DNA of 64,000 nucleotides from Pyrobaculum ferrireducens. GTDB taxonomy: Archaea; Thermoproteota; Thermoprotei; Thermoproteales; Thermoproteaceae. This document shows, one piece after another, positions 1 to 64,000 of the stretch. The stretch is from contig NC_016645.1 in assembly GCF_000234805.1 (NCBI RefSeq), positions 1,278,391 to 1,342,390 of the forward strand, in the 5' to 3' direction. Position 1 is the stretch's first letter. Each line of letters starts with the position of its first letter. The position numbers and the translations under genes were made by a program. The notes beneath the pieces were generated by a model. That model was given only the letters and a program-made list of their open reading frames with translations. It had not been told where the DNA came from and searched no databases.

Positions 1-14
1 TTTTTCTGCTTAAA

Positions 15-704
15 ATGATATTAAGCAGAGCCTCTCTCCGCTCCATGTCTCTGCTTTTCCGTCTGTGCAGGTGGGCTCCTCCCCTCCTCTACCTAACCCT
101 GGTTCACGTGTGGCTGTTGCCGGTCCTGTTCCTCCTCTATGTTGGAGGCGCCGTGGGGGGCTTTGTCTTTCTAGCCACGGCGGCCTCGGCGGTGGCCGCC
201 GCGGTTGTCGGCCTTCTCCCTGGGGGGAGGGGGGCCGGGGGGCTGGATCTGCTGGAGCTGTTCCACAGACGCGGGGGCGTCTGCGCCGCGGCTCCTGTTT
301 TATACGTCGCGTCCTACGCGGCGCTTGCATTTGTCGCAACCACCTCGCTGTATCTCTACACAACCCCCCTCGTGGTGGTTGAGGTGGCTCCGGCGTCCGC
401 CGCGGCCGGCGTAGGGGGACTTGGCAACCACACCGCGGCTCCCGTCGGCAACGTAACCGAGGTGGTGTTCCACGTAAGGGGCGTGGGGGGCGTCGCCTCG
501 GGAGGGAAGTTTATAGTAGTTGTGAAGGGGGACGTCTTAGGGGGGTCGGCAGGCTGGGTTTTGTACACGGCCCTGTGGGCCGCTTCCTTCTACAGCGCCT
601 TGGCGGCGGCGTTGGTCTTGGCGTGGAGGCTGGTGGCGCGCTCCGCCGAGTTGGCGAGGAGGGCCGAGGTGTTTTATGAAAAGGCGAGGGAGATTCTATC
701 CTGA
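15..704 (+). CDS. Predicted four-helix membrane protein, family not recognised
   Basis: I do not recognise a family. The 229-residue product is rich in Leu, Val, Ala and Gly. Hydrophobic stretches lie at about residues 22-44, 46-68, 91-113 and 181-204. A polar loop between the third and fourth carries two sequons (N138 and N146), which suggests it faces outward. The 3' end overlaps the winged-helix gene at 676 by 29 bases in another frame, so the two are probably co-transcribed. The ATG at 15 was chosen; a second in-frame ATG lies at 45. The promoter would be at the window edge and cannot be judged. Confidence 0.6.
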   Translation: MILSRASLRSMSLLFRLCRWAPPLLYLTLVHVWLLPVLFLLYVGGAVGGFVFLATAASAVAAAVVGLLPGGRGAGGLDLLELFHRRGGVCAAAPVLYVASYAALAFVATTSLYLYTTPLVVVEVAPASAAAGVGGLGNHTAAPVGNVTEVVFHVRGVGGVASGGKFIVVVKGDVLGGSAGWVLYTALWAASFYSALAAALVLAWRLVARSAELARRAEVFYEKAREILS

Positions 705-951
705 CCTCTACGTCGTGACGAAAATCCTGCTCCTACTCGCCGATGGACACAGCAGGAGAGAAGCGGCGTTGCTGTCCGGAGTGAGCTACAGCCGCTTTCA
801 GCAATACGTGGAGTATCTAAAAGAGAGGGGGTTCGTAACGGGCGACGAGGAGCTGAGGCTGACGCCCAGGGGCGTAGAGGCGGCGGCGAGGCTCGCCGAA
901 CTCATCAAGGAGCTGACAGGAGAGGAGCCGAGAAGCCTCAAGAGGAGGTAG
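676..951 (+). CDS. Winged-helix-like DNA-binding protein (small)
   Basis: The 91-residue basic protein has the layout of an archaeal winged helix: a first helix (about residues 11-23), a helix-turn-helix with AALLSGVSYSRFQQYVEYL (about 30-48), then a GFV...LTPRG hairpin (about 52-66) and a C-terminal helix. In this fold the second helix of the HTH reads DNA. It starts inside the preceding membrane-protein gene (29-base overlap), so the pair may form a membrane-linked regulator module. No target or ligand domain is visible. The fold call is by motif pattern only. Confidence 0.55.
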   Translation: MKRRGRFYPDLYVVTKILLLLADGHSRREAALLSGVSYSRFQQYVEYLKERGFVTGDEELRLTPRGVEAAARLAELIKELTGEEPRSLKRR

Positions 952-1003
952 CGCGGGGCCCCCGACACACCCCACAAGGCGTAGAGAGGTCGCGACCCCG
1001 CGC
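951..1003 (+). other. Inverted repeat directly after the winged-helix gene
   Basis: Bases 951-958 (GCGCGGGG) and 996-1003 (CCCCGCGC) are a perfect 8-base inverted repeat around a 37-base loop, beginning on the last base of the stop codon. It could fold at the 3' end of the mRNA. There is no T-tract after it, so it is not a convincing intrinsic terminator. The rest of the gap to 1094 shows no gene. Confidence 0.35.
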
Positions 1004-1094
1004 CTCCGCCGGCCTGTATAGGTACGGCTCCGGGAGACGCGTATAGAAGGTATGATGAGTATTAAACCAGTGCACAGGTGTGTAGAGCTGGCGG

Positions 1095-1127
1095 CTGTCC
1101 CAGGTTCCAATCCGGCTTGGCCCTCCA
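1095..1127 (+). other. tRNA 3'-end-like relic (T-arm, acceptor strand and CCA)
   Basis: Bases 1104-1114 read GGTTCCAATCC, close to the TpsiC-loop consensus GGTTCGAATCC. They are followed by a 7-base acceptor-like strand (1117-1123), a T at the discriminator position and CCA. Aligned without gaps to the last 33 bases of tRNA-Thr at 3965-4060, it matches at 23 positions. The T-stem has mismatches (C-C and A-G), and no partner for the acceptor strand was found upstream. It is therefore probably a decayed tRNA end rather than a working gene. It sits just before the promoter of the gene at 1171. Confidence 0.4.
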
Positions 1128-1170
1128 CCTTGCTTTGGCAACTCTTATATAGTCTCATAGAACTTGATGC

Positions 1171-1827
1171 GTGGCGTCGAAGCTCCCCATCCTAGGCGCG
1201 GCCGCCGTGGCGCTTGTCCTAGCGTTGCTGGTGGTGTTGCAACAGTCCATGTCGCCTCAGCCCTATGAGGTGAACTACAGCATTTCCTACATCTTCACGA
1301 CGCCTAGCGGGAGGCAAGCGCTGGATCTCGGCTGGATGGTGGTGGGGGTGGGTCCGCAGAACTACAGCGTGGCTGTGCTGAGGTTCGGCGGCGTCGAGAT
1401 ACAGCTATACGAAGCCTCGGAGGGCGGCAAAAGCTACGAGGCTATATGCGCCATGGGCAGATGCATAGCGAACCCCAGTCGGAGCGTCGAGCTACCGGTC
1501 GACTTTAAATCTGTACATATGTCAACTGCGGGCGTCTGCAGACACCTCGGCCGCGAGGGGGCTCTGGTGAGGGCCAGCGGGGTGCCCGAGCTGGGCCTCC
1601 TAGCCGAGGTGGCTAAGGCGCACGGCGTCTCTCTAAACGCGACGGCGGATGCGGAGGTGTGTGAAAGCAGGGGGGTGGTCCTCTGGCTGAGGGCCGGGTA
1701 CACCTTCCAGGTAGGAGGGCGGGACGTGAGGATTGAGATCGTGGTGAACGCCACGAGGCTGGGCCCCTACAACGCAACCCGCCACCACGAGGCGTTGCAG
1801 AAGGCGAAATCTGCACAGCAGAGATGA
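1171..1827 (+). CDS. Secreted or membrane-anchored protein, unknown function
   Basis: No family is recognised. The 218-residue protein starts with a short positive end and one hydrophobic segment (about residues 4-24), so it is either exported or anchored by its N-terminus. The rest is a soluble beta-rich region with several Asn-X-Ser/Thr sequons. It has four cysteines (in AICAMGRC, GVCRH and EVCES), which could form two disulfides. The GTG at 1171 was chosen because a TATA-like sequence (CTTATATAG, 1145-1153) lies about 22 bases upstream. No operon partner is visible; the downstream 200 bases lack a clear gene. Confidence 0.6.
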   Translation: MASKLPILGAAAVALVLALLVVLQQSMSPQPYEVNYSISYIFTTPSGRQALDLGWMVVGVGPQNYSVAVLRFGGVEIQLYEASEGGKSYEAICAMGRCIANPSRSVELPVDFKSVHMSTAGVCRHLGREGALVRASGVPELGLLAEVAKAHGVSLNATADAEVCESRGVVLWLRAGYTFQVGGRDVRIEIVVNATRLGPYNATRHHEALQKAKSAQQR

Positions 1828-2039
1828 CGCCGCGGATTAGAGAAGCTACATAGAGACGCAATCAATTTAGGTGGTTGAGGAAACAGGCAAACAGGCTCCG
1901 CAACACGGCGGATCCCCCCCCCCAGACTGCGGTGCACCAGGCGTTCGTGACGCCGGTCCTCACGCAGAGCGACGGCTTGCCGGCCGCGGCGAGTTACGCG
2001 ACGGCCCCTCCCCCTCCGAATCGCCGACTGCCACGTACC
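1828..2039. other. Gene-free stretch downstream of the secreted protein
   Basis: No convincing gene is seen on either strand. The stretch lies where a VapC toxin would be expected after the antitoxin gene that ends at 2040 on the minus strand. I could not read a PIN-domain start or its acidic motifs here. A C-run at 1915-1922 and low coding quality suggest decayed DNA. Confidence 0.4.
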
Positions 2040-2336
2040 TCATATGTTGTGGAAATTATTCTCCAACCCGGCTCCTTCAAGCGGAAGGCGGATAGGGCCG
2101 ACGCGCCAACGACTATCACGATCCCCCCTCACAGAGTCGGCAGAGAAGCCCCGAGGCGCCTCGACAGGGATCGCCTCAAGCTCCCTCATCACTCGCTCCA
2201 TGTTCTCCTCCGCCTCCAACTGCCTGATCCGCTCCTCGACGAACCTCCTCAACTCCTCGGCCCAGTTCACTCTGTCCCTATACTTAGCCATCTTCTCCTT
2301 AACCTCGCGCCGCACCTTAAAGCTCACGACAGCCAC
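2040..2336 (-). CDS. VapB-type antitoxin, apparently without its toxin
   Basis: The N-terminal 70 residues match the crenarchaeal VapB pattern: a short strand (VVSFKVRREVKEKM), then NWAEELRRFVEERIRQLEAEEN and a Pro/Gly-rich toxin-binding tail ending in SVRGDRDSR. Such antitoxins repress their own promoter as ribbon-helix-helix-like dimers and block a PIN-domain RNase. Here the frame runs about 20 residues past the usual end (DRDSR) into a non-typical tail, and no vapC follows. This fits deletion or decay of the toxin gene. The start is GTG at 2336, with a TATA-like element (ATATTTAACG, minus strand, about 2352-2361) upstream. Confidence 0.6.
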   Translation of the reverse strand: MAVVSFKVRREVKEKMAKYRDRVNWAEELRRFVEERIRQLEAEENMERVMRELEAIPVEAPRGFSADSVRGDRDSRWRVGPIRLPLEGAGLENNFHNI

Positions 2337-2431
2337 AGCCGTATAAGTCTACGTTAAATATAAACCTATTGGTCTACCCACAACGGCGGTGCAGGTCTAC
2401 CGCGGGCAGGCCGCCAGCGCCGATTTAATAA

Positions 2432-2536
2432 AGCTTCGACGACAGAGGCAACGCGTGCCTCGGCATTGAGGAATGCATAGTGCCTCCGGGCGTCAAGTAC
2501 GGCCCAGCGGTGGGCGTCTGTGGAGGCACTAGCTGA
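2432..2536 (+). pseudogene. Short orphan reading-frame fragment
   Basis: A stop-bounded frame without a start codon encodes about 34 residues with three cysteines (NACLGIEECIVPPGVKYG, then VCGGTS) and ends in TGA. It follows two in-frame TAA codons. The Gly/Pro/Cys pattern looks like the end of a real protein, but I cannot name the family. It is probably a remnant; nothing else is seen between 2337 and the promoter of the gene at 2605. Confidence 0.25.
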
Positions 2537-2604
2537 AGAGGCCGATCTAGGCTTTTGAGGGCCAGCGCGGGCATACTATTTAAATTTTATTTAATTAGAA
2601 CGTT

Positions 2605-3402
2605 ATGGCATCTCTCGACGAGATCAGACAGCAGGGTAGCACGTTGAGGGGGGTCTTGGGCTTGGCTACGTGGCCTATAGGGATCAGATTCTGTAGTAGA
2701 GGCGAGCAGTGCGGGGGCTCCGGCTTTAAGAGGCCGTATAGAGATCTCGGCATCAGAGTTGCGTTTTGCCAAGCCATAAACATCGCGAGGACGTACGGCT
2801 GGAAGCTGGCGATAGGCCTAGAGGACTCGTACTGCATGATAGGCGCCGAGGCTTTAGGCTTGACCAAGACCTATCTAGACTACATCGACAGGGATATACC
2901 GAAGTGGCACACGTCCGACAAGGGTGCTATGGAGAGAATAGTCTCCGTGATACACGCGAGATTTCTGGAACCCGGCTCGACGGAGCTCGTGTTGATATCG
3001 CCGCTGGATAGGATAGACTTCGAGCCTCACGTCGTGGTCATCTACGGCCTACCTGCGCAAATAGCGACGGTGGCGAAGGCCTTGATATGGAACGGCGTCG
3101 TGCCGGGTGAAATTACGTATATAGGGATGGCCTCATGTACGTTGATACCTTATTCGCACAAGTACGGCAAGGTCCAAATAAACATACCGGGCACCGGCGA
3201 ATTGATACTGGGGAGGACGGAGAGCCACGAGATGAGTATCGTGATCCCGGCTAAATACCTACACCTAATAATTCCTGGCATAGAGGCCGTGAAGAAAATA
3301 CACCTGTATCCCTTAGCTAAGTTCTCGCTTTATGAGCCCAAGGTTCCGAAATGGTACGAGGAGCTGACCTTCGACTATTATAAAAAATCCGTCGACCAGT
3401 GA
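2605..3402 (+). CDS. DUF169 family protein
   Basis: The 265-residue protein resembles the DUF169 (COG2043) family: an N-terminal region with paired cysteines (RFCSRGEQCGG), a middle with FCQAINIAR, and the segment ASCTLIPYSHKYGK, with conserved Cys that are often assumed to bind metal or a cluster. The biochemical role of the family is not established. Length is normal. The ATG at 2605 follows an AT-rich TATA tract (2577-2594) by about 25 bases, so the transcript is probably leaderless. No neighbour suggests a pathway. Its 3' end abuts the remains of a minus-strand gene. Confidence 0.7.
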   Translation: MASLDEIRQQGSTLRGVLGLATWPIGIRFCSRGEQCGGSGFKRPYRDLGIRVAFCQAINIARTYGWKLAIGLEDSYCMIGAEALGLTKTYLDYIDRDIPKWHTSDKGAMERIVSVIHARFLEPGSTELVLISPLDRIDFEPHVVVIYGLPAQIATVAKALIWNGVVPGEITYIGMASCTLIPYSHKYGKVQINIPGTGELILGRTESHEMSIVIPAKYLHLIIPGIEAVKKIHLYPLAKFSLYEPKVPKWYEELTFDYYKKSVDQ

Positions 3403-3787
3403 CGCCGAGAAGAAGTCGGAAGCCCTTGGGATTATATCATTTAGGGGTATCTCCCGCTTCTGCTGGGCCGGTTGCATCAAGGCCTCTACGTTCTTCTCCA
3501 CGAGAAACTTGTATTTCTAGGCGTGTGCCTGTAGCTTGGAGGTGTCTATCTGCACACCGGCTATCTTGCTCACCACGTCTATGAACTTGGGGGCCGCCGC
3601 CACGTCGGGGCCTACTCTGCCCACAAGGTCTTTGAGTACGAGGGTCTCTATTGTTGCCTATCTTGTCGCTCTCCACAAGCCTCTAGACCGCCGTGAGGAG
3701 CTTAGATTCGGCCAGTATCAACATGCCGTCTATAGAGCGGCCCAGGACGGCGTCGATGACACCAGCCGTCAAGACTCGAAGACGCAG
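3403..3787 (-). pseudogene. Decayed gene, PAC2-family-like
   Basis: Reading the minus strand from about 3787, one frame gives GVIDAVLGRSIDGMLILAES, then a stop, then VESDKIGNN. After a frame change it continues as ETLVLKDLVGRVGPDVAAAP and KFIDVVSKIAGVQIDTSKLQ. A TAG then interrupts before a helical tail (EKNVEALMQPAQQKRE). Protein-like sequence in successive frames with two stops and one frameshift marks a pseudogene. The order (Gly-rich segment with LLAES, then PK..DVVSKI.G..IDTSKL and a charged helix) resembles the C-terminal half of PAC2-family proteins. That family call is an inference. Confidence 0.4.
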
Positions 3788-3932
3788 TAGCTACAAACGT
3801 GGCTAGGTGAGCCTCACAGCGGGTTAAGAGGCTTGGGGAAGAGATTGGGGGGTGGCGTCACAGCTGGCTAGACACCACGCGGAGGGCCTTGTCGACACTG
3901 CAGTGTGCAGAGCGTTGGGCATATGCCAAAAA

Positions 3933-3941
3933 GCTTAAAAA
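3933..3941 (+). promoter_or_regulatory. TATA box of tRNA-Thr
   Basis: GCTTAAAAA lies about 27 bases before the mature 5' end of the tRNA at 3965, the usual distance for an archaeal TATA element. The rest of 3788-3932 shows no gene. Confidence 0.55.
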
Positions 3942-3964
3942 GTCGTGGGAGATTTCCGGGGGAG

Positions 3965-4060
3965 GCCCCGGTAGCTCAGCCTGGTGGAGCGCCTCACTGG
4001 TAAAGGCCTCCGGGCTACCGACTGAGGAGGTCCCGGGTTCGAATCCCGGCCGGGGCTCCA
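3965..4060 (+). tRNA. tRNA-Thr (anticodon GGT), intron-containing, CCA encoded
   Basis: A complete cloverleaf can be drawn. The acceptor is GCCCCGG with CCGGGGC (3965-3971 and 4050-4056), the D-stem GCTC/GAGC, the anticodon stem CCTCA/TGAGG and the T-arm CCGGG TTCGAAT CCCGG. Between the anticodon-stem strands are 26 bases, meaning a 7-base loop plus a 19-base intron after position 37. GGTA (exon) pairs with TACC (intron) and GCC pairs with GGC, flanked by AAG and GAC, giving the bulge-helix-bulge expected for the archaeal splicing endonuclease. Anticodon GGT, G1-C72/C2-G71 and U73 fit threonine. CCA is encoded at 4058-4060. Confidence 0.9.
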
Positions 4061-4121
4061 TGTAGATTTCTAGTGACTATATTGGTGTTTAGCCAGCGCA
4101 TATGGATCAAGCTATATGTGA

Positions 4122-4155
4122 GGATTTGACCCCGGCGGGGGTTGAGCCGGGGATC
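4122..4155 (+). other. Strong hairpin downstream of tRNA-Thr
   Basis: CCCCGGC (4130-4136) pairs with GCCGGGG (4146-4152) around a 9-base loop, and GGAT before it can pair with ATCC after it, leaving a TTGA bulge on one side. The bulge next to GA-containing strands is reminiscent of a kink-turn but does not fit it exactly. It may be part of a small RNA or of the tRNA 3' trailer. The surrounding 4061-4259 holds no gene that I can support. Confidence 0.3.
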
Positions 4156-4259
4156 CGCGGCGGGTAGCGGTTGTCACACGGGCCCTCGGTACTCGCCAGC
4201 GTATTGACTTGGTGATCGTTGTGTCGCGCCACGTAGTGGGGACTTCACCGTTGTTTTTC

Positions 4260-4889
4260 TCACCACCTTGATTTTGGTTGCACGTTGCCTAGTATTGCGC
4301 TGTATGCGTTTTTCCAGCCTTCTCTTGTGATTTTGTGGTATGCCTCGTCGAGGTTTATGCTGTCTACTATATGCGCTATGAATTTGGTGATCCAGAGGGC
4401 TAGTTCGGTTTTCTTCTGTGGGGTGATGGTGTGCCACAGCTCGTGTGCGGCTTCTATTGGGTTGGGTGGGTGGGCTCCGCACACCACCAGCTCCTCTCCT
4501 CTCACTGCGCCGAGGGCTAGGGAGGGGGTGGGCGGGGGGCTTGGCGGGTGGCTGAAGTAGGCGTCCCACTCCCTTAGGTCGACTTTTCCGTATACCCTGG
4601 CCTTTATGACGAGGGCGGCTAGCTTGGCCGTGGCCAGCTCCCTCAGCCGGAGGTCTTCGGCTGAGCCGTAGCAACGCCAGTGTGCCTTTACCTCGTAGTA
4701 GAGGGCGAGGAGGGGCTCTAGGTACTTCTCGAGGGGGCCCAGGTCTACTGATCGGCCAGCGCATAGTTCCCTGGGGAGTGGTAGCCAGAACTCGCCGAGC
4801 CTCGGCGCGGTTGCCTCTAGGAAGTCTACGCAAGCCTCGACTCCTGACCTCGTGAGGGAGGTGGTGGCTATGAACAGGGCTCTCCGCAT
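4260..4889 (-). CDS. Unknown protein with an HExxH motif
   Basis: No family is recognised. The 209-residue product has an N-terminal strand-helix start (RALFIATTSLTRSG), a helical middle (about 48-105), a proline-rich linker (about 114-122) and a C-terminal helical region. That region carries HELWH at residues 149-153 and downstream acidic residues (LDEAYHK). HExxH is the zinc site of many metallopeptidases, but the motif is short and alone proves nothing. It is the last gene of a probable minus-strand operon: ridA, then the 104-residue gene, then this gene, which overlaps the previous one by 22 bases. Start ATG at 4889. Confidence 0.55.
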   Translation of the reverse strand: MRRALFIATTSLTRSGVEACVDFLEATAPRLGEFWLPLPRELCAGRSVDLGPLEKYLEPLLALYYEVKAHWRCYGSAEDLRLRELATAKLAALVIKARVYGKVDLREWDAYFSHPPSPPPTPSLALGAVRGEELVVCGAHPPNPIEAAHELWHTITPQKKTELALWITKFIAHIVDSINLDEAYHKITREGWKNAYSAILGNVQPKSRW

Positions 4890-5182
4890 CTATACTCGGC
4901 GCAGAGGGGGTGGCCCTCCGGCGCCACTACGACCACCTTGTCCCGGGGGAGGCTGGGGAGTAGCTGGGCGAATTCTGGGTAGATGTATATCTTCTCGGCG
5001 GCGTCTAGCAGGATGAGGGCGAGGCCGGGGTCCTCGACGTGTGCCTGGACTCCGCCGTCTACCTCCTCGGGCTTGACCTCGGCGTAGCGGTCTATGTGGA
5101 CCGCGCCGCACTCCTTCGCGCGTCTCAACGCTTGGGGGCCGCCCCCGAGGATGAAGAGGGTCGGCACCCGGTTCGTCGTCAC
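4868..5182 (-). CDS. Small Rossmann-like protein, unknown function
   Basis: The 104-residue product begins with a strand followed by a glycine-rich turn (LFILGGGPQALRRAKECG) and alternates strands and helices (LALILLDAAEKIYIYPEF, then DKVVVVAPEG). It ends in a cysteine-rich tail (CAEYRCGEPC) that could bind a metal or form disulfides. I do not recognise the family. It starts at a GTG 22 bases after ridA and overlaps the next gene by 22 bases, so the three are probably one transcript. A functional link with RidA is possible but not shown. Confidence 0.55.
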   Translation of the reverse strand: MTTNRVPTLFILGGGPQALRRAKECGAVHIDRYAEVKPEEVDGGVQAHVEDPGLALILLDAAEKIYIYPEFAQLLPSLPRDKVVVVAPEGHPLCAEYRCGEPCS

Positions 5183-5204
5183 GGGTCGGCGCTGCGAGTC
5201 CTCC

Positions 5205-5585
5205 TCACTCCCTCGCGGCTATTACGGCTATCTCTATTAAAACGTCTCTGGGGAGCCTCGCGGCCTGCACGGTGACGCGGGCGGGGGGCTTCTCGGGGAA
5301 GTACTGGGCGTAGACTTCGTTGAAGGCGGTGAAGTTGTTTAGGTCTGAGAGGAACACTAAGGCCATGGCCACGTCGCCGAGGGTGTAGCCCGCGGCCTCC
5401 AGCACGGCCTTTATATTCTCCAGCACCTGCCTCGTCTGCTCCTTTATGCCGCCCTTGACCACCTCGCCGGTTTTCGGGTCGACGGGGATCTGCCCCGCGA
5501 CGAAAAGCATCTTCCCCACCTTAACCGCCTGGGAGTAGGGGCCGATGGGCTTGGGCGCCGCCTCTGTGTAGACAACCTCCTTCAT
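5205..5585 (-). CDS. ridA: RidA family enamine/imine deaminase
   Basis: RidA-type proteins are trimeric cytosolic enzymes that hydrolyse reactive enamines and imines, such as 2-aminoacrylate released by PLP enzymes. The 126-residue length is standard. Diagnostic segments are present: [20 protein letters not shown] near the N-terminus, [12 protein letters not shown], the FN.VYA.YF stretch, and [20 protein letters not shown], whose Arg binds the substrate carboxylate. The start ATG at 5585 lies about 24 bases after a TATA-like element (GTTATAAAC, minus strand, 5605-5613). That promoter overlaps the end of the DUF3800 gene, so ridA probably heads its own operon. Confidence 0.93.
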
Positions 5586-5606
5586 GTGGAGACGGTACGT
5601 AGGTGT

Positions 5607-6071
5607 TTATAACATCACCCGCCTACCCCCACACAGCCTCTCTCTGTAGTAGCCGGCCACCACGTCGGCGAGCTGTATGCCGGGGGTGCGTCTCGAGTCT
5701 CTCTCGACGTACCTAAACCCCGGCCTCAAGTCGCCGTGGAGCAATTGGTTGTCCAACACAGCCAGCGCGGCGTCTCTGGCCAGCTCCTCCAGCTCCCGTA
5801 GAAATCCCTCGGGGGTTTTGTAGTGAAACGCGGTGTACCGCAACTCGGCTGCTTTCTCTATCAGTGCTATTACGGCCTCTGGATTCCCCCTCCTCTTTAC
5901 GGCGCGCCACTTCAACTCGCCGCCGATTCTCAACATCCTTTTGATATTGTCGACTAGGTGTCTACCCAGCTCTAGATACGTGGCGCCTCTGCTTGATGCA
6001 AATGCCACGGCGCCGAGGGCAACACAGTTGCAGACGTCCTTCAAGCCGCTCTCGTCAATGAAAACAATCAC
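5607..6071 (-). CDS. DUF3800 family protein (RNase H-like fold)
   Basis: The protein shows the DUF3800 pattern: an N-terminal FIDESG with the first acidic residue, GELKWRAVKRRG, and a C-terminal RRTPGIQLADVVAGYYRERL with the last Asp. Those acidic positions suggest a nuclease-like active site, and family members are often found in mobile or defence contexts; the true activity is unknown. The frame is open up to a TTG at 6086, but I place the start at the GTG at 6071 because a TATA-like TTAAAAAG lies about 26 bases upstream. That leaves 154 residues. The tandem hairpin repeat at 6105-6218 lies just upstream. Confidence 0.75.
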   Translation of the reverse strand: MIVFIDESGLKDVCNCVALGAVAFASSRGATYLELGRHLVDNIKRMLRIGGELKWRAVKRRGNPEAVIALIEKAAELRYTAFHYKTPEGFLRELEELARDAALAVLDNQLLHGDLRPGFRYVERDSRRTPGIQLADVVAGYYRERLCGGRRVML

Positions 6072-6104
6072 AAAGCTTTTATACAAGAACTTGCTTTTTA
6101 ACTA

Positions 6105-6218
6105 GTGAGGCCGGGGGACATGTCCCCCCGGAATGGGGAGGGAATCCCCCGCTGACTTTCCGTGAAGCCGGCGGATATGTCCCCCCGGAATGGGGAGGGA
6201 ATCCGCCGCCGACTTCCC
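6105..6218 (+). repeat. Tandem 57-base hairpin repeat (two units)
   Basis: Units 6105-6161 and 6162-6218 align without gaps and differ at only a few positions. Each can form an outer stem (CGGGGGA/TCCCCCG in unit 1, CGGCGGAT/ATCCGCCG in unit 2) and an inner stem TCCCC/GGGGA closing a CCGGAAT loop. The middle pair of the outer stem is G-C in unit 1 and C-G in unit 2, a compensatory change that supports selection on RNA or DNA structure. It lies between two divergent genes (DUF3800 and nicotinamidase). No known RNA family is recognised. Confidence 0.7.
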
Positions 6219-6256
6219 GAGGCATAAAGCTAATATTTGGAAGTTAACAGTTCTTT

Positions 6257-6862
6257 ATGTTGCCGGAGAGTGTAAAGGTGCCGAAGATCGCTCTGGTGGA
6301 TAAGGTGTCTCTTCCGGCGAGGAGGACTGCGGTTGTTGTGGTGGATATGCAGAACGACTTTGCCCACCCCAATGGGAGGCTGTTTGCGCCTGCGGCTCGG
6401 GACATAATTCCGCGCATCGCGGCGCTTCTGGAGCGGGCTAGGCGGAGCGGGGTGAGGGTGGTGTATACGCAGGATACGCACTACAGAGACGACCCAGTGG
6501 AGTTCCCCATCTGGGGTGAGCATGTGGTTAAGGGGAGCTGGGGGTGGCAGATTGTGGATGAGCTCAAGCCGGGGGAGGGAGATGTCGTGGTTGAGAAGAT
6601 GAGGTACGACGCCTTTTTCGGCACGCCGCTTGACCACGTGCTCCGCATGTACGGCGTGCAGCACCTCGTGGTGACCGGCACCGTGGCTAACATCTGCGTG
6701 CTTCACACGGTGGCCAGCGCGAGGCTTAGGCTTTACGATGTGGTTGTGCCCATAGACGCAATCGCGGCCCTCAACGAGTTTGACTACGCCGCGGCTCTGA
6801 GGCAGATGGACTTCCTCTACCGGGTGACGCTGACGAAGACGGAGGGGGTGGAATTCATATAG
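6257..6862 (+). CDS. Nicotinamidase / isochorismatase-fold cysteine hydrolase
   Basis: The enzyme probably converts nicotinamide to nicotinate for NAD salvage. The catalytic triad of the family is visible: D30 in VVVDMQNDF, K114 in VVEKMRYDAF and C147 in GTVANICVLHT, with the cis-peptide region TGTVAN just before the cysteine. At 201 residues the length is normal. The next step, nicotinate phosphoribosyltransferase, is encoded at 26866-28026, which favours nicotinamidase over other isochorismatase-like hydrolases. It is followed after 13 bases by a membrane kinase-like gene in the same direction. The ATG at 6257 is preceded by AT-rich sequence containing TAATATTTGG. Confidence 0.8.
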   Translation: MLPESVKVPKIALVDKVSLPARRTAVVVVDMQNDFAHPNGRLFAPAARDIIPRIAALLERARRSGVRVVYTQDTHYRDDPVEFPIWGEHVVKGSWGWQIVDELKPGEGDVVVEKMRYDAFFGTPLDHVLRMYGVQHLVVTGTVANICVLHTVASARLRLYDVVVPIDAIAALNEFDYAAALRQMDFLYRVTLTKTEGVEFI

Positions 6863-6875
6863 CGTTTTTTCCGCC

Positions 6876-7520
6876 GTGTCAGATTTAGAGCTAGCCGCGG
6901 CGCTGGGGGCGTGGGTTATGTTTGTCACGCTGGTGTTGACTAGGCTTACATACAAGCCGCTGTCGAGGCTGGGGCATATGCGGGCTGTGTATTTCAACAG
7001 GAAGATTATACACATGCTGGCCGGCGGGGTTGTGGCTGTTTTAGTGCCGGCGTTCTCCAGCTGGGTGGTGCCCACGCTGTCGGCGCTTGCAATCGCCGTC
7101 TTTCTCTACGTCCCCCACAGGGCGGGGAGGCTTTTCTGGTGGTTTCAGGACCCCGGCAACATGTACGAGGTGTCTTTCGCCGTTATGTGGGGCCTCGTGG
7201 TGGCTCTGAGCTGGGGTGTGTTGGGCGACTGGAGGCTCGGCGTGGTGCCGGCTCTTTTCATGGCTGTGGGCGACTCGGCCACCGGCATAGTAAGGAACCT
7301 CTTGTTCAAGAGGCGGACTAAGCACTGGGTGGGGAACGTGGCGATGGCCGCGGTCTCTGTGCCGATTGGCTGGTACTACCTAGGGCTCCCCGGCGCCTTG
7401 GCAGGCCTTCTGGCCAGCGCCGTGGAGAGGTTCGAGTTTCCGCCGGTTGACGACAACGTGCTGGTCCCCCTCTCCTCCTTCCTATTCCTCGCCGTTACCG
7501 GCATATTCTACCCATTATGA
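6876..7520 (+). CDS. Dolichol/phytol kinase-like CTP-transferase family membrane protein
   Basis: The 214-residue integral membrane protein has the family signatures of the SEC59/DGK1/VTE5 group: RKIIHMLAGG near residue 42, a GDSATGIVR motif in the middle (CTP-binding acidic site) and ERFEFPPVDDNVLVPL near the C-terminus. About seven hydrophobic segments are visible. Such enzymes phosphorylate polyprenol-type lipids, so a role in archaeal dolichol or isoprenoid recycling is likely, but the substrate is not determined. It starts at a GTG 13 bases after the nicotinamidase gene and overlaps the convergent THUMP methyltransferase gene by 26 bases. Confidence 0.75.
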   Translation: MSDLELAAALGAWVMFVTLVLTRLTYKPLSRLGHMRAVYFNRKIIHMLAGGVVAVLVPAFSSWVVPTLSALAIAVFLYVPHRAGRLFWWFQDPGNMYEVSFAVMWGLVVALSWGVLGDWRLGVVPALFMAVGDSATGIVRNLLFKRRTKHWVGNVAMAAVSVPIGWYYLGLPGALAGLLASAVERFEFPPVDDNVLVPLSSFLFLAVTGIFYPL

Positions 7521-8487
7521 TGTGGCTGTAGAGGCCCCCCTGGTAGATAACTCTCTTGAGGAGGAGCTCTCCACCCACCTGGCTGAGGAAGGTTCTGTAC
7601 CTCGGGGTGATGACGACGTAGGTGGCGCACCCCCTGGCGAGCCTCCTCATGGCCTTCCCCAGTAGGCGGTAGAGCCTGCCGATTCTTCCAGGTATTCTGA
7701 AGCCGTACGGGGGGTTGAATATGTATTTGTCGCAGATGGGCCTCGCGGCTCTATATACCTTGGTGGAGTCGAACCAGATGTGGTCCACCTGGGGGAGGTG
7801 GGCTGTGTTGACCAGGGCTCCTTTGACATGTCTAAGGGAGATGTCTATACATAGGTAGCGTGCGTGTGGGTAGAGCTCAGCGGCCTCTGCCACCACAGTC
7901 CCGCCTCCGCAGGTCAAGTCGCAGATGGTCTCGCCGGGTTGCGGCTTGGCTAGCCTCGCCATGGCGTTTGCAATTATGGGGTTTAGGCTCGCGTAGTGCT
8001 GATACACGCGCCAGGGCCTGTCCTTTAGACTCCTCTTGGCCACCGTCACCCAGACGGAGACGTAGTGCTCCACCACGTCGACGTTTATCTCGACGTCGGG
8101 GTCCACCAGGCTTATGGTGAAGCCTCTGTCCTTGAGCCACCTGCCGACCTCCCGCTCCACGTCCCGCGAGGTGAAGCCGTGCTCCCCCACCCGCTCGCAC
8201 CTCACCCCCGCCGTGGTGTTCGCCGTTAGGTATCTAAGCGCCTTGTGGAGCTGACCGACGGCGAGCTCCACCACCTCCCCCAAAGTGTCGGCACGGCCGT
8301 CCCCCAGGAAGACGCCGAAGCGCTCCACAGTCCTCAGACGGAACAGCTCCGGGGGGGCCGCCTCCACCTGGGCCACCACCCTCCCCGTCATGTAGAGGCC
8401 CCTCGCCCTCTGCGCGCCGAACCTCTCTGCGAGCTCCTCAATGACGAAGTCCTCCAGCCCGGGCACCGTGGTGAGTAGGTAATCCAC
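7495..8487 (-). CDS. THUMP-domain tRNA guanine-N2 methyltransferase (Trm14-like)
   Basis: The 330-residue protein begins with LLTTVPGLEDFVIEEL, typical of THUMP methyltransferases, followed by a THUMP region (to about residue 160). A class I SAM-methyltransferase domain with DLTCGGGTVVAEAA and the catalytic FNPPYGFR follows. NPPY motifs act on exocyclic amines of bases. Archaeal relatives make m2G6 (Trm14) or m2G10 in tRNA; the NPPYG form favours Trm14, but this is inference. The start GTG at 8487 lies about 22 bases after a TATA-like CCTATAAAC (minus strand). The 3' end overlaps the neighbouring kinase-like gene. Confidence 0.8.
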   Translation of the reverse strand: MDYLLTTVPGLEDFVIEELAERFGAQRARGLYMTGRVVAQVEAAPPELFRLRTVERFGVFLGDGRADTLGEVVELAVGQLHKALRYLTANTTAGVRCERVGEHGFTSRDVEREVGRWLKDRGFTISLVDPDVEINVDVVEHYVSVWVTVAKRSLKDRPWRVYQHYASLNPIIANAMARLAKPQPGETICDLTCGGGTVVAEAAELYPHARYLCIDISLRHVKGALVNTAHLPQVDHIWFDSTKVYRAARPICDKYIFNPPYGFRIPGRIGRLYRLLGKAMRRLARGCATYVVITPRYRTFLSQVGGELLLKRVIYQGGLYSHIIMGRICR

Positions 8488-8559
8488 GTGGCGCCTCCGC
8501 CCACTTGTTTATAGGTTGTGCTTTGCTAAAAAATTTATACACATTGAAAGGTCCGGACG

Positions 8560-10116
8560 GTGGATAAGTACGTGGCTGACAGCTCGGTGGTGCTTGACGG
8601 GACGCTGAAGGAGGCCGTGGTGGCCGGCAAGGTGAGAGGCACCGTCTTCATCCTCTCGGAGCTGGTGGAGTACTTCTCCCAGCTGGCCAGGTCAGGTGAC
8701 GGCGTCGGCGTGGTGGGTATGGAGGAGCTGAGGGATCTCTACGACGTGGTGGATAAGCTGGGCCTGGGCGACTTTGTGAAAATCGAGGTGGTTCCCGCGG
8801 GCAGGCGGCTGGAGCCGGGGGAGCTCGACGCCTACGCCAGGCGCCTAGCTAAGGAGAATGGCTACGTCTACGTCACTAGCGACGAGCTGGCGAGGGACAC
8901 CGCGGTGGTGGAGGGGGTGGAGGTGCTGTATCTGGGTAGGACGCGCGACGTGCTGACTATTGAGAAGTTCTTCGGCCCCGACGTAATGTCGGTGCATTTG
9001 AAGGAGGGCCTTCCGCCGTTTGGCAAGGTGGGGAGGCCGGGCAACTGGCGTATTGTGCAACTCTCCAATGAGCCGCTTACGCGGAAGCAACTGGAGGCTG
9101 TGGTGAGGGAGCTCATATCGGAGGCGTCGCGTCTGGGGCCCCGCACGAAGATAGAGATTAGGAGGCCCCACTCCTTGATAATACAGCATAAAGAGTATAG
9201 AATTGTCATAGTCTTCCCGCCGGTCTCCGAGAGGCTTGAGATCACAGCCACGAGGCCCGTGGTGAGGAAGAGGATTGAGGACTACGGGCTTGACCCGAGG
9301 GTTTTGGAGAGGCTTGAGAAAAGCGCGGAGGGCATCCTCATCGCCGGGGCCCCCGGCGCTGGCAAGACAACCTTTGCCCAGGCACTTGCCGAGTTTTACC
9401 TAAGCAAGGGGAAGGTGGTGAAGACTGTGGAGTCGCCTAGGGATATGGTGCTCAGCCCAGCTATAACCCAGCTCTCCAAGAACCTCGCCACTTCGGAGGA
9501 GATACACGACCTGCTCCTCCTCTCGAGGCCCGACTACACCATATTTGACGAGATGAGGGACACGGCGGACTTCCAGCTCTATGTGGATTTGAGGCTCGCC
9601 GGCGTGGGGATGGTGGGGGTTGTCCACGCCACGTCGCCTATAGATGCCATCCAGCGCTTCATTAGGAGGGTGGAGCTGGGGATGATCCCCTCGATTATAG
9701 ACACGGTGATTTTCATGAGGGACGGCGAGGTGCGGAAGATATACGCCTTGTCTATGGTGGTGAAGGTGCCCGCCGGCATGAGGGAGGAGGACCTGGCTAG
9801 GCCCGTGATCCTCGTTAAGGACTTCCTCACCGACGAGGTGGAGTACGAGATATATGTATTTGGCGAGGAGACCTTCGTAGTCCCGGTTAAGAGGGCTGAG
9901 GAGGGGAGGGCGCCGAGCCGCAAGATTTACTCCATGGTGGTGTCGGCGCTGAAGCGCTACGTGCCTCCCAGCGAGATTAGGCTGGAGGAGCGGGACGGCC
10001 TAATCTTGATAAAAGTCCCGGAGGAGTACCTCGGGGTGGTGCTCTCCCGCGGCGTGTCGAAGTTGGAGAAACTCAGAAGGAAGCTGTCGGTAGACTTCAG
10101 GATAGAGGCTAGGTGA
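8560..10116 (+). CDS. PIN-domain ATPase (PINc/VapC-type ATPase, COG1855)
   Basis: The 518-residue protein joins an N-terminal PIN-domain nuclease-like module (VADSSVVLDGTL with the first Asp) to a PilT/VirB11-like ATPase. Walker A is GAPGAGKT at residues 263-270 and DYTIFDEMRDT is the Walker B region. A KH-like RNA-binding segment is expected at the C-terminus of this archaeal family. The family is widespread in archaea, yet its role is not established; an RNA-processing function is plausible. The GTG start at 8560 lies about 25 bases after a TATA element (AAATTTATAC), so it is probably leaderless. A methyltransferase gene follows with a 4-base overlap. Confidence 0.85.
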   Translation: MDKYVADSSVVLDGTLKEAVVAGKVRGTVFILSELVEYFSQLARSGDGVGVVGMEELRDLYDVVDKLGLGDFVKIEVVPAGRRLEPGELDAYARRLAKENGYVYVTSDELARDTAVVEGVEVLYLGRTRDVLTIEKFFGPDVMSVHLKEGLPPFGKVGRPGNWRIVQLSNEPLTRKQLEAVVRELISEASRLGPRTKIEIRRPHSLIIQHKEYRIVIVFPPVSERLEITATRPVVRKRIEDYGLDPRVLERLEKSAEGILIAGAPGAGKTTFAQALAEFYLSKGKVVKTVESPRDMVLSPAITQLSKNLATSEEIHDLLLLSRPDYTIFDEMRDTADFQLYVDLRLAGVGMVGVVHATSPIDAIQRFIRRVELGMIPSIIDTVIFMRDGEVRKIYALSMVVKVPAGMREEDLARPVILVKDFLTDEVEYEIYVFGEETFVVPVKRAEEGRAPSRKIYSMVVSALKRYVPPSEIRLEERDGLILIKVPEEYLGVVLSRGVSKLEKLRRKLSVDFRIEAR

Positions 10117-10862
10117 GCAGGGCGGTAGCCAAGTACTACGACTCCATAGCTCACATCTACAGCGACGTCTATCTCAAGATGGAGTACTACAGACGCCTCT
10201 ACCGGCGCATCGGCGAGGTGCTGGATAGATACATCAAGCCGGGCATGTCGGTACTCGACGTGGGCTCCGGCACAGGCTTCTGGAGCCTCTACATGACGCG
10301 GCTAGGGGCCCGCGTAACCTCGCTGGACATCTCTCAGATTTCTCTCAAGCAGTGCCGGTGCGTCGAGAAAGTCGCCGGAGACGCCGCGCGCCTCCCCGTG
10401 AGGAGGGGGGTCTACGACGCCGTGACCGCCCTCGGGAGCGTGTACAACCACCTAAGCGACGTGGGGGACGCCTTCCGCTCCGCGGCTTGGGCGCTGAGGA
10501 GAGGCGGCCTTTTCATAGCCGACATAGACAACGCCGTCTGTGTAGATATGCTGTACGAATACCTCCTTTTCCAAAACCCCTGGAAGCTCATTGCGGCGGC
10601 TAGAGACGGCGTTGTGAGGGGGGTCTGGGAGTCCGCCGACGGCGAAATCCCCCTCACCTACTACTCATATTTCTATGTTAAATCCGCCTTGGCTAGGGCC
10701 GGGCTTAGGCTGGTCGAGGCGAGGCCTATATACCTCGCGCCGCCCCTACCCACGCGGCTCCTCCAGAGGAAGTTCCGGCTAGGCTTTTTCGAAAAGCTAG
10801 ATCTCCTAAAGCCCCTAGCCCCCCTCTCCACCACTGTGGTATACATAGCTGTTAAAGCTTGA
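10113..10862 (+). CDS. Class I SAM-dependent methyltransferase
   Basis: A 249-residue cytosolic methyltransferase with motif I LDVGSGTGFWSLYM, motif II LDIS, and a post-motif region AVTALGSVYNHL typical of small-molecule methyltransferases. The substrate cannot be read from the sequence. It starts at a GTG that overlaps the stop of the PIN-ATPase gene (GTGA), so translation is probably coupled, and its 3' end overlaps the convergent tRNase Z gene by 11 bases. Annotated only to family level. Confidence 0.8.
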   Translation: MSRAVAKYYDSIAHIYSDVYLKMEYYRRLYRRIGEVLDRYIKPGMSVLDVGSGTGFWSLYMTRLGARVTSLDISQISLKQCRCVEKVAGDAARLPVRRGVYDAVTALGSVYNHLSDVGDAFRSAAWALRRGGLFIADIDNAVCVDMLYEYLLFQNPWKLIAAARDGVVRGVWESADGEIPLTYYSYFYVKSALARAGLRLVEARPIYLAPPLPTRLLQRKFRLGFFEKLDLLKPLAPLSTTVVYIAVKA

Positions 10863-11715
10863 CAAGCAGGGTTTCGAAGTCCTCCGGCACATATATGTGG
10901 GGCGGGGGGACCACCCGGGAGGCCAGCTCCCTGTGCCGCCTCTTGTCGGGATACCTCGCGCTGATGTGGGTTAGGACCAGCACCGAGGCCCCCAGCGCCC
11001 TCGCCGCCTCCACAGCGTCGTCCACAGTGGAGTGGCCCTCGTCGTGGGCCTTGGCCGGGTCCACGTCGTCTGCAAACGTGGCCTCGTGGATCAATACGTC
11101 TACGTTGCCAACAGCCTCCCACATCTTGGGACACGGCGCAGTGTCGCCTGTGTAGAGGAGGCGCCTAAACCTTTTGTGGGCCGGGTCGGCCACCTCCTCG
11201 GGCGTCACCACCCTCCCCCCCACCTCAACAGGCCTCCCCCTTATCAACTCCGTCAAGGCCCGTTTGGGCAAGCCCTCCACTTTGGATAGGTCCAGCTTGT
11301 ACCCCACATCCCACTCGAAGAGCCACCCGCAGGCGTCGACGGTGTGGCACACCTTGACGCACGTCGCCTTGAAGCGCTCCTCCACGTGGCTGTCGCCGAC
11401 CTCCACCCCCAGCCTCTCCAACACCCCGTGCGCCGTCCTCGGCGCCAGCACCTTGAGCCTCCCCCCGAGAAATCTGCTGGTTATGATCAGCCCCGGGAGG
11501 CCCAGCGTGTGGTCCTCGTGCATGTGGGTGACGGCGACCATGGTGAGGGAGGGGGGAGACACGCCGATCTGCAACAGGCGGTACTGGGCACCCTCCCCCG
11601 CATCCAGTAGCACTCTGTGGCCCAGCCAGTCCTCCATGTATATGGCGGGGAGCATACGATCGGCCTTGGGGACGGCGCCGCCGGTCCCCAGAAACACTAG
11701 TTTAAGCAGAGGCAC
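10852..11715 (-). CDS. rnz: tRNase Z (ribonuclease Z), tRNA 3' processing endonuclease
   Basis: tRNase Z removes 3' trailers from pre-tRNA. The metallo-beta-lactamase fold is evident: KLVFLGTGGAVP at the start, the zinc motif THMHEDH, a Gly-rich GLPGLI following it, LLYTGDTAPC, HEATF and the C-terminal LTHISARY. The open frame extends to 11829, but the GTG at 11715 puts LLKLVFLGTGG at the N-terminus, as in relatives. The product is then 287 residues. It follows ksgA by 28 bases on the same strand, so they probably form a tRNA/rRNA maturation operon. Confidence 0.92.
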   Translation of the reverse strand: MPLLKLVFLGTGGAVPKADRMLPAIYMEDWLGHRVLLDAGEGAQYRLLQIGVSPPSLTMVAVTHMHEDHTLGLPGLIITSRFLGGRLKVLAPRTAHGVLERLGVEVGDSHVEERFKATCVKVCHTVDACGWLFEWDVGYKLDLSKVEGLPKRALTELIRGRPVEVGGRVVTPEEVADPAHKRFRRLLYTGDTAPCPKMWEAVGNVDVLIHEATFADDVDPAKAHDEGHSTVDDAVEAARALGASVLVLTHISARYPDKRRHRELASRVVPPPHIYVPEDFETLLVKL

Positions 11716-11743
11716 GGGGGAGGGGGCGAGGGGGGTAAAATCC

Positions 11744-12433
11744 TTAATGTCCCGCCGACGTTCTGAACAGCTCCACAATCTCCTCGAGAGACAGCTGGTA
11801 CACCCGCTTAGTGGAGGGAGACAGCCCAAGCCTCCGCAGGGTCTTCCTCCTAGCCGAGAAGAGCCACGCGGTGAAGCGCTGGAAGCCCTCGAAATCCTCT
11901 ACACACGGCGCCCTCGGCGTGAGCCTAACCACGGCTGAGTACACCTTCGGAGGCGGGGCGAAGACCTGGGGAGGCAACACCCGCAGAACCTCGACGTCGT
12001 AGTGGCAACGTACGGCTATGGTCAGCCTCCCGTAGTCCCCGCTCCCCGGCGCCGCCGCCAGCCGGTGGGCCACCTCCCTCTGCACCGTCACGACGGCCGG
12101 CAACCTGCGGCTCGCCAGCCTCAGCAGAAGCGGCGAGGTCACCGCGTAGGGGATGTTTGAGACGAAGAAATCCGCATGCGGCCACTCCACCTCAAGCGCG
12201 TCGCCCTGGATCACCACCACGTTTGGGGGGGCCATCTGCCTCAGCCACTCAGCCAGCTCCCGGTCGAGCTCAATGGCGTACACCCTCCTCGACTTTGCGG
12301 CGAGGGGGAAGGTCAGGGCCCCCCTGCCCGGCCCCACCTCAATGACGTCCAGCCCCGGGGGCACCAGAGAGACGATGTACTCAGCCGCCGAGGGGTCCAC
12401 GAGAAAGTGTTGCGAGAGGCGCCTCCTCCCCAC
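11744..12433 (-). CDS. ksgA: 16S rRNA dimethyladenosine transferase KsgA/Dim1
   Basis: KsgA dimethylates two adjacent adenines near the 3' end of 16S rRNA. The start RRRLSQHFLVD, SAM motif IEVGPGRGALT, acidic ELD, and the catalytic FVSNIPYAVTSP are all present, followed by the C-terminal helical domain. The frame is open to 12592, but the GTG at 12433 places QHFL near the N-terminus as in the family, and a TATA-like TATATATAG (minus strand, 12451-12459) lies about 22 bases upstream. The product is then 229 residues. The gene heads a ksgA-rnz pair. Confidence 0.9.
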   Translation of the reverse strand: MGRRRLSQHFLVDPSAAEYIVSLVPPGLDVIEVGPGRGALTFPLAAKSRRVYAIELDRELAEWLRQMAPPNVVVIQGDALEVEWPHADFFVSNIPYAVTSPLLLRLASRRLPAVVTVQREVAHRLAAAPGSGDYGRLTIAVRCHYDVEVLRVLPPQVFAPPPKVYSAVVRLTPRAPCVEDFEGFQRFTAWLFSARRKTLRRLGLSPSTKRVYQLSLEEIVELFRTSAGH

Positions 12434-12547
12434 GCCCTCTATAACCCACCTATATATAGCCACACACCCCGCATCCCTTGCCGCCTCCCGCGGAGAGCTG
12501 GCCGCCACACCAATAAGCATAAAAAAGCTCGTCAATCTACACAGCAC

Positions 12548-14374
12548 GTGGATTACAGAGCTATCGGCCTCAAGACGGGTCTCGAAATCCATATCCAGCT
12601 ACAGACAAAGCGCAAGCTCTTCTGCCACTGTGCTCCGGTGCTGAGGGATGACGAGCCTCATTTTAGGCTGGAGAGGAGGCTTCACATATCTGTGAGCGAG
12701 CTGGGGGCGGTGGACCCGGCTGTGCTTTGGGAGGTGCGCAAGAGGAGGAGGTACATCTACGAGGGGTACAGGGACACCACCTGTCTGGTGGAGCTGGACG
12801 AGGAGCCGCCTCACCTCCCAGATGAGGAGGCCCTGGCGACGGCGGTGGCCGTGGCGAAGATTTTCAACGCCAAACTGTCCGACGAGATCCACGTCATGCG
12901 TAAAACCGTAGTTGACGGCTCCAACGTCTCGGGGTTCCAGCGGACCATGTTGGTGGCCTATGGGGGGAGGGCCAAGATCCTGGGCTACGACATTGGTGTT
13001 GAGACGATTGCGCTGGAGGAGGACGCGGCTAGGAAGATGTCTGAGGAAGGGAAGACCGTCGTTTACAGGCTGGATAGGCTCGGGATCCCGCTTATTGAAA
13101 TCGCGACGGAGCCTATGGCCTACACGCCGCAGCAGGTGGAGGAGGTGGCGTGGATAATTGGCTACAGCGTCAAGATCACGGGGAGGGCGAGGAGGGGGGT
13201 GGGCACGGTGAGGCAGGACGTGAACGTGTCTATCGCCGGCGGCGCCAAGACGGAGATCAAGGGGGTGCCGGATCTGGCCCTTATCCCCAAGGTTATCGAC
13301 TACGAGGCCCAGCGGCAGCTAAATCTTTTGAAAATCGCCGAGGAGCTGAGGAGAAGGGGAGTGGATAAGGTGGAGCTCTCGGTTGCCGACGTGACTGAGG
13401 CGTTTGCCGGTACGAAGTCTAAGCTGGTGAAGAGGGTGCTGGACGCCGGCGGGAGAGTTGTGGCTGTGAAGGCGCCTGGGTTCCAGAAGTTGCTGGGCTT
13501 CGAGGTCCAGCCGGGCCGGCGCTTCGGTACGGAGCTCGCGGACTACGTGAGGGCGTGGACTGAGCTCGGCGGCCTTCTGCACAGCGACGAGCTCCCGGGC
13601 TACGGCATATCTGCAGAGGAGGTGAGGGAAGTCTCGGCGAGGGCCGGCGTGGAGAGCTTCGTACTGCTGATGGGGGTGGAAGAGGCGGAGCTGATGGAGG
13701 CGGCTAGAGTCGTCGTGGAGAGGCTCAACGCGGCGCCGAGGGGGGTTCCGGAGGAGACCAGGGCGGCGAATCCCGACGGCACTACGAGGTTTCTCAGGCC
13801 GAGGCCCGGCGCGGCTAGGATGTACCCGGAGACGGATCTGCCCCCCGTTAAGATCACTTTCGAGATTTTGAAAAAGGCTGAGGAAATCGCCAGGACGACT
13901 CTAGACGCCAAGCTTGGGGAGCTTACGTCTATGGGGCTCAGCAGAGATCTCGCCCTCCAGCTGATAAAGTCGCCTCAGTTGGAGAAGTTTGACGAGTACG
14001 TCGGGAGGTACAAGCAGGTGCCGCCGCAACAGATAGCCAACATGCTTGTAAACACCTCCAGGGCCCTGGCGAGGGAGGGGGTGGAGGTTACGGAGGCCAA
14101 GATCGAGTCCGTGCTGGAGGCCCTGGATAGGAGAGTCATAACGAAGGAGGCTGTGGAGGAGGTTCTCCGGGGGATGAGGCCTGGGGAGTCAGCCGAGGAG
14201 GCGGCGAAGAGGCTAGGCCTGGTACGTCTGCCCTACGACGAGGTTAAGAAAATTGTGGAGGAGGTGGCGCGTCAGGTAAGCAGAGAGAAGGTGGTGGGGG
14301 AGGTTATGCGGAGGTACAGAGGGAGGGTGGATGTGGAGGACGTGAAGCGCGCCCTTTCTGAGTTACATTTTTAA
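12548..14374 (+). CDS. gatE: Glu-tRNA(Gln) amidotransferase subunit E
   Basis: GatE with GatD forms the archaeal-specific GatDE enzyme that amidates Glu-tRNA(Gln). The N-terminus GLKTGLEIHIQLQTKRKLFC, a GatB/E kinase-like core with metal-site residues, an AspRS-like insert (about 290-400) and a C-terminal YqeY-type helical domain are recognisable. The 608-residue length is typical. The GTG at 12548 was chosen although the frame is open from 12176, because it gives the family start and a TATA box (CATAAAAAAG, 12518-12527) is about 25 bases upstream. gatD is not in this window. The GluRS at 40558-42270 supplies the substrate. Confidence 0.96.
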   Translation: MDYRAIGLKTGLEIHIQLQTKRKLFCHCAPVLRDDEPHFRLERRLHISVSELGAVDPAVLWEVRKRRRYIYEGYRDTTCLVELDEEPPHLPDEEALATAVAVAKIFNAKLSDEIHVMRKTVVDGSNVSGFQRTMLVAYGGRAKILGYDIGVETIALEEDAARKMSEEGKTVVYRLDRLGIPLIEIATEPMAYTPQQVEEVAWIIGYSVKITGRARRGVGTVRQDVNVSIAGGAKTEIKGVPDLALIPKVIDYEAQRQLNLLKIAEELRRRGVDKVELSVADVTEAFAGTKSKLVKRVLDAGGRVVAVKAPGFQKLLGFEVQPGRRFGTELADYVRAWTELGGLLHSDELPGYGISAEEVREVSARAGVESFVLLMGVEEAELMEAARVVVERLNAAPRGVPEETRAANPDGTTRFLRPRPGAARMYPETDLPPVKITFEILKKAEEIARTTLDAKLGELTSMGLSRDLALQLIKSPQLEKFDEYVGRYKQVPPQQIANMLVNTSRALAREGVEVTEAKIESVLEALDRRVITKEAVEEVLRGMRPGESAEEAAKRLGLVRLPYDEVKKIVEEVARQVSREKVVGEVMRRYRGRVDVEDVKRALSELHF

Positions 14375-14395
14375 GTATCTCTTTTAAAGGCGTCG

Positions 14396-15661
14396 ATGGC
14401 GAAAATCTACGTAGCAACGGACGTGCTGGGCTTCTTCGCCCTTGACGAAGCCGGCAACGTCGTGGACAAAGAGCTCTACGAGAAGAAACCCGACATGGTG
14501 GCGGCCCGGCTTATGGAGCTGGAGAAGTCAAACTACGTGCCGGAAATTGTCAAACTCATTGAGAGAATAAAGCCGAGGGCGGAGAAGGTGGTGTTGGAGG
14601 ACCCCGAGCTGGCCCGCAAGCTGGTGGCGGCGGTGAAAGGCGTTGAGATAGTCGGCGAGAGCCCCTCGCACATACTCGTCGAATTTAGGCGGAACTTCCC
14701 GAAGTATCTAGGCGCTCTGGGGCTCACGTGGGATGAATACCAGAAGTTCCTTTTCGAGGTCAGCGACTTGGTAACCAGGCTGAAGCTGAGGCAGGCGGTG
14801 GAGAGGCGCGATCTCTTTATTGCCCAGGCGATCAGCACGCTGGACGACGTGGATAAAATACTAAACTTAATAGCGTCGAGGATTAGGGAGTGGTATGGGT
14901 TGCATTTTCCAGAGCTTGAGGAGTTAATTAGAGACAATAAGGAGTACGTCACAATTGTGTACCACATAGGACACAGATCTAGGATAGCGGAGGACGCCTT
15001 GAAGAAGATTCTCCCGGAGATGCCTGAAGAAAGGGCAAAGAGAATTGTGGAGTCGGCCAAGAAGAGCATCGGAGCCGAGATGTCTGACTGGGATTTAGAG
15101 CAGTTGAAGATATACGCCGACATATATCTAAACCTAGACGCGTATAGGGAGAAGCTAGCCACTTACATCGACGAGGCGATGAAGGAGGTGGCTCCCAACG
15201 TAAGAGAGCTGGTTGGCCCGCTCCTCGGGGCTAGGTTGATAAAACTGGCCGGCGGCCTCACAAGAATGGCGTTTCTACCCGCCTCGACGATCCAGGTGCT
15301 GGGCGCCGAGAAGGCGCTGTTCAGGGCGTTGAGGACCGGGGGCAAGCCGCCGAAACACGGCGTCATCTTCCAGTACCCGGAGATTTTCCGCTCCCCGCGT
15401 TGGCAGAGGGGGAAGATAGCCAGGGCCCTGGCGGCTAAGCTGGCCATAGCAGCTAAGGCCGACGCCTTCACCGGCAACTTCATAGCGCCGCGGCTCAAGG
15501 AGGAGTTGTTAAAGAGGATACAGGAGGTCAAGACTCTATACGCCAAGCCGCCCCCCAAGGCCCCCACGCAACCAGCCGCCAAGACGCCGCCCCCACCTCC
15601 ACCGCCTAAGAAAGGCGGCGAGAAGAGGCCTCCTCCAAGAAGGGAGAGGGGGAGGCGCTAG
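14396..15661 (+). CDS. nop5: Nop5 (Nop56/58 homologue), C/D-box RNP scaffold
   Basis: Nop5 bridges L7Ae-bound guide RNA and fibrillarin in the rRNA/tRNA 2'-O-methylation complex. The N-terminal fibrillarin-binding domain, a long coiled coil (about 150-250, including HIGHRSRIAEDALK) and the Nop domain (GGLTRMAFLPASTIQVLGAEKALF, with the HGVIFQYP segment) are in the expected order. A Lys/Pro/Arg-rich tail closes the 421-residue protein. The ATG at 14396 is preceded by TTTTTAAGT at about 25 bases. Fibrillarin follows 40 bases later, the usual pairing in archaea. Confidence 0.96.
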   Translation: MAKIYVATDVLGFFALDEAGNVVDKELYEKKPDMVAARLMELEKSNYVPEIVKLIERIKPRAEKVVLEDPELARKLVAAVKGVEIVGESPSHILVEFRRNFPKYLGALGLTWDEYQKFLFEVSDLVTRLKLRQAVERRDLFIAQAISTLDDVDKILNLIASRIREWYGLHFPELEELIRDNKEYVTIVYHIGHRSRIAEDALKKILPEMPEERAKRIVESAKKSIGAEMSDWDLEQLKIYADIYLNLDAYREKLATYIDEAMKEVAPNVRELVGPLLGARLIKLAGGLTRMAFLPASTIQVLGAEKALFRALRTGGKPPKHGVIFQYPEIFRSPRWQRGKIARALAAKLAIAAKADAFTGNFIAPRLKEELLKRIQEVKTLYAKPPPKAPTQPAAKTPPPPPPPKKGGEKRPPPRRERGRR

Positions 15662-15670
15662 CCCGCGTTA

Positions 15671-15680
15671 AGTATATAAA
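15671..15680 (+). promoter_or_regulatory. TATA box before fibrillarin
   Basis: AGTATATAAA lies about 26 bases before the ATG at 15702, so fibrillarin can probably be transcribed on its own as well as from the nop5 promoter. Confidence 0.55.
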
Positions 15681-15701
15681 CAACGGGGTTGCCCAGCTCC
15701 T

Positions 15702-16412
15702 ATGTCTATTGAAGTGGTAGACGTGAGACCTCACGAGCGTCATTACGGCGTGTATATCGTCAAGTTTGAAGACGGCACGGAGAGGATCGCCACTGTGAAC
15801 CTAACTCCGGGGAAGAGGGTCTACGGGGAGAGGCTTATTAAGTGGGGTGGCTTGGAGTACAGGGAGTGGAACCCCTACCGCTCAAAGCTGGCCGCGGCTA
15901 TTCTAAACGGTCTGAAGTTCGTCCCCATCGCCGAGGGCACCCAGATCCTCTACCTAGGCGCGGCCTCGGGCACCACCCCCAGCCACATGAGCGACATTGT
16001 GGGGGAGAGGGGCTTGATATACTCGGTGGAGTTCTCCCCCCGCGTCTTTAGGGAGTTCATGGAGAAGCTTGTGGATCAGGGGAGGAGAAACGTAATTCCC
16101 ATACTTGGCGATGCCAGATTCCCCTACCAGTACGCCCACTACGTCAAGGGGGTGGACGTGGTGTATATAGACGTGGCCCAGCCGGCTCAGGCTAAGATAT
16201 TGGCGGACAACGCCGACTACTTCCTAAAGCCGGGCGGCCACGTCATGCTGGTGATCAAGGCCATGAGTATCGACGTCACGGCGCCTGCCACTGAGACCTT
16301 TAAGCAGGAGATAAACACACTAAAGGAGAGGGGGTTTGACATACTTGAGACAGTCCACCTAGAGCCATACGACACGGCCCACGCGATGGTTATCGCGAAA
16401 AAGAAGTCTTAA
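15702..16412 (+). CDS. flpA: Fibrillarin-like rRNA/tRNA 2'-O-methyltransferase
   Basis: Fibrillarin is the catalytic subunit of C/D-box RNPs. The archaeal N-terminal beta domain (about 1-65) precedes the methyltransferase core with [18 protein letters not shown] (SAM site), [14 protein letters not shown] and [11 protein letters not shown]. The 236-residue length is typical. It has its own TATA box in the 40-base gap after nop5. The last four bases overlap the convergent oxidoreductase gene. Confidence 0.97.
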
Positions 16413-17455
16413 GACTTCAAAAACTCGTCTACGTACTGCGCCGCCCTCATCCCTGAGCCAAGCGCCTTACCGATGAGGGAGGGCCCCGTAACCACGTCTC
16501 CAGCTGCGAAAACCCCGTGCCGCGTCGTCATCATTTTCTCGTCCACCTTTATAGTGCCGTCTGGGTTGAACTCAATCCCTAGGCAGTTCCCAGGCGGGGT
16601 GGGCTCCTCGCCGGCGGCGATCAGCGCCGTGTCGAATTCTTCCTCAAACTCGCTACCGGGCACGGGCTCCGGCCTGGGCCTCCCCGACTTGTCAGGCGGC
16701 CCAAGCCGCATCCGTATAAACCTCACCTTTTCAAGCCTCCCGGCGCCTAGGAAAGCCACGGGGTTGACTAGCTCCCTAAACTCAATGCCCTTGGCTGTCA
16801 GCTCTGTCTCGATGGTCTTCCTCCCCGCGGGCGCCTCGTTTATAGTGCGCCGGTAGGCCACGACGACCTTCTCGGCGCCCTGGAGCTTAGCCTCGAGAGC
16901 CGCGTCTACGGCTGTGAGCCCGGCGCCTACCACCAAAACCTTCCTCCCCGTTGGGTACACTTTTTCTCTCGGCAGGTATCCAAGCTGGCTGGAATATATC
17001 CTAAACAAGTAGTCTAGTGCCTTGTATACGCCGGGGAGCCCCTCGCCGGGCACGCCTAGTGACCTGCTTTTCCAAGTGCCTGTGGTTAACACCACAGCGT
17101 CGTATCTATTGACCAACTCTTCTAGATTTACGAATTCTTTTACTAGGAGTAGGGCCTCGTGTTCCCGCGGCTTCTCTCCGCAGTAGACAAAGGTGGAGGT
17201 GTAGAACTTGGCACCTGCGTCTACCAGCTCCTTTACCCCCTCCCTGACGCCCTCCCGCGGGACTCTGAAAGGCGGTATGCCGAATATGAGGAGGCCCCCG
17301 GGCTCCGGCAGGGCGTCGTATATATGGACTTCGTGGCCGTTGCACAGCAACACCCCGGCGGCTCCGAGTCCCGCAGGCCCCGCGCCTATTATAGCCACCT
17401 TCTTGCCGGTGGGCGGCTTCTTGGTGTTTGGCCTGCACCTCAGTAGAAACCGCAT
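16409..17455 (-). CDS. GltD-like FAD/NAD(P)H-dependent oxidoreductase
   Basis: The protein has an FAD-binding start ([20 protein letters not shown]) with [11 protein letters not shown], a second dinucleotide site ([18 protein letters not shown]) and the C-terminal GVFAAGDVV, as in glutamate synthase small subunits and related NADPH:acceptor reductases. At 348 residues it lacks the N-terminal two-cluster ferredoxin-like domain of full-length GltD; only one cysteine lies near the N-terminus. No large glutamate synthase subunit is next to it, so the electron acceptor is unknown. The start ATG is at 17455. Confidence 0.75.
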
Positions 17456-17507
17456 GTCTCTGTGTAAAATCTCGGGTATTAATAGAAGTTTACAACTCTA
17501 GCCTATA

Positions 17508-18062
17508 TCAACAAATTCTCCGGGAGTATTTTATATTGAGAGAGGTGCAGGTAAAATCTAGGCTAATCCTCACCGCGTCGTTTATAGAGAGGTGGGAGGT
17601 GTCCAGCACCAAGTCGAAAATTGAGAGGTCTCTTATATCTATGCCATAGATGGAGAGGTACCTCTTTCTATTCAGCTCTTCCCTCTCAGTCACCTCTCTC
17701 AGCGCCTCTTCGAAACTCTTCTTGTCTCTAAGAGAGACGCGCCGGGCCCGCGTCTCTAGCGAAGCTTTTAGATATATACACACGTCGGCGTAAGGCCTCA
17801 CGACCCACGCCGTGAGGTGCCCCTCCAGCACCACGTCCCCCGCCTTGGCCCTCTCCACCGCTAGGGAGTCGACTTTCTTATCGATTTCGGGGTTCGCCTC
17901 TGCATATTTATGAAACTCTATTAGGTCCATCCCCATCTTTGTAGCCATCTCTCTGAAGAGGGTACCTGACGATACGAGGGGGACGCCCAGGATCCTCGCT
18001 ATTTCCCTCGCTATGGTGGTCTTTCCGCTACCAGGTTGTCCAGAAACTGCAACTACAACCAT
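17508..18062 (-). CDS. cmk: Cytidylate kinase
   Basis: CMP kinase phosphorylates CMP/dCMP with ATP. The P-loop SGQPGSGKTT, the substrate segment VSSGTLFREMA, a lid-like RARRVSLRDKK and YGIDIRDLSIFDLVLDTS fit archaeal cytidylate kinases of about 180 residues. It lies 2 bases after the ribosomal protein L34e gene on the same strand, an arrangement common in archaeal genomes, and supports co-transcription from the L34e promoter. Confidence 0.9.
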   Translation of the reverse strand: MVVVAVSGQPGSGKTTIAREIARILGVPLVSSGTLFREMATKMGMDLIEFHKYAEANPEIDKKVDSLAVERAKAGDVVLEGHLTAWVVRPYADVCIYLKASLETRARRVSLRDKKSFEEALREVTEREELNRKRYLSIYGIDIRDLSIFDLVLDTSHLSINDAVRISLDFTCTSLNIKYSRRIC

Positions 18063-18064
18063 TA

Positions 18065-18322
18065 CTACAGCCCCCTCGCCGCCAGCCTCAGCCCCCTCGC
18101 CAAGACCTTATGTGAAAAAACACCACCGTATGGCCTACTGGGCGCCCTCACCCTTACGCCAAATCGGTAGATCTTTTTGTCCATCCCGCCGATGGCCAGG
18201 CCAGTGACGGGGCACCTAGGCACGCCCTTGGCTTTTTTCTCGTAGCGTACAGCTGTGCGGCCGCCGGGCGTCTTCCTCTTTATTCGCCTAACGCTTCGAG
18301 AGCGGTGAGCCGGCCTCGGCAT
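18065..18322 (-). CDS. rpl34e: 50S ribosomal protein L34e
   Basis: A small basic protein with the L34e pattern: [20 protein letters not shown] followed by RCPVTG and the C-terminal RPYGG. Only one of the four zinc cysteines of some homologues is seen. The frame is open to a GTG at 18331, but the ATG at 18322 gives the family N-terminus MPRPAHRS and lies about 26 bases from the centre of a TATA tract (18343-18354). The product is 85 residues. It heads an rpl34e-cmk operon. Confidence 0.92.
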
Positions 18323-18342
18323 AACCCCCACGAACTACATAC

Positions 18343-18354
18343 TTTAAAAAATTT
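18343..18354. promoter_or_regulatory. Near-symmetric TATA tract between rpl34e and a candidate RNA
   Basis: TTTAAAAAATTT reads nearly the same on both strands. Its centre is about 26 bases from the L34e start (18322, minus) and about 26 bases from the predicted 5' end of a structured RNA (about 18374, plus). It could drive both directions. Confidence 0.45.
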
Positions 18355-18372
18355 CCCCACTGGGGCCATCAA

Positions 18373-18440
18373 TTCAGCAGATACGGCAACTCTACAGCCG
18401 CACCTAAGGCGATTCGGCGAATGGCGGCTCTGCTGGGCGG
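18373..18440 (+). ncRNA. Candidate structured small RNA upstream of EF-1 alpha
   Basis: Three nested stems can be drawn: CAGCAGA (18375-18381) with TCTGCTG (18429-18435), GCCGC (18397-18401) with GCGGC (18424-18428), and ATTC (18412-18415) with GAAT (18419-18422). A TATA tract lies at the right distance upstream. No coding frame is evident. It is not a recognised C/D or H/ACA RNA. The call rests on fold and promoter spacing only, with no comparative data. Confidence 0.35.
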
Positions 18441-18543
18441 GGTGTAAACGCGGCGCCTGGGGCGATCCTGATCGGCTTTAAAAAACAGTGGCTTTGCGGG
18501 GTGAGGCTGGGTGGGCAACGTGCGGCGGGGTTTGGTTTCGAAA

Positions 18544-18553
18544 AGTTTATAAG
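18544..18553 (+). promoter_or_regulatory. TATA box of EF-1 alpha
   Basis: AAAGTTTATA lies about 25-30 bases before the ATG at 18574, consistent with a strong, nearly leaderless promoter for a highly expressed gene. Confidence 0.6.
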
Positions 18554-18573
18554 AGTGTGGATAACCACGGCTT

Positions 18574-19908
18574 ATGCCGGCTATAGTACTGCCACCTAAA
18601 CCAACAGCTCTACAGAAGCCGCACCTAAACCTGGCGGTGGTAGGGCACGTAGATAATGGAAAGTCGACGCTCGTAGGGCGCCTGCTTTACGAGACTGGCT
18701 ATGTAGATGAAAAGGCGTTTAAGGAGATTGAAGAGATGGCTAAGAAGATGGGTAAGGAGGACTTCGCCTTCGCCTGGATACTTGACAGATTTAAGGAGGA
18801 GCGCGAGCGCGGCGTGACTATCGAGGCGACGCACGTCGGCTTCGAGACAAACAAACTATTTATTACGATTATAGACCTGCCGGGGCACCGAGACTTTGTT
18901 AAAAATATGATTGTAGGCGCCAGCCAGGCGGACGCCGCGCTCTTCGTAATATCGGCGAGGCCTGGCGAGTTCGAGGCGGCCATCGGCCCCCAGGGCCAGG
19001 GTAGGGAGCATCTGTTCCTCATCAGGACGTTGGGTATCCAGCAGATTGTGGTGGCTGTGAATAAGATGGACGTGGTGAATTACGACCAGAAGAGGTATGA
19101 GCAAGTCAAGGGCGAGGTGAGCAAATTGCTAAAGCTTCTCGGGTACGACCCCAGTAAGATTAACTTCGTTCCGGTGAGCGCCGCTAAGGGGGACAACGTC
19201 AAGTCTAAGTCGCCTAACACGCCTTGGTACAACGGCCCCGCTCTTCTCGAGGTTCTCGACACGTTCCAGCCGCCTCCGAGGCCGACGGACAAGCCGCTTA
19301 GGATGCCGGTGCAAGACGTCTTCTCCATAACCGGCGCAGGTACCGTGGTGGTGGGTAGGGTTGAGACTGGGGTGTTGAAAGTGGGTGACAGGATTGTCGT
19401 GGTTCCGCCTGCCAAGGTTGGCGATGTGCGCTCTATCGAGACTCACCACATGAAGCTGGAGCAGGCTCAGCCTGGTGACAACGTTGGTGTCAACGTGAGG
19501 GGTATTGCGAAGGAAGATGTGAAGCGCGGAGATGTGTTGGGTAAGCCTGACAACATCCCGACGGTCGCTGAGGAGATTATTGCCCGTGTTGTTATTCTGT
19601 GGCACCCCACGGCCATCGGGCCGGGCTACGCGCCGGTTATGCACATCCACACGGCGACTGTGCCTGTGCAGATCACCGAGCTGGTGTCTAAGCTCGACCC
19701 GCGTACGGGACAGGCTGTGGAGCAGAAGCCGCAGTTTATTAAGCAGGGCGACGTGGCTATTGTGAAGATTAAGCCTCTGAAGCCTGTGGTGGCGGAGAAG
19801 TTTGGCGACTTCCCGCCGCTGGGCCGCTTCGCCCTCCGCGACATGGGTAGGACCATTGCCGCTGGGCAGATAATCGAGGTCAAGCCGGCGCAGGTACAGA
19901 TTAAGTAA
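18574..19908 (+). CDS. tuf: Translation elongation factor EF-1 alpha (aEF1A)
   Basis: aEF1A delivers aminoacyl-tRNA to the ribosome as a GTP complex. All G motifs are intact: GHVDNGKST (residues 24-32), the switch region RGVTIEATH, DLPGH, NKMD and SAAKGDN. Domains II and III follow, ending in IIEVKPAQVQIK. The 444-residue length and sequence are typical of Thermoproteales. It has its own promoter 25-30 bases upstream and a 240-base 5' flank that holds a candidate structured RNA. HerA converges on it 9 bases downstream. Confidence 0.98.
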   Translation: MPAIVLPPKPTALQKPHLNLAVVGHVDNGKSTLVGRLLYETGYVDEKAFKEIEEMAKKMGKEDFAFAWILDRFKEERERGVTIEATHVGFETNKLFITIIDLPGHRDFVKNMIVGASQADAALFVISARPGEFEAAIGPQGQGREHLFLIRTLGIQQIVVAVNKMDVVNYDQKRYEQVKGEVSKLLKLLGYDPSKINFVPVSAAKGDNVKSKSPNTPWYNGPALLEVLDTFQPPPRPTDKPLRMPVQDVFSITGAGTVVVGRVETGVLKVGDRIVVVPPAKVGDVRSIETHHMKLEQAQPGDNVGVNVRGIAKEDVKRGDVLGKPDNIPTVAEEIIARVVILWHPTAIGPGYAPVMHIHTATVPVQITELVSKLDPRTGQAVEQKPQFIKQGDVAIVKIKPLKPVVAEKFGDFPPLGRFALRDMGRTIAAGQIIEVKPAQVQIK

Positions 19909-19917
19909 TTTCTTTTG

Positions 19918-21483
19918 TCACCTTTTTAGGGTTGGGGTTGTCCCTCCGTGGTTTGTCCACCTCTTGTCTACTGTGATTAGTAGGGGTGCTGGTACCGAGA
20001 GTCCGGTTACTACCGCCTCTGTTTCGTCTAGTGTGCGTAGCGGCCTTGGGTCGTCGAGGTGCTCTGCGACTGTGGCTACGTATTTGAGATCGTGTGGGTT
20101 TATCATGCGTTTAAAGATCTGCGTCATTGCTTGGGAGGCGACGTCTTGGTCTAGTCTCGCAGGTCTTTGTGTGATTAGGCAGAGGCCTAGGCCGAATTTT
20201 CTACCCTCCCTAGCTATCTTGGCGATGTGGGTCTTGGCGAGGGCTGTGGAGGCGGCTGGGGCGTAGTTATGCGCCTCTTCTATGACTATTAGGGTGGCCA
20301 GGTTGCGCCTCTTGGTGGCCGTCCTGTAGAGCTGGTCGAGGAGGACTGTGAGAAAGATTTGCTGGTCCAAGCCCTCTAGGCCGGATATGTCGAAGATGTG
20401 CACCGCCGGGGTGGTTAGGTAGGCGGCTGGGTCTACGAGCTTTATGGGCTCTCCCTGGTAGGTGTCTCCGTATTTTGTGAGGAATATTGGGCTACTGTAG
20501 AAGAGAGATCTGAGCCTGCCTTCGAGGCCTCGCATGGCCATTTCGCCGGCGTATCCGGGCGGCGCCGCGTGCCTCCCCCCATCCAGAATTTCACGAATCA
20601 GCTCCTCTACGGTGGTGAGCGGCTGTTTCTCTCCGTAGCTTGTGGCGGCTTGCCAGCCCTCCTCCAGTATCCTCTTCTGGGCGTCTGTCAGCGTGTAGAG
20701 CATGTCTAGCAACTTCTCGAGGGTGCGCAGGGGTATGCTCCGCGGGTTTACGCCGACTCGCGTGTAGGTTCTCTGTCTGCCGTACCGCCTGGCGAAGGCC
20801 TCGTCTTGGGGGGATACGTCCACCTTCCCGGCGACGTATATTCTGACTCTCTCGGCGACCGCCCTCCCTTCCTCTGTGGCAGGCACCGACATGGCGGAGT
20901 ATTCGCCGTGTGGATCCACCACAATTATGGGCACGTCGAGGAGGGCGAGGCGCTCGATTATGACGCCTGCCAGCCAGCTCTTGCCGGCGCCCGTACTGGC
21001 CAGGATCGCGCAGTGGTGAGTAACCAGCCTCTCGGCGTTTATGTAGGCGGGTATGTCTGTGCCCTTTATGTGGCCTACGGTGATGTAGGTCCCCTCTTGG
21101 GGTGGGGCGAAGAACTGTTTCAGCTCCTCGGTGGTTGTCTTGTATACATAGGTGAAGGGCTTGACGGGCTTTTGTGGCCGGTATATTCTGCCGCCCAGCC
21201 TCGCGCCGAGGATGGCGGCCTTGGCTTCTGTATAGAAGAGGGCCTCCTCTATGCCCAGAGTTTCTTTTACCTCTCGGACTGTTGCCTCTTCGTCGAGTTG
21301 GGCTATGAGGCGTGGGTCTGCCGTGGCGTTTCTATGTCTAATGGCGGTGACGCGGGATACTACGCGTATCCCGTCTATCTCCGTCGCGACGAAGCTACCG
21401 ACGTCTAGATCCACCCCTCTAAACGGCTTAAATATGTAGTGGTATATAGATGTGGATTTTATAACTACGCCTATTTTATCCAC
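19918..21483 (-). CDS. herA: HerA-like bipolar DNA helicase/translocase ATPase
   Basis: HerA is a hexameric FtsK-type translocase that with NurA resects DNA ends. The 521-residue protein has an N-terminal HAS-barrel (about 1-110), Walker A STGAGKS (163-169), VVDPHGEY, the Walker B LIVIEEAHNYAP and the arginine-finger region AREGRKFGLGL with TQRP. No nurA, mre11 or rad50 lies next to it, so it may be a HerA paralogue. It is the last gene of a topoisomerase-dph2-zinc protein-HerA run on the minus strand. Start GTG at 21483. Confidence 0.85.
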   Translation of the reverse strand: MDKIGVVIKSTSIYHYIFKPFRGVDLDVGSFVATEIDGIRVVSRVTAIRHRNATADPRLIAQLDEEATVREVKETLGIEEALFYTEAKAAILGARLGGRIYRPQKPVKPFTYVYKTTTEELKQFFAPPQEGTYITVGHIKGTDIPAYINAERLVTHHCAILASTGAGKSWLAGVIIERLALLDVPIIVVDPHGEYSAMSVPATEEGRAVAERVRIYVAGKVDVSPQDEAFARRYGRQRTYTRVGVNPRSIPLRTLEKLLDMLYTLTDAQKRILEEGWQAATSYGEKQPLTTVEELIREILDGGRHAAPPGYAGEMAMRGLEGRLRSLFYSSPIFLTKYGDTYQGEPIKLVDPAAYLTTPAVHIFDISGLEGLDQQIFLTVLLDQLYRTATKRRNLATLIVIEEAHNYAPAASTALAKTHIAKIAREGRKFGLGLCLITQRPARLDQDVASQAMTQIFKRMINPHDLKYVATVAEHLDDPRPLRTLDETEAVVTGLSVPAPLLITVDKRWTNHGGTTPTLKR

Positions 21484-21527
21484 TGTGTGTACAAGGCGTG
21501 GGTTTATATAGCCCTGGTCACATTACC

Positions 21528-21836
21528 CTAGTACTCGGCGACTTTTTTTATCGCCTCCAGCAAGGAGGCGGGGTCTGTGATGTATATATGGCCTTTACTA
21601 TCAACAATCTCGGCCCTGTCTTCGTATATTCTTAAGGTGTAGAGAGGCGGCTCAGCCACGTAGAAGTGCTCCACTGGGAAGGCCCTTCTTACGAATCCCT
21701 CAAGGTCTACATACGCCTTGATGAAGTGATCCATATGTTGTATAAATACCTCGTACAGCCCCCCGGCGGGTTTTTTACTGGTGTCTATGTTGATTTCTAT
21801 CTCTCGGTGGCAGACCGGGCATTTAAACCTAGGCAC
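21528..21836 (-). CDS. Small zinc-ribbon-like protein, unknown function
   Basis: The 102-residue protein begins with MPRFKCPVCHREIEIN, half of a zinc ribbon, followed by FIQHMDHFIK, whose histidines could complete a metal site. The rest is a mixed strand/helix domain (PLYTLRIYEDRAEIVDSKG). No family is recognised. It lies between dph2 (21 bases upstream) and herA (44 bases downstream) on the same strand. Its job is not clear from that context. Confidence 0.55.
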   Translation of the reverse strand: MPRFKCPVCHREIEINIDTSKKPAGGLYEVFIQHMDHFIKAYVDLEGFVRRAFPVEHFYVAEPPLYTLRIYEDRAEIVDSKGHIYITDPASLLEAIKKVAEY

Positions 21837-21857
21837 GGTTTTGGGTAGAGGTTTGTT

Positions 21858-22766
21858 TTAAAGTAGTCTCGCCGCGAGCCTTGGGTCCAGCTTTCCGTGT
21901 ATATACTCGTAGTAGTTTAGAATTGGGGTTCTGATTCTGTCGAGGTCGTCTATGCCTATGCGTGGACAGGCGGTGTTTACAACGAGGTCGAACTGTAAGT
22001 CGTCTATGTACTCAGGCGCGGCCTCGTCTAGAACTACCACAGTTAGCCCCCTGGCGGCGAGCTCCCGGGCCTTGTCGTCTTGCCTCTGGCCGGGTTTAGT
22101 CGATACCAATACGGCGGCTCTGCGGGGCTCTGCGAGGTGGGCCCTGGCCTTGAGCTTCATAACTCTCGCGAAGTCGGGCTCCACGTCCCTCACCTCGCCT
22201 CTAAAGGGGTCTATCTGGTAGACGCGGGCCTCTGGGTAGAATAGCTTTAGTGTGAGGGGGTAGAAGAGGCCTGTGGCCACTACGTACGCCACTTCGCCGG
22301 GGGGCTCCCCCACCCAGCAACCTGTGATGGGGTCGCGGGCCGTGGGTAGCCCCGTCTCTCTGTGAATGGCCTCTGCAATCCTCCGGTAGGGAACTGGGTA
22401 GTAGAGCTTGCCGAGTGAGTTGGGCTTGGGCAGAACGGGGGGTGGGAGGTAGTAGACGGGTATGAAGTACACCTCGGAGCCCCCGGCCTCGAGGCGGTAT
22501 AGATCTTCTCCCAGCTTTTCCACACGTGCTCCTAGGTTTTTCTGGAGTAGGTGGGCTATGTTGGGGGGGACGCCGTGTCCTAGGTGGAATATCCTCCTGT
22601 AGCGGGAGTCTATCCTCACGTCGCAGCTACCCCAGACAGGCCTCCCAGAGACGGCGGCGCCGGTCCTGGCGGCTATCTCGGCGGCGAGCCACTTGAAGCC
22701 GGGGGGCGCCTCTATCAGCGTATCTCTGTCGGCGGTCCAGGCTATTGGGTGTATCTCCACGTCCAC
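21858..22766 (-). CDS. dph2: Diphthamide biosynthesis enzyme Dph2
   Basis: Archaeal Dph2 is a homodimeric iron-sulfur enzyme that uses a non-classical SAM cleavage to put a 3-amino-3-carboxypropyl group on a histidine of EF-2. The three cluster cysteines are present: C48 (VWGSCDVR), C150 (PITGCWVG) and C267 (NTACPRIGIDD). At 302 residues the length is slightly short but complete. The GTG at 22766 is 3 bases after the topoisomerase stop, so the two are surely co-transcribed. Confidence 0.9.
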   Translation of the reverse strand: MDVEIHPIAWTADRDTLIEAPPGFKWLAAEIAARTGAAVSGRPVWGSCDVRIDSRYRRIFHLGHGVPPNIAHLLQKNLGARVEKLGEDLYRLEAGGSEVYFIPVYYLPPPVLPKPNSLGKLYYPVPYRRIAEAIHRETGLPTARDPITGCWVGEPPGEVAYVVATGLFYPLTLKLFYPEARVYQIDPFRGEVRDVEPDFARVMKLKARAHLAEPRRAAVLVSTKPGQRQDDKARELAARGLTVVVLDEAAPEYIDDLQFDLVVNTACPRIGIDDLDRIRTPILNYYEYIHGKLDPRLAARLL

Positions 22767-22769
22767 GTT

Positions 22770-24566
22770 TTACTGGCGATGTGTGTTTAAAGCGTTTAGT
22801 AGCGCCTTTTTTATCTCCTCCCGCCTTGCCTTTAGGTTTTCATAATAGGTTCTAAACTCTGCCTTCACTTCTGCGATGAGTTTAGGGGGCGGCGTGCTGT
22901 TTCTAACTATTGAGTTTAGAGCCGCCTCTATCTTCGCCCTGACTGTGGGCTCTATGAGCTCCGGGGCGTGTTGGAACAGAGCGGTGGCTAGGGCTATGCC
23001 GAGGTCTGTCGGCACGCACCTGCCCTTGGCCAGCTTCATGTAGCCCCTCTTGACGTTGGTGTGTATGTGGTCTTGCATCGTGGCGTCCGTACCTATGCCG
23101 TACTTCTTCATTAGAGCCAGTAGCTCGGACTCGGTCATCTGTGGCGGAGGCTCCGTCTCCCTCTCCACTACCTCAACTTTGATGGCGCGGGCGGGGGCGC
23201 CGGGGGAGACGCGGGGCAGAGGCTTGTCGCGTTGCCTCTCCCATGGGTATATCCTCCAGTAGCCCTCGCTTATTACCCTCTGGCCCTCTGCGTACATCTC
23301 GACTCCGCCGAAGGCCGCGGCTATTTTCTGCTTCTCCACCAGAGCTGGAGGGCTCAGCGTGGCGAGGAAATGCCTCACGACGAAGTCGTAGATGGCCCAG
23401 GCCTGGGCCCCCGCCTTGCCGAAGATCTTCATGATCTCCGCCTTTGTGGCGCCTTTGGTGGGATAAATGGGTGGGTGGGCGCCGTCGTCGGAGTCTCCAC
23501 GTGTCGGCTTGAAGCTTCGTCTCAAAAGCTCCTCGGCGTAGGGGCCGTGCTCCGTCTCCGCCAGGTCGCGGAGGATTTCACGGAGGTCGAGTGTTTGTGG
23601 GTATATGGTGGTCTCGGTCCTGGGGTAGGAGATGTAGCCCGCTCTATAAAGCTCCTCGGCGATGTCCAGCGTCTTCTTGGCGTTTATCCCAAGCCACCGG
23701 CTAGCCCTCCTCTCGAGCTCGACGGTTTCTAGAGGCTCCGGGGGCTCCACCTCGTGGGGTTTGTAGAGGGCGGTTTTCACAACGCCGTGTTTCACCGAGG
23801 CGGCGGCCCTCTCCCCCTCCTCTCTACTCTTGTAGCGAACGTCTGAAGACATCTCTATCCTGTGGCCCTCCACCTCCACTAGGGCCTTCAATATGTAGTA
23901 CTTCTCGGGCTTGAAGTTCCTCCTCTGTAGCTCCCTAGTCACCACCATTCCCAAGACCGGCGTCTGGCAGGGGCCGTAGCTGAGGAATCGGCCTCTCTCG
24001 AGGTGTTCCCTCACGGCGAGGGTTAGGAACCTGGTGAAGGCAGCGCCGAGGGTTAGGTCTATCTGCATCCTTGTGAATACCTTCTCCACCTTCTTGAGGT
24101 CTAGCTTCGTGGGCCTCTGGAAGGCCGCCGTTATCTCCCGCGGCGTTACGGCGTTGAAGAGGACTCGGCGTATCGGCGCGCGTTTATTCACCGACCTCAC
24201 CACAAGAGCCGCCTCGTATGCTATGGCCTCCCCCTCCACGTCGGCGTCGAGAGCTAGGTAGACCTCGTCGGCCTTGGCCGCCAGCGCCCTAAGCGCCTTT
24301 ACGTAGTCAAGAGCCTCCCTCCTCACGACGAGGAGCGGGGTGGCGTTGAAGAGCTCCTCGGGGGGTAGCCACGTCCATACGTTTTGCCTCGCGGCGAAGT
24401 CGAAGTCCATTATGTGTCCGCTGAGGCCAAGCGCCGCGGCCTCCCTCCCTCCGTAGCTAAAGCTGTAGACTGGTACGCCGTGTATCCTCTGGACTCTGTA
24501 GCTTCTGCCTAGGTACTTCGCAATGGCTTGAGCCACCGAGCGCTTCTCAGCCACTATCAAAATCAC
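22770..24566 (-). CDS. DNA topoisomerase type IA (topoisomerase III-like)
   Basis: The enzyme relaxes negative supercoils or decatenates by single-strand passage. The Toprim domain (LIVAEKRSVAQAIAKYLG, with LDADVEGEAI) is followed by the type IA core with FLSYGPCQTPVLG and the active-site tyrosine Y314 in GYISYPRTET. At 598 residues it lacks C-terminal zinc fingers, as in many archaeal topoisomerase III proteins. The GTG start at 24566 lies about 24 bases from a TATA-like CTTATATAGC. It heads the dph2-herA run. Confidence 0.93.
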   Translation of the reverse strand: MILIVAEKRSVAQAIAKYLGRSYRVQRIHGVPVYSFSYGGREAAALGLSGHIMDFDFAARQNVWTWLPPEELFNATPLLVVRREALDYVKALRALAAKADEVYLALDADVEGEAIAYEAALVVRSVNKRAPIRRVLFNAVTPREITAAFQRPTKLDLKKVEKVFTRMQIDLTLGAAFTRFLTLAVREHLERGRFLSYGPCQTPVLGMVVTRELQRRNFKPEKYYILKALVEVEGHRIEMSSDVRYKSREEGERAAASVKHGVVKTALYKPHEVEPPEPLETVELERRASRWLGINAKKTLDIAEELYRAGYISYPRTETTIYPQTLDLREILRDLAETEHGPYAEELLRRSFKPTRGDSDDGAHPPIYPTKGATKAEIMKIFGKAGAQAWAIYDFVVRHFLATLSPPALVEKQKIAAAFGGVEMYAEGQRVISEGYWRIYPWERQRDKPLPRVSPGAPARAIKVEVVERETEPPPQMTESELLALMKKYGIGTDATMQDHIHTNVKRGYMKLAKGRCVPTDLGIALATALFQHAPELIEPTVRAKIEAALNSIVRNSTPPPKLIAEVKAEFRTYYENLKARREEIKKALLNALNTHRQ

Positions 24567-24635
24567 ATTATGTACAGGACCGGGCTATATAAGATCTTGT
24601 GGGAAACCTTTATATAACGGGGCGTGGGGGTGCCT

Positions 24636-25118
24636 ATGGCTATCGACGATAAGGATCAGGAGAAGCCTTTGAGAAGGCCTCCGCCGCGGCAACCTCCTCC
24701 GCAACCTCTACCTACACAGCCGCCTCTCCCGCCCCCGCCCGTGCAGTACCAGCAACCGGCGCCTCCTCCGCCTCCGCCGCCCGGGCCCTACCCGATCCCC
24801 CCGCCGACGGTTAGGACGCAGAGGACTTTGCCCCCTCCCCCGCCCTTGCCACAGCCCGCACCGCAGCCGCAGCCTCAGCAGGAGGGACAAGCTGTAAAGA
24901 GGCCCGCGAAGGGTATGGGGATGGAGAAGACCCAGCCCCTCCCTCTGGCTGGTGTTGTGGTTGCGTTGATCGCGGCGTTGATGGGCATAATCACCTCTGT
25001 GATTTCTGTTTTTAACGAGGCGTTGAGCATACCGCTCCTGGCGGTGGCTATAGCGGGGACTAACGCGGCTTTGATTGTGGTTGCGGTTGCTATCTGGCGG
25101 TTGCTGTCGAGGCGTTGA
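24636..25118 (+). CDS. Proline-rich protein with two C-terminal membrane helices
   Basis: The product (160 residues from the ATG at 24636) has a charged start (MAIDDKDQEK), about 70 residues dominated by Pro and Gln, and then two hydrophobic segments (about 108-128 and 132-153). It is probably an inner-face membrane protein with a disordered cytoplasmic arm. No family is recognised. A TATA box (TTTATATAAC, 24609-24618) about 22 bases upstream favours this ATG over the GTG at 24624. The 3' end overlaps the XPD gene by 29 bases. Confidence 0.6.
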   Translation: MAIDDKDQEKPLRRPPPRQPPPQPLPTQPPLPPPPVQYQQPAPPPPPPPGPYPIPPPTVRTQRTLPPPPPLPQPAPQPQPQQEGQAVKRPAKGMGMEKTQPLPLAGVVVALIAALMGIITSVISVFNEALSIPLLAVAIAGTNAALIVVAVAIWRLLSRR

Positions 25119-26829
25119 ACTTCTCCACAGCCCCCATGGCCTCCTCCACGTCTTGAACAACCAGAGAACCCGTGAGCAGGTCGGCTAGGTTCGTCCAGAG
25201 CTCGGGCTCGGCGTAGCGTCTGTCGAGGAAGACAAGCACCCCCCTGTCCTCCGGCTTTCTGAAGAGCCTACCCACCGCCTGTCTTATGCTAACCATCGCC
25301 TGGTACATGTAGACAGCGTCCCACGCCCTGGCTCCAAGTCTAGGCTTGAGGAGCTCCACTCTCCTCTCTAGGTAGGGGCTGGGCTCGGGATATGGGACGC
25401 CCACTATTACCACTGTGGAGAGTAGATTGGCTCCGTCTCTGGTGTACTCGACCCCCTCTGTGTACCTTCCCCTGGCCACGGCACCTATGAAGAACTTCTC
25501 TGGGATGTCCGCCAAGGAGACCTCTCCGCCGTCTTCGTACCAGTGGGGTATCGAGATTTTGAGATACTTCTTCACTCCCTTCATTACTTCGTATGAGGGG
25601 AATACCGCCAGAACGCCGCGGGGAGACGCGTTTATACAGGCGGCCAGCCTCTTGGCTATTTTTAGGTACATCTCCTCGCCTCTTTCGGCGTATTTCGTAG
25701 TGACTCCCACATCTACTATTGAGAGGTAGTTCTCTCTGGGGATGTACTTATTGAAGGGGACGTCTAGCTCCTCGTAATTAGATAGGGCGAGCGCCTCGGC
25801 GAAGAGCCCTATTGGCAACGTGCCGCTTATATAAACGACGCTGTGCGCGCCGCGTAGCTTCTCTCTCACAATCGAGGTTGGATCGAGCGGGTAGAGGGCG
25901 AGTGTCCTCAAGCCCTCTACATACTCCACCTGGGCGTGGTGGCGCCGCCTGTTCTTGATGGCGTCTCTAAGCTCCTTCACGAGGAGGAGCGGAGTGTAGG
26001 GGTTAAGCAAACTCTCCGTTTTCCTTTTCGTAATTTCTCTAATAGCATCGTCAAGTTGTAAATCGGCCACCAGACCCGCAAGATCGCCGAGGTCGACGTT
26101 GCCCTCAGCCTTTTTTACGTAGGTATATATGGCGTATATCTTCGCGGCCTCTTCCACGTAGCCGTATTTACGCGCCTCTCTGTACGCCTGCCTCAGCTCG
26201 CCTTCGCTAATCTTTATGCTGTGGAGGTGGACAACGGCGTCAAATAAGGCGTGTGCCTCGTCTATGATAACCACCTTGCCCTTCGTCTGGGCTTCCTCTC
26301 TACCGAAGATGTAGTAGTATGTAGAAATCACGACCTCTGCCTCGTCGAGCTTCCTCTTGGCGTATTCATAGGGACATGTCTTCGAGGCGCAGAGGAGTTT
26401 TACATATGTAGCGACGTTTTTCAAAGGCACGTCCACATCCCCCGGTGGATAATAGGCGCACCTCCCGAGGCTCTTAAGAAGGCTACACTCGGCGAGAAAC
26501 TCCAAGTAGCTGAGTTTTCGGATCTGTGGGTAGCAGCACATGTCTTGCTTGCTCTTGATGACGATGTAGTTAAAGTCGGCCCCCAGTTGACGTATCTTGG
26601 CCAGCTCCCTCACCGGCGGCTCTAGCTCAGCCCGCGTCCGCACGGCGTAGTGCACGCGGACTCCCGTCTCCAGCATGTACTTCACGGCGGCGGCGAGCAC
26701 CGCCGAAGTCTTGCCGAGGCCCGTCGGCGCGTTGATCAGCGCCGCCGCGCCGCGGCGAAGCGCGTCGTATACCTTTTCATAAATCTCGCGTTGAAACTGC
26801 CGGGCCTCTGCGTAGGGGAAGAAATCCAC
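25090..26829 (-). CDS. xpd: XPD/Rad3-family DNA helicase
   Basis: XPD is a 5'-3' superfamily 2 helicase with a 4Fe-4S cluster, acting in DNA repair. Walker A APTGLGKT (34-41), the DEAH motif (VVIIDEAHALFD), the SGTLP motif and the C-terminal QAVGRLFRKPEDRG (motif VI) are all visible. Six cysteines between residues 98 and 152 (CCY, AECS, GRCA, LLCAS, KTCP) can supply the four cluster ligands. The 579-residue length is typical for archaea. The GTG at 26829 follows a TATA-like AATTTATAG on the minus strand. Confidence 0.95.
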   Translation of the reverse strand: MDFFPYAEARQFQREIYEKVYDALRRGAAALINAPTGLGKTSAVLAAAVKYMLETGVRVHYAVRTRAELEPPVRELAKIRQLGADFNYIVIKSKQDMCCYPQIRKLSYLEFLAECSLLKSLGRCAYYPPGDVDVPLKNVATYVKLLCASKTCPYEYAKRKLDEAEVVISTYYYIFGREEAQTKGKVVIIDEAHALFDAVVHLHSIKISEGELRQAYREARKYGYVEEAAKIYAIYTYVKKAEGNVDLGDLAGLVADLQLDDAIREITKRKTESLLNPYTPLLLVKELRDAIKNRRRHHAQVEYVEGLRTLALYPLDPTSIVREKLRGAHSVVYISGTLPIGLFAEALALSNYEELDVPFNKYIPRENYLSIVDVGVTTKYAERGEEMYLKIAKRLAACINASPRGVLAVFPSYEVMKGVKKYLKISIPHWYEDGGEVSLADIPEKFFIGAVARGRYTEGVEYTRDGANLLSTVVIVGVPYPEPSPYLERRVELLKPRLGARAWDAVYMYQAMVSIRQAVGRLFRKPEDRGVLVFLDRRYAEPELWTNLADLLTGSLVVQDVEEAMGAVEKFNASTATAR

Positions 26830-26865
26830 GATTTTATTTAAATCCCTATAAATTCCCTTTCCCCA

Positions 26866-28026
26866 ATGCTACATACAGCGTCTCCCTCAGATATTTTGTC
26901 AGGGAGAACCACTGACATATATTTCGCCAGGACGGTGGAGGTTTTGAAAAACGCGGGGTTTGCTGATGTGAGGGTGAGGGCCGAGTTCCACGTGGCCTCT
27001 CTTCCCAGGGGCTTTAAGTGGGCGGTGTTCACGGGGCTTAAGGAAGTGGTTGAAATTCTACGGGGTAGGAGGATAACGCTGTACGCCCTGCCCGAGGGCA
27101 CTCTGTTTTACGAAAACGACCCCATTATGGTTATCGAGGGTCCCTATCTGGAATTTGCTGTGTTGGAGACAGCGATTCTGGGCGTGGTTAGACACTATTC
27201 CAGCATTTCCACCAAGGCGGCCCGCGTGAAGAAGATAGCAGGTGAAAAGACTTGTCTCTTTTTCGGAGCGCGGGCGCTTCACCCCGCTATTCAGCCTATG
27301 GCGGACCGCGCGGCGTATATCGGAGGTTGCGACGGCGTGGCCACCGTCATGGGGGCAGAGTTGCTCGGTATAAAGCCGTCGGGCACCATGCCGCATGCCT
27401 TGATGATAATATTCAGGGCCGTGGCGGGCGACCACACCTTGGCGTGGGTCTGGTTCGACAAGACCGTCCCCTCGGAGGTACCCCGCATAGTGCTCGCCGA
27501 CACGTTCCTCGACGAGAGGGAGGAGGCCCTTCTGGCGGCTAAGTTGCTGGGGGAGAGGCTACACGGAGTGAGGCTGGACACGCCGGGTAGCAGGCGGGGG
27601 AATATTAGGAGAATCGTCGAGGAGGTGAGGTGGGCTCTTGACCTCAACGGCTATAGAAACGTGAAGATTTTCGTCAGCGGGGGGCTGGACGAGCCGCAGG
27701 TGGAGGCTCTAAGAGACGTGGTTGACGGCTTTGGCGTGGGGACCTCCATCGCCTTCCCGCCCTCCGTAGATGTGTCTATGGATATCGTGGAGGTGGAGGT
27801 GGGGGGTAGGTGGATTCCCATCACTAAGAGGGGGAAGTTGCCGGGGTTTAAGCAACTGTATAGGTGCGGCATTAGGCACGTTGCCGTCCCCTGGGGTAGC
27901 CCTCCGCCGTGTGGAGAGCCCCTCTTGGTCAAGTGGATTGAGGACGGCAGGGTCGTTAGAGAGATTCCGGGGGAGGCGGAGATTAGGAAGTACGTACTAG
28001 AGCAGCTTTCTGAAGTCGAGCTATGA
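26866..28026 (+). CDS. pncB: Nicotinate phosphoribosyltransferase
   Basis: NAPRTase makes nicotinate mononucleotide from nicotinate and PRPP. The N-terminus with [16 protein letters not shown], the central [40 protein letters not shown] and [20 protein letters not shown] phosphate-binding motifs define the family. The 386-residue length is normal. It likely acts after the nicotinamidase at 6257-6862. The ATG at 26866 is about 28 bases after TTTATTTAAATC (26833-26844). The 3' end overlaps the convergent reductase gene by 6 bases. Confidence 0.93.
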
Positions 28027-29097
28027 CTTATCGATGGGCTTTAGCATGAGGCTGTAGGTGGCCTCTCCGGTGTAGACTCTGGTGTAGAGATTGAGAAGCC
28101 TCCTGCCGAGGAGTTTAATTACGGTTTTCCTCTTGCCGATGATCCTAGCGATGCGTGAAAGAGCTCTGGTCTTCCTCACCTCCTCCACATAGGGCTCTAC
28201 AAGCCTTTGGTAGATCTCAGCGGCGTGTTTTTCGCTTCCCCAGATCTTCAACGCTGTGTAAGCCGCGAGGGTTGCGGCGGCTCCGCTGGCTACTGCGTAG
28301 TAAATCCCCTCCCCCGTGGTGGCGTCGACAAGCCCCGCGGCTTCGCCGGCGAGCATCACATTTCTCGTGCCGAGACTCTTGACGTAGCCTAGGGAGAGTG
28401 GGTGCCCCAGCACTGGCCCGGGTTTGTAGCCGGCTTTCTCTGCGTACTCCACCACGAGCCTTCTTAGGTCTATCCACCTCCCCCAGCCCACGCCGGCGCC
28501 TATATTCGCCCCCTCGTCCACGGGAAATATCCAGCTGTAGCCTAGCTGGCCTGTGGCGTCTATAACCGCGTCGAAGTCAACTACGCACCGCTCGCTGGCG
28601 GGCCCCCTTGCTATAGTCATGTAGGCAATGGCGTGGGTTTTGTGGCCTTGGTAGTTCCCCGCCCCGATGGACCTCGCCACAGCGCTCGTGGCGCCGTCGG
28701 CTCCTATCACAACCCTCGCCTGGTACTCCCCGCCTCTTCCAACCACAGTGTTGTTTTTCACATTAATTACCTCGTCTCTTATGAAGTCGACTCCGCTTTG
28801 CTTTAGCAGGGCGTGGTCGAACTGGGGCCTCCTCGTCACGAGAATGGGCTCTTTTCTCAACACGTAGCTGTAGCCCGCGGCGCGGGTTTCAATCTCCCTA
28901 CAGGCGCCGTAGATGGGGTACTCCACGCCCAGCGCGTTTAGAAGCTTCCAGCTACGGGGGGTGAGGCCGCCGCCGCAGGGCTTTTCCCGTGGCGGCTCTC
29001 TCCTGTCGATGACAACTGCCTTGAGCCCCAGCCTCCTTGCCATGATGGCAGCGGCCGAGCCGGCGGGGCCGGCGCCCACAATCACGACGTCGTACAC
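28021..29097 (-). CDS. Geranylgeranyl reductase family flavoprotein
   Basis: These FAD enzymes reduce the isoprenoid chains of archaeal lipids or quinones. The dinucleotide-binding start ([20 protein letters not shown]), [27 protein letters not shown], and [20 protein letters not shown] match the family. The 358-residue length fits. The substrate (ether lipid or menaquinone) is not resolved from sequence. The GTG at 29097 is about 26 bases from an AT tract at 29118-29135 that may also serve the divergent gene. Confidence 0.88.
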
Positions 29098-29117
29098 CTT
29101 AGCAGATGCGTCTGCTC

Positions 29118-29135
29118 AATAAAAATATTTTATTT
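29118..29135. promoter_or_regulatory. Shared AT tract between divergent genes
   Basis: AATAAAAATATTTTATTT is close to symmetric. Its ends sit about 26 bases from the minus-strand start at 29097 and about 26 bases from the plus-strand start at 29154, so one TATA region could serve both genes. Confidence 0.45.
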
Positions 29136-29153
29136 CATGTCCCTGCCGCCTAT

Positions 29154-29567
29154 GTGTGGCGGGATCTCAAGTGGTTTGAGGTGAGTTTTAGATGTATAAA
29201 GTGTGGCATCTGCTGTGTAGGCACGGAAATGGAGCTGTTGGCGGAGGATATTGAGCGTATAACATCGGCTGGGTATAGGCTGGAGGACTTCGCCGTGGAG
29301 AAAGACGGAGTATACCGCTTGAGAAATGTAGATGGCCATTGTTATTTCTACGACCCGGCATCGAGAAGTTGTAAAATTTACGACATTAGGCCGATTGGTT
29401 GCCGCATCTACCCGCTTATTTTCGACGGCGAAAAGGTGGATGTGGATCGAACATGTCCTACATGGCATACGGTGCCGAGGAGGGAGGTGGAGCGCCTGGC
29501 GCCTTACGTAGTGAAGTTTCTCAACGATGCAAAGATCGCCAAGATTAAGATTAAATTAAGGCTTTGA
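29154..29567 (+). CDS. YkgJ-family zinc- or iron-chelating protein
   Basis: The product has the cysteine cluster [12 protein letters not shown] near the N-terminus, C in [23 protein letters not shown] and a final TCPTW, which is the YkgJ/UPF0153 pattern. These proteins are thought to bind an iron-sulfur cluster or zinc; the reaction is unknown. The frame is open from 29106, but the GTG at 29154 is placed 26 bases from the upstream TATA-like tract and still includes all cysteines, giving 137 residues. Its 3' end overlaps ribB by 17 bases. Confidence 0.8.
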
Positions 29568-30219
29568 TGTCTTCAGTCGTTATCAACGGGATGTCCAGTG
29601 ACTTAGCTAGTTCTCTTGCCTCGTCAACAGGCATCGCCTCGGTGTGGCGTCCCAAGATCTCTATGATGACCACTGCCGGCGGCAGGCCGGCGGCTTTTGC
29701 GAGTATTAAAGAGAGCTCTGTATGGCCCCACCTCTCTCCTATACGCCCTCCCAACACAGGCACGTGGCCTGGGAGGTAAAATTGCCTCCGGAAGGCCTCC
29801 CTCGCCTCCTCTGGATCTTTAAGGGCCAGTTCCACAACCTTTGCAAGTTCCCTAATGGTGAGGGCCTTATCTGAGTCCCTTATGCCCGTCTTAGTTTTTA
29901 TGTGGTTGACATACCCCATGAAGGCAGGCTCGTCGCCGTATGGGGCTGTGGAGTGGAAGCCTCTTCTTTTGTAGTACTCGCTTAAAAATTCCAGCCCGAG
30001 GATTTTTCCAATCTCCCGTGTCGTGGCGAAGCACAGCAAACCCCCTGCGTTTTCTCTTAGCCACCGCACAGTGGCTGGGTTAACCACATCGGCACGTATA
30101 ACAAAGTCAACTTCCGCCTCTCTGTCATCACCGTCGTATATCATGACAGGCTTCCCGGCCTTTAGGGCACTGATCGCCCTTTCAATATTTTGCATAGTAA
30201 ACTCATTTTTCCGAATCAT
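29551..30219 (-). CDS. ribB: 3,4-dihydroxy-2-butanone 4-phosphate synthase
   Basis: RibB makes the four-carbon unit of riboflavin from ribulose 5-phosphate. [19 protein letters not shown] (the acidic metal/substrate site), [29 protein letters not shown] and the [24 protein letters not shown] segment are all present. The 222-residue length is normal. It starts with an ATGA overlap on arfC and closes the arfA-arfC-ribB operon. An internal ATG at 30195 is an alternative start. Confidence 0.95.
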
Positions 30220-30887
30220 ATATTTTGTGTAAACTTATTTTTACATCTCAGTCGGTAGGTGAGCACAATCTCTCTTCCGCATTCACACAGCTTCACGCTA
30301 ACAAGCTCGAGAACGAAGGGCGTTTCCTCGGTGTTTGGGTAGCCCTCCCCCTCTATTAGCGAGACGCCGTTGCCAAATACATAGGGGGTTATGGTGACTA
30401 TCAACTCATCTACTAGGCATCTGTTGAGAAACTCCCAGTTAGTCCTGCCGCCGCCTTCCAGAAGCACCTTTTTCATATTTCGCCTGTACAAGTCTCTTAG
30501 CACGTCTCCCGGGTCTATCTTCTCCTCGCCTATGATGACGACTTCAACGCCCCTCCCCCTCAGCTCTTCTATTTTTTCAAGGGGGGCGCGTCTAGAGGTG
30601 TAAATAATAGTTGGCGCCGAGTTGTCAAAAATTCTAAGCGTCGTAGGGACGCGGAGCGCCCCGTCTATCAATACGCGCACGGGGTTCCTCCCCTCTACAT
30701 ACCGCACGGTGAGTCTGGGGTTGTCTACAATTGCCGTGTTGGCGCCTATAATTACTGCGTCTACATTTGCCCTCATGGCGTGTAGTCTCTTTAAGTCGTG
30801 GGGACACGACAGCCGTGAGTACCCAGTTCTGCTGGCTATTCTCCCATCCACCGTAACGGCGGCCATTAGATATACGTAGGGCCTCAT
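30216..30887 (-). CDS. arfC: 2,5-diamino-6-ribosylamino-pyrimidinone 5'-phosphate reductase
   Basis: ArfC (RibD C-terminal fold) reduces the ribosyl group of the third intermediate in archaeal riboflavin/F420 synthesis with NADPH. RPYVYLMAAVTVDGRIAS at the start, DAVIIGANTAIVDNPRLTVR, and the Gly-rich KKVLLEGGGRTNWEFL are the family hallmarks. The 223-residue length is normal. It overlaps arfA and ribB by four bases on each side, so translation of the three is coupled. Confidence 0.93.
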   Translation of the reverse strand: MRPYVYLMAAVTVDGRIASRTGYSRLSCPHDLKRLHAMRANVDAVIIGANTAIVDNPRLTVRYVEGRNPVRVLIDGALRVPTTLRIFDNSAPTIIYTSRRAPLEKIEELRGRGVEVVIIGEEKIDPGDVLRDLYRRNMKKVLLEGGGRTNWEFLNRCLVDELIVTITPYVFGNGVSLIEGEGYPNTEETPFVLELVSVKLCECGREIVLTYRLRCKNKFTQNI

Positions 30888-31549
30888 TTCACTAACTTGA
30901 CGCCTGTCGCGCCTCTGTGCCTCAAGGCGTCGAGCCCCCGGGTGGCCTTAACGAAGGCGTTGTAGGGCCTCTTCGCTATACCTAGGCCAATCCGTAAATC
31001 GGCATTTAGGTAGCCGTACAGTTCGTAGGCGGCTTTGGGGGTGGGGAGGAATAACATAATGTTATCTCCGCCGAGGTAGAACACCATACAGCCCACGTCT
31101 TTACAGAAGTCTGTAGCTTTGTTGAGGAGGTCTTGTACCTGGCGGTATACGTATAGCGGCCCGTTGACCTTAGTCGTGTCGGTGCTGTTTACCACATCCA
31201 TGTGTCCCACCACGGCTACTTCACCGCCTAGGCCGCTTGCACGTCCGCAGTTTTTATACGCCTCCATAGGCGTCTCGCCGGTGCCCTCGCAGAACTCGAT
31301 CTCCACAGGCGATACACGTCTAATCTTGTCGACTGCCTTGCGGATAAACTCAGCGTTGATGTTGTTAGTCAGCGCTATGAGGTAGTCGTATCTAAAGTGG
31401 TGGGGGAGCGCGCCTATCGAGGTGAAGCTTCTCCACAGCGTCTCGTGTAGGCGCGCCTGTGTTTTCTGTATAATGTGTTCACGCCTGGGGCCGAGGGATT
31501 CTGTCCACTCTCGGTAGCCTTTTAACGCCATTAGCGCCACCTTATGCAC
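30884..31549 (-). CDS. arfA: GTP cyclohydrolase III (GTP cyclohydrolase IIa)
   Basis: ArfA opens GTP to the formamidopyrimidine nucleotide, the first step in archaeal riboflavin/F420 synthesis. ALKGYREWTESLGPRREHII near the start, GHMDVVNSTD (metal site) and the GGDN motif in VFYLGGDNIMLF are diagnostic. The frame is open to 31606, but the GTG at 31549 lies about 26 bases from a TATA box (GTTTATATAC, minus strand, 31571-31580) and gives the usual N-terminus. It heads arfA-arfC-ribB; the next pathway enzyme is encoded divergently at 31639. Confidence 0.92.
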   Translation of the reverse strand: MHKVALMALKGYREWTESLGPRREHIIQKTQARLHETLWRSFTSIGALPHHFRYDYLIALTNNINAEFIRKAVDKIRRVSPVEIEFCEGTGETPMEAYKNCGRASGLGGEVAVVGHMDVVNSTDTTKVNGPLYVYRQVQDLLNKATDFCKDVGCMVFYLGGDNIMLFLPTPKAAYELYGYLNADLRIGLGIAKRPYNAFVKATRGLDALRHRGATGVKLVK

Positions 31550-31638
31550 ATGGCAGTCAACTAAAGTGTGTATATAAACTTGGCGTGTGTAAACTAGAGT
31601 TGCCAATTAGATAAAATTCTTGGGATGTGGGGGGCTCC

Positions 31639-32271
31639 GTGGTCTGTTTACTGCCAGTTGGTTCCTACGAACAGCACGGCCCTCATCTGCCGCCAACGGT
31701 AGATGCCGATGTGGCGAGATACGTGGCTGATAAAGTAGCCGAGAGGATAGGCGCCAGATCTCTCCCACCTATTTACTACAGCTGTAGCGAAGAGCACAGA
31801 GACTTCCCCCAGACAATTTCGGTAAAGTGCCGCAGTTTCTTGCCATATCTTGAAGATGTGCTGAGGTCGGCCGTGGAGAAGTGTGGAGTTGTGGTTGTGG
31901 TTGTGGGTCATGGCGGTGTGTGGGACGCTGTGAAGCTAATCTCGGAGCAGTTAAATTATGAACTGGGGCCGCGGGTACTGCCTGTAAACATATGGGCTAT
32001 TGCATCCCCCAGAGACCACGCGGGAAGCGACGAGACGAGTATATACTTGGCGATCGGCGGATCGCTAGTCGGGGAGCTCGTGGAGATTTGCGAAGGCGAT
32101 ATTTCCCTCTTTGGAAAAAAACGGGTGGGTGAGTTCTCCAAGACGGGGGTAGTGGGCTGTTTAAAGCCAGGTGAGGTATCTGCAGAGAGGGGGAGGACAA
32201 TGCTCGAATTAGTAGTAGAAAAAATAGTTGAGAGATTTAGGCAATTTACGTCTCTTCGTTACATTTCTTAA
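31639..32271 (+). CDS. arfB: Creatininase-family FAPy nucleotide deformylase (ArfB-like)
   Basis: ArfB removes formate from the ArfA product. The protein has the creatininase-fold metal motif LPVGSYEQHGPHLPPTVDAD, the EEH segment (CSEEHRDFPQTIS), VVVVGHGG and HAGSDETS. The creatininase family also includes other amidohydrolases; placement next to arfA decides the call. The frame is open from GTG 31627, but the GTG at 31639 is about 27 bases from a TATA-like TAGATAAAAT (31608-31617). The product is then 210 residues. Its 3' end overlaps the convergent small gene by 26 bases. Confidence 0.85.
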   Translation: MVCLLPVGSYEQHGPHLPPTVDADVARYVADKVAERIGARSLPPIYYSCSEEHRDFPQTISVKCRSFLPYLEDVLRSAVEKCGVVVVVVGHGGVWDAVKLISEQLNYELGPRVLPVNIWAIASPRDHAGSDETSIYLAIGGSLVGELVEICEGDISLFGKKRVGEFSKTGVVGCLKPGEVSAERGRTMLELVVEKIVERFRQFTSLRYIS

Positions 32272-32443
32272 CCGCTTCAGTCAGCTTCTCAATAGCCCTG
32301 ACCAGTTCTCTCAACCCGGCTATTTGTATAGAGACTACCGCGGCGTCCCTCGCCTCAGCCTCTTCATCCTTCTTAAGTTCTGACAGTAATTTCTCCAGCT
32401 CGTCTTCGTCTTTCTTCTCCTGTCTCTTCTTAAGTATCGACAC
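32246..32443 (-). CDS. Small charged coiled-coil protein, unknown function
   Basis: From the GTG at 32443 the product is 65 residues: a Lys/Glu-rich helix (KKRQEKKDEDELEKLLSEL) and a second helix (AGLRELVRAIEKLTEAVKKC). The frame is open to 32557, but a TATA-like CTTAAAGC lies about 20 bases upstream of 32443, and the longer version would run into the divergent deacetylase gene. No family is recognised; it looks cytosolic and helical. Confidence 0.5.
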   Translation of the reverse strand: MSILKKRQEKKDEDELEKLLSELKKDEEAEARDAAVVSIQIAGLRELVRAIEKLTEAVKKCNEET

Positions 32444-32503
32444 GTTATATCTAGATAGCTTTAAGCAACTGAAAGATTTAACTAGCGGCTTGTCGAAAAC
32501 CAC

Positions 32504-33514
32504 ATGCTTGTATACTACTCCGACGTGTTTAAGAAACACGTCCCGCCCTTTAGACACCCCGAGGCCCCTGACAGACTGGATTATTTAGTGGAGGGTGTCT
32601 TGGAGGCGGGCGCCGTTGTAAAAGAGCCCGAGATGCGGGCCGACGCCTGGGACTTGATATACGCAGTTCACGACAAGAGCTATGTAGATTATGTGAAAAG
32701 GATATGTGAAAGAGGTGGCGCTGAGATAGACGGCGACACGTATATCTCGCCTGGCACTTGCGACGCGGCGGCTCTCTCAGTCTCGGCGGTGGCCAACGCC
32801 ATCGATAAGAGAGAGGTGGCTTTGGTGGCTTCGAGGCCTCCGGGCCACCACGCCGGGTTTGTGGGGAGGGCTCTAACAGCGCCCACCCAGGGGTTCTGTA
32901 TATTCAACACGGCGGCGATCGGCGCCCTATACCTCGGGGAAGGCGTGGCTGTGGTGGATATAGACGTCCACCACGGAAACGGCACCCAGGAGATACTCTA
33001 CGCAAAAGACCTCCTCTACATATCAACACATCAACACCCAGCCACCCTGTACCCCGGAACCGGGTATCCAGAGGAGGTGGGCGAGGGCAGAGGCGAGGGC
33101 TTCAACATAAACATCCCACTGCCCCCAGAGGCTGGAGACGACATCTACGTCAAGGTGGTGGACGAATTCATAATCCCCATTTTGAGGCAGTACAACCCCA
33201 AGCTGGTGATAGTGTCGCTGGGGTGGGATGCGCATAGAGATGACCCCCTTGGAGATCTCAACCTCTCCCTCAAGGGCTACCTCTACGCCATAGACGCCAT
33301 ATTGAAGTTGCAGAAGCCCACTGTGTTTCTACTAGAGGGGGGCTACAACCGTTCTGTTATTAAGAGAGGCACTAAGGCCCTAATACGCCTCGCCACAGCG
33401 GGGGAGTTCGCCCCCGGCGAGGCCCAGACGGAGAGCGCGCCCGGCGTCTACAAGCGGTTTGAGGAACTGGCTGTAGAGGTGAGGCGCTACACTGGGCGGT
33501 ACTGGCGGCTATAG
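32504..33514 (+). CDS. Histone deacetylase-fold amidohydrolase
   Basis: These zinc enzymes remove acetyl groups from lysines or polyamines. RPPGHHAG (H115, H116), [14 protein letters not shown] (D154 and H156 as zinc ligands), [11 protein letters not shown] (third ligand Asp) and LLEGGYN (catalytic Tyr) are intact. The 336-residue length is typical. I see no histone gene in this window, and Pyrobaculum is thought to lack histones, so polyamines or Alba-type proteins are more likely targets. The ATG at 32504 lies about 25 bases after GATTTAAC. Confidence 0.9.
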
Positions 33515-34366
33515 GACTACCTCCAGTTCCCCTCTTAGAACCGGCCCGATTTTTACCTCGGCAAACTCGTTAAGAATAGAATCTGTGCAGACAAGCCTAT
33601 CTACACAGCTCCTCACTCTCTCCCTGGCGTCTTTTAGAAGCTGGCAGTGAGTCACCGCTGCGTAAACTGCAGAGGCGCCCAAAGTCCTCGCAGACCTGCA
33701 GGCCTCAACAAGCGTCCCCCCAGTGGAGAGGATGTCGTCAACAAGGACCACGCTCTTGTTTCTCAAATCCAGCTCCTGTCTGGGAATGAGAGTTATAGCT
33801 CCCGTATTCCTATCCCGATACTTCTCGAAATAGGTATAGGGAACCCGCAGGGCCTTTGCCAGAGACTCCGCTCTGCGGACGGAGCCGAAGTCTGGGCTTA
33901 TAACCACGTCGACGTTGGGAAGGGCCTTGGCGAACTCCTCCGCTGGGTAGACGTTTCTCACCAAAACCCTCGGCGCGTACTCCGCCACGTATTCCTTATG
34001 CAGATCCACCGTGACGATGGCAGAAACGCCGAGCTGGCTAAGCAACTTAAACACAGTCTTCGAGCTAATAGGCTCGCCAGGCCTAAAACGCCTATCTTGC
34101 CTCGCGTACGGCATATAGGGGATGGCGAGGACTATCCTCCGCACCCCCATGTCGTTTAACGCATCTAGCGTGATGAGTAGCTTAATCAGGTTATCGTTAA
34201 CACTTGGATAGAGCCTAGCCACCAACACAACCCCCTCATCTGCCTCAGGTACCCGGACGAGCACCTCCCCATCTGGGAAAACCCTCTCCTCCACCTGAGA
34301 AACGGGGCCAAGCCCCCCAAGCTCATACGCGATGTCGAGAGCGTTGGGAAAAGACAAGACGCGCAT
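33509..34366 (-). CDS. prs: Ribose-phosphate pyrophosphokinase (PRPP synthetase)
   Basis: Prs makes PRPP for nucleotide and NAD synthesis. The start [29 protein letters not shown], the [15 protein letters not shown] catalytic segment, [21 protein letters not shown] and the PRPP loop [17 protein letters not shown] are all present. The 285-residue length fits archaeal class III-like enzymes. A TATA-like GATAAATCC is about 28 bases upstream of the ATG at 34366. The 3' end overlaps the deacetylase gene by 6 bases. Confidence 0.95.
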
Positions 34367-34416
34367 ATACCCAGCGACGGGGAGTGGATTTATCTTTTAC
34401 CCCCCTATGCGGAGGC

Positions 34417-35190
34417 TTACTCAACCCACTCCACCGCCTGTCTCAAGCCTCTGGACACGCCCCCCGCCTTGACGGCGACCACTATCAGCCGGTCGGAATT
34501 TTTTGAATAAGCCTCGCCGTTGAAGTCCCCGTAGAGACTCTCCACGACGAAGCCCACGTTTGTTAAAAGCAGGCGCAACTCGCCAAGACTGTACAGCCTA
34601 AGCTCTAGAGTTTTCTCGCCAATGTACTTCCCGTTTTTGTAAATAAGCCTCGTCTCCCTGATTTTAGACGTGATGGGGTTGTAGTACGCCGTGCTGAGTA
34701 CTCTGTAGGGCCCCGCCGTCAGCCAGAAATTCCACATCTCGCCCAGAGAGGCGTATATGCCCTCCACCTTATCTTTATTCGCTACGTCTATCAAGAGGCG
34801 CCCGCCCATCTTAACAACGCCGGAAAGCCACGTCAACATCTCCATGTCTATCTCGTCCCCAAACATGCCGAAGGTAGAGTGCATGATGTAGGCCCCGTGG
34901 AAGGCCCCTTTTCGAAAAGGCATCAGCCTAACGTCGGCCTGCACCACATCCCCAAACCTCTTGGCATGTCTCAGATACTCAAGCTTTATATCAATGCCCA
35001 CCACCGAGTCCCGGGGCATATGCGCCATATGTCTCCCATGGCCGCAAGCTACGTCCAGAAACCGCGCCCCCGCCCTCACGCCCAGACTCCGTTGTACAAA
35101 GGCGGCCTCTACTTTAGAAACCTCCTCGTTCCGGTAGTACTGCATAAAATCGAGATATACATCGTCAAAGAACTCCTCAACCCAGCTCAT
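34417..35190 (-). CDS. Class I SAM-dependent methyltransferase
   Basis: The 257-residue protein shows FLDVACGHGRHMAHM (SAM motif I), GIDIKLEYLRHAK and VVQADVRLMPF, as in small-molecule or tRNA methyltransferases. The mid region with IMHSTFGMFGD recalls UbiE-type enzymes, but the substrate cannot be told. It starts by a four-base overlap within the stop of sua5, so it is translated with it. No further link is evident. Confidence 0.8.
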   Translation of the reverse strand: MSWVEEFFDDVYLDFMQYYRNEEVSKVEAAFVQRSLGVRAGARFLDVACGHGRHMAHMPRDSVVGIDIKLEYLRHAKRFGDVVQADVRLMPFRKGAFHGAYIMHSTFGMFGDEIDMEMLTWLSGVVKMGGRLLIDVANKDKVEGIYASLGEMWNFWLTAGPYRVLSTAYYNPITSKIRETRLIYKNGKYIGEKTLELRLYSLGELRLLLTNVGFVVESLYGDFNGEAYSKNSDRLIVVAVKAGGVSRGLRQAVEWVE

Positions 35191-36218
35191 ACCACCGACA
35201 GTAGCTGTCCAGTATTAAAAACCTCCCTATGCCCCGCAGCCTTACGCAACCTGTTCATAATAGCCAGACCTATGCCCCGCTCCTCCAAGGCCGGCGCCAA
35301 ACCCACGTCTACTCCAAGCCTGTCGAGGTCTCTCAGCGACTTGTATAAATTTCTCGCCACCTCGTATAAATCAGAACCCATATCAATCACGTAGTCGGCC
35401 TCTGCGCATTTACCAACTGCACACAGCACGGCCACCTTAAGCCCCTTAGACTTCAAAGCCCTGACGGCGTCGCCTAGATCGAAATGCACCACTACAAGCG
35501 CCGTCTCCGGGGCGTAGTGGCGGTACTTCATACCCGGCGCAAGAGCCACCTCAGCCTCCGCCACCCCCCGCGCCACCGGCGGAATTTCCACAGCGCCGAA
35601 AAACCTCTCCAACTCCTCCACAGTAAAGGGACCGGGCCGGAGCAACGCAGGTGGCCTCCTCGTGACGTTTATAATGGTGGACTCCACGCCGAAGAAGGTA
35701 GGCCCCCCGTCTATTATGAGATCCACCTCGCCGTCTAGATCCTCAACTACGTGTAAAGCAGTGGTGGGGCTCGGCCTACCTGCCTTGTTGGCGCTGGGCC
35801 CCGCAATAGGGGCCCCCAGCTCTCTAATTATGGCAAGAGCCACTGGGTGAGCCGGCGCCCTCACGGCTATAGTGTCCAGCCCCGCGGTCACGCATCTAGA
35901 AACAACTCCACGCGACTTAGCCACCACCGTGATGGGGCCTGGCCATACCCGCCTTAGCACCTCGGCGATGTCTCTCGGTATCTCTGCCACCTCCTCAGCC
36001 ATTTCGAGAGAGTCGACGTGGACTATCAAGGGGTTGTCCATGGGGCGGCCCTTTGCTTTAAACACCTTTATACAGCCGTCTTCTCTATAGGCGTGTGCGA
36101 ATAGGCCATATACCGTCTCCGTGGGGGCCGCCACTATGCCGCCTCTGTCCAACACCTCGGCCGCGGACTTGATGACGTGGGGATCCGGCCTCGTGGGATC
36201 TGTCCGCAACAGCCTCAC
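35187..36218 (-). CDS. sua5: Threonylcarbamoyl-AMP synthase (Sua5)
   Basis: Sua5 makes TC-AMP for the t6A37 tRNA modification. The YrdC domain (about 15-200) has GIVAAPTETVYGLF, FKAKGRPMDNPL, RVWPGPITVV, and IAGPSANKAGRPSPT; a C-terminal Sua5 domain (about 225-343) follows after APGMKYRHYAPE. The frame is open to 36248, but the GTG at 36218 is about 24 bases from the TATA GATATAAAC at 36238-36246. The product is then 343 residues. It precedes a methyltransferase gene with a four-base overlap. Confidence 0.94.
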   Translation of the reverse strand: MRLLRTDPTRPDPHVIKSAAEVLDRGGIVAAPTETVYGLFAHAYREDGCIKVFKAKGRPMDNPLIVHVDSLEMAEEVAEIPRDIAEVLRRVWPGPITVVAKSRGVVSRCVTAGLDTIAVRAPAHPVALAIIRELGAPIAGPSANKAGRPSPTTALHVVEDLDGEVDLIIDGGPTFFGVESTIINVTRRPPALLRPGPFTVEELERFFGAVEIPPVARGVAEAEVALAPGMKYRHYAPETALVVVHFDLGDAVRALKSKGLKVAVLCAVGKCAEADYVIDMGSDLYEVARNLYKSLRDLDRLGVDVGLAPALEERGIGLAIMNRLRKAAGHREVFNTGQLLSVV

Positions 36219-36237
36219 GCAACAGATTGAGCACAGA

Positions 36238-36246
36238 GATATAAAC
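36238..36246. promoter_or_regulatory. Single TATA box between divergent sua5 and dehydrogenase genes
   Basis: GATATAAAC (GTTTATATC on the other strand) is centred 24 bases from both start codons (36218 minus, 36266 plus). No second TATA is seen in the 47-base gap, so the box probably serves both directions. Confidence 0.5.
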
Positions 36247-36265
36247 ACCTACGTGTTGAAGAGCC

Positions 36266-37081
36266 ATGGAGATCACCGTAGTCGGCATGGGCAACATGGG
36301 GCAGGCCTTCGCAAAGCGGGCCGCGGCGCAAGGATTTGAGGTGTTGTGGTGGAACCGCACCAGGGAAAAGGTCAAGGAGGCGCCGGGGCGCCCCATCGCC
36401 AAGCTGGAGGAAGCCAAGGGCCTCGCCGTGGTGTTCGTCGCCGACGACCAAGCTCTTCACAGCGTGGTGCCGCACCTAGGCGGCGACTACATAGCGCTGG
36501 CCGGCACCTACTCAGTCGACGGAGCCAGGAGGGCGCTGGAGCTTCTAAAAGCCCGGGGGAAGAAAGCCTTTGCAATGCCCGTGGTGGGGAGCCCCCGTAA
36601 CGTAGAAAACGGCGACGCCATATATATAGTAGGGGCCCCAGACGACGTATACGTAAAGGTCAGACCAGTCCTAGAGAAGTTCGGCACCATTCTACACGTT
36701 GGTAATGACATCAACGCCGTTGTGCTGAAGCTGGCGTACAACGCCTTCCTAATCTCCACGGTGGCGGTGCTGGGGGAGTCCTTAGCCCTCGTGGGCAAAT
36801 ACGGCATAAACCCAGACGTATTTAAGGAGTTGCTCTCCCTCACTGTGTTTAAAGACGTGGCGGCGCGCTACATCGACAGGATGCTGGGCCACGCGCCGCC
36901 CACCTTTACTGTGAAAAACGCCGCAAAGGATATGCGTTACGCCTCGCTAGCCGCCGGCGAGGCCGAGATGGGCAACGTGGCCATAAGCGGGGTTAAGGCG
37001 CTGTATGAGATACTCACCGCTATGGGCCGGGGGGAGGAGGACTACGCCAAGGCCGGCGTCTTAGAGTCACGACATGACTAG
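36266..37081 (+). CDS. NAD(P)-dependent beta-hydroxyacid dehydrogenase family protein
   Basis: The 271-residue protein starts with a Rossmann motif (TVVGMGNMGQAFAKRAAAQG) followed by WWNRT, then the VGSPRNVENGDAIYIVG segment, and a helical C-terminal domain with KLAYNAFLISTVAVLGESLAL (family catalytic Lys/Asn). This matches the 6-phosphogluconate/3-hydroxyisobutyrate dehydrogenase family. Substrate unknown. It heads a four-gene plus-strand run (dehydrogenase, small membrane protein, asnS, fap7). Confidence 0.85.
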   Translation: MEITVVGMGNMGQAFAKRAAAQGFEVLWWNRTREKVKEAPGRPIAKLEEAKGLAVVFVADDQALHSVVPHLGGDYIALAGTYSVDGARRALELLKARGKKAFAMPVVGSPRNVENGDAIYIVGAPDDVYVKVRPVLEKFGTILHVGNDINAVVLKLAYNAFLISTVAVLGESLALVGKYGINPDVFKELLSLTVFKDVAARYIDRMLGHAPPTFTVKNAAKDMRYASLAAGEAEMGNVAISGVKALYEILTAMGRGEEDYAKAGVLESRHD

Positions 37082-37325
37082 CTGGGACGTAGTTATTCTA
37101 ACCGGCATTGCGTTAATAATGCTGGCCTTCTTTACGTATATGTTTTGGAGAGAGACGGCGGTAAGAGGCAGGGAAAAACCCGCGGAGATCTACACAGTTA
37201 TCCGTTGCGGCGATGGGACTGAGCGCCGGAGGAAATACCAAGAGGGTGACTACGTGGGTAAGCAAGCCGGCGAGTGCGCCGGCGGCTTGGTGGTGGGTAT
37301 ATATAAAGAGGTTCGGCAGGATTAG
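37074..37325 (+). CDS. Small single-helix membrane protein
   Basis: The 83-residue product has an N-terminal helix (about residues 5-24, VVILTGIALIMLAFFTYMFW) and a soluble C-terminal domain with two cysteines (VIRCGDGTE and AGECAGG) that may pair. No family is recognised. It overlaps the preceding gene by 8 bases and ends 2 bases before asnS, so it is embedded in the operon. Confidence 0.6.
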   Translation: MTSWDVVILTGIALIMLAFFTYMFWRETAVRGREKPAEIYTVIRCGDGTERRRKYQEGDYVGKQAGECAGGLVVGIYKEVRQD

Positions 37326-37327
37326 CG

Positions 37328-38623
37328 ATGGAGCCTTATAAAAAGGCGGAGCCTATAGCCGAGGTTTTGAAGAGAGGCGAGGGTAGGGCCACGGTACGGG
37401 GCTGGGTGCACCGTAAGAGGGTATTGAAGGAGAAGATATTCATCTTGCTTCGCGACTCCACCGGCGTAGTTCAATTAGTGCTTCCCAGGGACAGGTTTAG
37501 AGAGGCCGAGGACCTGAATCTAGAATCTTCGCTAGTTGTCACCGGGTCGTTGGTGAGGGAGCCCAGGGCGCCCGGCGGCGTGGAGCTTCACGTCGAGAGT
37601 ATAGACTGGGCCTACAGTGGCGAGCCATATCCCATAAATGAAGACGCCGTCGCCGCCGACAGCGAATACCTCCTAGACGTGAGGCACCTCTGGGTGAGGA
37701 GTAGGAAAATGCAGGCTGTGTTGAAGATTAGACACACGGTGTTCGGCGCGATACATGAATACTTTAGGAGGAGCGGCTTCTACGAGGTGCACACGCCAAT
37801 GTTCATAACGGCGGCTGTGGAGGGCGGCGCCACCCTATTCAAAGTGGACTACTTCGGCCAGCCGGTTTACCTAACCCAGAGCTCGCAGTTCTACCTCGAG
37901 GTGTTGATCTACAGCCTCGAGAAGGTGTACGTAGTCGCGCCCAGCTTCAGGGCGGAGCCCTCTAGAACGAGGCGTCACCTCACCGAGTTCTGGCACGCCG
38001 AGATGGAGATGGCGTGGGCCGGCATGGAGGACGCGGCGCGCGTCGGCGAGGAGGTGATCAGCCACGTAGTTGAGAAGGTGCTTGAGGAGAGGCAGGACGA
38101 GTTGAAATTACTGGGGAGGAAGACTGAATACCTAGAGAGGGCGAAGCCGCCGTTTTACCGGGTGAGCTACGACGAGGCCGTGGAGATTCTGAGAAGGAGG
38201 GGCGTTTCTATCAACTGGGGTGACGACATCGGCGCCGATGAGGAGAGGGCCTTGACGCTGGAGTTCGACAAGCCTCTGGTGCTCTACGGCTTCCCCGAGA
38301 AGCTGAAGGCGTTTTACCACAGGAATGACCCCAGGAGGCCGGAGGTGACGCTGAGCTTCGACGTCCTCCTGCCGGAGGGCTACGGCGAGGTGATCGGGGG
38401 CGGCGAGAGGATATATGACGAAAGGGAGCTCGTGGACAAGATAAAGAGGTTTGGACTAGACCCGAGGGACTATTGGTGGTATATAGATCTTAGGAGGTAC
38501 GGCTCGGTGCCGCATTCTGGCTTCGGGCTGGGGGTGGATAGACTCACGATGTGGATAACCGGCGCCGACCACATCAGAGACGTTGTGCCGTTTCCACGTG
38601 ACGTGCGCCGCACCACGCCCTAA
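37328..38623 (+). CDS. asnS: Asparaginyl-tRNA synthetase
   Basis: A class IIb synthetase with an N-terminal OB-fold anticodon domain (about 18-105) and a catalytic core: LLDVRHLWVRS, EGGATLFKVDYFGQPVYL (motif 2 vicinity), FRAEPSRTRRHLTEFWHAEMEMA and the motif 3 GFGLGVDRL. EGGATLF favours AsnRS over AspRS, whose archaeal version has EGGTELF. The length of 431 residues is typical. fap7 overlaps its 3' end by 26 bases. Confidence 0.9.
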   Translation: MEPYKKAEPIAEVLKRGEGRATVRGWVHRKRVLKEKIFILLRDSTGVVQLVLPRDRFREAEDLNLESSLVVTGSLVREPRAPGGVELHVESIDWAYSGEPYPINEDAVAADSEYLLDVRHLWVRSRKMQAVLKIRHTVFGAIHEYFRRSGFYEVHTPMFITAAVEGGATLFKVDYFGQPVYLTQSSQFYLEVLIYSLEKVYVVAPSFRAEPSRTRRHLTEFWHAEMEMAWAGMEDAARVGEEVISHVVEKVLEERQDELKLLGRKTEYLERAKPPFYRVSYDEAVEILRRRGVSINWGDDIGADEERALTLEFDKPLVLYGFPEKLKAFYHRNDPRRPEVTLSFDVLLPEGYGEVIGGGERIYDERELVDKIKRFGLDPRDYWWYIDLRRYGSVPHSGFGLGVDRLTMWITGADHIRDVVPFPRDVRRTTP

Positions 38624-39188
38624 GGCCCTCATAACAGGCACGCCGGGCGTAGGCAAGACAACCCACTGCAGAAAACTCGCCGAGGTTCTCAGCACAAGGT
38701 GCGTCACAGTTGGCGAGGTACTGGCCAACACCCCCTACGTTGTGTACATACCTGAGCTCGCGACTTACGAAATTAGCGACTTGGCACGCGCCGCCGAGGT
38801 TGTGTGTAGAGCCGTCGCCCCCGGCGATGTGGTGGACACGCACGTGGTGGAGCTGTCTCCCGATCCGGAGGCCGTCGTGGTGTTGAGAAAGGCGCCAGAC
38901 GTCTTGTTTAGAGAGCTGGTGGATAGGGGGTGGCCTCTGAAGAAGGTGCTTGACAACGTCTGGGCAGAGATGCTGGACGTTGTCTACGTCAAGGCTAGGG
39001 AGAGGTGGCCCTGGGCCGTGCAGATAGACGTCACCAAGCGGAGCCGAGACGAGACTTTTGAAGCGATAAGGCGGTGTGTGGTGGGGGGCGGCTGTCTAGA
39101 CGAGGCCGTGGACTGGCTGAGCTACGCCGAGAGGAGCGGGTTTCTGGAATTTATTGAACGTCTGTCTCGCTGGGGGCGCTCCTCTTGA
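38598..39188 (+). CDS. Fap7/AK6-type adenylate kinase-like NTPase
   Basis: AK6/Fap7 acts in late small-subunit ribosome maturation and has adenylate kinase/ATPase activity. Walker A ITGTPGVGKTTHCRKLAE, DTHVVELSP, VVVLRKAPDVLFRELVDRGW and KVLDNVWAEMLDVVYVKA are typical. The start GTG at 38598 lies within the asnS end (26-base overlap) and gives a 196-residue product; the frame is open from a TTG at 38583. Confidence 0.85.
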   Translation: MTCAAPRPKALITGTPGVGKTTHCRKLAEVLSTRCVTVGEVLANTPYVVYIPELATYEISDLARAAEVVCRAVAPGDVVDTHVVELSPDPEAVVVLRKAPDVLFRELVDRGWPLKKVLDNVWAEMLDVVYVKARERWPWAVQIDVTKRSRDETFEAIRRCVVGGGCLDEAVDWLSYAERSGFLEFIERLSRWGRSS

Positions 39189-39543
39189 CGCCCTTTTTCT
39201 CTATCAAAACGAGCATCTTCCAGCCCTGTGCCGAGAGCCTCTTGGCCAAGCTTCTCACCGTGTTCTTAGGCGAAATCAGCACCACGTAGTGAATCACGCC
39301 GCCGTGGGCGTAGAGCCTCGCCGCGTATCTCCTACCTGCGGCGTCCTCCATAGCCACGTCAAGAGCATACATCTCCTCCAGCCTAGGCACGACGCCCACG
39401 AGCTCGCGCTCGATAGACTCCAACTCGCCACTTAGCCTCCCCGCCTTCTCGCCGGCTTCTTTCAACCCGGCGAGCTTCAAGTCTAGAAAAGTCACGCCGT
39501 AGTCACGGCCCACTTTAAACAGGGCCACAGACCTGATGCCCAT
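39151..39543 (-). CDS. Conserved-looking hypothetical protein
   Basis: No family is recognised. The 130-residue product has an N-terminal beta segment (SVALFKVGRDYGVTFLDLK), a long charged helix (about 26-60, with AGRLSGELESIERELVG), and a beta/alpha C-terminus (HYVVLISPKNTVRSLAKRL). The ATG at 39543 was chosen over the GTG at 39549 because a TATA-like CTTTTTTAATC (39562-39572, minus strand) lies about 25 bases upstream. It overlaps the fap7 3' end by 38 bases. Confidence 0.55.
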   Translation of the reverse strand: MGIRSVALFKVGRDYGVTFLDLKLAGLKEAGEKAGRLSGELESIERELVGVVPRLEEMYALDVAMEDAAGRRYAARLYAHGGVIHYVVLISPKNTVRSLAKRLSAQGWKMLVLIEKKGVKRSAPSETDVQ

Positions 39544-39572
39544 GTCCACTACTAAAGCAGTGATTAAAAAAG

Positions 39573-40565
39573 TTATCTTGAAACAACGCCGGACACCACT
39601 TCGAAAATTACCCTTGAGGGATCCTCCAGCTTAAGCGGACCCGCCCTACCCACTCTCAACATCTCACGCAGCGCCCCTCGACAAGTTTCCAAGTCTCTAC
39701 ACCTATACAAGGGGGCCCCCCTCTTCGCCAGGTAGTCATCTAGGTAGTAGCCCTCCGGGAAGTAGGAGAGGGCGGGCACCCCCAGCAACGCCGCCTCGGT
39801 GGCCATAGAGGCCCCGCCTGTCACAACACCTGCGGAGAAGTAGGCAAGCTGAAGATGGTCCACGGCCTTTGTGAGATTAACCACGCCATCCATTATCTGG
39901 TCGGGGTACCGGGGGATGTTCACCACTACGTAGCCGAGACGCCTCGCCTCCTCCACAAGCCTCCTGCGTAGTTCTGCGTAGTCCCAGCGGTAGTAAGCCG
40001 CGTGCGCCTCCTCAGGTCTAAAAACCACGTAGCCCCCGGGGCTAAGCCCCAGGCTCTTCACCACGTCGGGGTTTGGGGCAAACCTAGAAGTCCACATATA
40101 TTCAAACACTCCGTCGAACGTCACCACCCTACGGGGGCAGTAATTCCTCCAAGCCTCCTCCGGCGTCGCGGCTGGCGCCACCAGCACATCGGAGAGGGGG
40201 ATAACAAGCCTATTGACGTGATGCGCGTGGGGGGTATCGTTAAGGACCACTAGCGGCTTGCCTAGCCCAAACACCACACGGGCGGCGTCGGGCGACGGGA
40301 AGCCCACCATGGCGTCAACCTCCACCGCCACGTCTGCCAAAGCTCTCTGCCGCTCCAGACCGTATACGAGCTTCTCGTAAAGCGACACGCCGTACCTACC
40401 GACACAACGGTGGGGCACGCCGTATAGCTCAAGCATATCGGCCACGTGCATATAGTCTCTACATGTAACCACCACCTCGACCCCCCGCTGGGCGCCCTCT
40501 ATATGGAGAACTGCGGCTATTCTCGCCTGCTTAGGCGTCAATGCGTCGAAGAGGACCCTAGTCAT
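39573..40565 (-). CDS. DUF354 family, glycosyltransferase-like protein
   Basis: The 330-residue protein matches the archaeal DUF354 group, which has a GT-B glycosyltransferase-like double Rossmann fold: [29 protein letters not shown], then the C-terminal [24 protein letters not shown], as in the UDP-GlcNAc epimerase/GT-B superfamily. Its sugar donor is unknown. It overlaps the gltX stop by 8 bases and lies in a run with a nucleotide-sugar pyrophosphorylase gene, suggesting a sugar-activation role. Confidence 0.75.
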
Positions 40566-42270
40566 GTACGTAGACAAATTCCCTACCCCCCACCTTCTTC
40601 AAGTAGCCGTAGCGCATGAACTGGACATAGCGGCCCACCTCCACGGCGTCGAGATAGCTCTCGCCGAGGCCCATCTCCACCTCCTTTTTACCCACCGCCG
40701 CCGGCCTCACCACCCTCACCTCGATGGGCTGAGAAACCCACTGAACTATCGGCGCGCCGACGCGCCTCGCCTCCTCCAACCCGAGGCTGTGGAGACGGCC
40801 ATACGCCACGTCTCCCTCCACCCTCTCGACCTCTACGTTGGCCAGCTCCATAAGCCTCACGACCTTCCCAGCCTCGACGTCGCGCCGCTGGACATACACC
40901 TCCACACGCCCCGGGCCCAGCCTATACACCCTCTCCCCCCTCTCCCTATAGCTGGGGTGAAACGGCACGCGCGCCGCCAGCTCCCGGTCCACCTCAAAAA
41001 CGAGCTTGACGGGATCCGCCACGTACATGTACCTATCGGCAATGGGCTCCACGTATTTCCTATTGTAGGCGTAGAGATTGGCGAGAGCCACTGTGGAGTC
41101 GGAAGGCTTTATCCCCACGGAGAGTATCAAATCCCAGATAGCCTCCGGCAGTATCCCCCTGTTCCTCAGCCCCGCGAGGGTGGGGAGGGTCAAGTCGTCG
41201 TACCTAATCTTAAGCGCCTTGAGCTTCGACTTGCTGAGGGTAGCCCCCTCTATCCTAAGCCTGCCGAAGTGGATGGTTACCGGCTGCTCCCAGCCGAGGT
41301 GCTTAAACACGTAAGACTGCTTAACCGTATTTACGCTGTGTTCCTGAGCCCTAAGCACGTGGGTCACGCCCATTAGATGGTCGTCTACAGACACGGCGAA
41401 GTTATACGTAGGCCACACCACGTATCTATCCCCAACTAGGGGGTGCGGCGTCTTGGAGGTATCTATAATTCTAAAAGCAACCCAGTCTCTCACGCTGGGA
41501 TCGGGATGAGCCAGATCTGTCTTGATTCTGACCACAGCCTCCCCCTCCCCGAAACTCCCCCCAAGCATCTTATCCCAAAGCTCCAGGTTGACCTCCGGCG
41601 GTTGCTCCCGGTGGGGGCACGCCCTCCCCGCGTTTCTAAGCCTCCTCCACTCCTCCGGCTTGCACAAATCCACATAGGCCCCCCCGATCTCTAGCAACTT
41701 CCTCGCGTGTTCGTAGTAGATCTCCATCCGGCGGGACTGGATGTACTCCTCATCCCACTTAACCCCAAGCCACTTCAAATCCTCCCTAATGGCTTGGTAC
41801 GCGTCCACCTCCTCGGTCACGAGGGGTTTCTTAGTCCTTGGGTCTGTGTCTTCAAACCTGAGTATAAACCGGCCGCCGTACTTAAGCCTGTAGGCGTAGT
41901 TGAGGACGGCGGGGCGGGCGCTCCCCAGATGTAGCACGAAGTCGGGATTCGGCGCAAAGCGCACAACCACCCCACCCCTCACCTTCGGCAACTCGGGTAG
42001 CCCCTCCAAGCCGGCCCGCCTCTGCTCCGGCCTCCTCTCCTCAAGCACCTCGGGCCACCTCTCCCTCAAAATCTTCAACTGCTCCTCGAGAGGCATAGAG
42101 TTAACCCGCGCCACCACCTGGTCCACCACCTGCCTAACCTCCCGAGCCCTAGCCCTCAGCTCAGGAATCTCCGCCATTATCTTCGCCATCACAGCCTTGA
42201 CGTCCGCCTTCCCCCCGTACCTAACGGCGTTAGCAAGCGCGTGTTTTAGAACTACCTCTTCAATTTCCAT
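40558..42270 (-). CDS. gltX: Glutamyl-tRNA synthetase (archaeal type)
   Basis: GluRS charges tRNA-Glu and, with GatDE, provides Glu-tRNA(Gln). The archaeal form has a helical N-terminus (about 1-95), then [18 protein letters not shown] (HIGH-like), [12 protein letters not shown], and GATLSKSK (KMSKS-like), ending in a beta-barrel anticodon domain. The 570-residue length is normal. The ATG at 42270 overlaps the upstream pyrophosphorylase gene by 11 bases. That no GlnRS is seen here agrees with the transamidation route. Confidence 0.95.
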
Positions 42271-42949
42271 TATTACCAGCAAAGAACCTATCTACCTCCT
42301 CTAGATCCTTTAGGCTGTCTACCGAGCGCCAAAACACATCTCTAAACACCATCGCCCTCAGCCGCCTCTGCTGGGCGAGCCTCGGGAAGAGAGTCTCCTC
42401 AATATTCCCCCGGTCGGGCAACTCCTGCAACACCCTCCGCCTAAGTACGTAAACCCCGGCGTTTATAAAGAAGCCATCTAGAAGCGGCTTCTCCCGGAAC
42501 CTAGTGATAAAGCCACCGCTGTCGAACTCCACAATGCCATAGGGGCTCCTCAACGGGACGAGTGCTATGGCCCCGTCGGCGTCGCCTAGCGCCTCCACCA
42601 TCTTATCCACTGGGATGTTAGTCAGCACATCGCCATTCACCACAACTATCGGGTCCTCTGTGATGAATGGCAAGGCGTTTTTCACGGCACCCCCCGTCCC
42701 GAGGGGCTCCTCCTCTACGCTGTAGAATATCCTCACGCTGAATTTTCTCCCGTCGCCCAACGCCTCAAATACCTTCTGCCTCAAGTAGCCAACTGCAAGA
42801 ATTATGTCAGTTACGCCGTATCCCCTAAGCCACTCGATCTGCCTCACCAAGATAGGCTTGCCGCCCACCGGCAACAGCGGCTTAGGCACCTCCGAGGTCA
42901 GAGGCGCCAGCCTCTTCCCAAAGCCCCCGGCTAGGATAATGCCTTGCAT
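42260..42949 (-). CDS. NDP-sugar pyrophosphorylase-type nucleotidyltransferase
   Basis: The family signature [22 protein letters not shown] is at the N-terminus, with LLPVGGKPI and VVVNGDVL as the metal site. At 229 residues it is the short form without a left-handed beta-helix. It likely activates a sugar-1-phosphate for glycosylation; the exact sugar is unknown. The ATG at 42949 is about 25 bases from TATATATACG (minus strand, 42969-42978), and it heads the nucleotidyltransferase-gltX-DUF354 operon. Confidence 0.88.
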
Positions 42950-42991
42950 CGCCTATCCTGATGCAAGCGTATATATAGTTTACCCCCCAAA

Positions 42992-43002
42992 GGAAAATAT
43001 AT
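42992..43002 (+). promoter_or_regulatory. TATA box of the small-gene operon
   Basis: AAATATATAAA lies about 28 bases before the ATG at 43026, the first gene of a four-gene operon with four-base overlaps. Confidence 0.55.
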
Positions 43003-43025
43003 AAAAGAGACGTGGTGTAGTGGCA

Positions 43026-43235
43026 ATGATTTTGTACACCTCGCAACTACAAATAATCGAAGACGTCGAGTCCCTTCTACAGAGATACAAAGCAAAGCCC
43101 GTGGCTATAAAAGGCACAAAGGTGAACTTCTACTGGCCCCCACGCCCAACAGGTGTGCCCATAAACCTACTGAAAAACTTCCCACCTGACATGTATGTGG
43201 TTTTCAAGGGGAGGAATTTGATAGTGGTGCCATGA
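43026..43235 (+). CDS. Small unknown protein, first gene of coupled operon
   Basis: The 69-residue product (MILYTSQLQIIEDVESLLQR, then a beta-rich part with KVNFYWPPRPTGVP and YVVFKGRNLIVVP) is not recognised. It is mostly hydrophilic, so cytosolic. The start ATG at 43026 is preceded by a TATA box at about 28 bases; a GTG at 43020 is a weaker option. Its stop overlaps the start of the next gene (ATGA at 43232). Confidence 0.6.
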   Translation: MILYTSQLQIIEDVESLLQRYKAKPVAIKGTKVNFYWPPRPTGVPINLLKNFPPDMYVVFKGRNLIVVP

Positions 43236-43375
43236 GCGAGAGAAGGCTCTACAAGGTGAGAGTAGCCGAACTGCAAGTACCACCTGCCATTAAAGAGGTC
43301 CTTCTAAAAGTTCTTGGGCCAGACGACGTTGTGTATCTAGAAAAGCTAGGCGATAGAATTAGGATAACGTTATGA
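43232..43375 (+). CDS. 47-residue protein, second gene of coupled operon
   Basis: This short gene reads MSERRLYKVRVAELQVPPAI and continues to GDRIRITL. It pairs a strand, a helix (PPAIKEVLLKVLG) and two closing strands, so it can be a compact alpha/beta domain. It starts in an ATGA overlap with the first gene and ends in an ATGA overlap with the third, which argues that it is translated. No family is recognised. Confidence 0.6.
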   Translation: MSERRLYKVRVAELQVPPAIKEVLLKVLGPDDVVYLEKLGDRIRITL

Positions 43376-43797
43376 TTGTAGTCAACTCTAAAAACCTAGA
43401 CAAGGTAATTTGGCATGTCAGAAACCTTCTCCCTCAAATCGAGGCCACGCCGATTCTGCTGGCTAGTAGAGAGGTGGGTAACTACGTAATTGGGTTGGGA
43501 ACGCTGGGGTATTTATACGAGGCCTTGTCCTCCGTCTTGGAGGTGCTAGTGGAGGCGGGCAAGATGGCCGGCGATCTGGGGCTAAAGGAGTATTCCCTTG
43601 TCATAGGCCCCTCCGAGAGCTATATCACCACCGCCCAGTTGCCCGAGGTGATGCCGCCTCTGCCGCCGCCAAAACCAATAACGCCCCTGCCGAGGGAGGA
43701 GGTCAGGCTCAACTCCTTCAACTGCCGCGATCTCGCGCCGGGTATGGTGAGGTTCTGCGTAGATAACGTGGAAATCGCCTACTACCTGGCACGATGA
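43372..43797 (+). CDS. Possible Roadblock/LC7-like protein with proline-rich tail
   Basis: The 141-residue product has a helix-strand-helix-strand order in its first 90 residues (LDKVIWHVRNLLPQIEATPI, LLASREVGNYVIGLG, ALSSVLEVLVEAGKMAGDLG, YSLVIGPSESYITTAQL). That resembles the Roadblock/LC7 fold of GTPase partner proteins. A proline-rich linker (MPPLPPPKPITPLP) joins it to a short C-terminal segment with two cysteines. The fold call is inference from pattern only. It is ATGA-coupled on both sides. Confidence 0.5.
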   Translation: MIVVNSKNLDKVIWHVRNLLPQIEATPILLASREVGNYVIGLGTLGYLYEALSSVLEVLVEAGKMAGDLGLKEYSLVIGPSESYITTAQLPEVMPPLPPPKPITPLPREEVRLNSFNCRDLAPGMVRFCVDNVEIAYYLAR

Positions 43798-44123
43798 TCT
43801 ACCTATCGCTCTCCGAGCTGGAGAACATCCTATCGGCCCTTAGAGAGTACGCCGAGAAGTACAGAGTCAACCGCCCGGCGCTGGAGGCCGTGGAGGAGAG
43901 GTGGCTTAAATTCCAGGAACTGGCCTTCGCCTTCGGCATAGATCTCAAGCCTGCCGAGGGCGTGGAGTTCTACGCAGGTGGCCCCCTTCAAGACAACCTA
44001 GACTTCCTGAGGAAAATCGACAGGATGCTGGCCACTGTGAGGAAACTCAAAGAAATCTATGGAGATGTCAAAGTAATAGTCGACTTAGACCTCACCATTA
44101 AGAAAACTGTAATCAAAATATAA
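43794..44123 (+). CDS. Helical unknown protein, fourth gene of coupled operon
   Basis: The 109-residue product is mostly helical: LSELENILSALREYAEKYRV, LEAVEERWLKFQELAFAFG and LDFLRKIDRMLATVRKLKEI, ending in short strands (VKVIVDLDL). It could form a helical bundle and bind the preceding protein. No family is recognised. It starts by ATGA overlap with the third gene. Near its 3' end an AT-rich TATA (44115-44127) begins the next transcription unit. Confidence 0.55.
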   Translation: MIYLSLSELENILSALREYAEKYRVNRPALEAVEERWLKFQELAFAFGIDLKPAEGVEFYAGGPLQDNLDFLRKIDRMLATVRKLKEIYGDVKVIVDLDLTIKKTVIKI

Positions 44124-44145
44124 ATATCTGCACAATAGCAAATAT

Positions 44146-44565
44146 ATGCCACTGATAAAAAGGAGGGAGTTGCCTCTACGAGTCTCTGATATAATGGTAA
44201 AAAATGTGGTTACCGCCAAGGAAAATGACAAGGTTAGAGACATAGCAATTAAGATGTACGAAAACAAGATCGGTAGCGTCGTCATTGTCGACGACGAGGG
44301 TAAACCCATTGGAATAGTCACCGAGAGAGACATAGTATACGTCCTGGCCAGGGCGCTGTCCCCCGACACGCCGGCGTGGATGATAATGACGGAGAACCCA
44401 ATAGTGATAAAAGAAGACGCCCTGGTAGTAGAGGCCATGGAAAAAATGAGAGAGCTAAACATCAGACACCTCCCAGTGGTTGACCACTCAGGTAAGCTGG
44501 TGGGGATGGTTTCATTTAGAGATATTGTGGATTTCACAGCTACGTTGCTGTCGATTCTTAAATGA
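44146..44565 (+). CDS. Two-CBS-domain protein
   Basis: The 139-residue protein consists of two CBS repeats: VSDIMVKNVVTAKENDKVRD with VVIVDDEGKPIGIVTERDIV, and MTENPIVIKEDALVVEAMEK with LPVVDHSGKLVGMVSFRDIV. Such Bateman modules bind adenosyl ligands (AMP, ATP, SAM) and control partner enzymes. It has its own TATA about 25 bases upstream (CAAAATATAAATATC, 44114-44128) and is ATGA-coupled to a DUF309 gene. The regulated enzyme is unknown. Confidence 0.88.
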   Translation: MPLIKRRELPLRVSDIMVKNVVTAKENDKVRDIAIKMYENKIGSVVIVDDEGKPIGIVTERDIVYVLARALSPDTPAWMIMTENPIVIKEDALVVEAMEKMRELNIRHLPVVDHSGKLVGMVSFRDIVDFTATLLSILK

Positions 44566-45086
44566 GGAAGCTACTCATAGTTGAAAACCCGGGATACACA
44601 CCTGCGCATAGAGAGGAACTAATCAAAAAAGTGAGGGCCGTCGCTCCGGTAATCACGGTGCGGATCGCCACGAGACATTTAGAGGTAGATGTGAAGACCG
44701 AGGAGGACGTAGATGCTGTAATAAACAAGGTGGAGAAAATACTTGGCGGCAGGTTGCTGGACGTCGTAGACATCACTTTCGAGAGAGTCGAGGGCGGCGT
44801 GAGGCGGTTTGTTGAGTTATTCAACGCCGAGAGGTTTTGGGAGGCGCACAATGCGCTGGAGGACATCTGGAGGGAGACTAGAAACCCCACTCTCCAAGGC
44901 TTAATCATGCTTGCAGCGGCGTATGTAAAGCTACAGGAGGGTTCTCTAGACAAATTTGAAAAACTTCTACAAGAGGCCCTAGGCCTAATACAAGAGGATG
45001 TTGAGTGTATAAAAGCGCAGGAAGTGAAGAGAAAGGCAGAGGCGGCTTTGTTAAATAGGAGCCTGTTTAAAATAACATGCTCTTGA
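44562..45086 (+). CDS. DUF309 domain protein
   Basis: The N-terminal half (about 1-80) is an alpha/beta domain (KLLIVENPGYTPAHREEL, VITVRIATRHLEVDVKTEED). The C-terminal half has the DUF309 signature FVELFNAERFWEAHNALEDI followed by WRETRNPTLQGLIMLAAAYVK, a helical metal-site-like domain. Function of DUF309 is unknown. It is translationally coupled to the CBS gene by an ATGA overlap and converges with sir2 (20-base overlap). Confidence 0.82.
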   Translation: MRKLLIVENPGYTPAHREELIKKVRAVAPVITVRIATRHLEVDVKTEEDVDAVINKVEKILGGRLLDVVDITFERVEGGVRRFVELFNAERFWEAHNALEDIWRETRNPTLQGLIMLAAAYVKLQEGSLDKFEKLLQEALGLIQEDVECIKAQEVKRKAEAALLNRSLFKITCS

Positions 45087-45831
45087 GCCTGTCCACTAGT
45101 CTTGGTAATACCTCCTCGACGCGGCCCCTCACTATGTAGTCGGCGTAGAAATCGTAAAAGGTCTCATCTGCGTTGATAATTACGAGTTTGGCGCCCCGCT
45201 TCTTAGCCACCACTGGCAACTGATTGGCCGGGTAAACAGCGAGGGACGTCCCCACAGCCATGAAGACATCCGCCATCTCCGCCAGCATAAAGGCCTCCCT
45301 AACAGCGTCCCGGGGTAGGGGCTCTCCAAAGAAAACAACATCGGGCTTCAAAACTCCGCCGCATTTCGGGCATCTGGGCGCCCCCGAGACGCGGCGTTTT
45401 ACGGCCTCGGAGAGGGGGTACCTCGCCCTGCACTGGGTGCACACCGCTTCTCTCAAAGCCCCGTGTAGCTCCACCACGTTTCTACTACCGGCGGCTTGGT
45501 GAAGCATGTCTACGTTCTGCGTAATCACCGCGCACAGCTTCCCCATTTTTTCAAGCTCGGCAAGGGCGTAGTGCGCCGGGTTCGGCTTCACGTTGAAGGC
45601 GGGGAGGAAGAGATTTACAAACAAATTCCACACCTCGTCAGGGTTTTTGTAGAAGTAATCAATATCGAACTTCTCTGGGTCAACCACCCGCCATATGCCT
45701 TGTGGGCCTCTGAAGTCGGGTATTCCGCTGGCCGTGGAAACCCCAGCGCCTGTAAGCGCTACGTTGCAACTAGACCTTGCGATGGCGGAGGCGACTTCGT
45801 CAAGTTCGTCAGTTGTGAAATCCACCTCCAT
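45067..45831 (-). CDS. NAD-dependent protein deacylase (Sir2 family)
   Basis: Sirtuins remove acyl groups from lysines with NAD; in crenarchaea they act on Alba. ALTGAGVSTASGIPDFRGPQG, TQNVDMLHQAAGS, ELHGALREAVC, the zinc cysteines (CTQCRARY and CPKCGG) and VGTSLAVYPANQLP are all present. The 254-residue length is typical. The ATG at 45831 overlaps the 3' end of the upstream membrane-protein gene by 73 bases in another frame. Confidence 0.94.
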   Translation of the reverse strand: MEVDFTTDELDEVASAIARSSCNVALTGAGVSTASGIPDFRGPQGIWRVVDPEKFDIDYFYKNPDEVWNLFVNLFLPAFNVKPNPAHYALAELEKMGKLCAVITQNVDMLHQAAGSRNVVELHGALREAVCTQCRARYPLSEAVKRRVSGAPRCPKCGGVLKPDVVFFGEPLPRDAVREAFMLAEMADVFMAVGTSLAVYPANQLPVVAKKRGAKLVIINADETFYDFYADYIVRGRVEEVLPRLVDRLKSMLF

Positions 45832-46397
45832 ACCGAGTATAGCCAGTAGAAGTATAAAAATCCTAGGGTGACGATGCTTAGAATTATGTAAAAAGTTGCG
45901 CTATATGGTCTGAAAGTGCCGACGCCGGCCACCGCTCTAATTAGGTAGAGATCTCTGGTAAATAGCTCGATTAGGTACGCCCACGAGGCGAGCCAGACAA
46001 GGGCTAGCCCAAGTAAACCGAGGCCGAGCGCCGCCACGCCCAGCAGTCTGCCAAAAGTCTCTTGATCAACTGCGGCGTTGGGCACGGGGCCTTTTGGGAG
46101 AATAGACGCCAGAGATTCCAACTGGCCCGCCAGCAGTACAGAGAGTATTTGAGCCCCTACTCCCGACAGCACGTAGAGCCAAATAGCGGCGGCGTACTCA
46201 CCACCAAGCCACACAGCGGCGAGCCTATCCCACAGCTTTTCTCTCAGATTAACCAACAGAGAGTGGGCCTTGGTTAAATACGTGGCCACCGCCACGGTGG
46301 AACCTATGCCAAAAACCGCTGAGAGGAGCGCCTGACCTGCGATGCCCGCGGCTATGGAAGCCGCGTAGAGCACAAGCGCCGCAGTTATGTACCACAC
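45759..46397 (-). CDS. Multi-pass membrane protein
   Basis: The 212-residue product has about five hydrophobic segments (about 4-41, 65-90, 115-142, 165-190) and a C-terminus LYFYWLYSVWRWISQL that resembles the end of DUF4234-type proteins. Function unknown. The GTG at 46397 is used here, but a TATA-like tract (46398-46410) directly upstream suggests a start nearer 46376. The 3' end overlaps the sirtuin gene by 73 bases, so the two may be coupled. Confidence 0.6.
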   Translation of the reverse strand: MWYITAALVLYAASIAAGIAGQALLSAVFGIGSTVAVATYLTKAHSLLVNLREKLWDRLAAVWLGGEYAAAIWLYVLSGVGAQILSVLLAGQLESLASILPKGPVPNAAVDQETFGRLLGVAALGLGLLGLALVWLASWAYLIELFTRDLYLIRAVAGVGTFRPYSATFYIILSIVTLGFLYFYWLYSVWRWISQLTNLTKSPPPSQGLVAT

Positions 46398-46425
46398 GTT
46401 TTTAAAAAGGGGCTATTTTTAAAGT

Positions 46426-46474
46426 GTGACGAAGATGAACCCCACTGATTAGTGAAGACGTCGTTGCTCGCCGA
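46426..46474 (+). ncRNA. Candidate C/D-box-like small RNA
   Basis: The spacing of a C/D guide RNA is present: GTGACGA (46426-46432, C-like), 12 bases, CTGA (46445-46448, D'), 4 bases, TGAAGA (46453-46458, C'-like), 12 bases, CCGA (46471-46474, D-like). A TATA tract (TTTTTAAAAA, 46399-46408) is about 22 bases upstream. Only the D' box is canonical, so this is tentative. It overlaps the 3' end of the DUF192 gene on the other strand. Confidence 0.3.
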
Positions 46475-46856
46475 TCTCCACCCGCATAGGCGTGGGGAAG
46501 TCCGGCCTGAGCTCCAGGACCTTGTCGCCAAATCCGCAGACGGGGGTGGCGTCCAGCGGCCTCCCGTATGACCACGTGGTGGGGGAGGTGCCCCTCACCC
46601 ACACGATTTTTAGAGGGATTTTGGTGTTCTTCATCCAGAAGCAATACGTCGAGTTGGTAGGAAAGAGGAAGACCATGCCCACTGCCCCCACCCCTCTGGG
46701 GTCGTATGTCGATACGTTCATGTAGCCGATACTCCACTTCACCACATTGTCGGCTACATACACGACTGCGGGCCTCCCGTCTATCGTCACCGAGGTGTAG
46801 GAGGCGAAAGGCGAGATGAAGCTCAGCAAGGTATACAACGTTATGAGTAGAGCCAT
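46449..46856 (-). CDS. DUF192 family exported protein
   Basis: The 135-residue protein has an N-terminal signal-like helix (ALLITLYTLLSFISPFASYT) and the DUF192 core: GMVFLFPTNSTYCFWMKNTK, IPLKIVWVRG, and a C-terminal KVLELRPDF. DUF192 proteins are small extracytoplasmic beta proteins of unknown role. The ATG at 46856 overlaps the stop of the solute-binding protein gene by 16 bases, so both are probably on one transcript. Confidence 0.85.
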   Translation of the reverse strand: MALLITLYTLLSFISPFASYTSVTIDGRPAVVYVADNVVKWSIGYMNVSTYDPRGVGAVGMVFLFPTNSTYCFWMKNTKIPLKIVWVRGTSPTTWSYGRPLDATPVCGFGDKVLELRPDFPTPMRVEIGEQRRLH

Positions 46857-47647
46857 TTCTCGACCCAGCTAGATATCAAACGCTCCATTTCGCCGGACTG
46901 CAACATGTCGTAGATCACCTTGTCGACCTCCAGCTTTAGGTCTTGTGCGCAGAGGGGCATCGCCACCGCGCTGTACCTAACGCCGGTGGACATAACAATC
47001 TCAAACTCGGGATACCTCTTCACAACAGCCCTACCCACCACGCCGCCTACCACTATTGCGTCTAGGTCACCTTTCCGCAGGGCCTCCACCATGTAGGGAT
47101 ACACCTTGTCGTACCTCACAATTTTGGAGAAGTTGCCAAGCGTCTTGACAGCCCAATCCTCCTGCACAGTGCCCACCTGGACCCCCACCGCCTTGCCCCT
47201 CAAGTCCTCGACGGAGCGTATCGGCGCGCCCCGCCTCGCTATGACCACCGAGGTGTCCACCTGATACGGTATAGAGAAGAGCACCTGCCTCTCGCGGTCG
47301 GGCGTTATGGCCATGTCGGCGAGCACAACGTCCACATCCCCCCTCTTCACGGCCTCGATCAAGGCGGAGAACTTCATATCCCTCACCTCAAGCCCCACGC
47401 CAAGGCTCTGCGCGATGCGCCTCGCGATGTCCACATCTATTCCAACTACGGCGCTCCCCTCTACATACTCATATGGAGGCCAGTCGGCGGAAGTCCCCAT
47501 GACAAGCTTCCCCCTCTGCTTAATGACATCTACCGAAGTTGGACACTGCGGCTTCTGCGCCGCGGGCTGGCTCGAAAGGATAGACATTGCCAATAGGATG
47601 CCTATGATAACCCCCAGCACTACTCCACCGACAACTTTATAATCCAT
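46841..47647 (-). CDS. Solute-binding protein family 3 (amino-acid ABC type)
   Basis: The 268-residue protein has one N-terminal membrane anchor (VVGGVVLGVIIGILLAMSIL) and a family 3 binding fold: RGKLVMGTSADWPPYEYVEG, GIDVDIARRIAQSLGV, DVVLADMAITPDRERQVLFS, GKAVGVQVGT and DAIVVGG. It is expected to capture amino acids or related cations outside the cell. No permease or ATPase gene is adjacent, so its transporter is elsewhere or absent. Start ATG at 47647 with a TATA-like TTAAGTA about 23 bases upstream. Confidence 0.9.
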   Translation of the reverse strand: MDYKVVGGVVLGVIIGILLAMSILSSQPAAQKPQCPTSVDVIKQRGKLVMGTSADWPPYEYVEGSAVVGIDVDIARRIAQSLGVGLEVRDMKFSALIEAVKRGDVDVVLADMAITPDRERQVLFSIPYQVDTSVVIARRGAPIRSVEDLRGKAVGVQVGTVQEDWAVKTLGNFSKIVRYDKVYPYMVEALRKGDLDAIVVGGVVGRAVVKRYPEFEIVMSTGVRYSAVAMPLCAQDLKLEVDKVIYDMLQSGEMERLISSWVEKWLYS

Positions 47648-47664
47648 GAAGGTAGTGGCTAGGG

Positions 47665-47674
47665 TACTTAAATG
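47665..47674. promoter_or_regulatory. TATA-like element of the solute-binding protein gene
   Basis: TACTTAAATG (CATTTAAGTA on the minus strand) is centred about 23 bases before the start at 47647. On the plus strand it is 28 bases before an ATG that opens a 27-codon frame (47698-47781). Whether anything is transcribed in the plus direction is not known. Confidence 0.4.
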
Positions 47675-47789
47675 TTGAAGCTCGGTCGGCTTGAGAGATG
47701 AAGAAGCTAGACGACACTGAAACTTCCACCCCAGTAATAGGCACCAATTTTACGCATAGCAAATATAGATATGTAGAGTAAAAATCTGC

Positions 47790-47984
47790 GTGAAGGCGTA
47801 TTTAGTAACGCGGGACTCCGTAACTCTCCAGACCCCCGAGGTCAAGGTAATACACATTCCCTTCGCAGACGAGGACACCCTCTATGTATTTGACGAGAGG
47901 GTGGGCTACCTTGAGATAAGAGGGCGCGAGAAGATCCAGGAATTTATCAACCGGCTGAGAAACGAGAAGCAAACTTCTCAATAG
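47790..47984 (+). CDS. Small unknown protein
   Basis: The 64-residue product (MKAYLVTRDSVTLQTPEVKV, then strands and a C-terminal helix EKIQEFINRLRNEK) is not recognised. It looks like a small cytosolic beta-alpha domain. The GTG at 47790 is about 25 bases after CAAATATAGA (47760-47769). It converges with the next gene, overlapping its 3' end by 38 bases. Confidence 0.5.
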   Translation: MKAYLVTRDSVTLQTPEVKVIHIPFADEDTLYVFDERVGYLEIRGREKIQEFINRLRNEKQTSQ

Positions 47985-49083
47985 CGGCGAGGAACTTCTC
48001 AAAATCCTCCTCCACCGCGCCGACCCCTGCGCCGAAGGGGGAGTCCACGCCAGCCAGCCTATCCTCGGGGGGCATATATATGAACAGCCTCTTGTGGGCA
48101 GTGTTGGTGGCGTACATAATTTCGCTGAAGACGCCTCTGTGAAACATCTGCTTCATAAATGGCCTATACACCGCCACCGCGTCCGACTGGAGAATGTAGC
48201 GGAAGTCCTTGAACCTAATCAAGTTGTCGATGTCTAGCAAAACCTCCTCCACTTGGTCTACCGGTATCTCCATTGGGTAGAGCTCAGGCTCGTCCTCCAC
48301 CGCCGGCTTGACGCCGGGAGGCAGAAGCCAACGCTCCTCCGCCTCCACCACAGCCACGTGGCCCCTCTTCTTAGCCAGTCTAAGAACCCGCTCGTCCATG
48401 GTAAGCGGGTCAAAGGCCACGAATTTACTAAGCATCAGCGATCGGTACCTATCGATCTCCCTCCTCGCCTCTGGATCGCCCCTCACGTATGTGATGGGGA
48501 AAGAGAGGTAAAACCTCGGCCTCGCGCCCTCTAATGCGATTCTGTATATAACGTGGGCGGGGTGTTTCACCGCCACTACTATGTTGGAGACGCCGAGGGC
48601 CTTAGCTATGGTGTCCCCCAGCAGTATAGAAGCCGTGCGCCACGCAAATACGTCCTTAAGCCTCAAGAAGGCGCCGGTCTTCTCCCGCTCTTCCCGTATC
48701 TGTATCCTCCGCCAGATGACGTGCGCCTCCTCTATCAGCGTAACCACCACATCCGGCCTGTAGGCTCTCAAAACAGAGATGTCCACCGCTGGGAAAAACC
48801 GGCTCTTCCGGAAGTAGGGCAGATTCATGAAAAGGACGGCGTGTTCGGCCCCGTCCTCTTCCACCTTCGCTATGGCCCTCGTCGCGGCCTCTCTCCACGC
48901 CCTTTCCTGCCAGTAGTAGTCGTCGCTGTCGAGGAAGATAACCCAGTCCACCTCCTTTTTCAGCTCCTCCTCCACGAAATACAACCCCAGCCTCCCCCTC
49001 CCCATCTCCCTATGGCACCTCTCCAGCTGTGCCGAGAGGGGCTTCATGTTGACGCCGGTGGTGCCGATGGCCAACACGCGCAC
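47947..49083 (-). CDS. Two-part protein: P-loop-like N-terminus, deoxyribosyltransferase-like C-terminus
   Basis: The product (378 residues from GTG 49083) begins with a Gly-rich strand-loop (VLAIGTTGVNMKPLSAQLE) and continues with kinase-like helices and VVVTLIEEAHVIWRRI, as in nucleotide-kinase-like P-loop proteins, although the Walker lysine context is unusual. The C-terminal half has YLSFPITYVRGDPEARREID and DAVAVYRPFMKQMF with GVFSEIMYATNTAHKRLFIY, which resembles nucleoside 2-deoxyribosyltransferases. Both halves are inferences. The start is 23 bases from TATATATATA at 49101-49110, shared with the divergent gene. Confidence 0.45.
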   Translation of the reverse strand: MRVLAIGTTGVNMKPLSAQLERCHREMGRGRLGLYFVEEELKKEVDWVIFLDSDDYYWQERAWREAATRAIAKVEEDGAEHAVLFMNLPYFRKSRFFPAVDISVLRAYRPDVVVTLIEEAHVIWRRIQIREEREKTGAFLRLKDVFAWRTASILLGDTIAKALGVSNIVVAVKHPAHVIYRIALEGARPRFYLSFPITYVRGDPEARREIDRYRSLMLSKFVAFDPLTMDERVLRLAKKRGHVAVVEAEERWLLPPGVKPAVEDEPELYPMEIPVDQVEEVLLDIDNLIRFKDFRYILQSDAVAVYRPFMKQMFHRGVFSEIMYATNTAHKRLFIYMPPEDRLAGVDSPFGAGVGAVEEDFEKFLAAIEKFASRFSAG

Positions 49084-49100
49084 GGCCGTGCCGGTAAAGG

Positions 49101-49110
49101 TATATATATA
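49101..49110. promoter_or_regulatory. Symmetric TATA box shared by divergent genes
   Basis: TATATATATA is a perfect palindrome. Its centre is about 23 bases from the minus-strand start (49083) and about 25 bases from the plus-strand start (49131). No other TATA is seen in the 47-base gap. Confidence 0.55.
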
Positions 49111-49130
49111 CGATACGCGGGTTTCTATCA

Positions 49131-49445
49131 ATGAAGATGTGTGAAATCTTGGCCAGGTATCTTGTGGAGGTGGTGGCGGGGGCCCGGGGCAACGTAGTCA
49201 GCTTCGTAGTGGGCGACGTGGCTAGGTGGGCTGAGGCGAAGATGAGGCCGAACAGGTCGGTGGTGTTTAAGGTGTCCAGCATGGCCGAGGCTCTGCTGGC
49301 GTCGGGCCACCTAGAGAAGATTGGCAAGAAGTATATCTTGAAGAGAGACACCCCTCTGTGGGCGAGGGCGAAGGCTGGTGACGTGGAGGGCTTGTGCGAT
49401 ATTATCGAAAGTGCGTTGTTAAGCTACAGCAGGGTGGTTAGATAA
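49131..49445 (+). CDS. Small hypothetical protein, possibly winged helix
   Basis: The 104-residue product is helical at the N-terminus (CEILARYLVEVVAG, VGDVARWAEAKM) and has a short hairpin (HLEKIGKKYILKRD), which is compatible with a winged-helix fold. No family is recognised. It precedes a two-helix membrane gene and a ParA-like ATPase on the same strand, with a 39-base gap that holds a separate TATA-like sequence. Confidence 0.5.
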   Translation: MKMCEILARYLVEVVAGARGNVVSFVVGDVARWAEAKMRPNRSVVFKVSSMAEALLASGHLEKIGKKYILKRDTPLWARAKAGDVEGLCDIIESALLSYSRVVR

Positions 49446-49484
49446 TCCACGTTACAAATTTAAGAGCGTTATCAACACCGCCTC

Positions 49485-49694
49485 GTGAGGCTTATCGTGG
49501 GAGTGCTGGTGAACCTGGCGGCGTTTATACTAGCTCTACTGGGGGTCACGTGGATAGCCGCGGCGCTGTACGCCGTGAGCGTCGTCCTTCTCGTGTGGCG
49601 TAGAGAAGAGAAGAAAGTCGAGACGCGGGTAGAGGCAAAAGAGCCTACGCCAGACGAGATTAAGAAACGCCCCGTGACGGCCCCGGAGATATGA
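49485..49694 (+). CDS. Two-helix membrane protein paired with a ParA/MinD-like ATPase
   Basis: The 69-residue product has two hydrophobic segments (about 3-20 and 22-41) and a charged cytoplasmic tail (WRREEKKVETRVEAKEPTP). Its stop overlaps the start of the ATPase gene (ATGA at 49691), so production is coupled. A membrane anchor or regulator for the ATPase is a reasonable guess. The start is GTG at 49485, about 25 bases after AAATTTAAGAG. Confidence 0.6.
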   Translation: MRLIVGVLVNLAAFILALLGVTWIAAALYAVSVVLLVWRREEKKVETRVEAKEPTPDEIKKRPVTAPEI

Positions 49695-50455
49695 AAAAAA
49701 TAATTTTCCTCTCCGGCACCAAGGGGGGCACCGGCAAGACTACACTCGCCCTCAACGCATCGGTTCTGCTCTCCTACCTCTGGAGAGAGGCCACTCACTA
49801 CCCCGTGGTCTACGTTGACCTAACGCCCAACGTTGGCACGGCCGCCCTGATCCTCCTAGGCGACGTCCTCGCCTCTTGGGGGAGGCCGTCTCTCTCTGAC
49901 TACGTAGCTGGGAGACTGGCTGAGCCGCTTAGAGCTTTCTACATTAGGCGCTGGAATACTGAAAAAGGCGCTTTTCAGATAGTCTTCACATTCATGACGC
50001 AGGATGCGCCGCTGTCTAGAAGGCAGCTGGAATACGTGTTTAGCGTGGTGGAGAACAGACTGAGGCCTAGGCTACTTGTAGTAGACACGCCCCCCCTCGC
50101 CTCCGACAGCCCAGTGGCGGGATTGGTGGATTACGTGGTGCCTGTCGTCACGCCGGACGTCACAGCCATAGAGGCCACTAGGCGCTACCAAGACGCGGTG
50201 GGGGGCGCCAGGCTGAAGCCAGTCTTAAACATGTACATACCCAGCTACCCCATAAGCGTCCTCCACTCAGCGCCTTGGGAGAAGGTGGTGGAGAACGCCT
50301 TCGGCGAGCCGCCACACGTAGTTCCCTACGACAAGCTGGTGCAGGCGGTGCGGCAAGCGCTTGAGGTAGAGGTGCTGAAGCTCAAGCCTGCGGAGTCCCC
50401 CGCCGTCAAGGCGATAGTAGAGTACGCGAGGTACCTCTCCACTAGGGTGGGGTAG
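49691..50455 (+). CDS. ParA/MinD-type ATPase
   Basis: A 254-residue SIMIBI-class ATPase. The deviant Walker A SGTKGGTGKTTLALN (with the signature Lys at position 11), VYVDLTPNVGTAALIL, and LLVVDTPPLASD (Walker B) are present. Such proteins position cell-envelope or DNA structures at membranes. No parB or DNA-binding partner lies next to it; the upstream two-helix protein is coupled to it by overlap, so a membrane role is more likely than chromosome segregation. The 3' end overlaps the HAD gene by 14 bases. Confidence 0.85.
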   Translation: MKKIIFLSGTKGGTGKTTLALNASVLLSYLWREATHYPVVYVDLTPNVGTAALILLGDVLASWGRPSLSDYVAGRLAEPLRAFYIRRWNTEKGAFQIVFTFMTQDAPLSRRQLEYVFSVVENRLRPRLLVVDTPPLASDSPVAGLVDYVVPVVTPDVTAIEATRRYQDAVGGARLKPVLNMYIPSYPISVLHSAPWEKVVENAFGEPPHVVPYDKLVQAVRQALEVEVLKLKPAESPAVKAIVEYARYLSTRVG

Positions 50456-51188
50456 AGGCGCAGGCCTCTACCTCGTGGAGGACTAGGGGCAGAGTCTTCA
50501 AGCTCCTCACTATGTAGGCGCGGCACGGCACGGATTCGATAACCTCTTTTTTCGCGTACTCACCCCTCCTATCCACCAAGACGGCTCCGTAGCTGGCGGT
50601 TAACGCGCCGAGGAAGTCCTCGTAGAAGTCGTCGCCTACGTGTAGGTAGACGTCTGGCACCACGTCGCCTAGGAGCAACGTCTTGGCGGCTTCAAATATC
50701 TGAACTGCAGGCTTGACGTAGCCAATGTCGTCGGCGTATATCTGCAGATCCAGCAGGTTGGAGATGCCCAGCCCCTCTAACAACTTCCTAGTGGCCCTCG
50801 AACGCCACATCAAGACGTTGGAGATAACTCCGACGCGGTAGCCCTCCCCCCTGGCCACCTTTATCGCCTCGACGGCGTCTTCATAAGGCGTCACCTCGAG
50901 GCGCGAGATGGCCTCATCCACGGCGTCCTGCACCTGGTAGACGTCAAAAGAGGCGTTTATCCCCCTGCTACGCAGTTGCTTCTGGATGTTGAGCATGACG
51001 GAGATGGGCGGCACAACCTCGTGCTTCTCCCTCCTCGCGAGCTTCATCTTTCTCCTCTCCTCGCTAACAAGCGCGTGGACGGTCTGGAAGGGCACCCTCC
51101 CGCCGAGGCTCTTGTGGAGGACCTCTACAACAGTTTTTATAGCCGGCTCAATAGGTAGAAGCGTGCCCCAGACGTCGAAAGTAATCAT
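50442..51188 (-). CDS. HAD-superfamily hydrolase
   Basis: The product starts MITFDVWGTLLPIEPA, with the nucleophile Asp at residue 5, which fixes the ATG at 51188 as the start. GVISNVLMWRSRATRKLLEG (motif II), the KPAVQIFEAA lysine and VYLHVGDDFYEDFLGAL (motif III/IV) complete the fold, with a helical cap between. The substrate is not known. The first 26 bases overlap the start of the divergent surface-protein gene, so each gene's promoter lies inside the other. Confidence 0.88.
   Translation of the reverse strand: MITFDVWGTLLPIEPAIKTVVEVLHKSLGGRVPFQTVHALVSEERRKMKLARREKHEVVPPISVMLNIQKQLRSRGINASFDVYQVQDAVDEAISRLEVTPYEDAVEAIKVARGEGYRVGVISNVLMWRSRATRKLLEGLGISNLLDLQIYADDIGYVKPAVQIFEAAKTLLLGDVVPDVYLHVGDDFYEDFLGALTASYGAVLVDRRGEYAKKEVIESVPCRAYIVRSLKTLPLVLHEVEACASTPP
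51134..51142 (+). promoter_or_regulatory. TATA box of the surface protein, inside the HAD coding region
   Basis: TTTTTATAG lies about 25 bases before the GTG at 51163 and within codons of the HAD gene on the opposite strand. Confidence 0.5.
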
Positions 51189-53607
51189 CTTACTCACGGC
51201 GTTATTACTCCTCGCCTTTAAAAACATACACGGCGTCTCTATAGAACCAAATTACGTAAACGCGTATACCTACACAAACATCACGATAAGCGGCGCCTCC
51301 AACGTGACTTCGGTAGAGGGCGCCTACGTGGACTACATAAAGCCCATAAAAAACGGAGTCGCCGTCGGCCTAAGGCCCACTAAGACGAACGGCACAGTGA
51401 CCCTACGCATTGATGACAGAACATATCAGCTCCCAATCGTAGATATGTGCCGCTTTAGCATAAACGCGGCGAACAAGACGTCCCGCATATCGGTAGGCGT
51501 AGAGGTAAGCCAAGACTTGACGGGTAGCTGTAGCGCGCTCTCGCTGTATATAAACGGGAGTAGGTTACCTAGCTTGAGCGTAGTCTACACGCCGAACTAC
51601 TCAGGTGTCTATCAAGTATTGGCGAGCAACGGGGTTTTCTACCAAAAGGCGCATATCGTTGTCGTTCCGAATGTCACGGTTACAGGAAATACCTTCGGCG
51701 AGGTTATGAGGATAGTCTTCACGCCGCCGCCCAGATACGGCGTGCTCAACATCGGCCCCCTCTCCGTAGCGGCGCGCAACGTCGTGGAGATAGACACGTG
51801 GAGCCTGGGCGGGGGCAACTACACCATGGCGCTGGCGTACAGCGGCGGCGTAGCTAGGTACAACATCACGATCTACAGAGCCACGCCCCGGGTACTCCTT
51901 TTACACCAACCCGTCTACACCTACGGAGAGCCCATAGACATCACTGCTAGAACCTACGTCGGCCAGAGAGAATACAAGTCAAAACTCAGAATTGCTGTAA
52001 ATGGCTCGATGACCACGGCGCAGTCCCCCCTGGCGTTGAGACTGCCCCTACTCGACGCGGGCACCTACCAAGTCTATGTAGAGGCCATTGGCGATAGGAA
52101 TATCACATCTGCCTCTGAGTCGTCTACTTTCCGCATAGTACCCGCGCCGGTGAACCTCGACGTCTCAATAAACGGGACCTTCGGCAACCCCCTCATAGTG
52201 GAGTATGGGAAGGTGCTCATACTCTCGGCAAATGTCAAGTCGACTATACAGCCGGCTGGCGAATTAGTTGTGTTGCTTGACGGCGCCAGAAAGGGTGCAG
52301 TAATCGACACGCTGAGTCTAACCCCGGGGACTCACAACCTCACTGTAATCTTCTTACCAGCTAATAGAAACTTTAGACAAGCCGCGGCCTCCACCGCTAT
52401 ATACATAATCCCAGCGAGACCCGAGGTTAAGGTCAATAAGACGTTTTCAATAACATACGGGCAAGGGCTGTCTATCCCATTTCAAGTCACGCTATTCGGC
52501 CGCCCAATCAACGCGACGCTTACTGTAGAGCTTGCAAGTAGGCAACACACATACAGCTACGTTGTCCCGGTGGTGAGCGGCTACGGAGTCCTATCTATCA
52601 AAAACCTGCCAGCTGGAACATACCTAGCCACAGCCACGCTGAAAGAGGCACCTGGTCTAATAAGCGTAAGCAACACATTTAACATATTTGTCGGTAGCGC
52701 CTACGTCGAAATTAGGCTCAACGCCACGAAGAGGGGTGTATACGGCGAGTTTGTACCCATAGAGGTATCTATACAGCCGCAAGTGCCGGGGAGGCTGACT
52801 GTGTCAATAAACACGACGACGCTCTTCTCAGGAAACGCGTCATCGTATAGAGGTCTGTGGTCGCCGCCCCGAGGGGGGGTTTTCCAGGTGGTGGCCAGGT
52901 TCGTCAGCTACGACCCCAATTACTCAGATGCGGAGAGCTCCACCTACATATACATAGACAGGGCGAGGTGCGCCGTACATTTCGACATTGTAGGCGACGC
53001 CGCGGGCAACAGCTCTCTCTACGTCCTCAGAAGATACCAGGTGAGAGTCGACACGGCTCTCCCGGTGAATGTGTACGTAAACGGGAGCGGCGCCGGGAGG
53101 TGGCTGGTCTTCAACACCACCGGCTTGTACAACGTAACTGCGTATTTCCCAGGCGACGCCAGCTACTACCCGTGCGGCGAGTCTCGGCTCTACACAGTGG
53201 TTAGAAACCCCTCGGAGGTGACTTTAAGGAGCCCCAGGAAGACGGCGCTAATCGACGTGGGGTACCCCATAGCTATAGCTATCGCAAGCCCGGTAGGCGC
53301 CGGCGAGGGGCTTGTTAGGATATACAAGATAAACAAGACGTATAACACCACTGAGGTTGAGGAGGTAAACATAAACGGTAACGCCACGATACCGCTAAGG
53401 TTTCAAAAAACAGGCGTCTATCAGATATATGCCGAATTTCTAGGCAACAGCTACCTAATGCCCAACAGATCCAACGTCGTCACGGTCACGGTGGAGAGTA
53501 GCGTTTTCGGAATTCCCCTATTTCTACTCTCTGCGTACCTCATCTCCATGGGGGTGGGGCTGGGCGTCGCTGTAGCAACGAAAAAAATATTTAAGAGGGG
53601 GTTGTGA
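51163..53607 (+). CDS. Large Ig-like-domain surface protein with C-terminal anchor
   Basis: The 814-residue product starts with a signal peptide (MPQTSKVIILLTALLLLAFK), continues as several beta-rich repeats of about 90 residues and ends with a membrane helix (IPLFLLSAYLISMGVGLG) plus a basic tail. Repeat starts share a Tyr-Gly turn: YTYGEPIDITA (about residue 249), VEYGKVLILSA (345), ITYGQGLSIPF (428) and GVYGEFVPIEV (523). Many Asn-X-Ser/Thr sequons point to glycosylation. This is the pattern of bacterial Ig-like (Big_3-type) domains and suggests an adhesin or cell-surface protein. The GTG at 51163 is the only nearby start that keeps the signal peptide. Confidence 0.75.
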   Translation: MPQTSKVIILLTALLLLAFKNIHGVSIEPNYVNAYTYTNITISGASNVTSVEGAYVDYIKPIKNGVAVGLRPTKTNGTVTLRIDDRTYQLPIVDMCRFSINAANKTSRISVGVEVSQDLTGSCSALSLYINGSRLPSLSVVYTPNYSGVYQVLASNGVFYQKAHIVVVPNVTVTGNTFGEVMRIVFTPPPRYGVLNIGPLSVAARNVVEIDTWSLGGGNYTMALAYSGGVARYNITIYRATPRVLLLHQPVYTYGEPIDITARTYVGQREYKSKLRIAVNGSMTTAQSPLALRLPLLDAGTYQVYVEAIGDRNITSASESSTFRIVPAPVNLDVSINGTFGNPLIVEYGKVLILSANVKSTIQPAGELVVLLDGARKGAVIDTLSLTPGTHNLTVIFLPANRNFRQAAASTAIYIIPARPEVKVNKTFSITYGQGLSIPFQVTLFGRPINATLTVELASRQHTYSYVVPVVSGYGVLSIKNLPAGTYLATATLKEAPGLISVSNTFNIFVGSAYVEIRLNATKRGVYGEFVPIEVSIQPQVPGRLTVSINTTTLFSGNASSYRGLWSPPRGGVFQVVARFVSYDPNYSDAESSTYIYIDRARCAVHFDIVGDAAGNSSLYVLRRYQVRVDTALPVNVYVNGSGAGRWLVFNTTGLYNVTAYFPGDASYYPCGESRLYTVVRNPSEVTLRSPRKTALIDVGYPIAIAIASPVGAGEGLVRIYKINKTYNTTEVEEVNINGNATIPLRFQKTGVYQIYAEFLGNSYLMPNRSNVVTVTVESSVFGIPLFLLSAYLISMGVGLGVAVATKKIFKRGL
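51216..51225 (-). promoter_or_regulatory. TATA-like element of the HAD gene, inside the surface-protein gene
   Basis: On the minus strand TTTTTAAAGG lies about 30 bases before the HAD start at 51188 and within the signal-peptide codons of the surface-protein gene. Confidence 0.4.
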
Positions 53608-54008
53608 GCTACGTGATCGCGGCGCCGCCAGCCATTATACTAGTACCGCTGGCATCTAAAGAGCAGATACAGCAGACGGTGAACTACGTCTTGTCAAGAG
53701 TTAAGCAGATAGCAAAGGTGCGCCACATCCACGCCGAGGGGCCCGTATATATAGAGTCCCGAAGCACGAGAGACGGCTTGATGGAGCGCGTCGACGTCTA
53801 TGTGGCATCCTCCAGCGGAGACTTCGCCAACATGTTGCCGGTAAGGGAGGAGATAAGAGAGGGGTTTATAGAAAGGGTGGGCTACGTCCACTTGATTCAG
53901 GGAGTGGCCGTTGTCTTTAGATATAGAGTGGCCGGGGAGCCGAGGCTAGAGGAGGTTGTGGTATATACGGTAGGCGCTCTCTACAAGGAGTTTAAGTTAA
54001 ACCTTTAA
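53604..54008 (+). CDS. Unknown protein coupled to the surface-protein gene
   Basis: The 134-residue product is mixed alpha/beta (AIILVPLASKEQIQQTVNYV, then DVYVASSSGDFANMLPVREE, FRYRVAGEPRLEEVVVYT) without a clear signal peptide. It starts at a GTG that overlaps the surface-protein stop (GTGA), so translation is coupled. I do not recognise the family. Downstream is a tRNA-binding domain gene with its own TATA. Confidence 0.6.
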   Translation: MSYVIAAPPAIILVPLASKEQIQQTVNYVLSRVKQIAKVRHIHAEGPVYIESRSTRDGLMERVDVYVASSSGDFANMLPVREEIREGFIERVGYVHLIQGVAVVFRYRVAGEPRLEEVVVYTVGALYKEFKLNL

Positions 54009-54031
54009 ATATGTGTGGAGAGGGGGGGCAG

Positions 54032-54358
54032 ATGTCGTTAGTTTCCATAGAGGACTTTAAGCGGATTGATCTACGTATAGGCAAAGTAGTTGAGGCCGCG
54101 AGGGTCGAGGGGTCGAAGAAGCTCATAAGGCTTGTGGTTGACCTCGGCGCCGAGAAGAGGCAGATAGTAGCCGGGTTAGCTGAGTACTACAAGCCCGAGG
54201 AGCTCGTGGGGAGGTACGTCGTGGTGGTGGCTAACCTCCAGCCTAAGAAGTTGATGGGGCTGGAGAGCCAAGGCATGTTGCTAGCCACATGCGACAAGCC
54301 CGTCCTCCTCACCATCGAGAAGGGAGGTGACGAACATGTTGGGGAGCGCGTCTGTTAA
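54032..54358 (+). CDS. Free tRNA-binding domain (MetRS beta subunit / Trbp111-like)
   Basis: The 108-residue OB-fold protein (SIEDFKRIDLRIGKVVEAAR, then LIRLVVDLGAEKRQIVAGLA and KKLMGLESQGMLLA) is the domain that is fused to the C-terminus of MetRS in bacteria and is free in many archaea. It binds tRNA structure and helps MetRS. The catalytic MetRS is encoded nearby at 55708. The frame is open from 54011, but the ATG at 54032 gives the usual start and lies about 26 bases after a TATA-like CTTTAAATA. Confidence 0.85.
   Translation: MSLVSIEDFKRIDLRIGKVVEAARVEGSKKLIRLVVDLGAEKRQIVAGLAEYYKPEELVGRYVVVVANLQPKKLMGLESQGMLLATCDKPVLLTIEKGGDEHVGERVC
54323..54330 (+). promoter_or_regulatory. Shine-Dalgarno sequence for the prenyltransferase
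   Basis: GGAGGTGA is a full match to the anti-Shine-Dalgarno core and ends 5 bases before the ATG at 54336. It lies inside the preceding gene and decides the start of the prenyltransferase. Strong sites like this are rare in this window, where most first genes look leaderless. Confidence 0.65.
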
Positions 54359-55052
54359 GATACCGACGCACATAGCCGTCATACCAGACGGCAATAGGCG
54401 ATACGCCAGGAAAGTCGGCCTCGATTTCTACCACGCATATAAGCGGGGGGTTGAGAAGGTGAGGAGCTTCCTAACATGGGCGCTGGAATTTAAAGAAATC
54501 AAGAGCGTGACCTTCTACGCCCTCTCCACAGAAAATCTGCAGAGAAGCAGGCTGGAGCTGGAGGTGCTATTCCGCATCTTCGAAGAGGAGCTGAGAAAAA
54601 CGTTGGAGGACCCCCTAATCCATGAAAACAGAGTGAGAATCCGCTTCATAGGCGACCAGTCCCTCCTCCCGGGGAGGGTGGTGAAGTTTATGGAGGAGCT
54701 GGAGTCAGCCACAAAGAACTACTCCAACTACCACGTCACCTTCGCCCTGGGCTACGGCGGACGCGCCGAGATTGTCCGTTGCGTCAAGAGGATACTCACC
54801 GGCGAGGTGAAGCTGGCGGAGATAACGGAAGACGCGCTCTTCCACTGCCTCGACACTAGGGAGTTGCCGAACCCTGAGCCCGACGTCGTGTTGAGGACAG
54901 GCGGCGAGAAGAGGCTGAGCAACTTCCTCCTCTACCAAGCAGCCTACTCAGAGCTCATCTTCCTCGACAAACTCTGGCCTGAGGTGGAGAGGGAGGATCT
55001 GGCATACGTGGTGGAGGAGTACTCCCGCAGACAGAGGAGATTTGGGAGGTGA
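54336..55052 (+). CDS. uppS: Cis-prenyltransferase (undecaprenyl/dolichyl diphosphate synthase)
   Basis: The enzyme elongates a prenyl diphosphate in cis to make the lipid carrier for glycosylation. HIAVIPDGNRRYARKVGLDF (with the catalytic Asp), TFYALSTENLQRSRLEL, LGYGGRAEIVRCVK, and LRTGGEKRLSNFLLYQAAYS are diagnostic. The product is 238 residues. An SD sequence at 54323-54330 marks the ATG at 54336 rather than the upstream GTG at 54327. The gene overlaps the tRNA-binding domain gene by 23 bases. Confidence 0.94.
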   Translation: MLGSASVKIPTHIAVIPDGNRRYARKVGLDFYHAYKRGVEKVRSFLTWALEFKEIKSVTFYALSTENLQRSRLELEVLFRIFEEELRKTLEDPLIHENRVRIRFIGDQSLLPGRVVKFMEELESATKNYSNYHVTFALGYGGRAEIVRCVKRILTGEVKLAEITEDALFHCLDTRELPNPEPDVVLRTGGEKRLSNFLLYQAAYSELIFLDKLWPEVEREDLAYVVEEYSRRQRRFGR

Positions 55053-55064
55053 GCAACGCGGGGC

Positions 55065-55685
55065 GTGGACGCCCTAGGTCCGCTGGGTGTATTTCTAGCA
55101 GTCTTTATATCCCACGTAATTCCCTTCGCCCCTTTGCCGGGCTACGCCGCCACCATATACTATGTCTCAAGACATAACGACTCCGCCAGCCAGGTATTGG
55201 CGGCCGTGGCGACTGCGCTAGGCGCGTCGCTGGGGAAGCTGGTGGTGTTCCTATACGGCTACGGCATTGGGAAGCTGGTGGCCCGGGACGAGCTTTTATA
55301 CGCCAAGAGGCTTTTTGAGAAGATTTCGAAGCTGGGGATAGACGTGGCTGTCTTTATCTTTGCCATGTCGCCTCTGGCGGACGACGTGTTGTACATACCG
55401 CTAGGCGCTGCGGGGTACCACGTGGGCCGTTTCTTCACGGCACTGTTTGCAGGCAAGATGGTACTCGCAACGTTGCTAGTATTCTGGGCCAACTTGTTAA
55501 CTGGGATGCTTGAGGGGTTGTTCGGAAACGGCATACTGGCGACTCTGGCCCTGGTGGCGCTGACGGCGGCGCTTACGGTCTTGGTGTTGAGAATTAAATG
55601 GTCAGCTGTGTTAGAGGCGTATGAAAAAGGCGGCGTCTGGTCCGCCGTCAAGGCAGCTCTGAGATCCGTGGTTGGGAGAGCTTAA
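55065..55685 (+). CDS. DedA/VTT-like membrane protein
   Basis: A 206-residue protein with about five membrane segments. The N-terminal [17 protein letters not shown], the [18 protein letters not shown] segment and [18 protein letters not shown] recall the VTT (DedA/SNARE-associated) fold of membrane-lipid flippase-like proteins. Placement after the cis-prenyltransferase might suggest a role with lipid carriers, but this is a guess. It starts at GTG 55065, 12 bases after uppS. Confidence 0.65.
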
Positions 55686-55707
55686 AAACACCGCCGTTTT
55701 ACACAAC

Positions 55708-57420
55708 GTGGCTAGATACGTGATCGGGTCGGCGTGGCCCTACGTCCAGACAGTGCCCCACCTAGGCAACATGATAGGCTCCGTGCTGTCGGCCGACGTC
55801 TACGCTAGATATCTAAGGCTCAGAGGACACGAGGTGGTGTTCGTCTCGGGGAGCGACGTCCACGGCACCCCCGTGGAGGTGGAGGCAATACAGCTGGGGG
55901 TGGATCCCCAGGAATACGCCATGAAGATGCACGCCATAGTGGCGGAGCTCTTCAAGAGGTGGAACATATCCTTCGACCTCTACACCCACACCCACTCAGA
56001 AAACCACATCAAATACGTCCAGGAGTTCTACATGAAGGTGTACCAAAACGGCTACATCTTCACCAGGGAAGACGAGGTGCCTTACTGCCCCCGGGACAAG
56101 ATATACCTCCCCGACAGGTTTATAATTGGGAGGTGTCCATACTGCGGCTACGAGAGGGCGAGGGGCGACCAGTGCGAAAACTGCGGCCGCCTGCTAGACC
56201 CCAAGCAGTTGGTAGAGCCGAGGTGCGCCATATGCGGGTCGAAGCCGGAGTGGAGAGTCACGAAACACTGGTACCTCGACCTCCGGAAGCTGGAGGACAG
56301 AGTGAGGAAATACGTCGAGGAGAACCCCCACCTGTCGCCCAACGCCAAGGAGATGTCCCTAGCCATGTTGAAGGAGGGCCTAAGGCCGAGGGCAGTTACC
56401 AGAGACAACAAGTGGGGCATACCCGCCCCCTTCCCCGACGCCGAGGGCAAGACGATATACGTCTGGTTCGAGGCTGTGCTGGGCTATATATCTGCGGTGA
56501 TTGAGCACTTCAAAAACGCGGGGAGTGAGGAGGGGTGGAAAAAGTTCTGGCTGGATCCAGAGACCAAGGTGGTTTTCTTCGTGGGGAAGGACAACGTCCC
56601 CTTCCACGTAATTATACTCCCCGCCCTCCTGATGGCTAGCGGGGAGAGCTACGTCATGCCCACCACCACCGCATCCACCGAGTACCTCCTCTACGAGGGA
56701 GATAAGTTCTCCAAGAGTAGGAGGTGGGGTATATGGATAGACGAAGCCCTCCAGCTACTCCCAGTGGATTACTGGCGCTTCGTGCTGGTCTACATAAGGC
56801 CGGAGAATAGAGATACCAACTACTCCTGGTCCACCGCCCTAGAGGTGATCAACAAAGTCCTCAACGACGACGTGGGGAACTACGTAAACAGGGTGCTTAG
56901 CTTCATAAAAAGCAGGATGGGCGGCGCCGTGCCGCCCCCCGGCAAGCCGGCGCATGAAGACGAGGAGTTCATCGACAAGGCCACCCGCCTCTTTAGACAG
57001 GCGGAGGCCCACTACGACGCCATTGAGCTCAAAAACGCCCTCCACACAGTGGTGGAGATAGCCAGAGAGGGCAACAAATACCTAAACTCCCGAGCGCCGT
57101 GGGATCTCGTCAAGAGGGACCCAGAGGCGGCAAACGCAGTGATGCACCGGGCCTACTGGTCGCTGAAGTACCTAGCCCTAGGCCTCGCCCCGGTTATACC
57201 GGACAGCGCGGAGCAGATGTGGAAAATGATGGGCTTAGCCACCCCCATGACGTGGGATGAGGCCTACAGACCCCCCACGCCGGGGACTCCGCTAGGCGAC
57301 GTAAAGCCGCTGTTCAGAAAAATCACGGAAGGCGATGTGAAGGCACTGCTCGCCAAGCTAGAGGAGTTGAGGAACCAGAAGTACTCCAGGAGGTACCCCT
57401 GGGAGCAGGTTATTCTATAA
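55708..57420 (+). CDS. metG: Methionyl-tRNA synthetase
   Basis: MetRS charges initiator and elongator tRNA-Met. The HIGH-like PHLGN in [18 protein letters not shown], two zinc-knuckle pairs ([20 protein letters not shown] and [11 protein letters not shown]), [15 protein letters not shown] and the KMSKS-like KFSKSRRWG are in the right order, followed by the helical anticodon domain. The frame is open from 55672, but the GTG at 55708 gives the normal N-terminus ([13 protein letters not shown]) about 25 bases after GCTTAAAAAC. The product is 570 residues and lacks the C-terminal tRNA-binding domain, which is encoded at 54032. Confidence 0.95.
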
Positions 57421-58663
57421 CCTCGCCGTACAAATATATAGGACCCGCGCCGGCAATACGCACCTTTACAAACCGGCCCATGAGGCCGTCGGCGGAGTTG
57501 CCCCTCTTAACCACCACCTGCCTGTAGTCGCCGGCCCTCCCCACCACGAGGCCGTGATCAACCTCGTCAATAAGGACCACGTCGCCGCTCCCCACCCTCA
57601 AGCCGTTTCTGAGATGTGCCACCCTCAGCGACAGCTCCGACAGTATCTTGCTACGCCTCTTCTTGTCGGCATCCGGCACCTGTCTAGGTATCACAGCCGC
57701 CTCCGTGAAGGGCCTGGGGCTGAACCTCGCCACGTGCACCTTGTCAAACTGGAGCTCCTCCACCAGCTTCACAGTAGCCCAGAAATCCTCCTCCCCCTCC
57801 CCGGGGAACCCCACGATAATGTCCGTTGCTATGAACGTAGTCTCCCCGAGGACACGCCTTATCTTCCTCACAAGCTCTCGGTATTCATCCGCGGTGTACC
57901 TCCGGCCCATTGCCTTGAGAACCCGGTCGCTACCCGACTGGACAGGTAGGTGGAAATAGCGGTAAACCCTCCCGTCGCTCTTCACAACATCTAGGAGGCG
58001 GTCGGCAAATTTTTCAAATACCCACGGCTCCGACATCCCAATGCGGATCCGGTACTCCCCCTCCACCTCCTTTAGAATACGCTCTAGGATGTCCGGGAGG
58101 GTCCAGCCCGGCTTCCACCTCATGTCAAAGCCGTAGGTAATGACGTCCTGCCCCGTGAGGAAGATCTCCCTAGCCCCCCGCCCCACCGCCTCCTTCACGT
58201 GCCTCACCACGTCGTCGGGATCGGCGCTCTTGACGTAGCCGGCGCCGCCCCTAGTGAACTTCGTGGCGCAGAAGGCGCAGTTGCCCAGACAACCCACCTG
58301 AAGCGGCACTGTGTATATCACCCCCCCGCTGTACCTCGGCAGAATCTTCATCTCGCGGCCCCTGCCCCCCTCCACCTCCCCGGGGTAGATCAACTCGGCG
58401 TGCGGCGCCGCGGACTTTATCGTATACGGCCTCAGCCTAGCCAAACACCCAGCGACAATCAGCCTCCCCCCAGACGCCGCCAGCTCCCTTATCCTCGCAA
58501 GTTGCCTCACCTCGCCGTCCTCCCTGACCGCGCAGGTGTAGATAAGCACAACATCGGCCTCCCGTAGGCTGTCCACCGGCGTCAAGCCGAGGCGCTGTCT
58601 AATAATCTCCGCATCTGCCTTAGCCAGCCAGCATCCATACGTCTCTACATAAGCCCTGGTCAC
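57410..58663 (-). CDS. MiaB-like tRNA methylthiotransferase (archaeal MtaB/CDKAL1 type)
   Basis: These radical SAM enzymes add a methylthio group to t6A37 of tRNA. The UPF0004 domain has three cysteines ([29 protein letters not shown]), the radical SAM motif is CLGNCAFC and a C-terminal TRAM domain ([11 protein letters not shown]...) closes it. Length is 417 residues from the GTG at 58663, which lies about 25 bases after GGCTTAAATTC (minus strand); the frame is open to 58708. It acts on the product of the t6A pathway started by Sua5 (35187-36218). Confidence 0.9.
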
Positions 58664-58686
58664 GGGAATGGTGCCGAGTCCAGAAT

Positions 58687-58989
58687 TTAAGCCTGGTGCT
58701 CCTGACAAAGCCTCAGCTTATAAAGAGAATAGGAGACTCTCCCCTCCTCGAAGTTACGCGTCTCGTCCAGCTCTAGAAGACAGCCACATGAGGGGCTTAC
58801 ATATATACGCCTAACCACAGTACTAGGGCTCTCAGACACCTTTCTAATCTTAATCTCGCCGCTGTCAATCGAAAAGATGACAACCTCGCCGCTCCTCTTT
58901 ACAGTACCCCACTTCTCCAATAGTGTGACAACGTCCCCAGCCAATTCGCCCTCGAACACATAACTCCGGCCGCGTATAACTCTTTGCAT
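58687..58989 (-). CDS. Unknown small protein
   Basis: The 100-residue product is mostly beta (SYVFEGELAGDVVTLLEKWG, VVIFSIDSGEIKIRKVSE) with Cys pairs (SPSCGCLLEL and RLCQEH). No family is recognised. The ATG at 58989 is about 26 bases after TTAATTTTTAAT (minus strand). The promoter of the MiaB-like gene lies at its 3' end, so the two can be transcribed together or separately. Confidence 0.55.
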   Translation of the reverse strand: MQRVIRGRSYVFEGELAGDVVTLLEKWGTVKRSGEVVIFSIDSGEIKIRKVSESPSTVVRRIYVSPSCGCLLELDETRNFEEGRVSYSLYKLRLCQEHQA

Positions 58990-59069
58990 AAATTATACAT
59001 ACACAAAAAATTAAAAATTAACGTCCACATAGACACAACACCCTTATAACCAGCGCACATCTCAAAGAC

Positions 59070-59975
59070 ATGGGTAGAGTCAAGGCGGTGCTGGGAGGGC
59101 TGACTGTCGGCGACGGCGAGCCCCTCCGCATAATGGCCGTGCTCAACCTCTCACCCGAGTCCTTCTACAAAGGCTCCGTAGCCCACGCGGATCCGGTGTC
59201 GAGGGCCGCCGAGCTGGAGAAACACTCCGACATCCTAGACGTGGGAGCCATGTCCACCGCCCCCTACCTAGAGACGTGGATACCCCCAGAGAAGGAGCTG
59301 GAGCGGCTCAGATCTGTGTTGCCCGACCTCGTCGCCGCCGTCAAGATACCAATCAGCATAGACACATACCGCCCCAAGGTGGCCGAGTACGCCCTCAAGA
59401 CCGGGGCCGCCGCCGTCAACGACGTGACGGGAGGCAAGCTCTACCCCGAGATGTGCAGAGTCGTGGCGGGCTACGGCGCATCCGTCGTCCTCGTTGCCAG
59501 GGAGACACACCCACGGGCCGGACTTGAACCAGTCAAGAGGGTGGTAGAAGCCCTGAGGGAGTCTGTGGAGCGTTTTGAAAAATGCGGCGTGGAAAGGGAG
59601 AAGATAGTGGTAGACCCCGGGATTGGCTTCCCCCTGTTGCCCCCCAGAGACGAGCCCTATGTGGTGAGGGGCGAGTACAGACACGGCGATCCCCAGTGGC
59701 CGTGGTGGAAGTGGGATCTTCACCTCATCGCCAACCTCTCCGCGCTTAGGGAGCTGGGCAGACCCATACTGGTGGGCGTCTCCAGGAAATCCTTCCTAAG
59801 GAAGATAGCCGGCGTCGAGAGGGCTGAAGAGGTGCTCCCAGCATCCCTCGCCGCCGAGACGGTGGCCGCGCTCAACGGCGCGCATGTAATCAGGACCCAC
59901 AACCCGCTGGAGACTAGACAAGCCGTGAAGGTGGCCGAGGCGCTCAGGTCAATAAACCCCCCTAAGGAAGTCTAA
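59070..59975 (+). CDS. Dihydropteroate synthase-like protein
   Basis: The TIM-barrel protein has the DHPS pattern: IMAVLNLSPESFYKGSVAHA, SDILDVGAMSTAPYLETWIP, IPISIDTYRPKVAEYAL, INDV-like AVNDVTGGKLYPEM, VVDPGIGFP and GRPILVGVSRKSFLRKI, ending in RTHNP. Archaeal members are thought to couple a pterin to an arylamine for tetrahydrofolate or methanopterin-type cofactors; the arylamine is not known here. The 301-residue length is normal. The ATG at 59070 lies about 26 bases after CCCTTATAACC. It overlaps the convergent hydrolase by 27 bases. Confidence 0.88.
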   Translation: MGRVKAVLGGLTVGDGEPLRIMAVLNLSPESFYKGSVAHADPVSRAAELEKHSDILDVGAMSTAPYLETWIPPEKELERLRSVLPDLVAAVKIPISIDTYRPKVAEYALKTGAAAVNDVTGGKLYPEMCRVVAGYGASVVLVARETHPRAGLEPVKRVVEALRESVERFEKCGVEREKIVVDPGIGFPLLPPRDEPYVVRGEYRHGDPQWPWWKWDLHLIANLSALRELGRPILVGVSRKSFLRKIAGVERAEEVLPASLAAETVAALNGAHVIRTHNPLETRQAVKVAEALRSINPPKEV

Positions 59976-60533
59976 GACAACCTCTACGAACTCCCCCGGC
60001 TTGTCTAGATAGGCGGCGTGCCCCGCGTCTCTCAAAATCACAACCTTAGCCACGTCCCTCAGCAGAGAGGCTCTAGACGGTGGAGACACCTCATCCCCCT
60101 CCCCCCAGACGGCGAGGATGGGCACGCCGGCGCCCCTAAGCTCCTCAAGCAACTCCCCCGCCAGCCCCACGGGCCCCACCACCACAGCCGCCCTGGTGGG
60201 CAACCTCTTCGCCACGTACCACAGCACCACCTCGCCAGAGGCGCTAGGCCCCACCAGAGGAGGATCTGCCAGATCCAAGGCGTCTAGCACCCTTCGGAGA
60301 AAAACGGCGTATTCACGACGCGGCGCCTGGAACCTCTCGCTCTTCGTCCTAATCCCGTACGGCATGTCGATGGCGTACACGGCGAAGTGGCCCGCCAGCG
60401 AGTTAAACACGCCGCTCTCCACCCAGGTGTCTGCGTTGAAAGACCAGCCGTGGAGGAGGACCACCGGCCTCCCCGAGCCGCCCACCAGGTAGCGGACCCG
60501 CCTACCCTCCACCGCGACGTACTTTTCACTCAT
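59949..60533 (-). CDS. Alpha/beta hydrolase
   Basis: The 194-residue enzyme has VVLLHGWSFNADTW (oxyanion region), the nucleophile elbow VGPSASGEVVLWY with Ser in place of the usual GxSxG first Gly, ILAVWGEGDEVSPP (acidic residue) and RDAGHAAYLDKPGEF (His). The fold lacks a large cap, so it is a small esterase-like enzyme of unknown substrate. It overlaps the upstream THUMP gene by 8 bases. Confidence 0.85.
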   Translation of the reverse strand: MSEKYVAVEGRRVRYLVGGSGRPVVLLHGWSFNADTWVESGVFNSLAGHFAVYAIDMPYGIRTKSERFQAPRREYAVFLRRVLDALDLADPPLVGPSASGEVVLWYVAKRLPTRAAVVVGPVGLAGELLEELRGAGVPILAVWGEGDEVSPPSRASLLRDVAKVVILRDAGHAAYLDKPGEFVEVVLDFLRGVY

Positions 60534-61050
60534 GAGCCCTAGCCCTCATGAGCGAGAAGTTCTCCTCCTCTCTAATTACCGAGAGGCCCGTCCTGCTGGG
60601 AAACATCTCGATCCAGAGTATCTTATCCGGCCGCGTCAAGTCCACCCGCCTGTTCACCGCCTTAGCCACGTATTCAATAACCGCCATCCTGTCGAACTTA
60701 ACGCCTCTCTTCTTCAGCTCAATTTTAAAACTCTCCTGGGGCGCTATGTAGCGCTCCGCCAGCTCCCCCGCCGCCCTCTGCACCTCGTTCAGGTCAGTCT
60801 TCACCACCACCATAATCGGCGTCGCCCTCAAGACGTACCTCGGGATGTAGTAGTTGCTGTTAACCATATCGTTCAGCAACTTTACAAACTCCAGCGGGTC
60901 CCCCTCCACCCTCGCCGTCAGCAACCCGTCGAAGCCCGTGAACCAGACCTCCTCGACCCTCCTCCCCACCACGTCCCCAATTCTATAAAGCTCCTCCATA
61001 CAAAGCCTCTCAAGCCTCCACCCAGTCGCCACAACCAAGTTCCAACTCAC
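60526..61050 (-). CDS. THUMP-domain protein, Tan1-like
   Basis: The 174-residue protein has an N-terminal segment (WNLVVATGWRLERLCMEELY) and a THUMP domain (about 75-170, with FKIELKKRGVKFDRMAVIEY and LTRPDKILWIEMF). It lacks a methyltransferase or other catalytic domain. It resembles Tan1, the tRNA-binding partner needed for ac4C12 formation in tRNA. The GTG at 61050 follows a TATA-like TTTATTAAAG (minus strand). An alpha/beta hydrolase gene overlaps its end. Confidence 0.78.
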   Translation of the reverse strand: MSWNLVVATGWRLERLCMEELYRIGDVVGRRVEEVWFTGFDGLLTARVEGDPLEFVKLLNDMVNSNYYIPRYVLRATPIMVVVKTDLNEVQRAAGELAERYIAPQESFKIELKKRGVKFDRMAVIEYVAKAVNRRVDLTRPDKILWIEMFPSRTGLSVIREEENFSLMRARAHE

Positions 61051-61106
61051 GAAGGGGCGTATACCCCTCTTTAATAAAGTTTTTATATACCGCGTACTAA
61101 CCCTCC

Positions 61107-61868
61107 GTGGATTTAACCACCGTAATGATCGCCATCCTATCGGCCTCCGTCGTAGCCCTGGGCCTCATCACCTATAGACTCATCAAATCCCTGGAGCTCT
61201 ACCTCATCCCCCTATACGCCGAGGTTATTAGAAAGAGGGAGAGAGACTACGTACTCGTCGATTTCCTAACCTCCCTACTCGCCTCAAAGGGCCTGGTGAC
61301 CCCCGCAGAGGCCGCCGCTTTGAAAAACATAGCCTCCACAGGCCCGCTAACCATCGAGGATCTAGACAGGATAGACGAGATACTAGATAAAGATCCCACA
61401 CAGCTAAGCTTTGAGGAAATTATCGACCTAAAGAAAATCGCATACAAGCTACTGGCGAGGCTAGACAAGAAGTCCCTAAGGCTGGGGCTGAAGATACTGA
61501 GATTCGTCACAAGAGTCGAGGAGGCCCTAGCAGGCGGCTCCAAGCCGGGGCTCGGCTCGGCGGCGGAGAGGATGGAGATGTCCTACGACAACGAGACGTG
61601 CACCGTCCACCTAGTCACATACAAAAGAGACGGCACTGTGGAGAGGAGCCAGGGGCCAGACACCGAGTGCGTAGCCCAGACACTCGCAGTCCTCAAAGCC
61701 CTGGCCAGGAGGAAAGAAGGAATAAACGAGCAACTAGCCCAGAAAGCCCTGGCGAAGTACGAGAAATGTAAAAACAGCGACGCTGCGGGTTGCCGCGCCT
61801 TAAACGAGGCCCTCGGCGCCCTAGAAAAAAAGTCGCTAGACATGCTCCTAGAGAGGAGAAATACATAA
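61107..61868 (+). CDS. Membrane-anchored helical protein, unknown function
   Basis: The 253-residue product has one N-terminal membrane helix (about 5-28, VMIAILSASVVALGLITYRL) and a long cytosolic helical region (about 30-150), followed by a smaller domain with CTVHLVTYKRDGTVERSQ and two cysteine-containing segments near the end (KCKNSDAAGC). No family is recognised. GTG start at 61107, about 22 bases after GTTTTTATATACC (61079-61091), next to the divergent THUMP gene. Confidence 0.6.
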   Translation: MDLTTVMIAILSASVVALGLITYRLIKSLELYLIPLYAEVIRKRERDYVLVDFLTSLLASKGLVTPAEAAALKNIASTGPLTIEDLDRIDEILDKDPTQLSFEEIIDLKKIAYKLLARLDKKSLRLGLKILRFVTRVEEALAGGSKPGLGSAAERMEMSYDNETCTVHLVTYKRDGTVERSQGPDTECVAQTLAVLKALARRKEGINEQLAQKALAKYEKCKNSDAAGCRALNEALGALEKKSLDMLLERRNT

Positions 61869-61999
61869 ACCACCACAACGACCAAAACACCCTCTTATTG
61901 CCACGTAGTAAAAAAGGCGGTATAACAAGTAGCAAAATTAGACGTGAAATAGAACCCTTCTAGGCGGTGACTTAAAATACTAGACCCCCACTAAAATAC

Positions 62000-62416
62000 A
62001 TGCCAAAATTCCCGAGCAGGGAATGGGCAGAGGCTTTCTGTAAAGCTCTAAATGAATCCGCAGAGTATAAGAGCGCCGCGGCGAGGTGGGAAGGTGACAT
62101 AATGTTTCTCGCGTCAAACCTCCCACATGAACTAGGCGTGGGGGATAGAGTTGCGATGAAATTTCTACTAAAACACGGACAGTGCCACGGGTCCGAGTTC
62201 TACCAAGGCGACGCAATGTCGCGGGCAGACGCCCCGTACATACTTGAGGCGGATTACAAGACGTGGCTTGACGTAATAGCTGGGAGGCTCCAGCCCATAC
62301 CAGCCATGGTGTTAGGCAAAATTAAGGTGAAGAAAGGTAGCTTCTCCGTCCTGGCCCAGTACGTCACGGCATCTCTGGCAATGATCAAAGCCGCGCAGAA
62401 AGTAGGCGTCCAATGA
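62000..62416 (+). CDS. SCP2-like sterol-carrier-fold protein
   Basis: The 138-residue product has the order of an SCP2-like domain: SREWAEAFCKALNESAEYKS, AARWEGDIMFLASNL, a beta sheet, and KKGSFSVLAQYVTASLAMIK as C-terminal helices. Such domains bind hydrophobic ligands. It overlaps the alcohol dehydrogenase gene by four bases (ATGA), so the two are coupled and may share a substrate. The ATG at 62000 is about 24 bases after CTTAAAATAC. Confidence 0.55.
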   Translation: MPKFPSREWAEAFCKALNESAEYKSAAARWEGDIMFLASNLPHELGVGDRVAMKFLLKHGQCHGSEFYQGDAMSRADAPYILEADYKTWLDVIAGRLQPIPAMVLGKIKVKKGSFSVLAQYVTASLAMIKAAQKVGVQ

Positions 62417-63477
62417 AGATACCACTTAAGATAAGAGCGGCGCTCTACAAGGGGCCGGGGCACCCACTGGAAATTTCAGAAATATCAAGCCCCACGCCGG
62501 GGGAGGGGGAGGTCTTGGTAAAAGTCGCGGCCACGGGAATCTGCCACTCAGATCTCCACATACTAGACGGGGAAATAATTCCACCGCCCGAGGGGTTTAT
62601 ACTCGGCCACGAAATCTCCGGCTGGCTAGTCGAATTTGGCCCGAGGTGTGAAAACCCACACGGCCTCTCGCCCGGCGATCCCGTCGTGGTGTCGTGGATA
62701 ATTCCATGCGGCAAGTGCTACTGGTGCGTACGGGGACAGGAGAATTACTGCCCATACGCCGCGGCGAGGATGCCCGGGCTGGTGGGGCTAAACGGGGGAC
62801 ACGCCGAGTACATGGCAGTGCCCGAGACGGCGGTATATCCAATCCCCAAGGGCTTGGATATTCACTCGGCGGCTGTGATATCATGCGCCTACGGCACAGC
62901 GTATAGGGCTTTAAAAGAGGCCGGCGTAGGCCCCGGCACGGGTCTGGTAATAGTTGGAGTCGGCGGGGTGGGACTCGCCGCTGTAGAACTCGCCAACGCC
63001 CTAGGCGCCCGTCCAATAGTGGCAGTCGACATGAGAAAAACAGCTCTTGAAAAAGCCAAGGAATTTGGAGCCACGCATGTAATAGATACGACAGACGGCG
63101 ACCCCATAAGTGCGATAAGAGACGCGTTGCCCCAAGGAGCCGACGTGGTTTACGAAACTAAACCCAACCCAGACCTCAAAATAGCTCTAGAGTCTGTAAG
63201 GAGAGGAGGGACAATTATCGTAACAGGCCTAGGCACATCCACAGTTGAAATACCAGCCAGCCACCTAGTAATGAACGGCATAAAGATAGTGGGGAGCCTA
63301 GGCTACAGACCGAGGGTAGACATACCAGAACTCCTCTCCCTAGCCGCCGCCGGGAAAATAAACCCACAACGATTAATCTCACACATATACAAACCAGAAG
63401 AGATAAACACAGCCTACGAAGGCCTCCGCCAAGGGAGGCACACCAGGGCGTTGGTTATCTGGAACACAACACCATGA
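62413..63477 (+). CDS. Zinc-dependent alcohol dehydrogenase family protein
   Basis: A medium-chain dehydrogenase of 354 residues. The catalytic zinc site (GICHSDLH and GHEISGWLVEFG), the structural-zinc cysteines (IPCGKCYWCVRGQENYC) and the NAD(P) site (VIVGVGGVGLAAVELANALG, then VDMRK) are all present. ATPase-like or other fusions are absent. It may oxidise alcohols or CoA-linked intermediates; the partner SCP2-like protein suggests a hydrophobic substrate. A tRNA-Gly gene on the other strand begins 3 bases after its stop. Confidence 0.93.
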   Translation: MKIPLKIRAALYKGPGHPLEISEISSPTPGEGEVLVKVAATGICHSDLHILDGEIIPPPEGFILGHEISGWLVEFGPRCENPHGLSPGDPVVVSWIIPCGKCYWCVRGQENYCPYAAARMPGLVGLNGGHAEYMAVPETAVYPIPKGLDIHSAAVISCAYGTAYRALKEAGVGPGTGLVIVGVGGVGLAAVELANALGARPIVAVDMRKTALEKAKEFGATHVIDTTDGDPISAIRDALPQGADVVYETKPNPDLKIALESVRRGGTIIVTGLGTSTVEIPASHLVMNGIKIVGSLGYRPRVDIPELLSLAAAGKINPQRLISHIYKPEEINTAYEGLRQGRHTRALVIWNTTP

Positions 63478-63480
63478 CCA

Positions 63481-63571
63481 TGCGGCGGCCGGGATTCGAA
63501 CCCGGGATCAACGGCTTTCCTCGCACAGGCGTGGAAGGCCGCCATCCTAAACCAGGCTAGACTACCGCCGC
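63481..63571 (-). tRNA. tRNA-Gly (anticodon TCC), intron-containing
   Basis: On the minus strand the acceptor GCGGCGG pairs with CCGCCGC, the D-arm is GTCT/GGAT, the anticodon stem GCGGC/GCCGT and the T-arm CCGGG TTCGAAT CCCGG, with discriminator A. The 22 bases between the anticodon-stem strands contain a 7-base loop plus a 15-base intron after position 37; TTCC of the loop pairs with GGAA in the intron. T33 followed by TCC and A73 fit glycine. CCA is not encoded, unlike tRNA-Thr. A TATA-like GTATAAAAATAG (63590-63601, minus strand) is upstream. Confidence 0.9.
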
Positions 63572-63706
63572 CACCCCCCTAGAAGTCACTATTTTTATAC
63601 ATTTTGCTATATTCCCCAGCCACTCTGTTAACGTTTCTCGACTATGTGGCGGCCGTGTGGCCGTCGGGGGTTATTAATTTTAAAAATGGGTATCTGACGG
63701 CTTGCT

Positions 63707-64000
63707 ATGGATAGGGTAAGGCTTGGGAGGACGGATATGAGGGTTTCCAGGATTGGTCTAGGGGCTTGGCAGTTCTCTGGCGACGCCTGGGGGGCCTTTT
63801 CCTACGAACAGGCGAAGGCGGTGGTGGCTAAGGCGCTTGAGGTGGGGGTTAACTTCTTCGACACGGCCGCGGTTTACGGCAGGGGGCGTAGTGAGGAGTT
63901 TCTGGGCAGGGCCTTGAGGGAGCTGGGGGCGCGGGGGGAGGTGTACATAGCTACGAAGATACACGGCGACTGGCTGAGGCGTGTCGATATACTGACGGCG
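63707..64000 (+). CDS. Aldo/keto reductase (partial, cut by window end)
   Basis: The 98 visible residues begin MDRVRLGRTDMRVSRIGLGA followed by WQFSG, and include NFFDTAAVYGRGRSEEFLGRA, with the catalytic Asp and Tyr, and EVYIATKIHGDW with the Lys. These are the N-terminal hallmarks of NADPH-dependent aldo/keto reductases. The ATG at 63707 lies about 25 bases after TTAATTTTAAAA. The C-terminal part lies beyond the window. Confidence 0.88.
   Translation, partial: MDRVRLGRTDMRVSRIGLGAWQFSGDAWGAFSYEQAKAVVAKALEVGVNFFDTAAVYGRGRSEEFLGRALRELGARGEVYIATKIHGDWLRRVDILTA

Follow-up and report, generated by a model that had tools for sequence, protein, structure and literature searches.

The tandem hairpins at positions 6105–6218 of the window, the 64,000-nucleotide stretch of Pyrobaculum ferrireducens DNA analyzed here, form the 5′ part of a compact unit of about 540 bp in which one hairpin, or two, and a promoter region precede a DUF3800 gene whose product is predicted to be RNase HII-like; the unit occupies varied sites in Thermoproteaceae, a family of heat-loving archaea. 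The original prediction placed the element between two genes; it does not stand alone there, since it constantly accompanies the 5′ side of the left-hand gene, DUF3800. Our preferred explanation, which we hold with slightly better than even confidence, is that the hairpin is an RNA bound by its cognate DUF3800 nuclease, likeliest as a partner or restrainer, within a mobile hairpin-plus-nuclease unit.

Two adjacent units share one hairpin fold

The two 57-base units, 6105–6161 and 6162–6218, align without gaps at 89% identity and constitute the sole tandem array detected by TRF in the 64 kb window. Both fold into an outer stem, an internal loop and an inner stem, which bears out the original prediction of two adjacent units sharing a two-stem hairpin. 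The hairpin of the proximal unit (unit 1), nearest the DUF3800 gene, spans 6112–6151 on the minus strand, as delimited by repeat detection, the consensus structure and a covariance-model match of 80.6 bits. Its outer stem pairs 6144–6151 with 6112–6119, its inner stem pairs 6135–6140 with 6124–6129, and a five-base loop occupies 6130–6134. The distal hairpin (unit 2), farther from the gene, adopts the same fold at 6169–6208 (minus strand, 80.9 bits). For both hairpins, the minus strand denotes the sense of the DUF3800 gene and is not an assignment of the transcribed strand. The distal unit is more stable than its shuffled versions on either strand (z of −3.3 on plus and −3.5 on minus), and the proximal unit by itself is no more stable than shuffles (z of −1.2). 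The middle pair of the outer stem is g6115–c6148 in unit 1 versus c6172–g6205 in unit 2. This exchange of G-C for C-G, the observation that first drew attention to the element, is real, though it counts as one event because it recurs solely at the orthologous locus of a sister genome.

The hairpin lies beside a DUF3800 gene

BLASTN places copies of this hairpin, which we call type A, in six of 11 genomes of the genus, each time with a DUF3800 reading frame, or what is left of one, after the hairpin and oriented like it. A covariance-model search had been proposed with the original prediction, and we ran it over 81 genomes of the class with a model built from 12 type A units (R1), taking matches near 20 bits as noise. 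The search returned homologues with conserved stems, comprising 16 strong matches (43–81 bits) at 13 loci in 11 Thermoproteaceae genomes from three genera. Each of the 16 units precedes a gene of one DUF3800 subfamily by no more than about 100 bases, on the same strand. Ten of the 13 loci carry one hairpin, so the tandem arrangement is not universal. The adjoining gene is intact at six loci and broken by stops or frameshifts at the other seven, and in genome G003 it is reduced to a relic. Adjacency to a DUF3800 gene holds for every strong match of R1 and of the sister-type model R2 described below, decayed genes included.

A decayed type A unit is also present on a contig labeled Calditenuaceae (L115). 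Its flanks match those of the Pyrobaculum copy in G001, so the contig is probably misbinned, and horizontal transfer to Calditenuaceae was rejected. A virus origin was likewise rejected, as the viral contigs searched contain neither a DUF3800 relative nor a match to the core. A GTDB scan with a single query confirmed nothing, and the scan was then repeated with an alignment.

Hairpin and gene form a compact cassette

The cassette in the window (5628–6212, minus strand) runs between TCGG at the distal hairpin and the region of a conserved Cys codon close to the gene's 3′ end. Its left neighbor is a RidA-family gene (5205–5585, minus strand), and on its right lies an isochorismatase/nicotinamidase-like gene (6257–6862, plus strand) that is present in 11 of 11 genus genomes searched. 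In G003, G004, G005, G006, G008 and G010 these two genes are adjacent without an insert. Of the DUF3800 and nicotinamidase setting noted originally, the DUF3800 neighbor is thus an integral part, and the nicotinamidase-like gene merely marks the host site. In non-syntenic copies the common stretch consists of hairpin and gene only, about 520–540 bp, and single-hairpin copies with measurable ends span 533–540 bp from TCGG to the conserved Cys region; the window cassette is longer by one hairpin unit. Hairpin and DUF3800 gene appear to move together. The earlier suggestion of a mobile-element relic seems partly right, as to mobility, and the term relic does not fit the copy in the window. Neither a target duplication nor exact ends could be demonstrated, the available empty sites being too diverged to read them. 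In G001, about 550 bp of other sequence with no clear DUF3800 match separates the RidA and nicotinamidase genes (L128, 2100–2656), so this site may take insertions repeatedly.

The DUF3800 protein is predicted to adopt an RNase HII-like fold

The DUF3800 gene (5607–6071, minus strand; Pfam PF12686) encodes 154 amino acids from a likely leaderless GTG start at 6071. Its alignment shows conserved residues D6, E7, S8, G9, E52, K54, H83, D107, S126, Q133 and D136, with D6, E52, D107 and D136 among the invariant positions. We take the D6-E7-S8-G9 segment to resemble the DEAG motif of RNase HII. The AlphaFold model is confident (pLDDT 91), and Foldseek returns nine matches below E 0.001, all of them RNase HII, H2 or H3 chains (best match E 1.9e-5, probability 1.00); transposases and resolvases are not among the best structural matches. 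A search of the PDB by sequence alone retrieved nothing. The modeled protein therefore probably shares the fold of RNase HII and RNase H2, but it is only about 150 amino acids long and 11–18% identical to them over the structural match. A published survey describes DUF3800 proteins as having an RNase H fold and an association with putative non-coding RNAs (PMC10910872).

Base pairing is conserved in type A hairpins

Across the 12 type A units, 95% of stem cells are paired, and four pairs are changed on both sides, in eight such cells. The covariation score is reached by none of 500 shuffles and lies above all versions in which the pairing partners are slid, an operation that abolishes the signal. 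As sequence comparison goes, covariation over 12 units is stronger support for the fold than the single compensated pair of the window. The type A genes have saturated synonymous sites (dS above 1.2) with dN well below dS, and the hairpin core is almost invariant despite this saturation in the adjoining genes. The comparisons support a hairpin that is conserved and under selection, with compensatory changes and homologues elsewhere in place of free drift of the stem bases.

Sister hairpins are tied to other DUF3800 subgroups

A protein search identified a second DUF3800 subfamily (B), 37–45% identical to subfamily A. The same slot upstream of the subfamily B gene holds a type B hairpin with the core TGCTTNTGCCCC-TNNC-GGGGCCGCAT, present in nearly every case as two tandem units at 51-base spacing. 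Two further core types occur beside more distant DUF3800 subgroups; a Pyrodictiaceae contig carries one of the two. The four core types (A–D) are each tied to their own DUF3800 subgroup, and all carry RCAT on their 3′ side, with the outer stem coming after it. Two hairpin repeats are found in the window and at type B and type D loci, and a single one at most type A loci. Over the same 81 genomes, R2, the covariance model of the sister type, matches at such DUF3800 loci only, plus two sites with decayed genes where a DUF3800 remnant is still detectable.

Covariation in type B resembles that in type A at lower strength; it resides in the outer stem, and the inner stem does not vary. The variable core bases are identical between tandem units at eight of eight loci, versus 61% between loci, and the outer stems are 84% alike within loci versus 81% between loci. 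This combination of matched cores and differing stems suggests recognition by the cognate DUF3800 protein: judged from these alignments, copying of whole units would not easily give the pattern, and two cores matching one protein would.

Two other loci are recorded here as separate observations. In G006, a CRISPR array lies a few hundred bases from a type B DUF3800 unit (L016, 40–1328), and its repeats resemble CRISPR-DR45 below the gathering score. At L166 (G287), which belongs to another family of the phylum, two near-identical hairpins in tandem (GTTGTCGGGAGGATTCCCGGCGACAGTGATCCCG) precede a DUF3800 gene by at most about 190 bases and have no Rfam match.

TATA-like boxes separate the hairpin from the gene

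A TATA-like box, TTAAAAAG, is located between hairpin and gene at 6094–6101 (minus strand), about 27 bases upstream of the DUF3800 GTG start, and within subfamily A an AT-rich position is conserved 13–17 bases from the hairpin edge. A second TATA-like box at 6076–6083 reads TATAAAAG on the minus strand and CTTTTATA on the plus strand. Types A and B both have such a box at 28–36 bases from the edge of the hairpin, and it could serve as a promoter for reading the opposite strand through the hairpin. The sequence upstream of the hairpin shows no consistent or conserved box that might be a promoter of its own. Because the TATA-like boxes stand between hairpin and start codon, the hairpin is probably outside the main mRNA. 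Counts of G-U versus A-C favor the gene-sense strand in type A and not in type B, so that the two types contradict each other on the transcribed strand.

The hairpins are previously unlisted members of a DUF3800-associated class

As the original prediction had it, no RNA family is recognized: the hairpins match no Rfam family model at the gathering score, nor the DUF3800 models at E-values up to 1–5. Rfam lists several DUF3800 RNA families, for example DUF3800-VI (RF02915), DUF3800-X (RF02984), DUF3800-I (RF02969) and DUF3800-IX (RF02968), which reportedly stem from a comparative survey of 2017. A control scan of DUF3800 neighborhoods elsewhere in the phylum found two of these. DUF3800-VI precedes the DUF3800 gene and shares its strand; DUF3800-X comes after the gene and is carried by the opposite strand (minus-strand sites L150 2176–2269, L158 2161–2248 and L170 2154–2225). 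DUF3800 RNAs thus have no single place with respect to their gene. Sub-threshold matches to the sot0042 and HgcC RNAs were also seen near a DUF3800 gene (L172, 2682–2905, minus strand).

Given the adjacency to DUF3800 genes, the presence of Rfam DUF3800 RNAs elsewhere and the absence of a family match, we regard the hairpins as previously unlisted members of the DUF3800-associated class. Like its listed members, they are structured elements directly beside a DUF3800 gene, in the upstream, same-strand slot of DUF3800-VI, and types A and B display a conserved secondary structure with covariation. Unlike them, they are short two-part hairpins, often tandem, seen only in Thermoproteia lineages. 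Shape, tandem habit and a mobile unit of constant length make them a distinct variant within the class. By analogy with this precedent, the earlier suggestion of a small RNA may be considered partly right.

Discussion

In the explanation that we prefer, the hairpin would be made as RNA and its conserved inner core would be the part that the cognate DUF3800 protein binds, while pairing would be the main requirement in the outer stem and the second tandem unit would supply a second binding copy. The likeliest role of such an RNA would be to partner and restrain a nucleic-acid-cutting enzyme, as the RNA antitoxin repeats of type III systems restrain their toxin, and the nuclease/RNA pair may act as a mobile module that is either selfish or defensive. 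The type III toxin-antitoxin systems ToxIN, CptIN and TenpIN likewise combine a small nuclease gene with tandem structured repeats placed directly before it, in a mobile locus of compact size. They differ from the present loci, which have just one or two repeats, promoter-like boxes between repeats and gene, and a protein that matches Pfam DUF3800 only, not the ToxN, CptN or TenpN family. The fold of ToxN also differs from the RNase HII-like fold of DUF3800. A bolder version, which we consider improbable, is that the unit of about 540 bp is a minimal autonomous module whose RNase HII-like nuclease and co-evolving hairpin RNA form an RNP responsible both for spreading the module and for protecting or addicting the host.

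The main rival to the RNA reading is a site at the level of DNA, in which the DUF3800 protein binds or cuts a palindrome, or an extruded or single-stranded hairpin, that serves as unit end, operator or both in the manner of REP/RAYT systems. We judge this possible, if rather unlikely. Palindromic DNA recognized by a protein could yield equal covariation, and transposases and resolvases are among the proteins with RNase H folds. The block common to the copies begins at the hairpin itself, which sits just upstream of the TATA-like boxes and lacks a conserved upstream promoter from which an RNA might be made. However, structural comparison ranks RNase HII enzymes first, the hairpin marks one end only, neither a second end motif nor a target duplication is demonstrated, and Rfam classes the DUF3800 neighbors as RNA. 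REP palindromes are also paired beside one enzyme gene, yet a search of the 81 genomes for dispersed extragenic copies found gene-adjacent copies only, and the enzyme here has an RNase H fold instead of that of a Y1 transposase.

It is very unlikely that the hairpin is the scaffold or guide RNA of an RNA-guided nuclease, anchoring the protein while its flank guides, as in the TnpB-omega RNA systems of IS200/IS605. In favor are the small mobile unit with an RNase H-fold nuclease and a structured element, its frequent decay and its scattered locations, but the resemblance goes no further than layout. Here the hairpin lies upstream and does not overlap the 3′ end of the gene, and no variable guide is demonstrated beside it. 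A relic of a tnpB 3′ end with its omega RNA, which had been prompted by the reading MSPRNGEGIPR, was rejected, as none of the examined tnpB loci has the hairpin. Separately, G003 contains 57 TnpB zinc-ribbon matches in a 1.8 Mb genome, far above its relatives.

We give similarly little credence to the idea that the hairpin sits in the 5′ leader of the DUF3800 mRNA and regulates it in cis; the original prediction, too, had raised a cis-regulator. The upstream position, the shared orientation and the Rfam typing of DUF3800-VI as Cis-reg would suit it, but the TATA-like boxes separate the hairpin from a start codon that appears to be leaderless, at the spacing of a leaderless transcript, and DUF3800-X is on the other strand at the 3′ side. 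Functionless duplicated sequence or a transposon relic, to which the broken type A genes might point, is highly improbable and already contradicted by the near-invariant core beside saturated synonymous sites, the covariation and the complete tie to one gene family.

DUF3800-associated pairs of RNA and gene are a known kind whose role is not settled in the literature consulted, and the compact version described here was previously unlisted. Among the DUF3800 pairs compared, these loci are the smallest form. They offer matched tandem cores, natural broken-gene versions, sister cores for swaps, an empty-site comparison and a strong structural match to RNase HII, so that the question of whether the hairpin acts as a cognate RNA is directly testable. 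If the RNP module were real, it would constitute a further small mobile RNA-nuclease lineage beside TnpB and the type III toxin-antitoxin systems.
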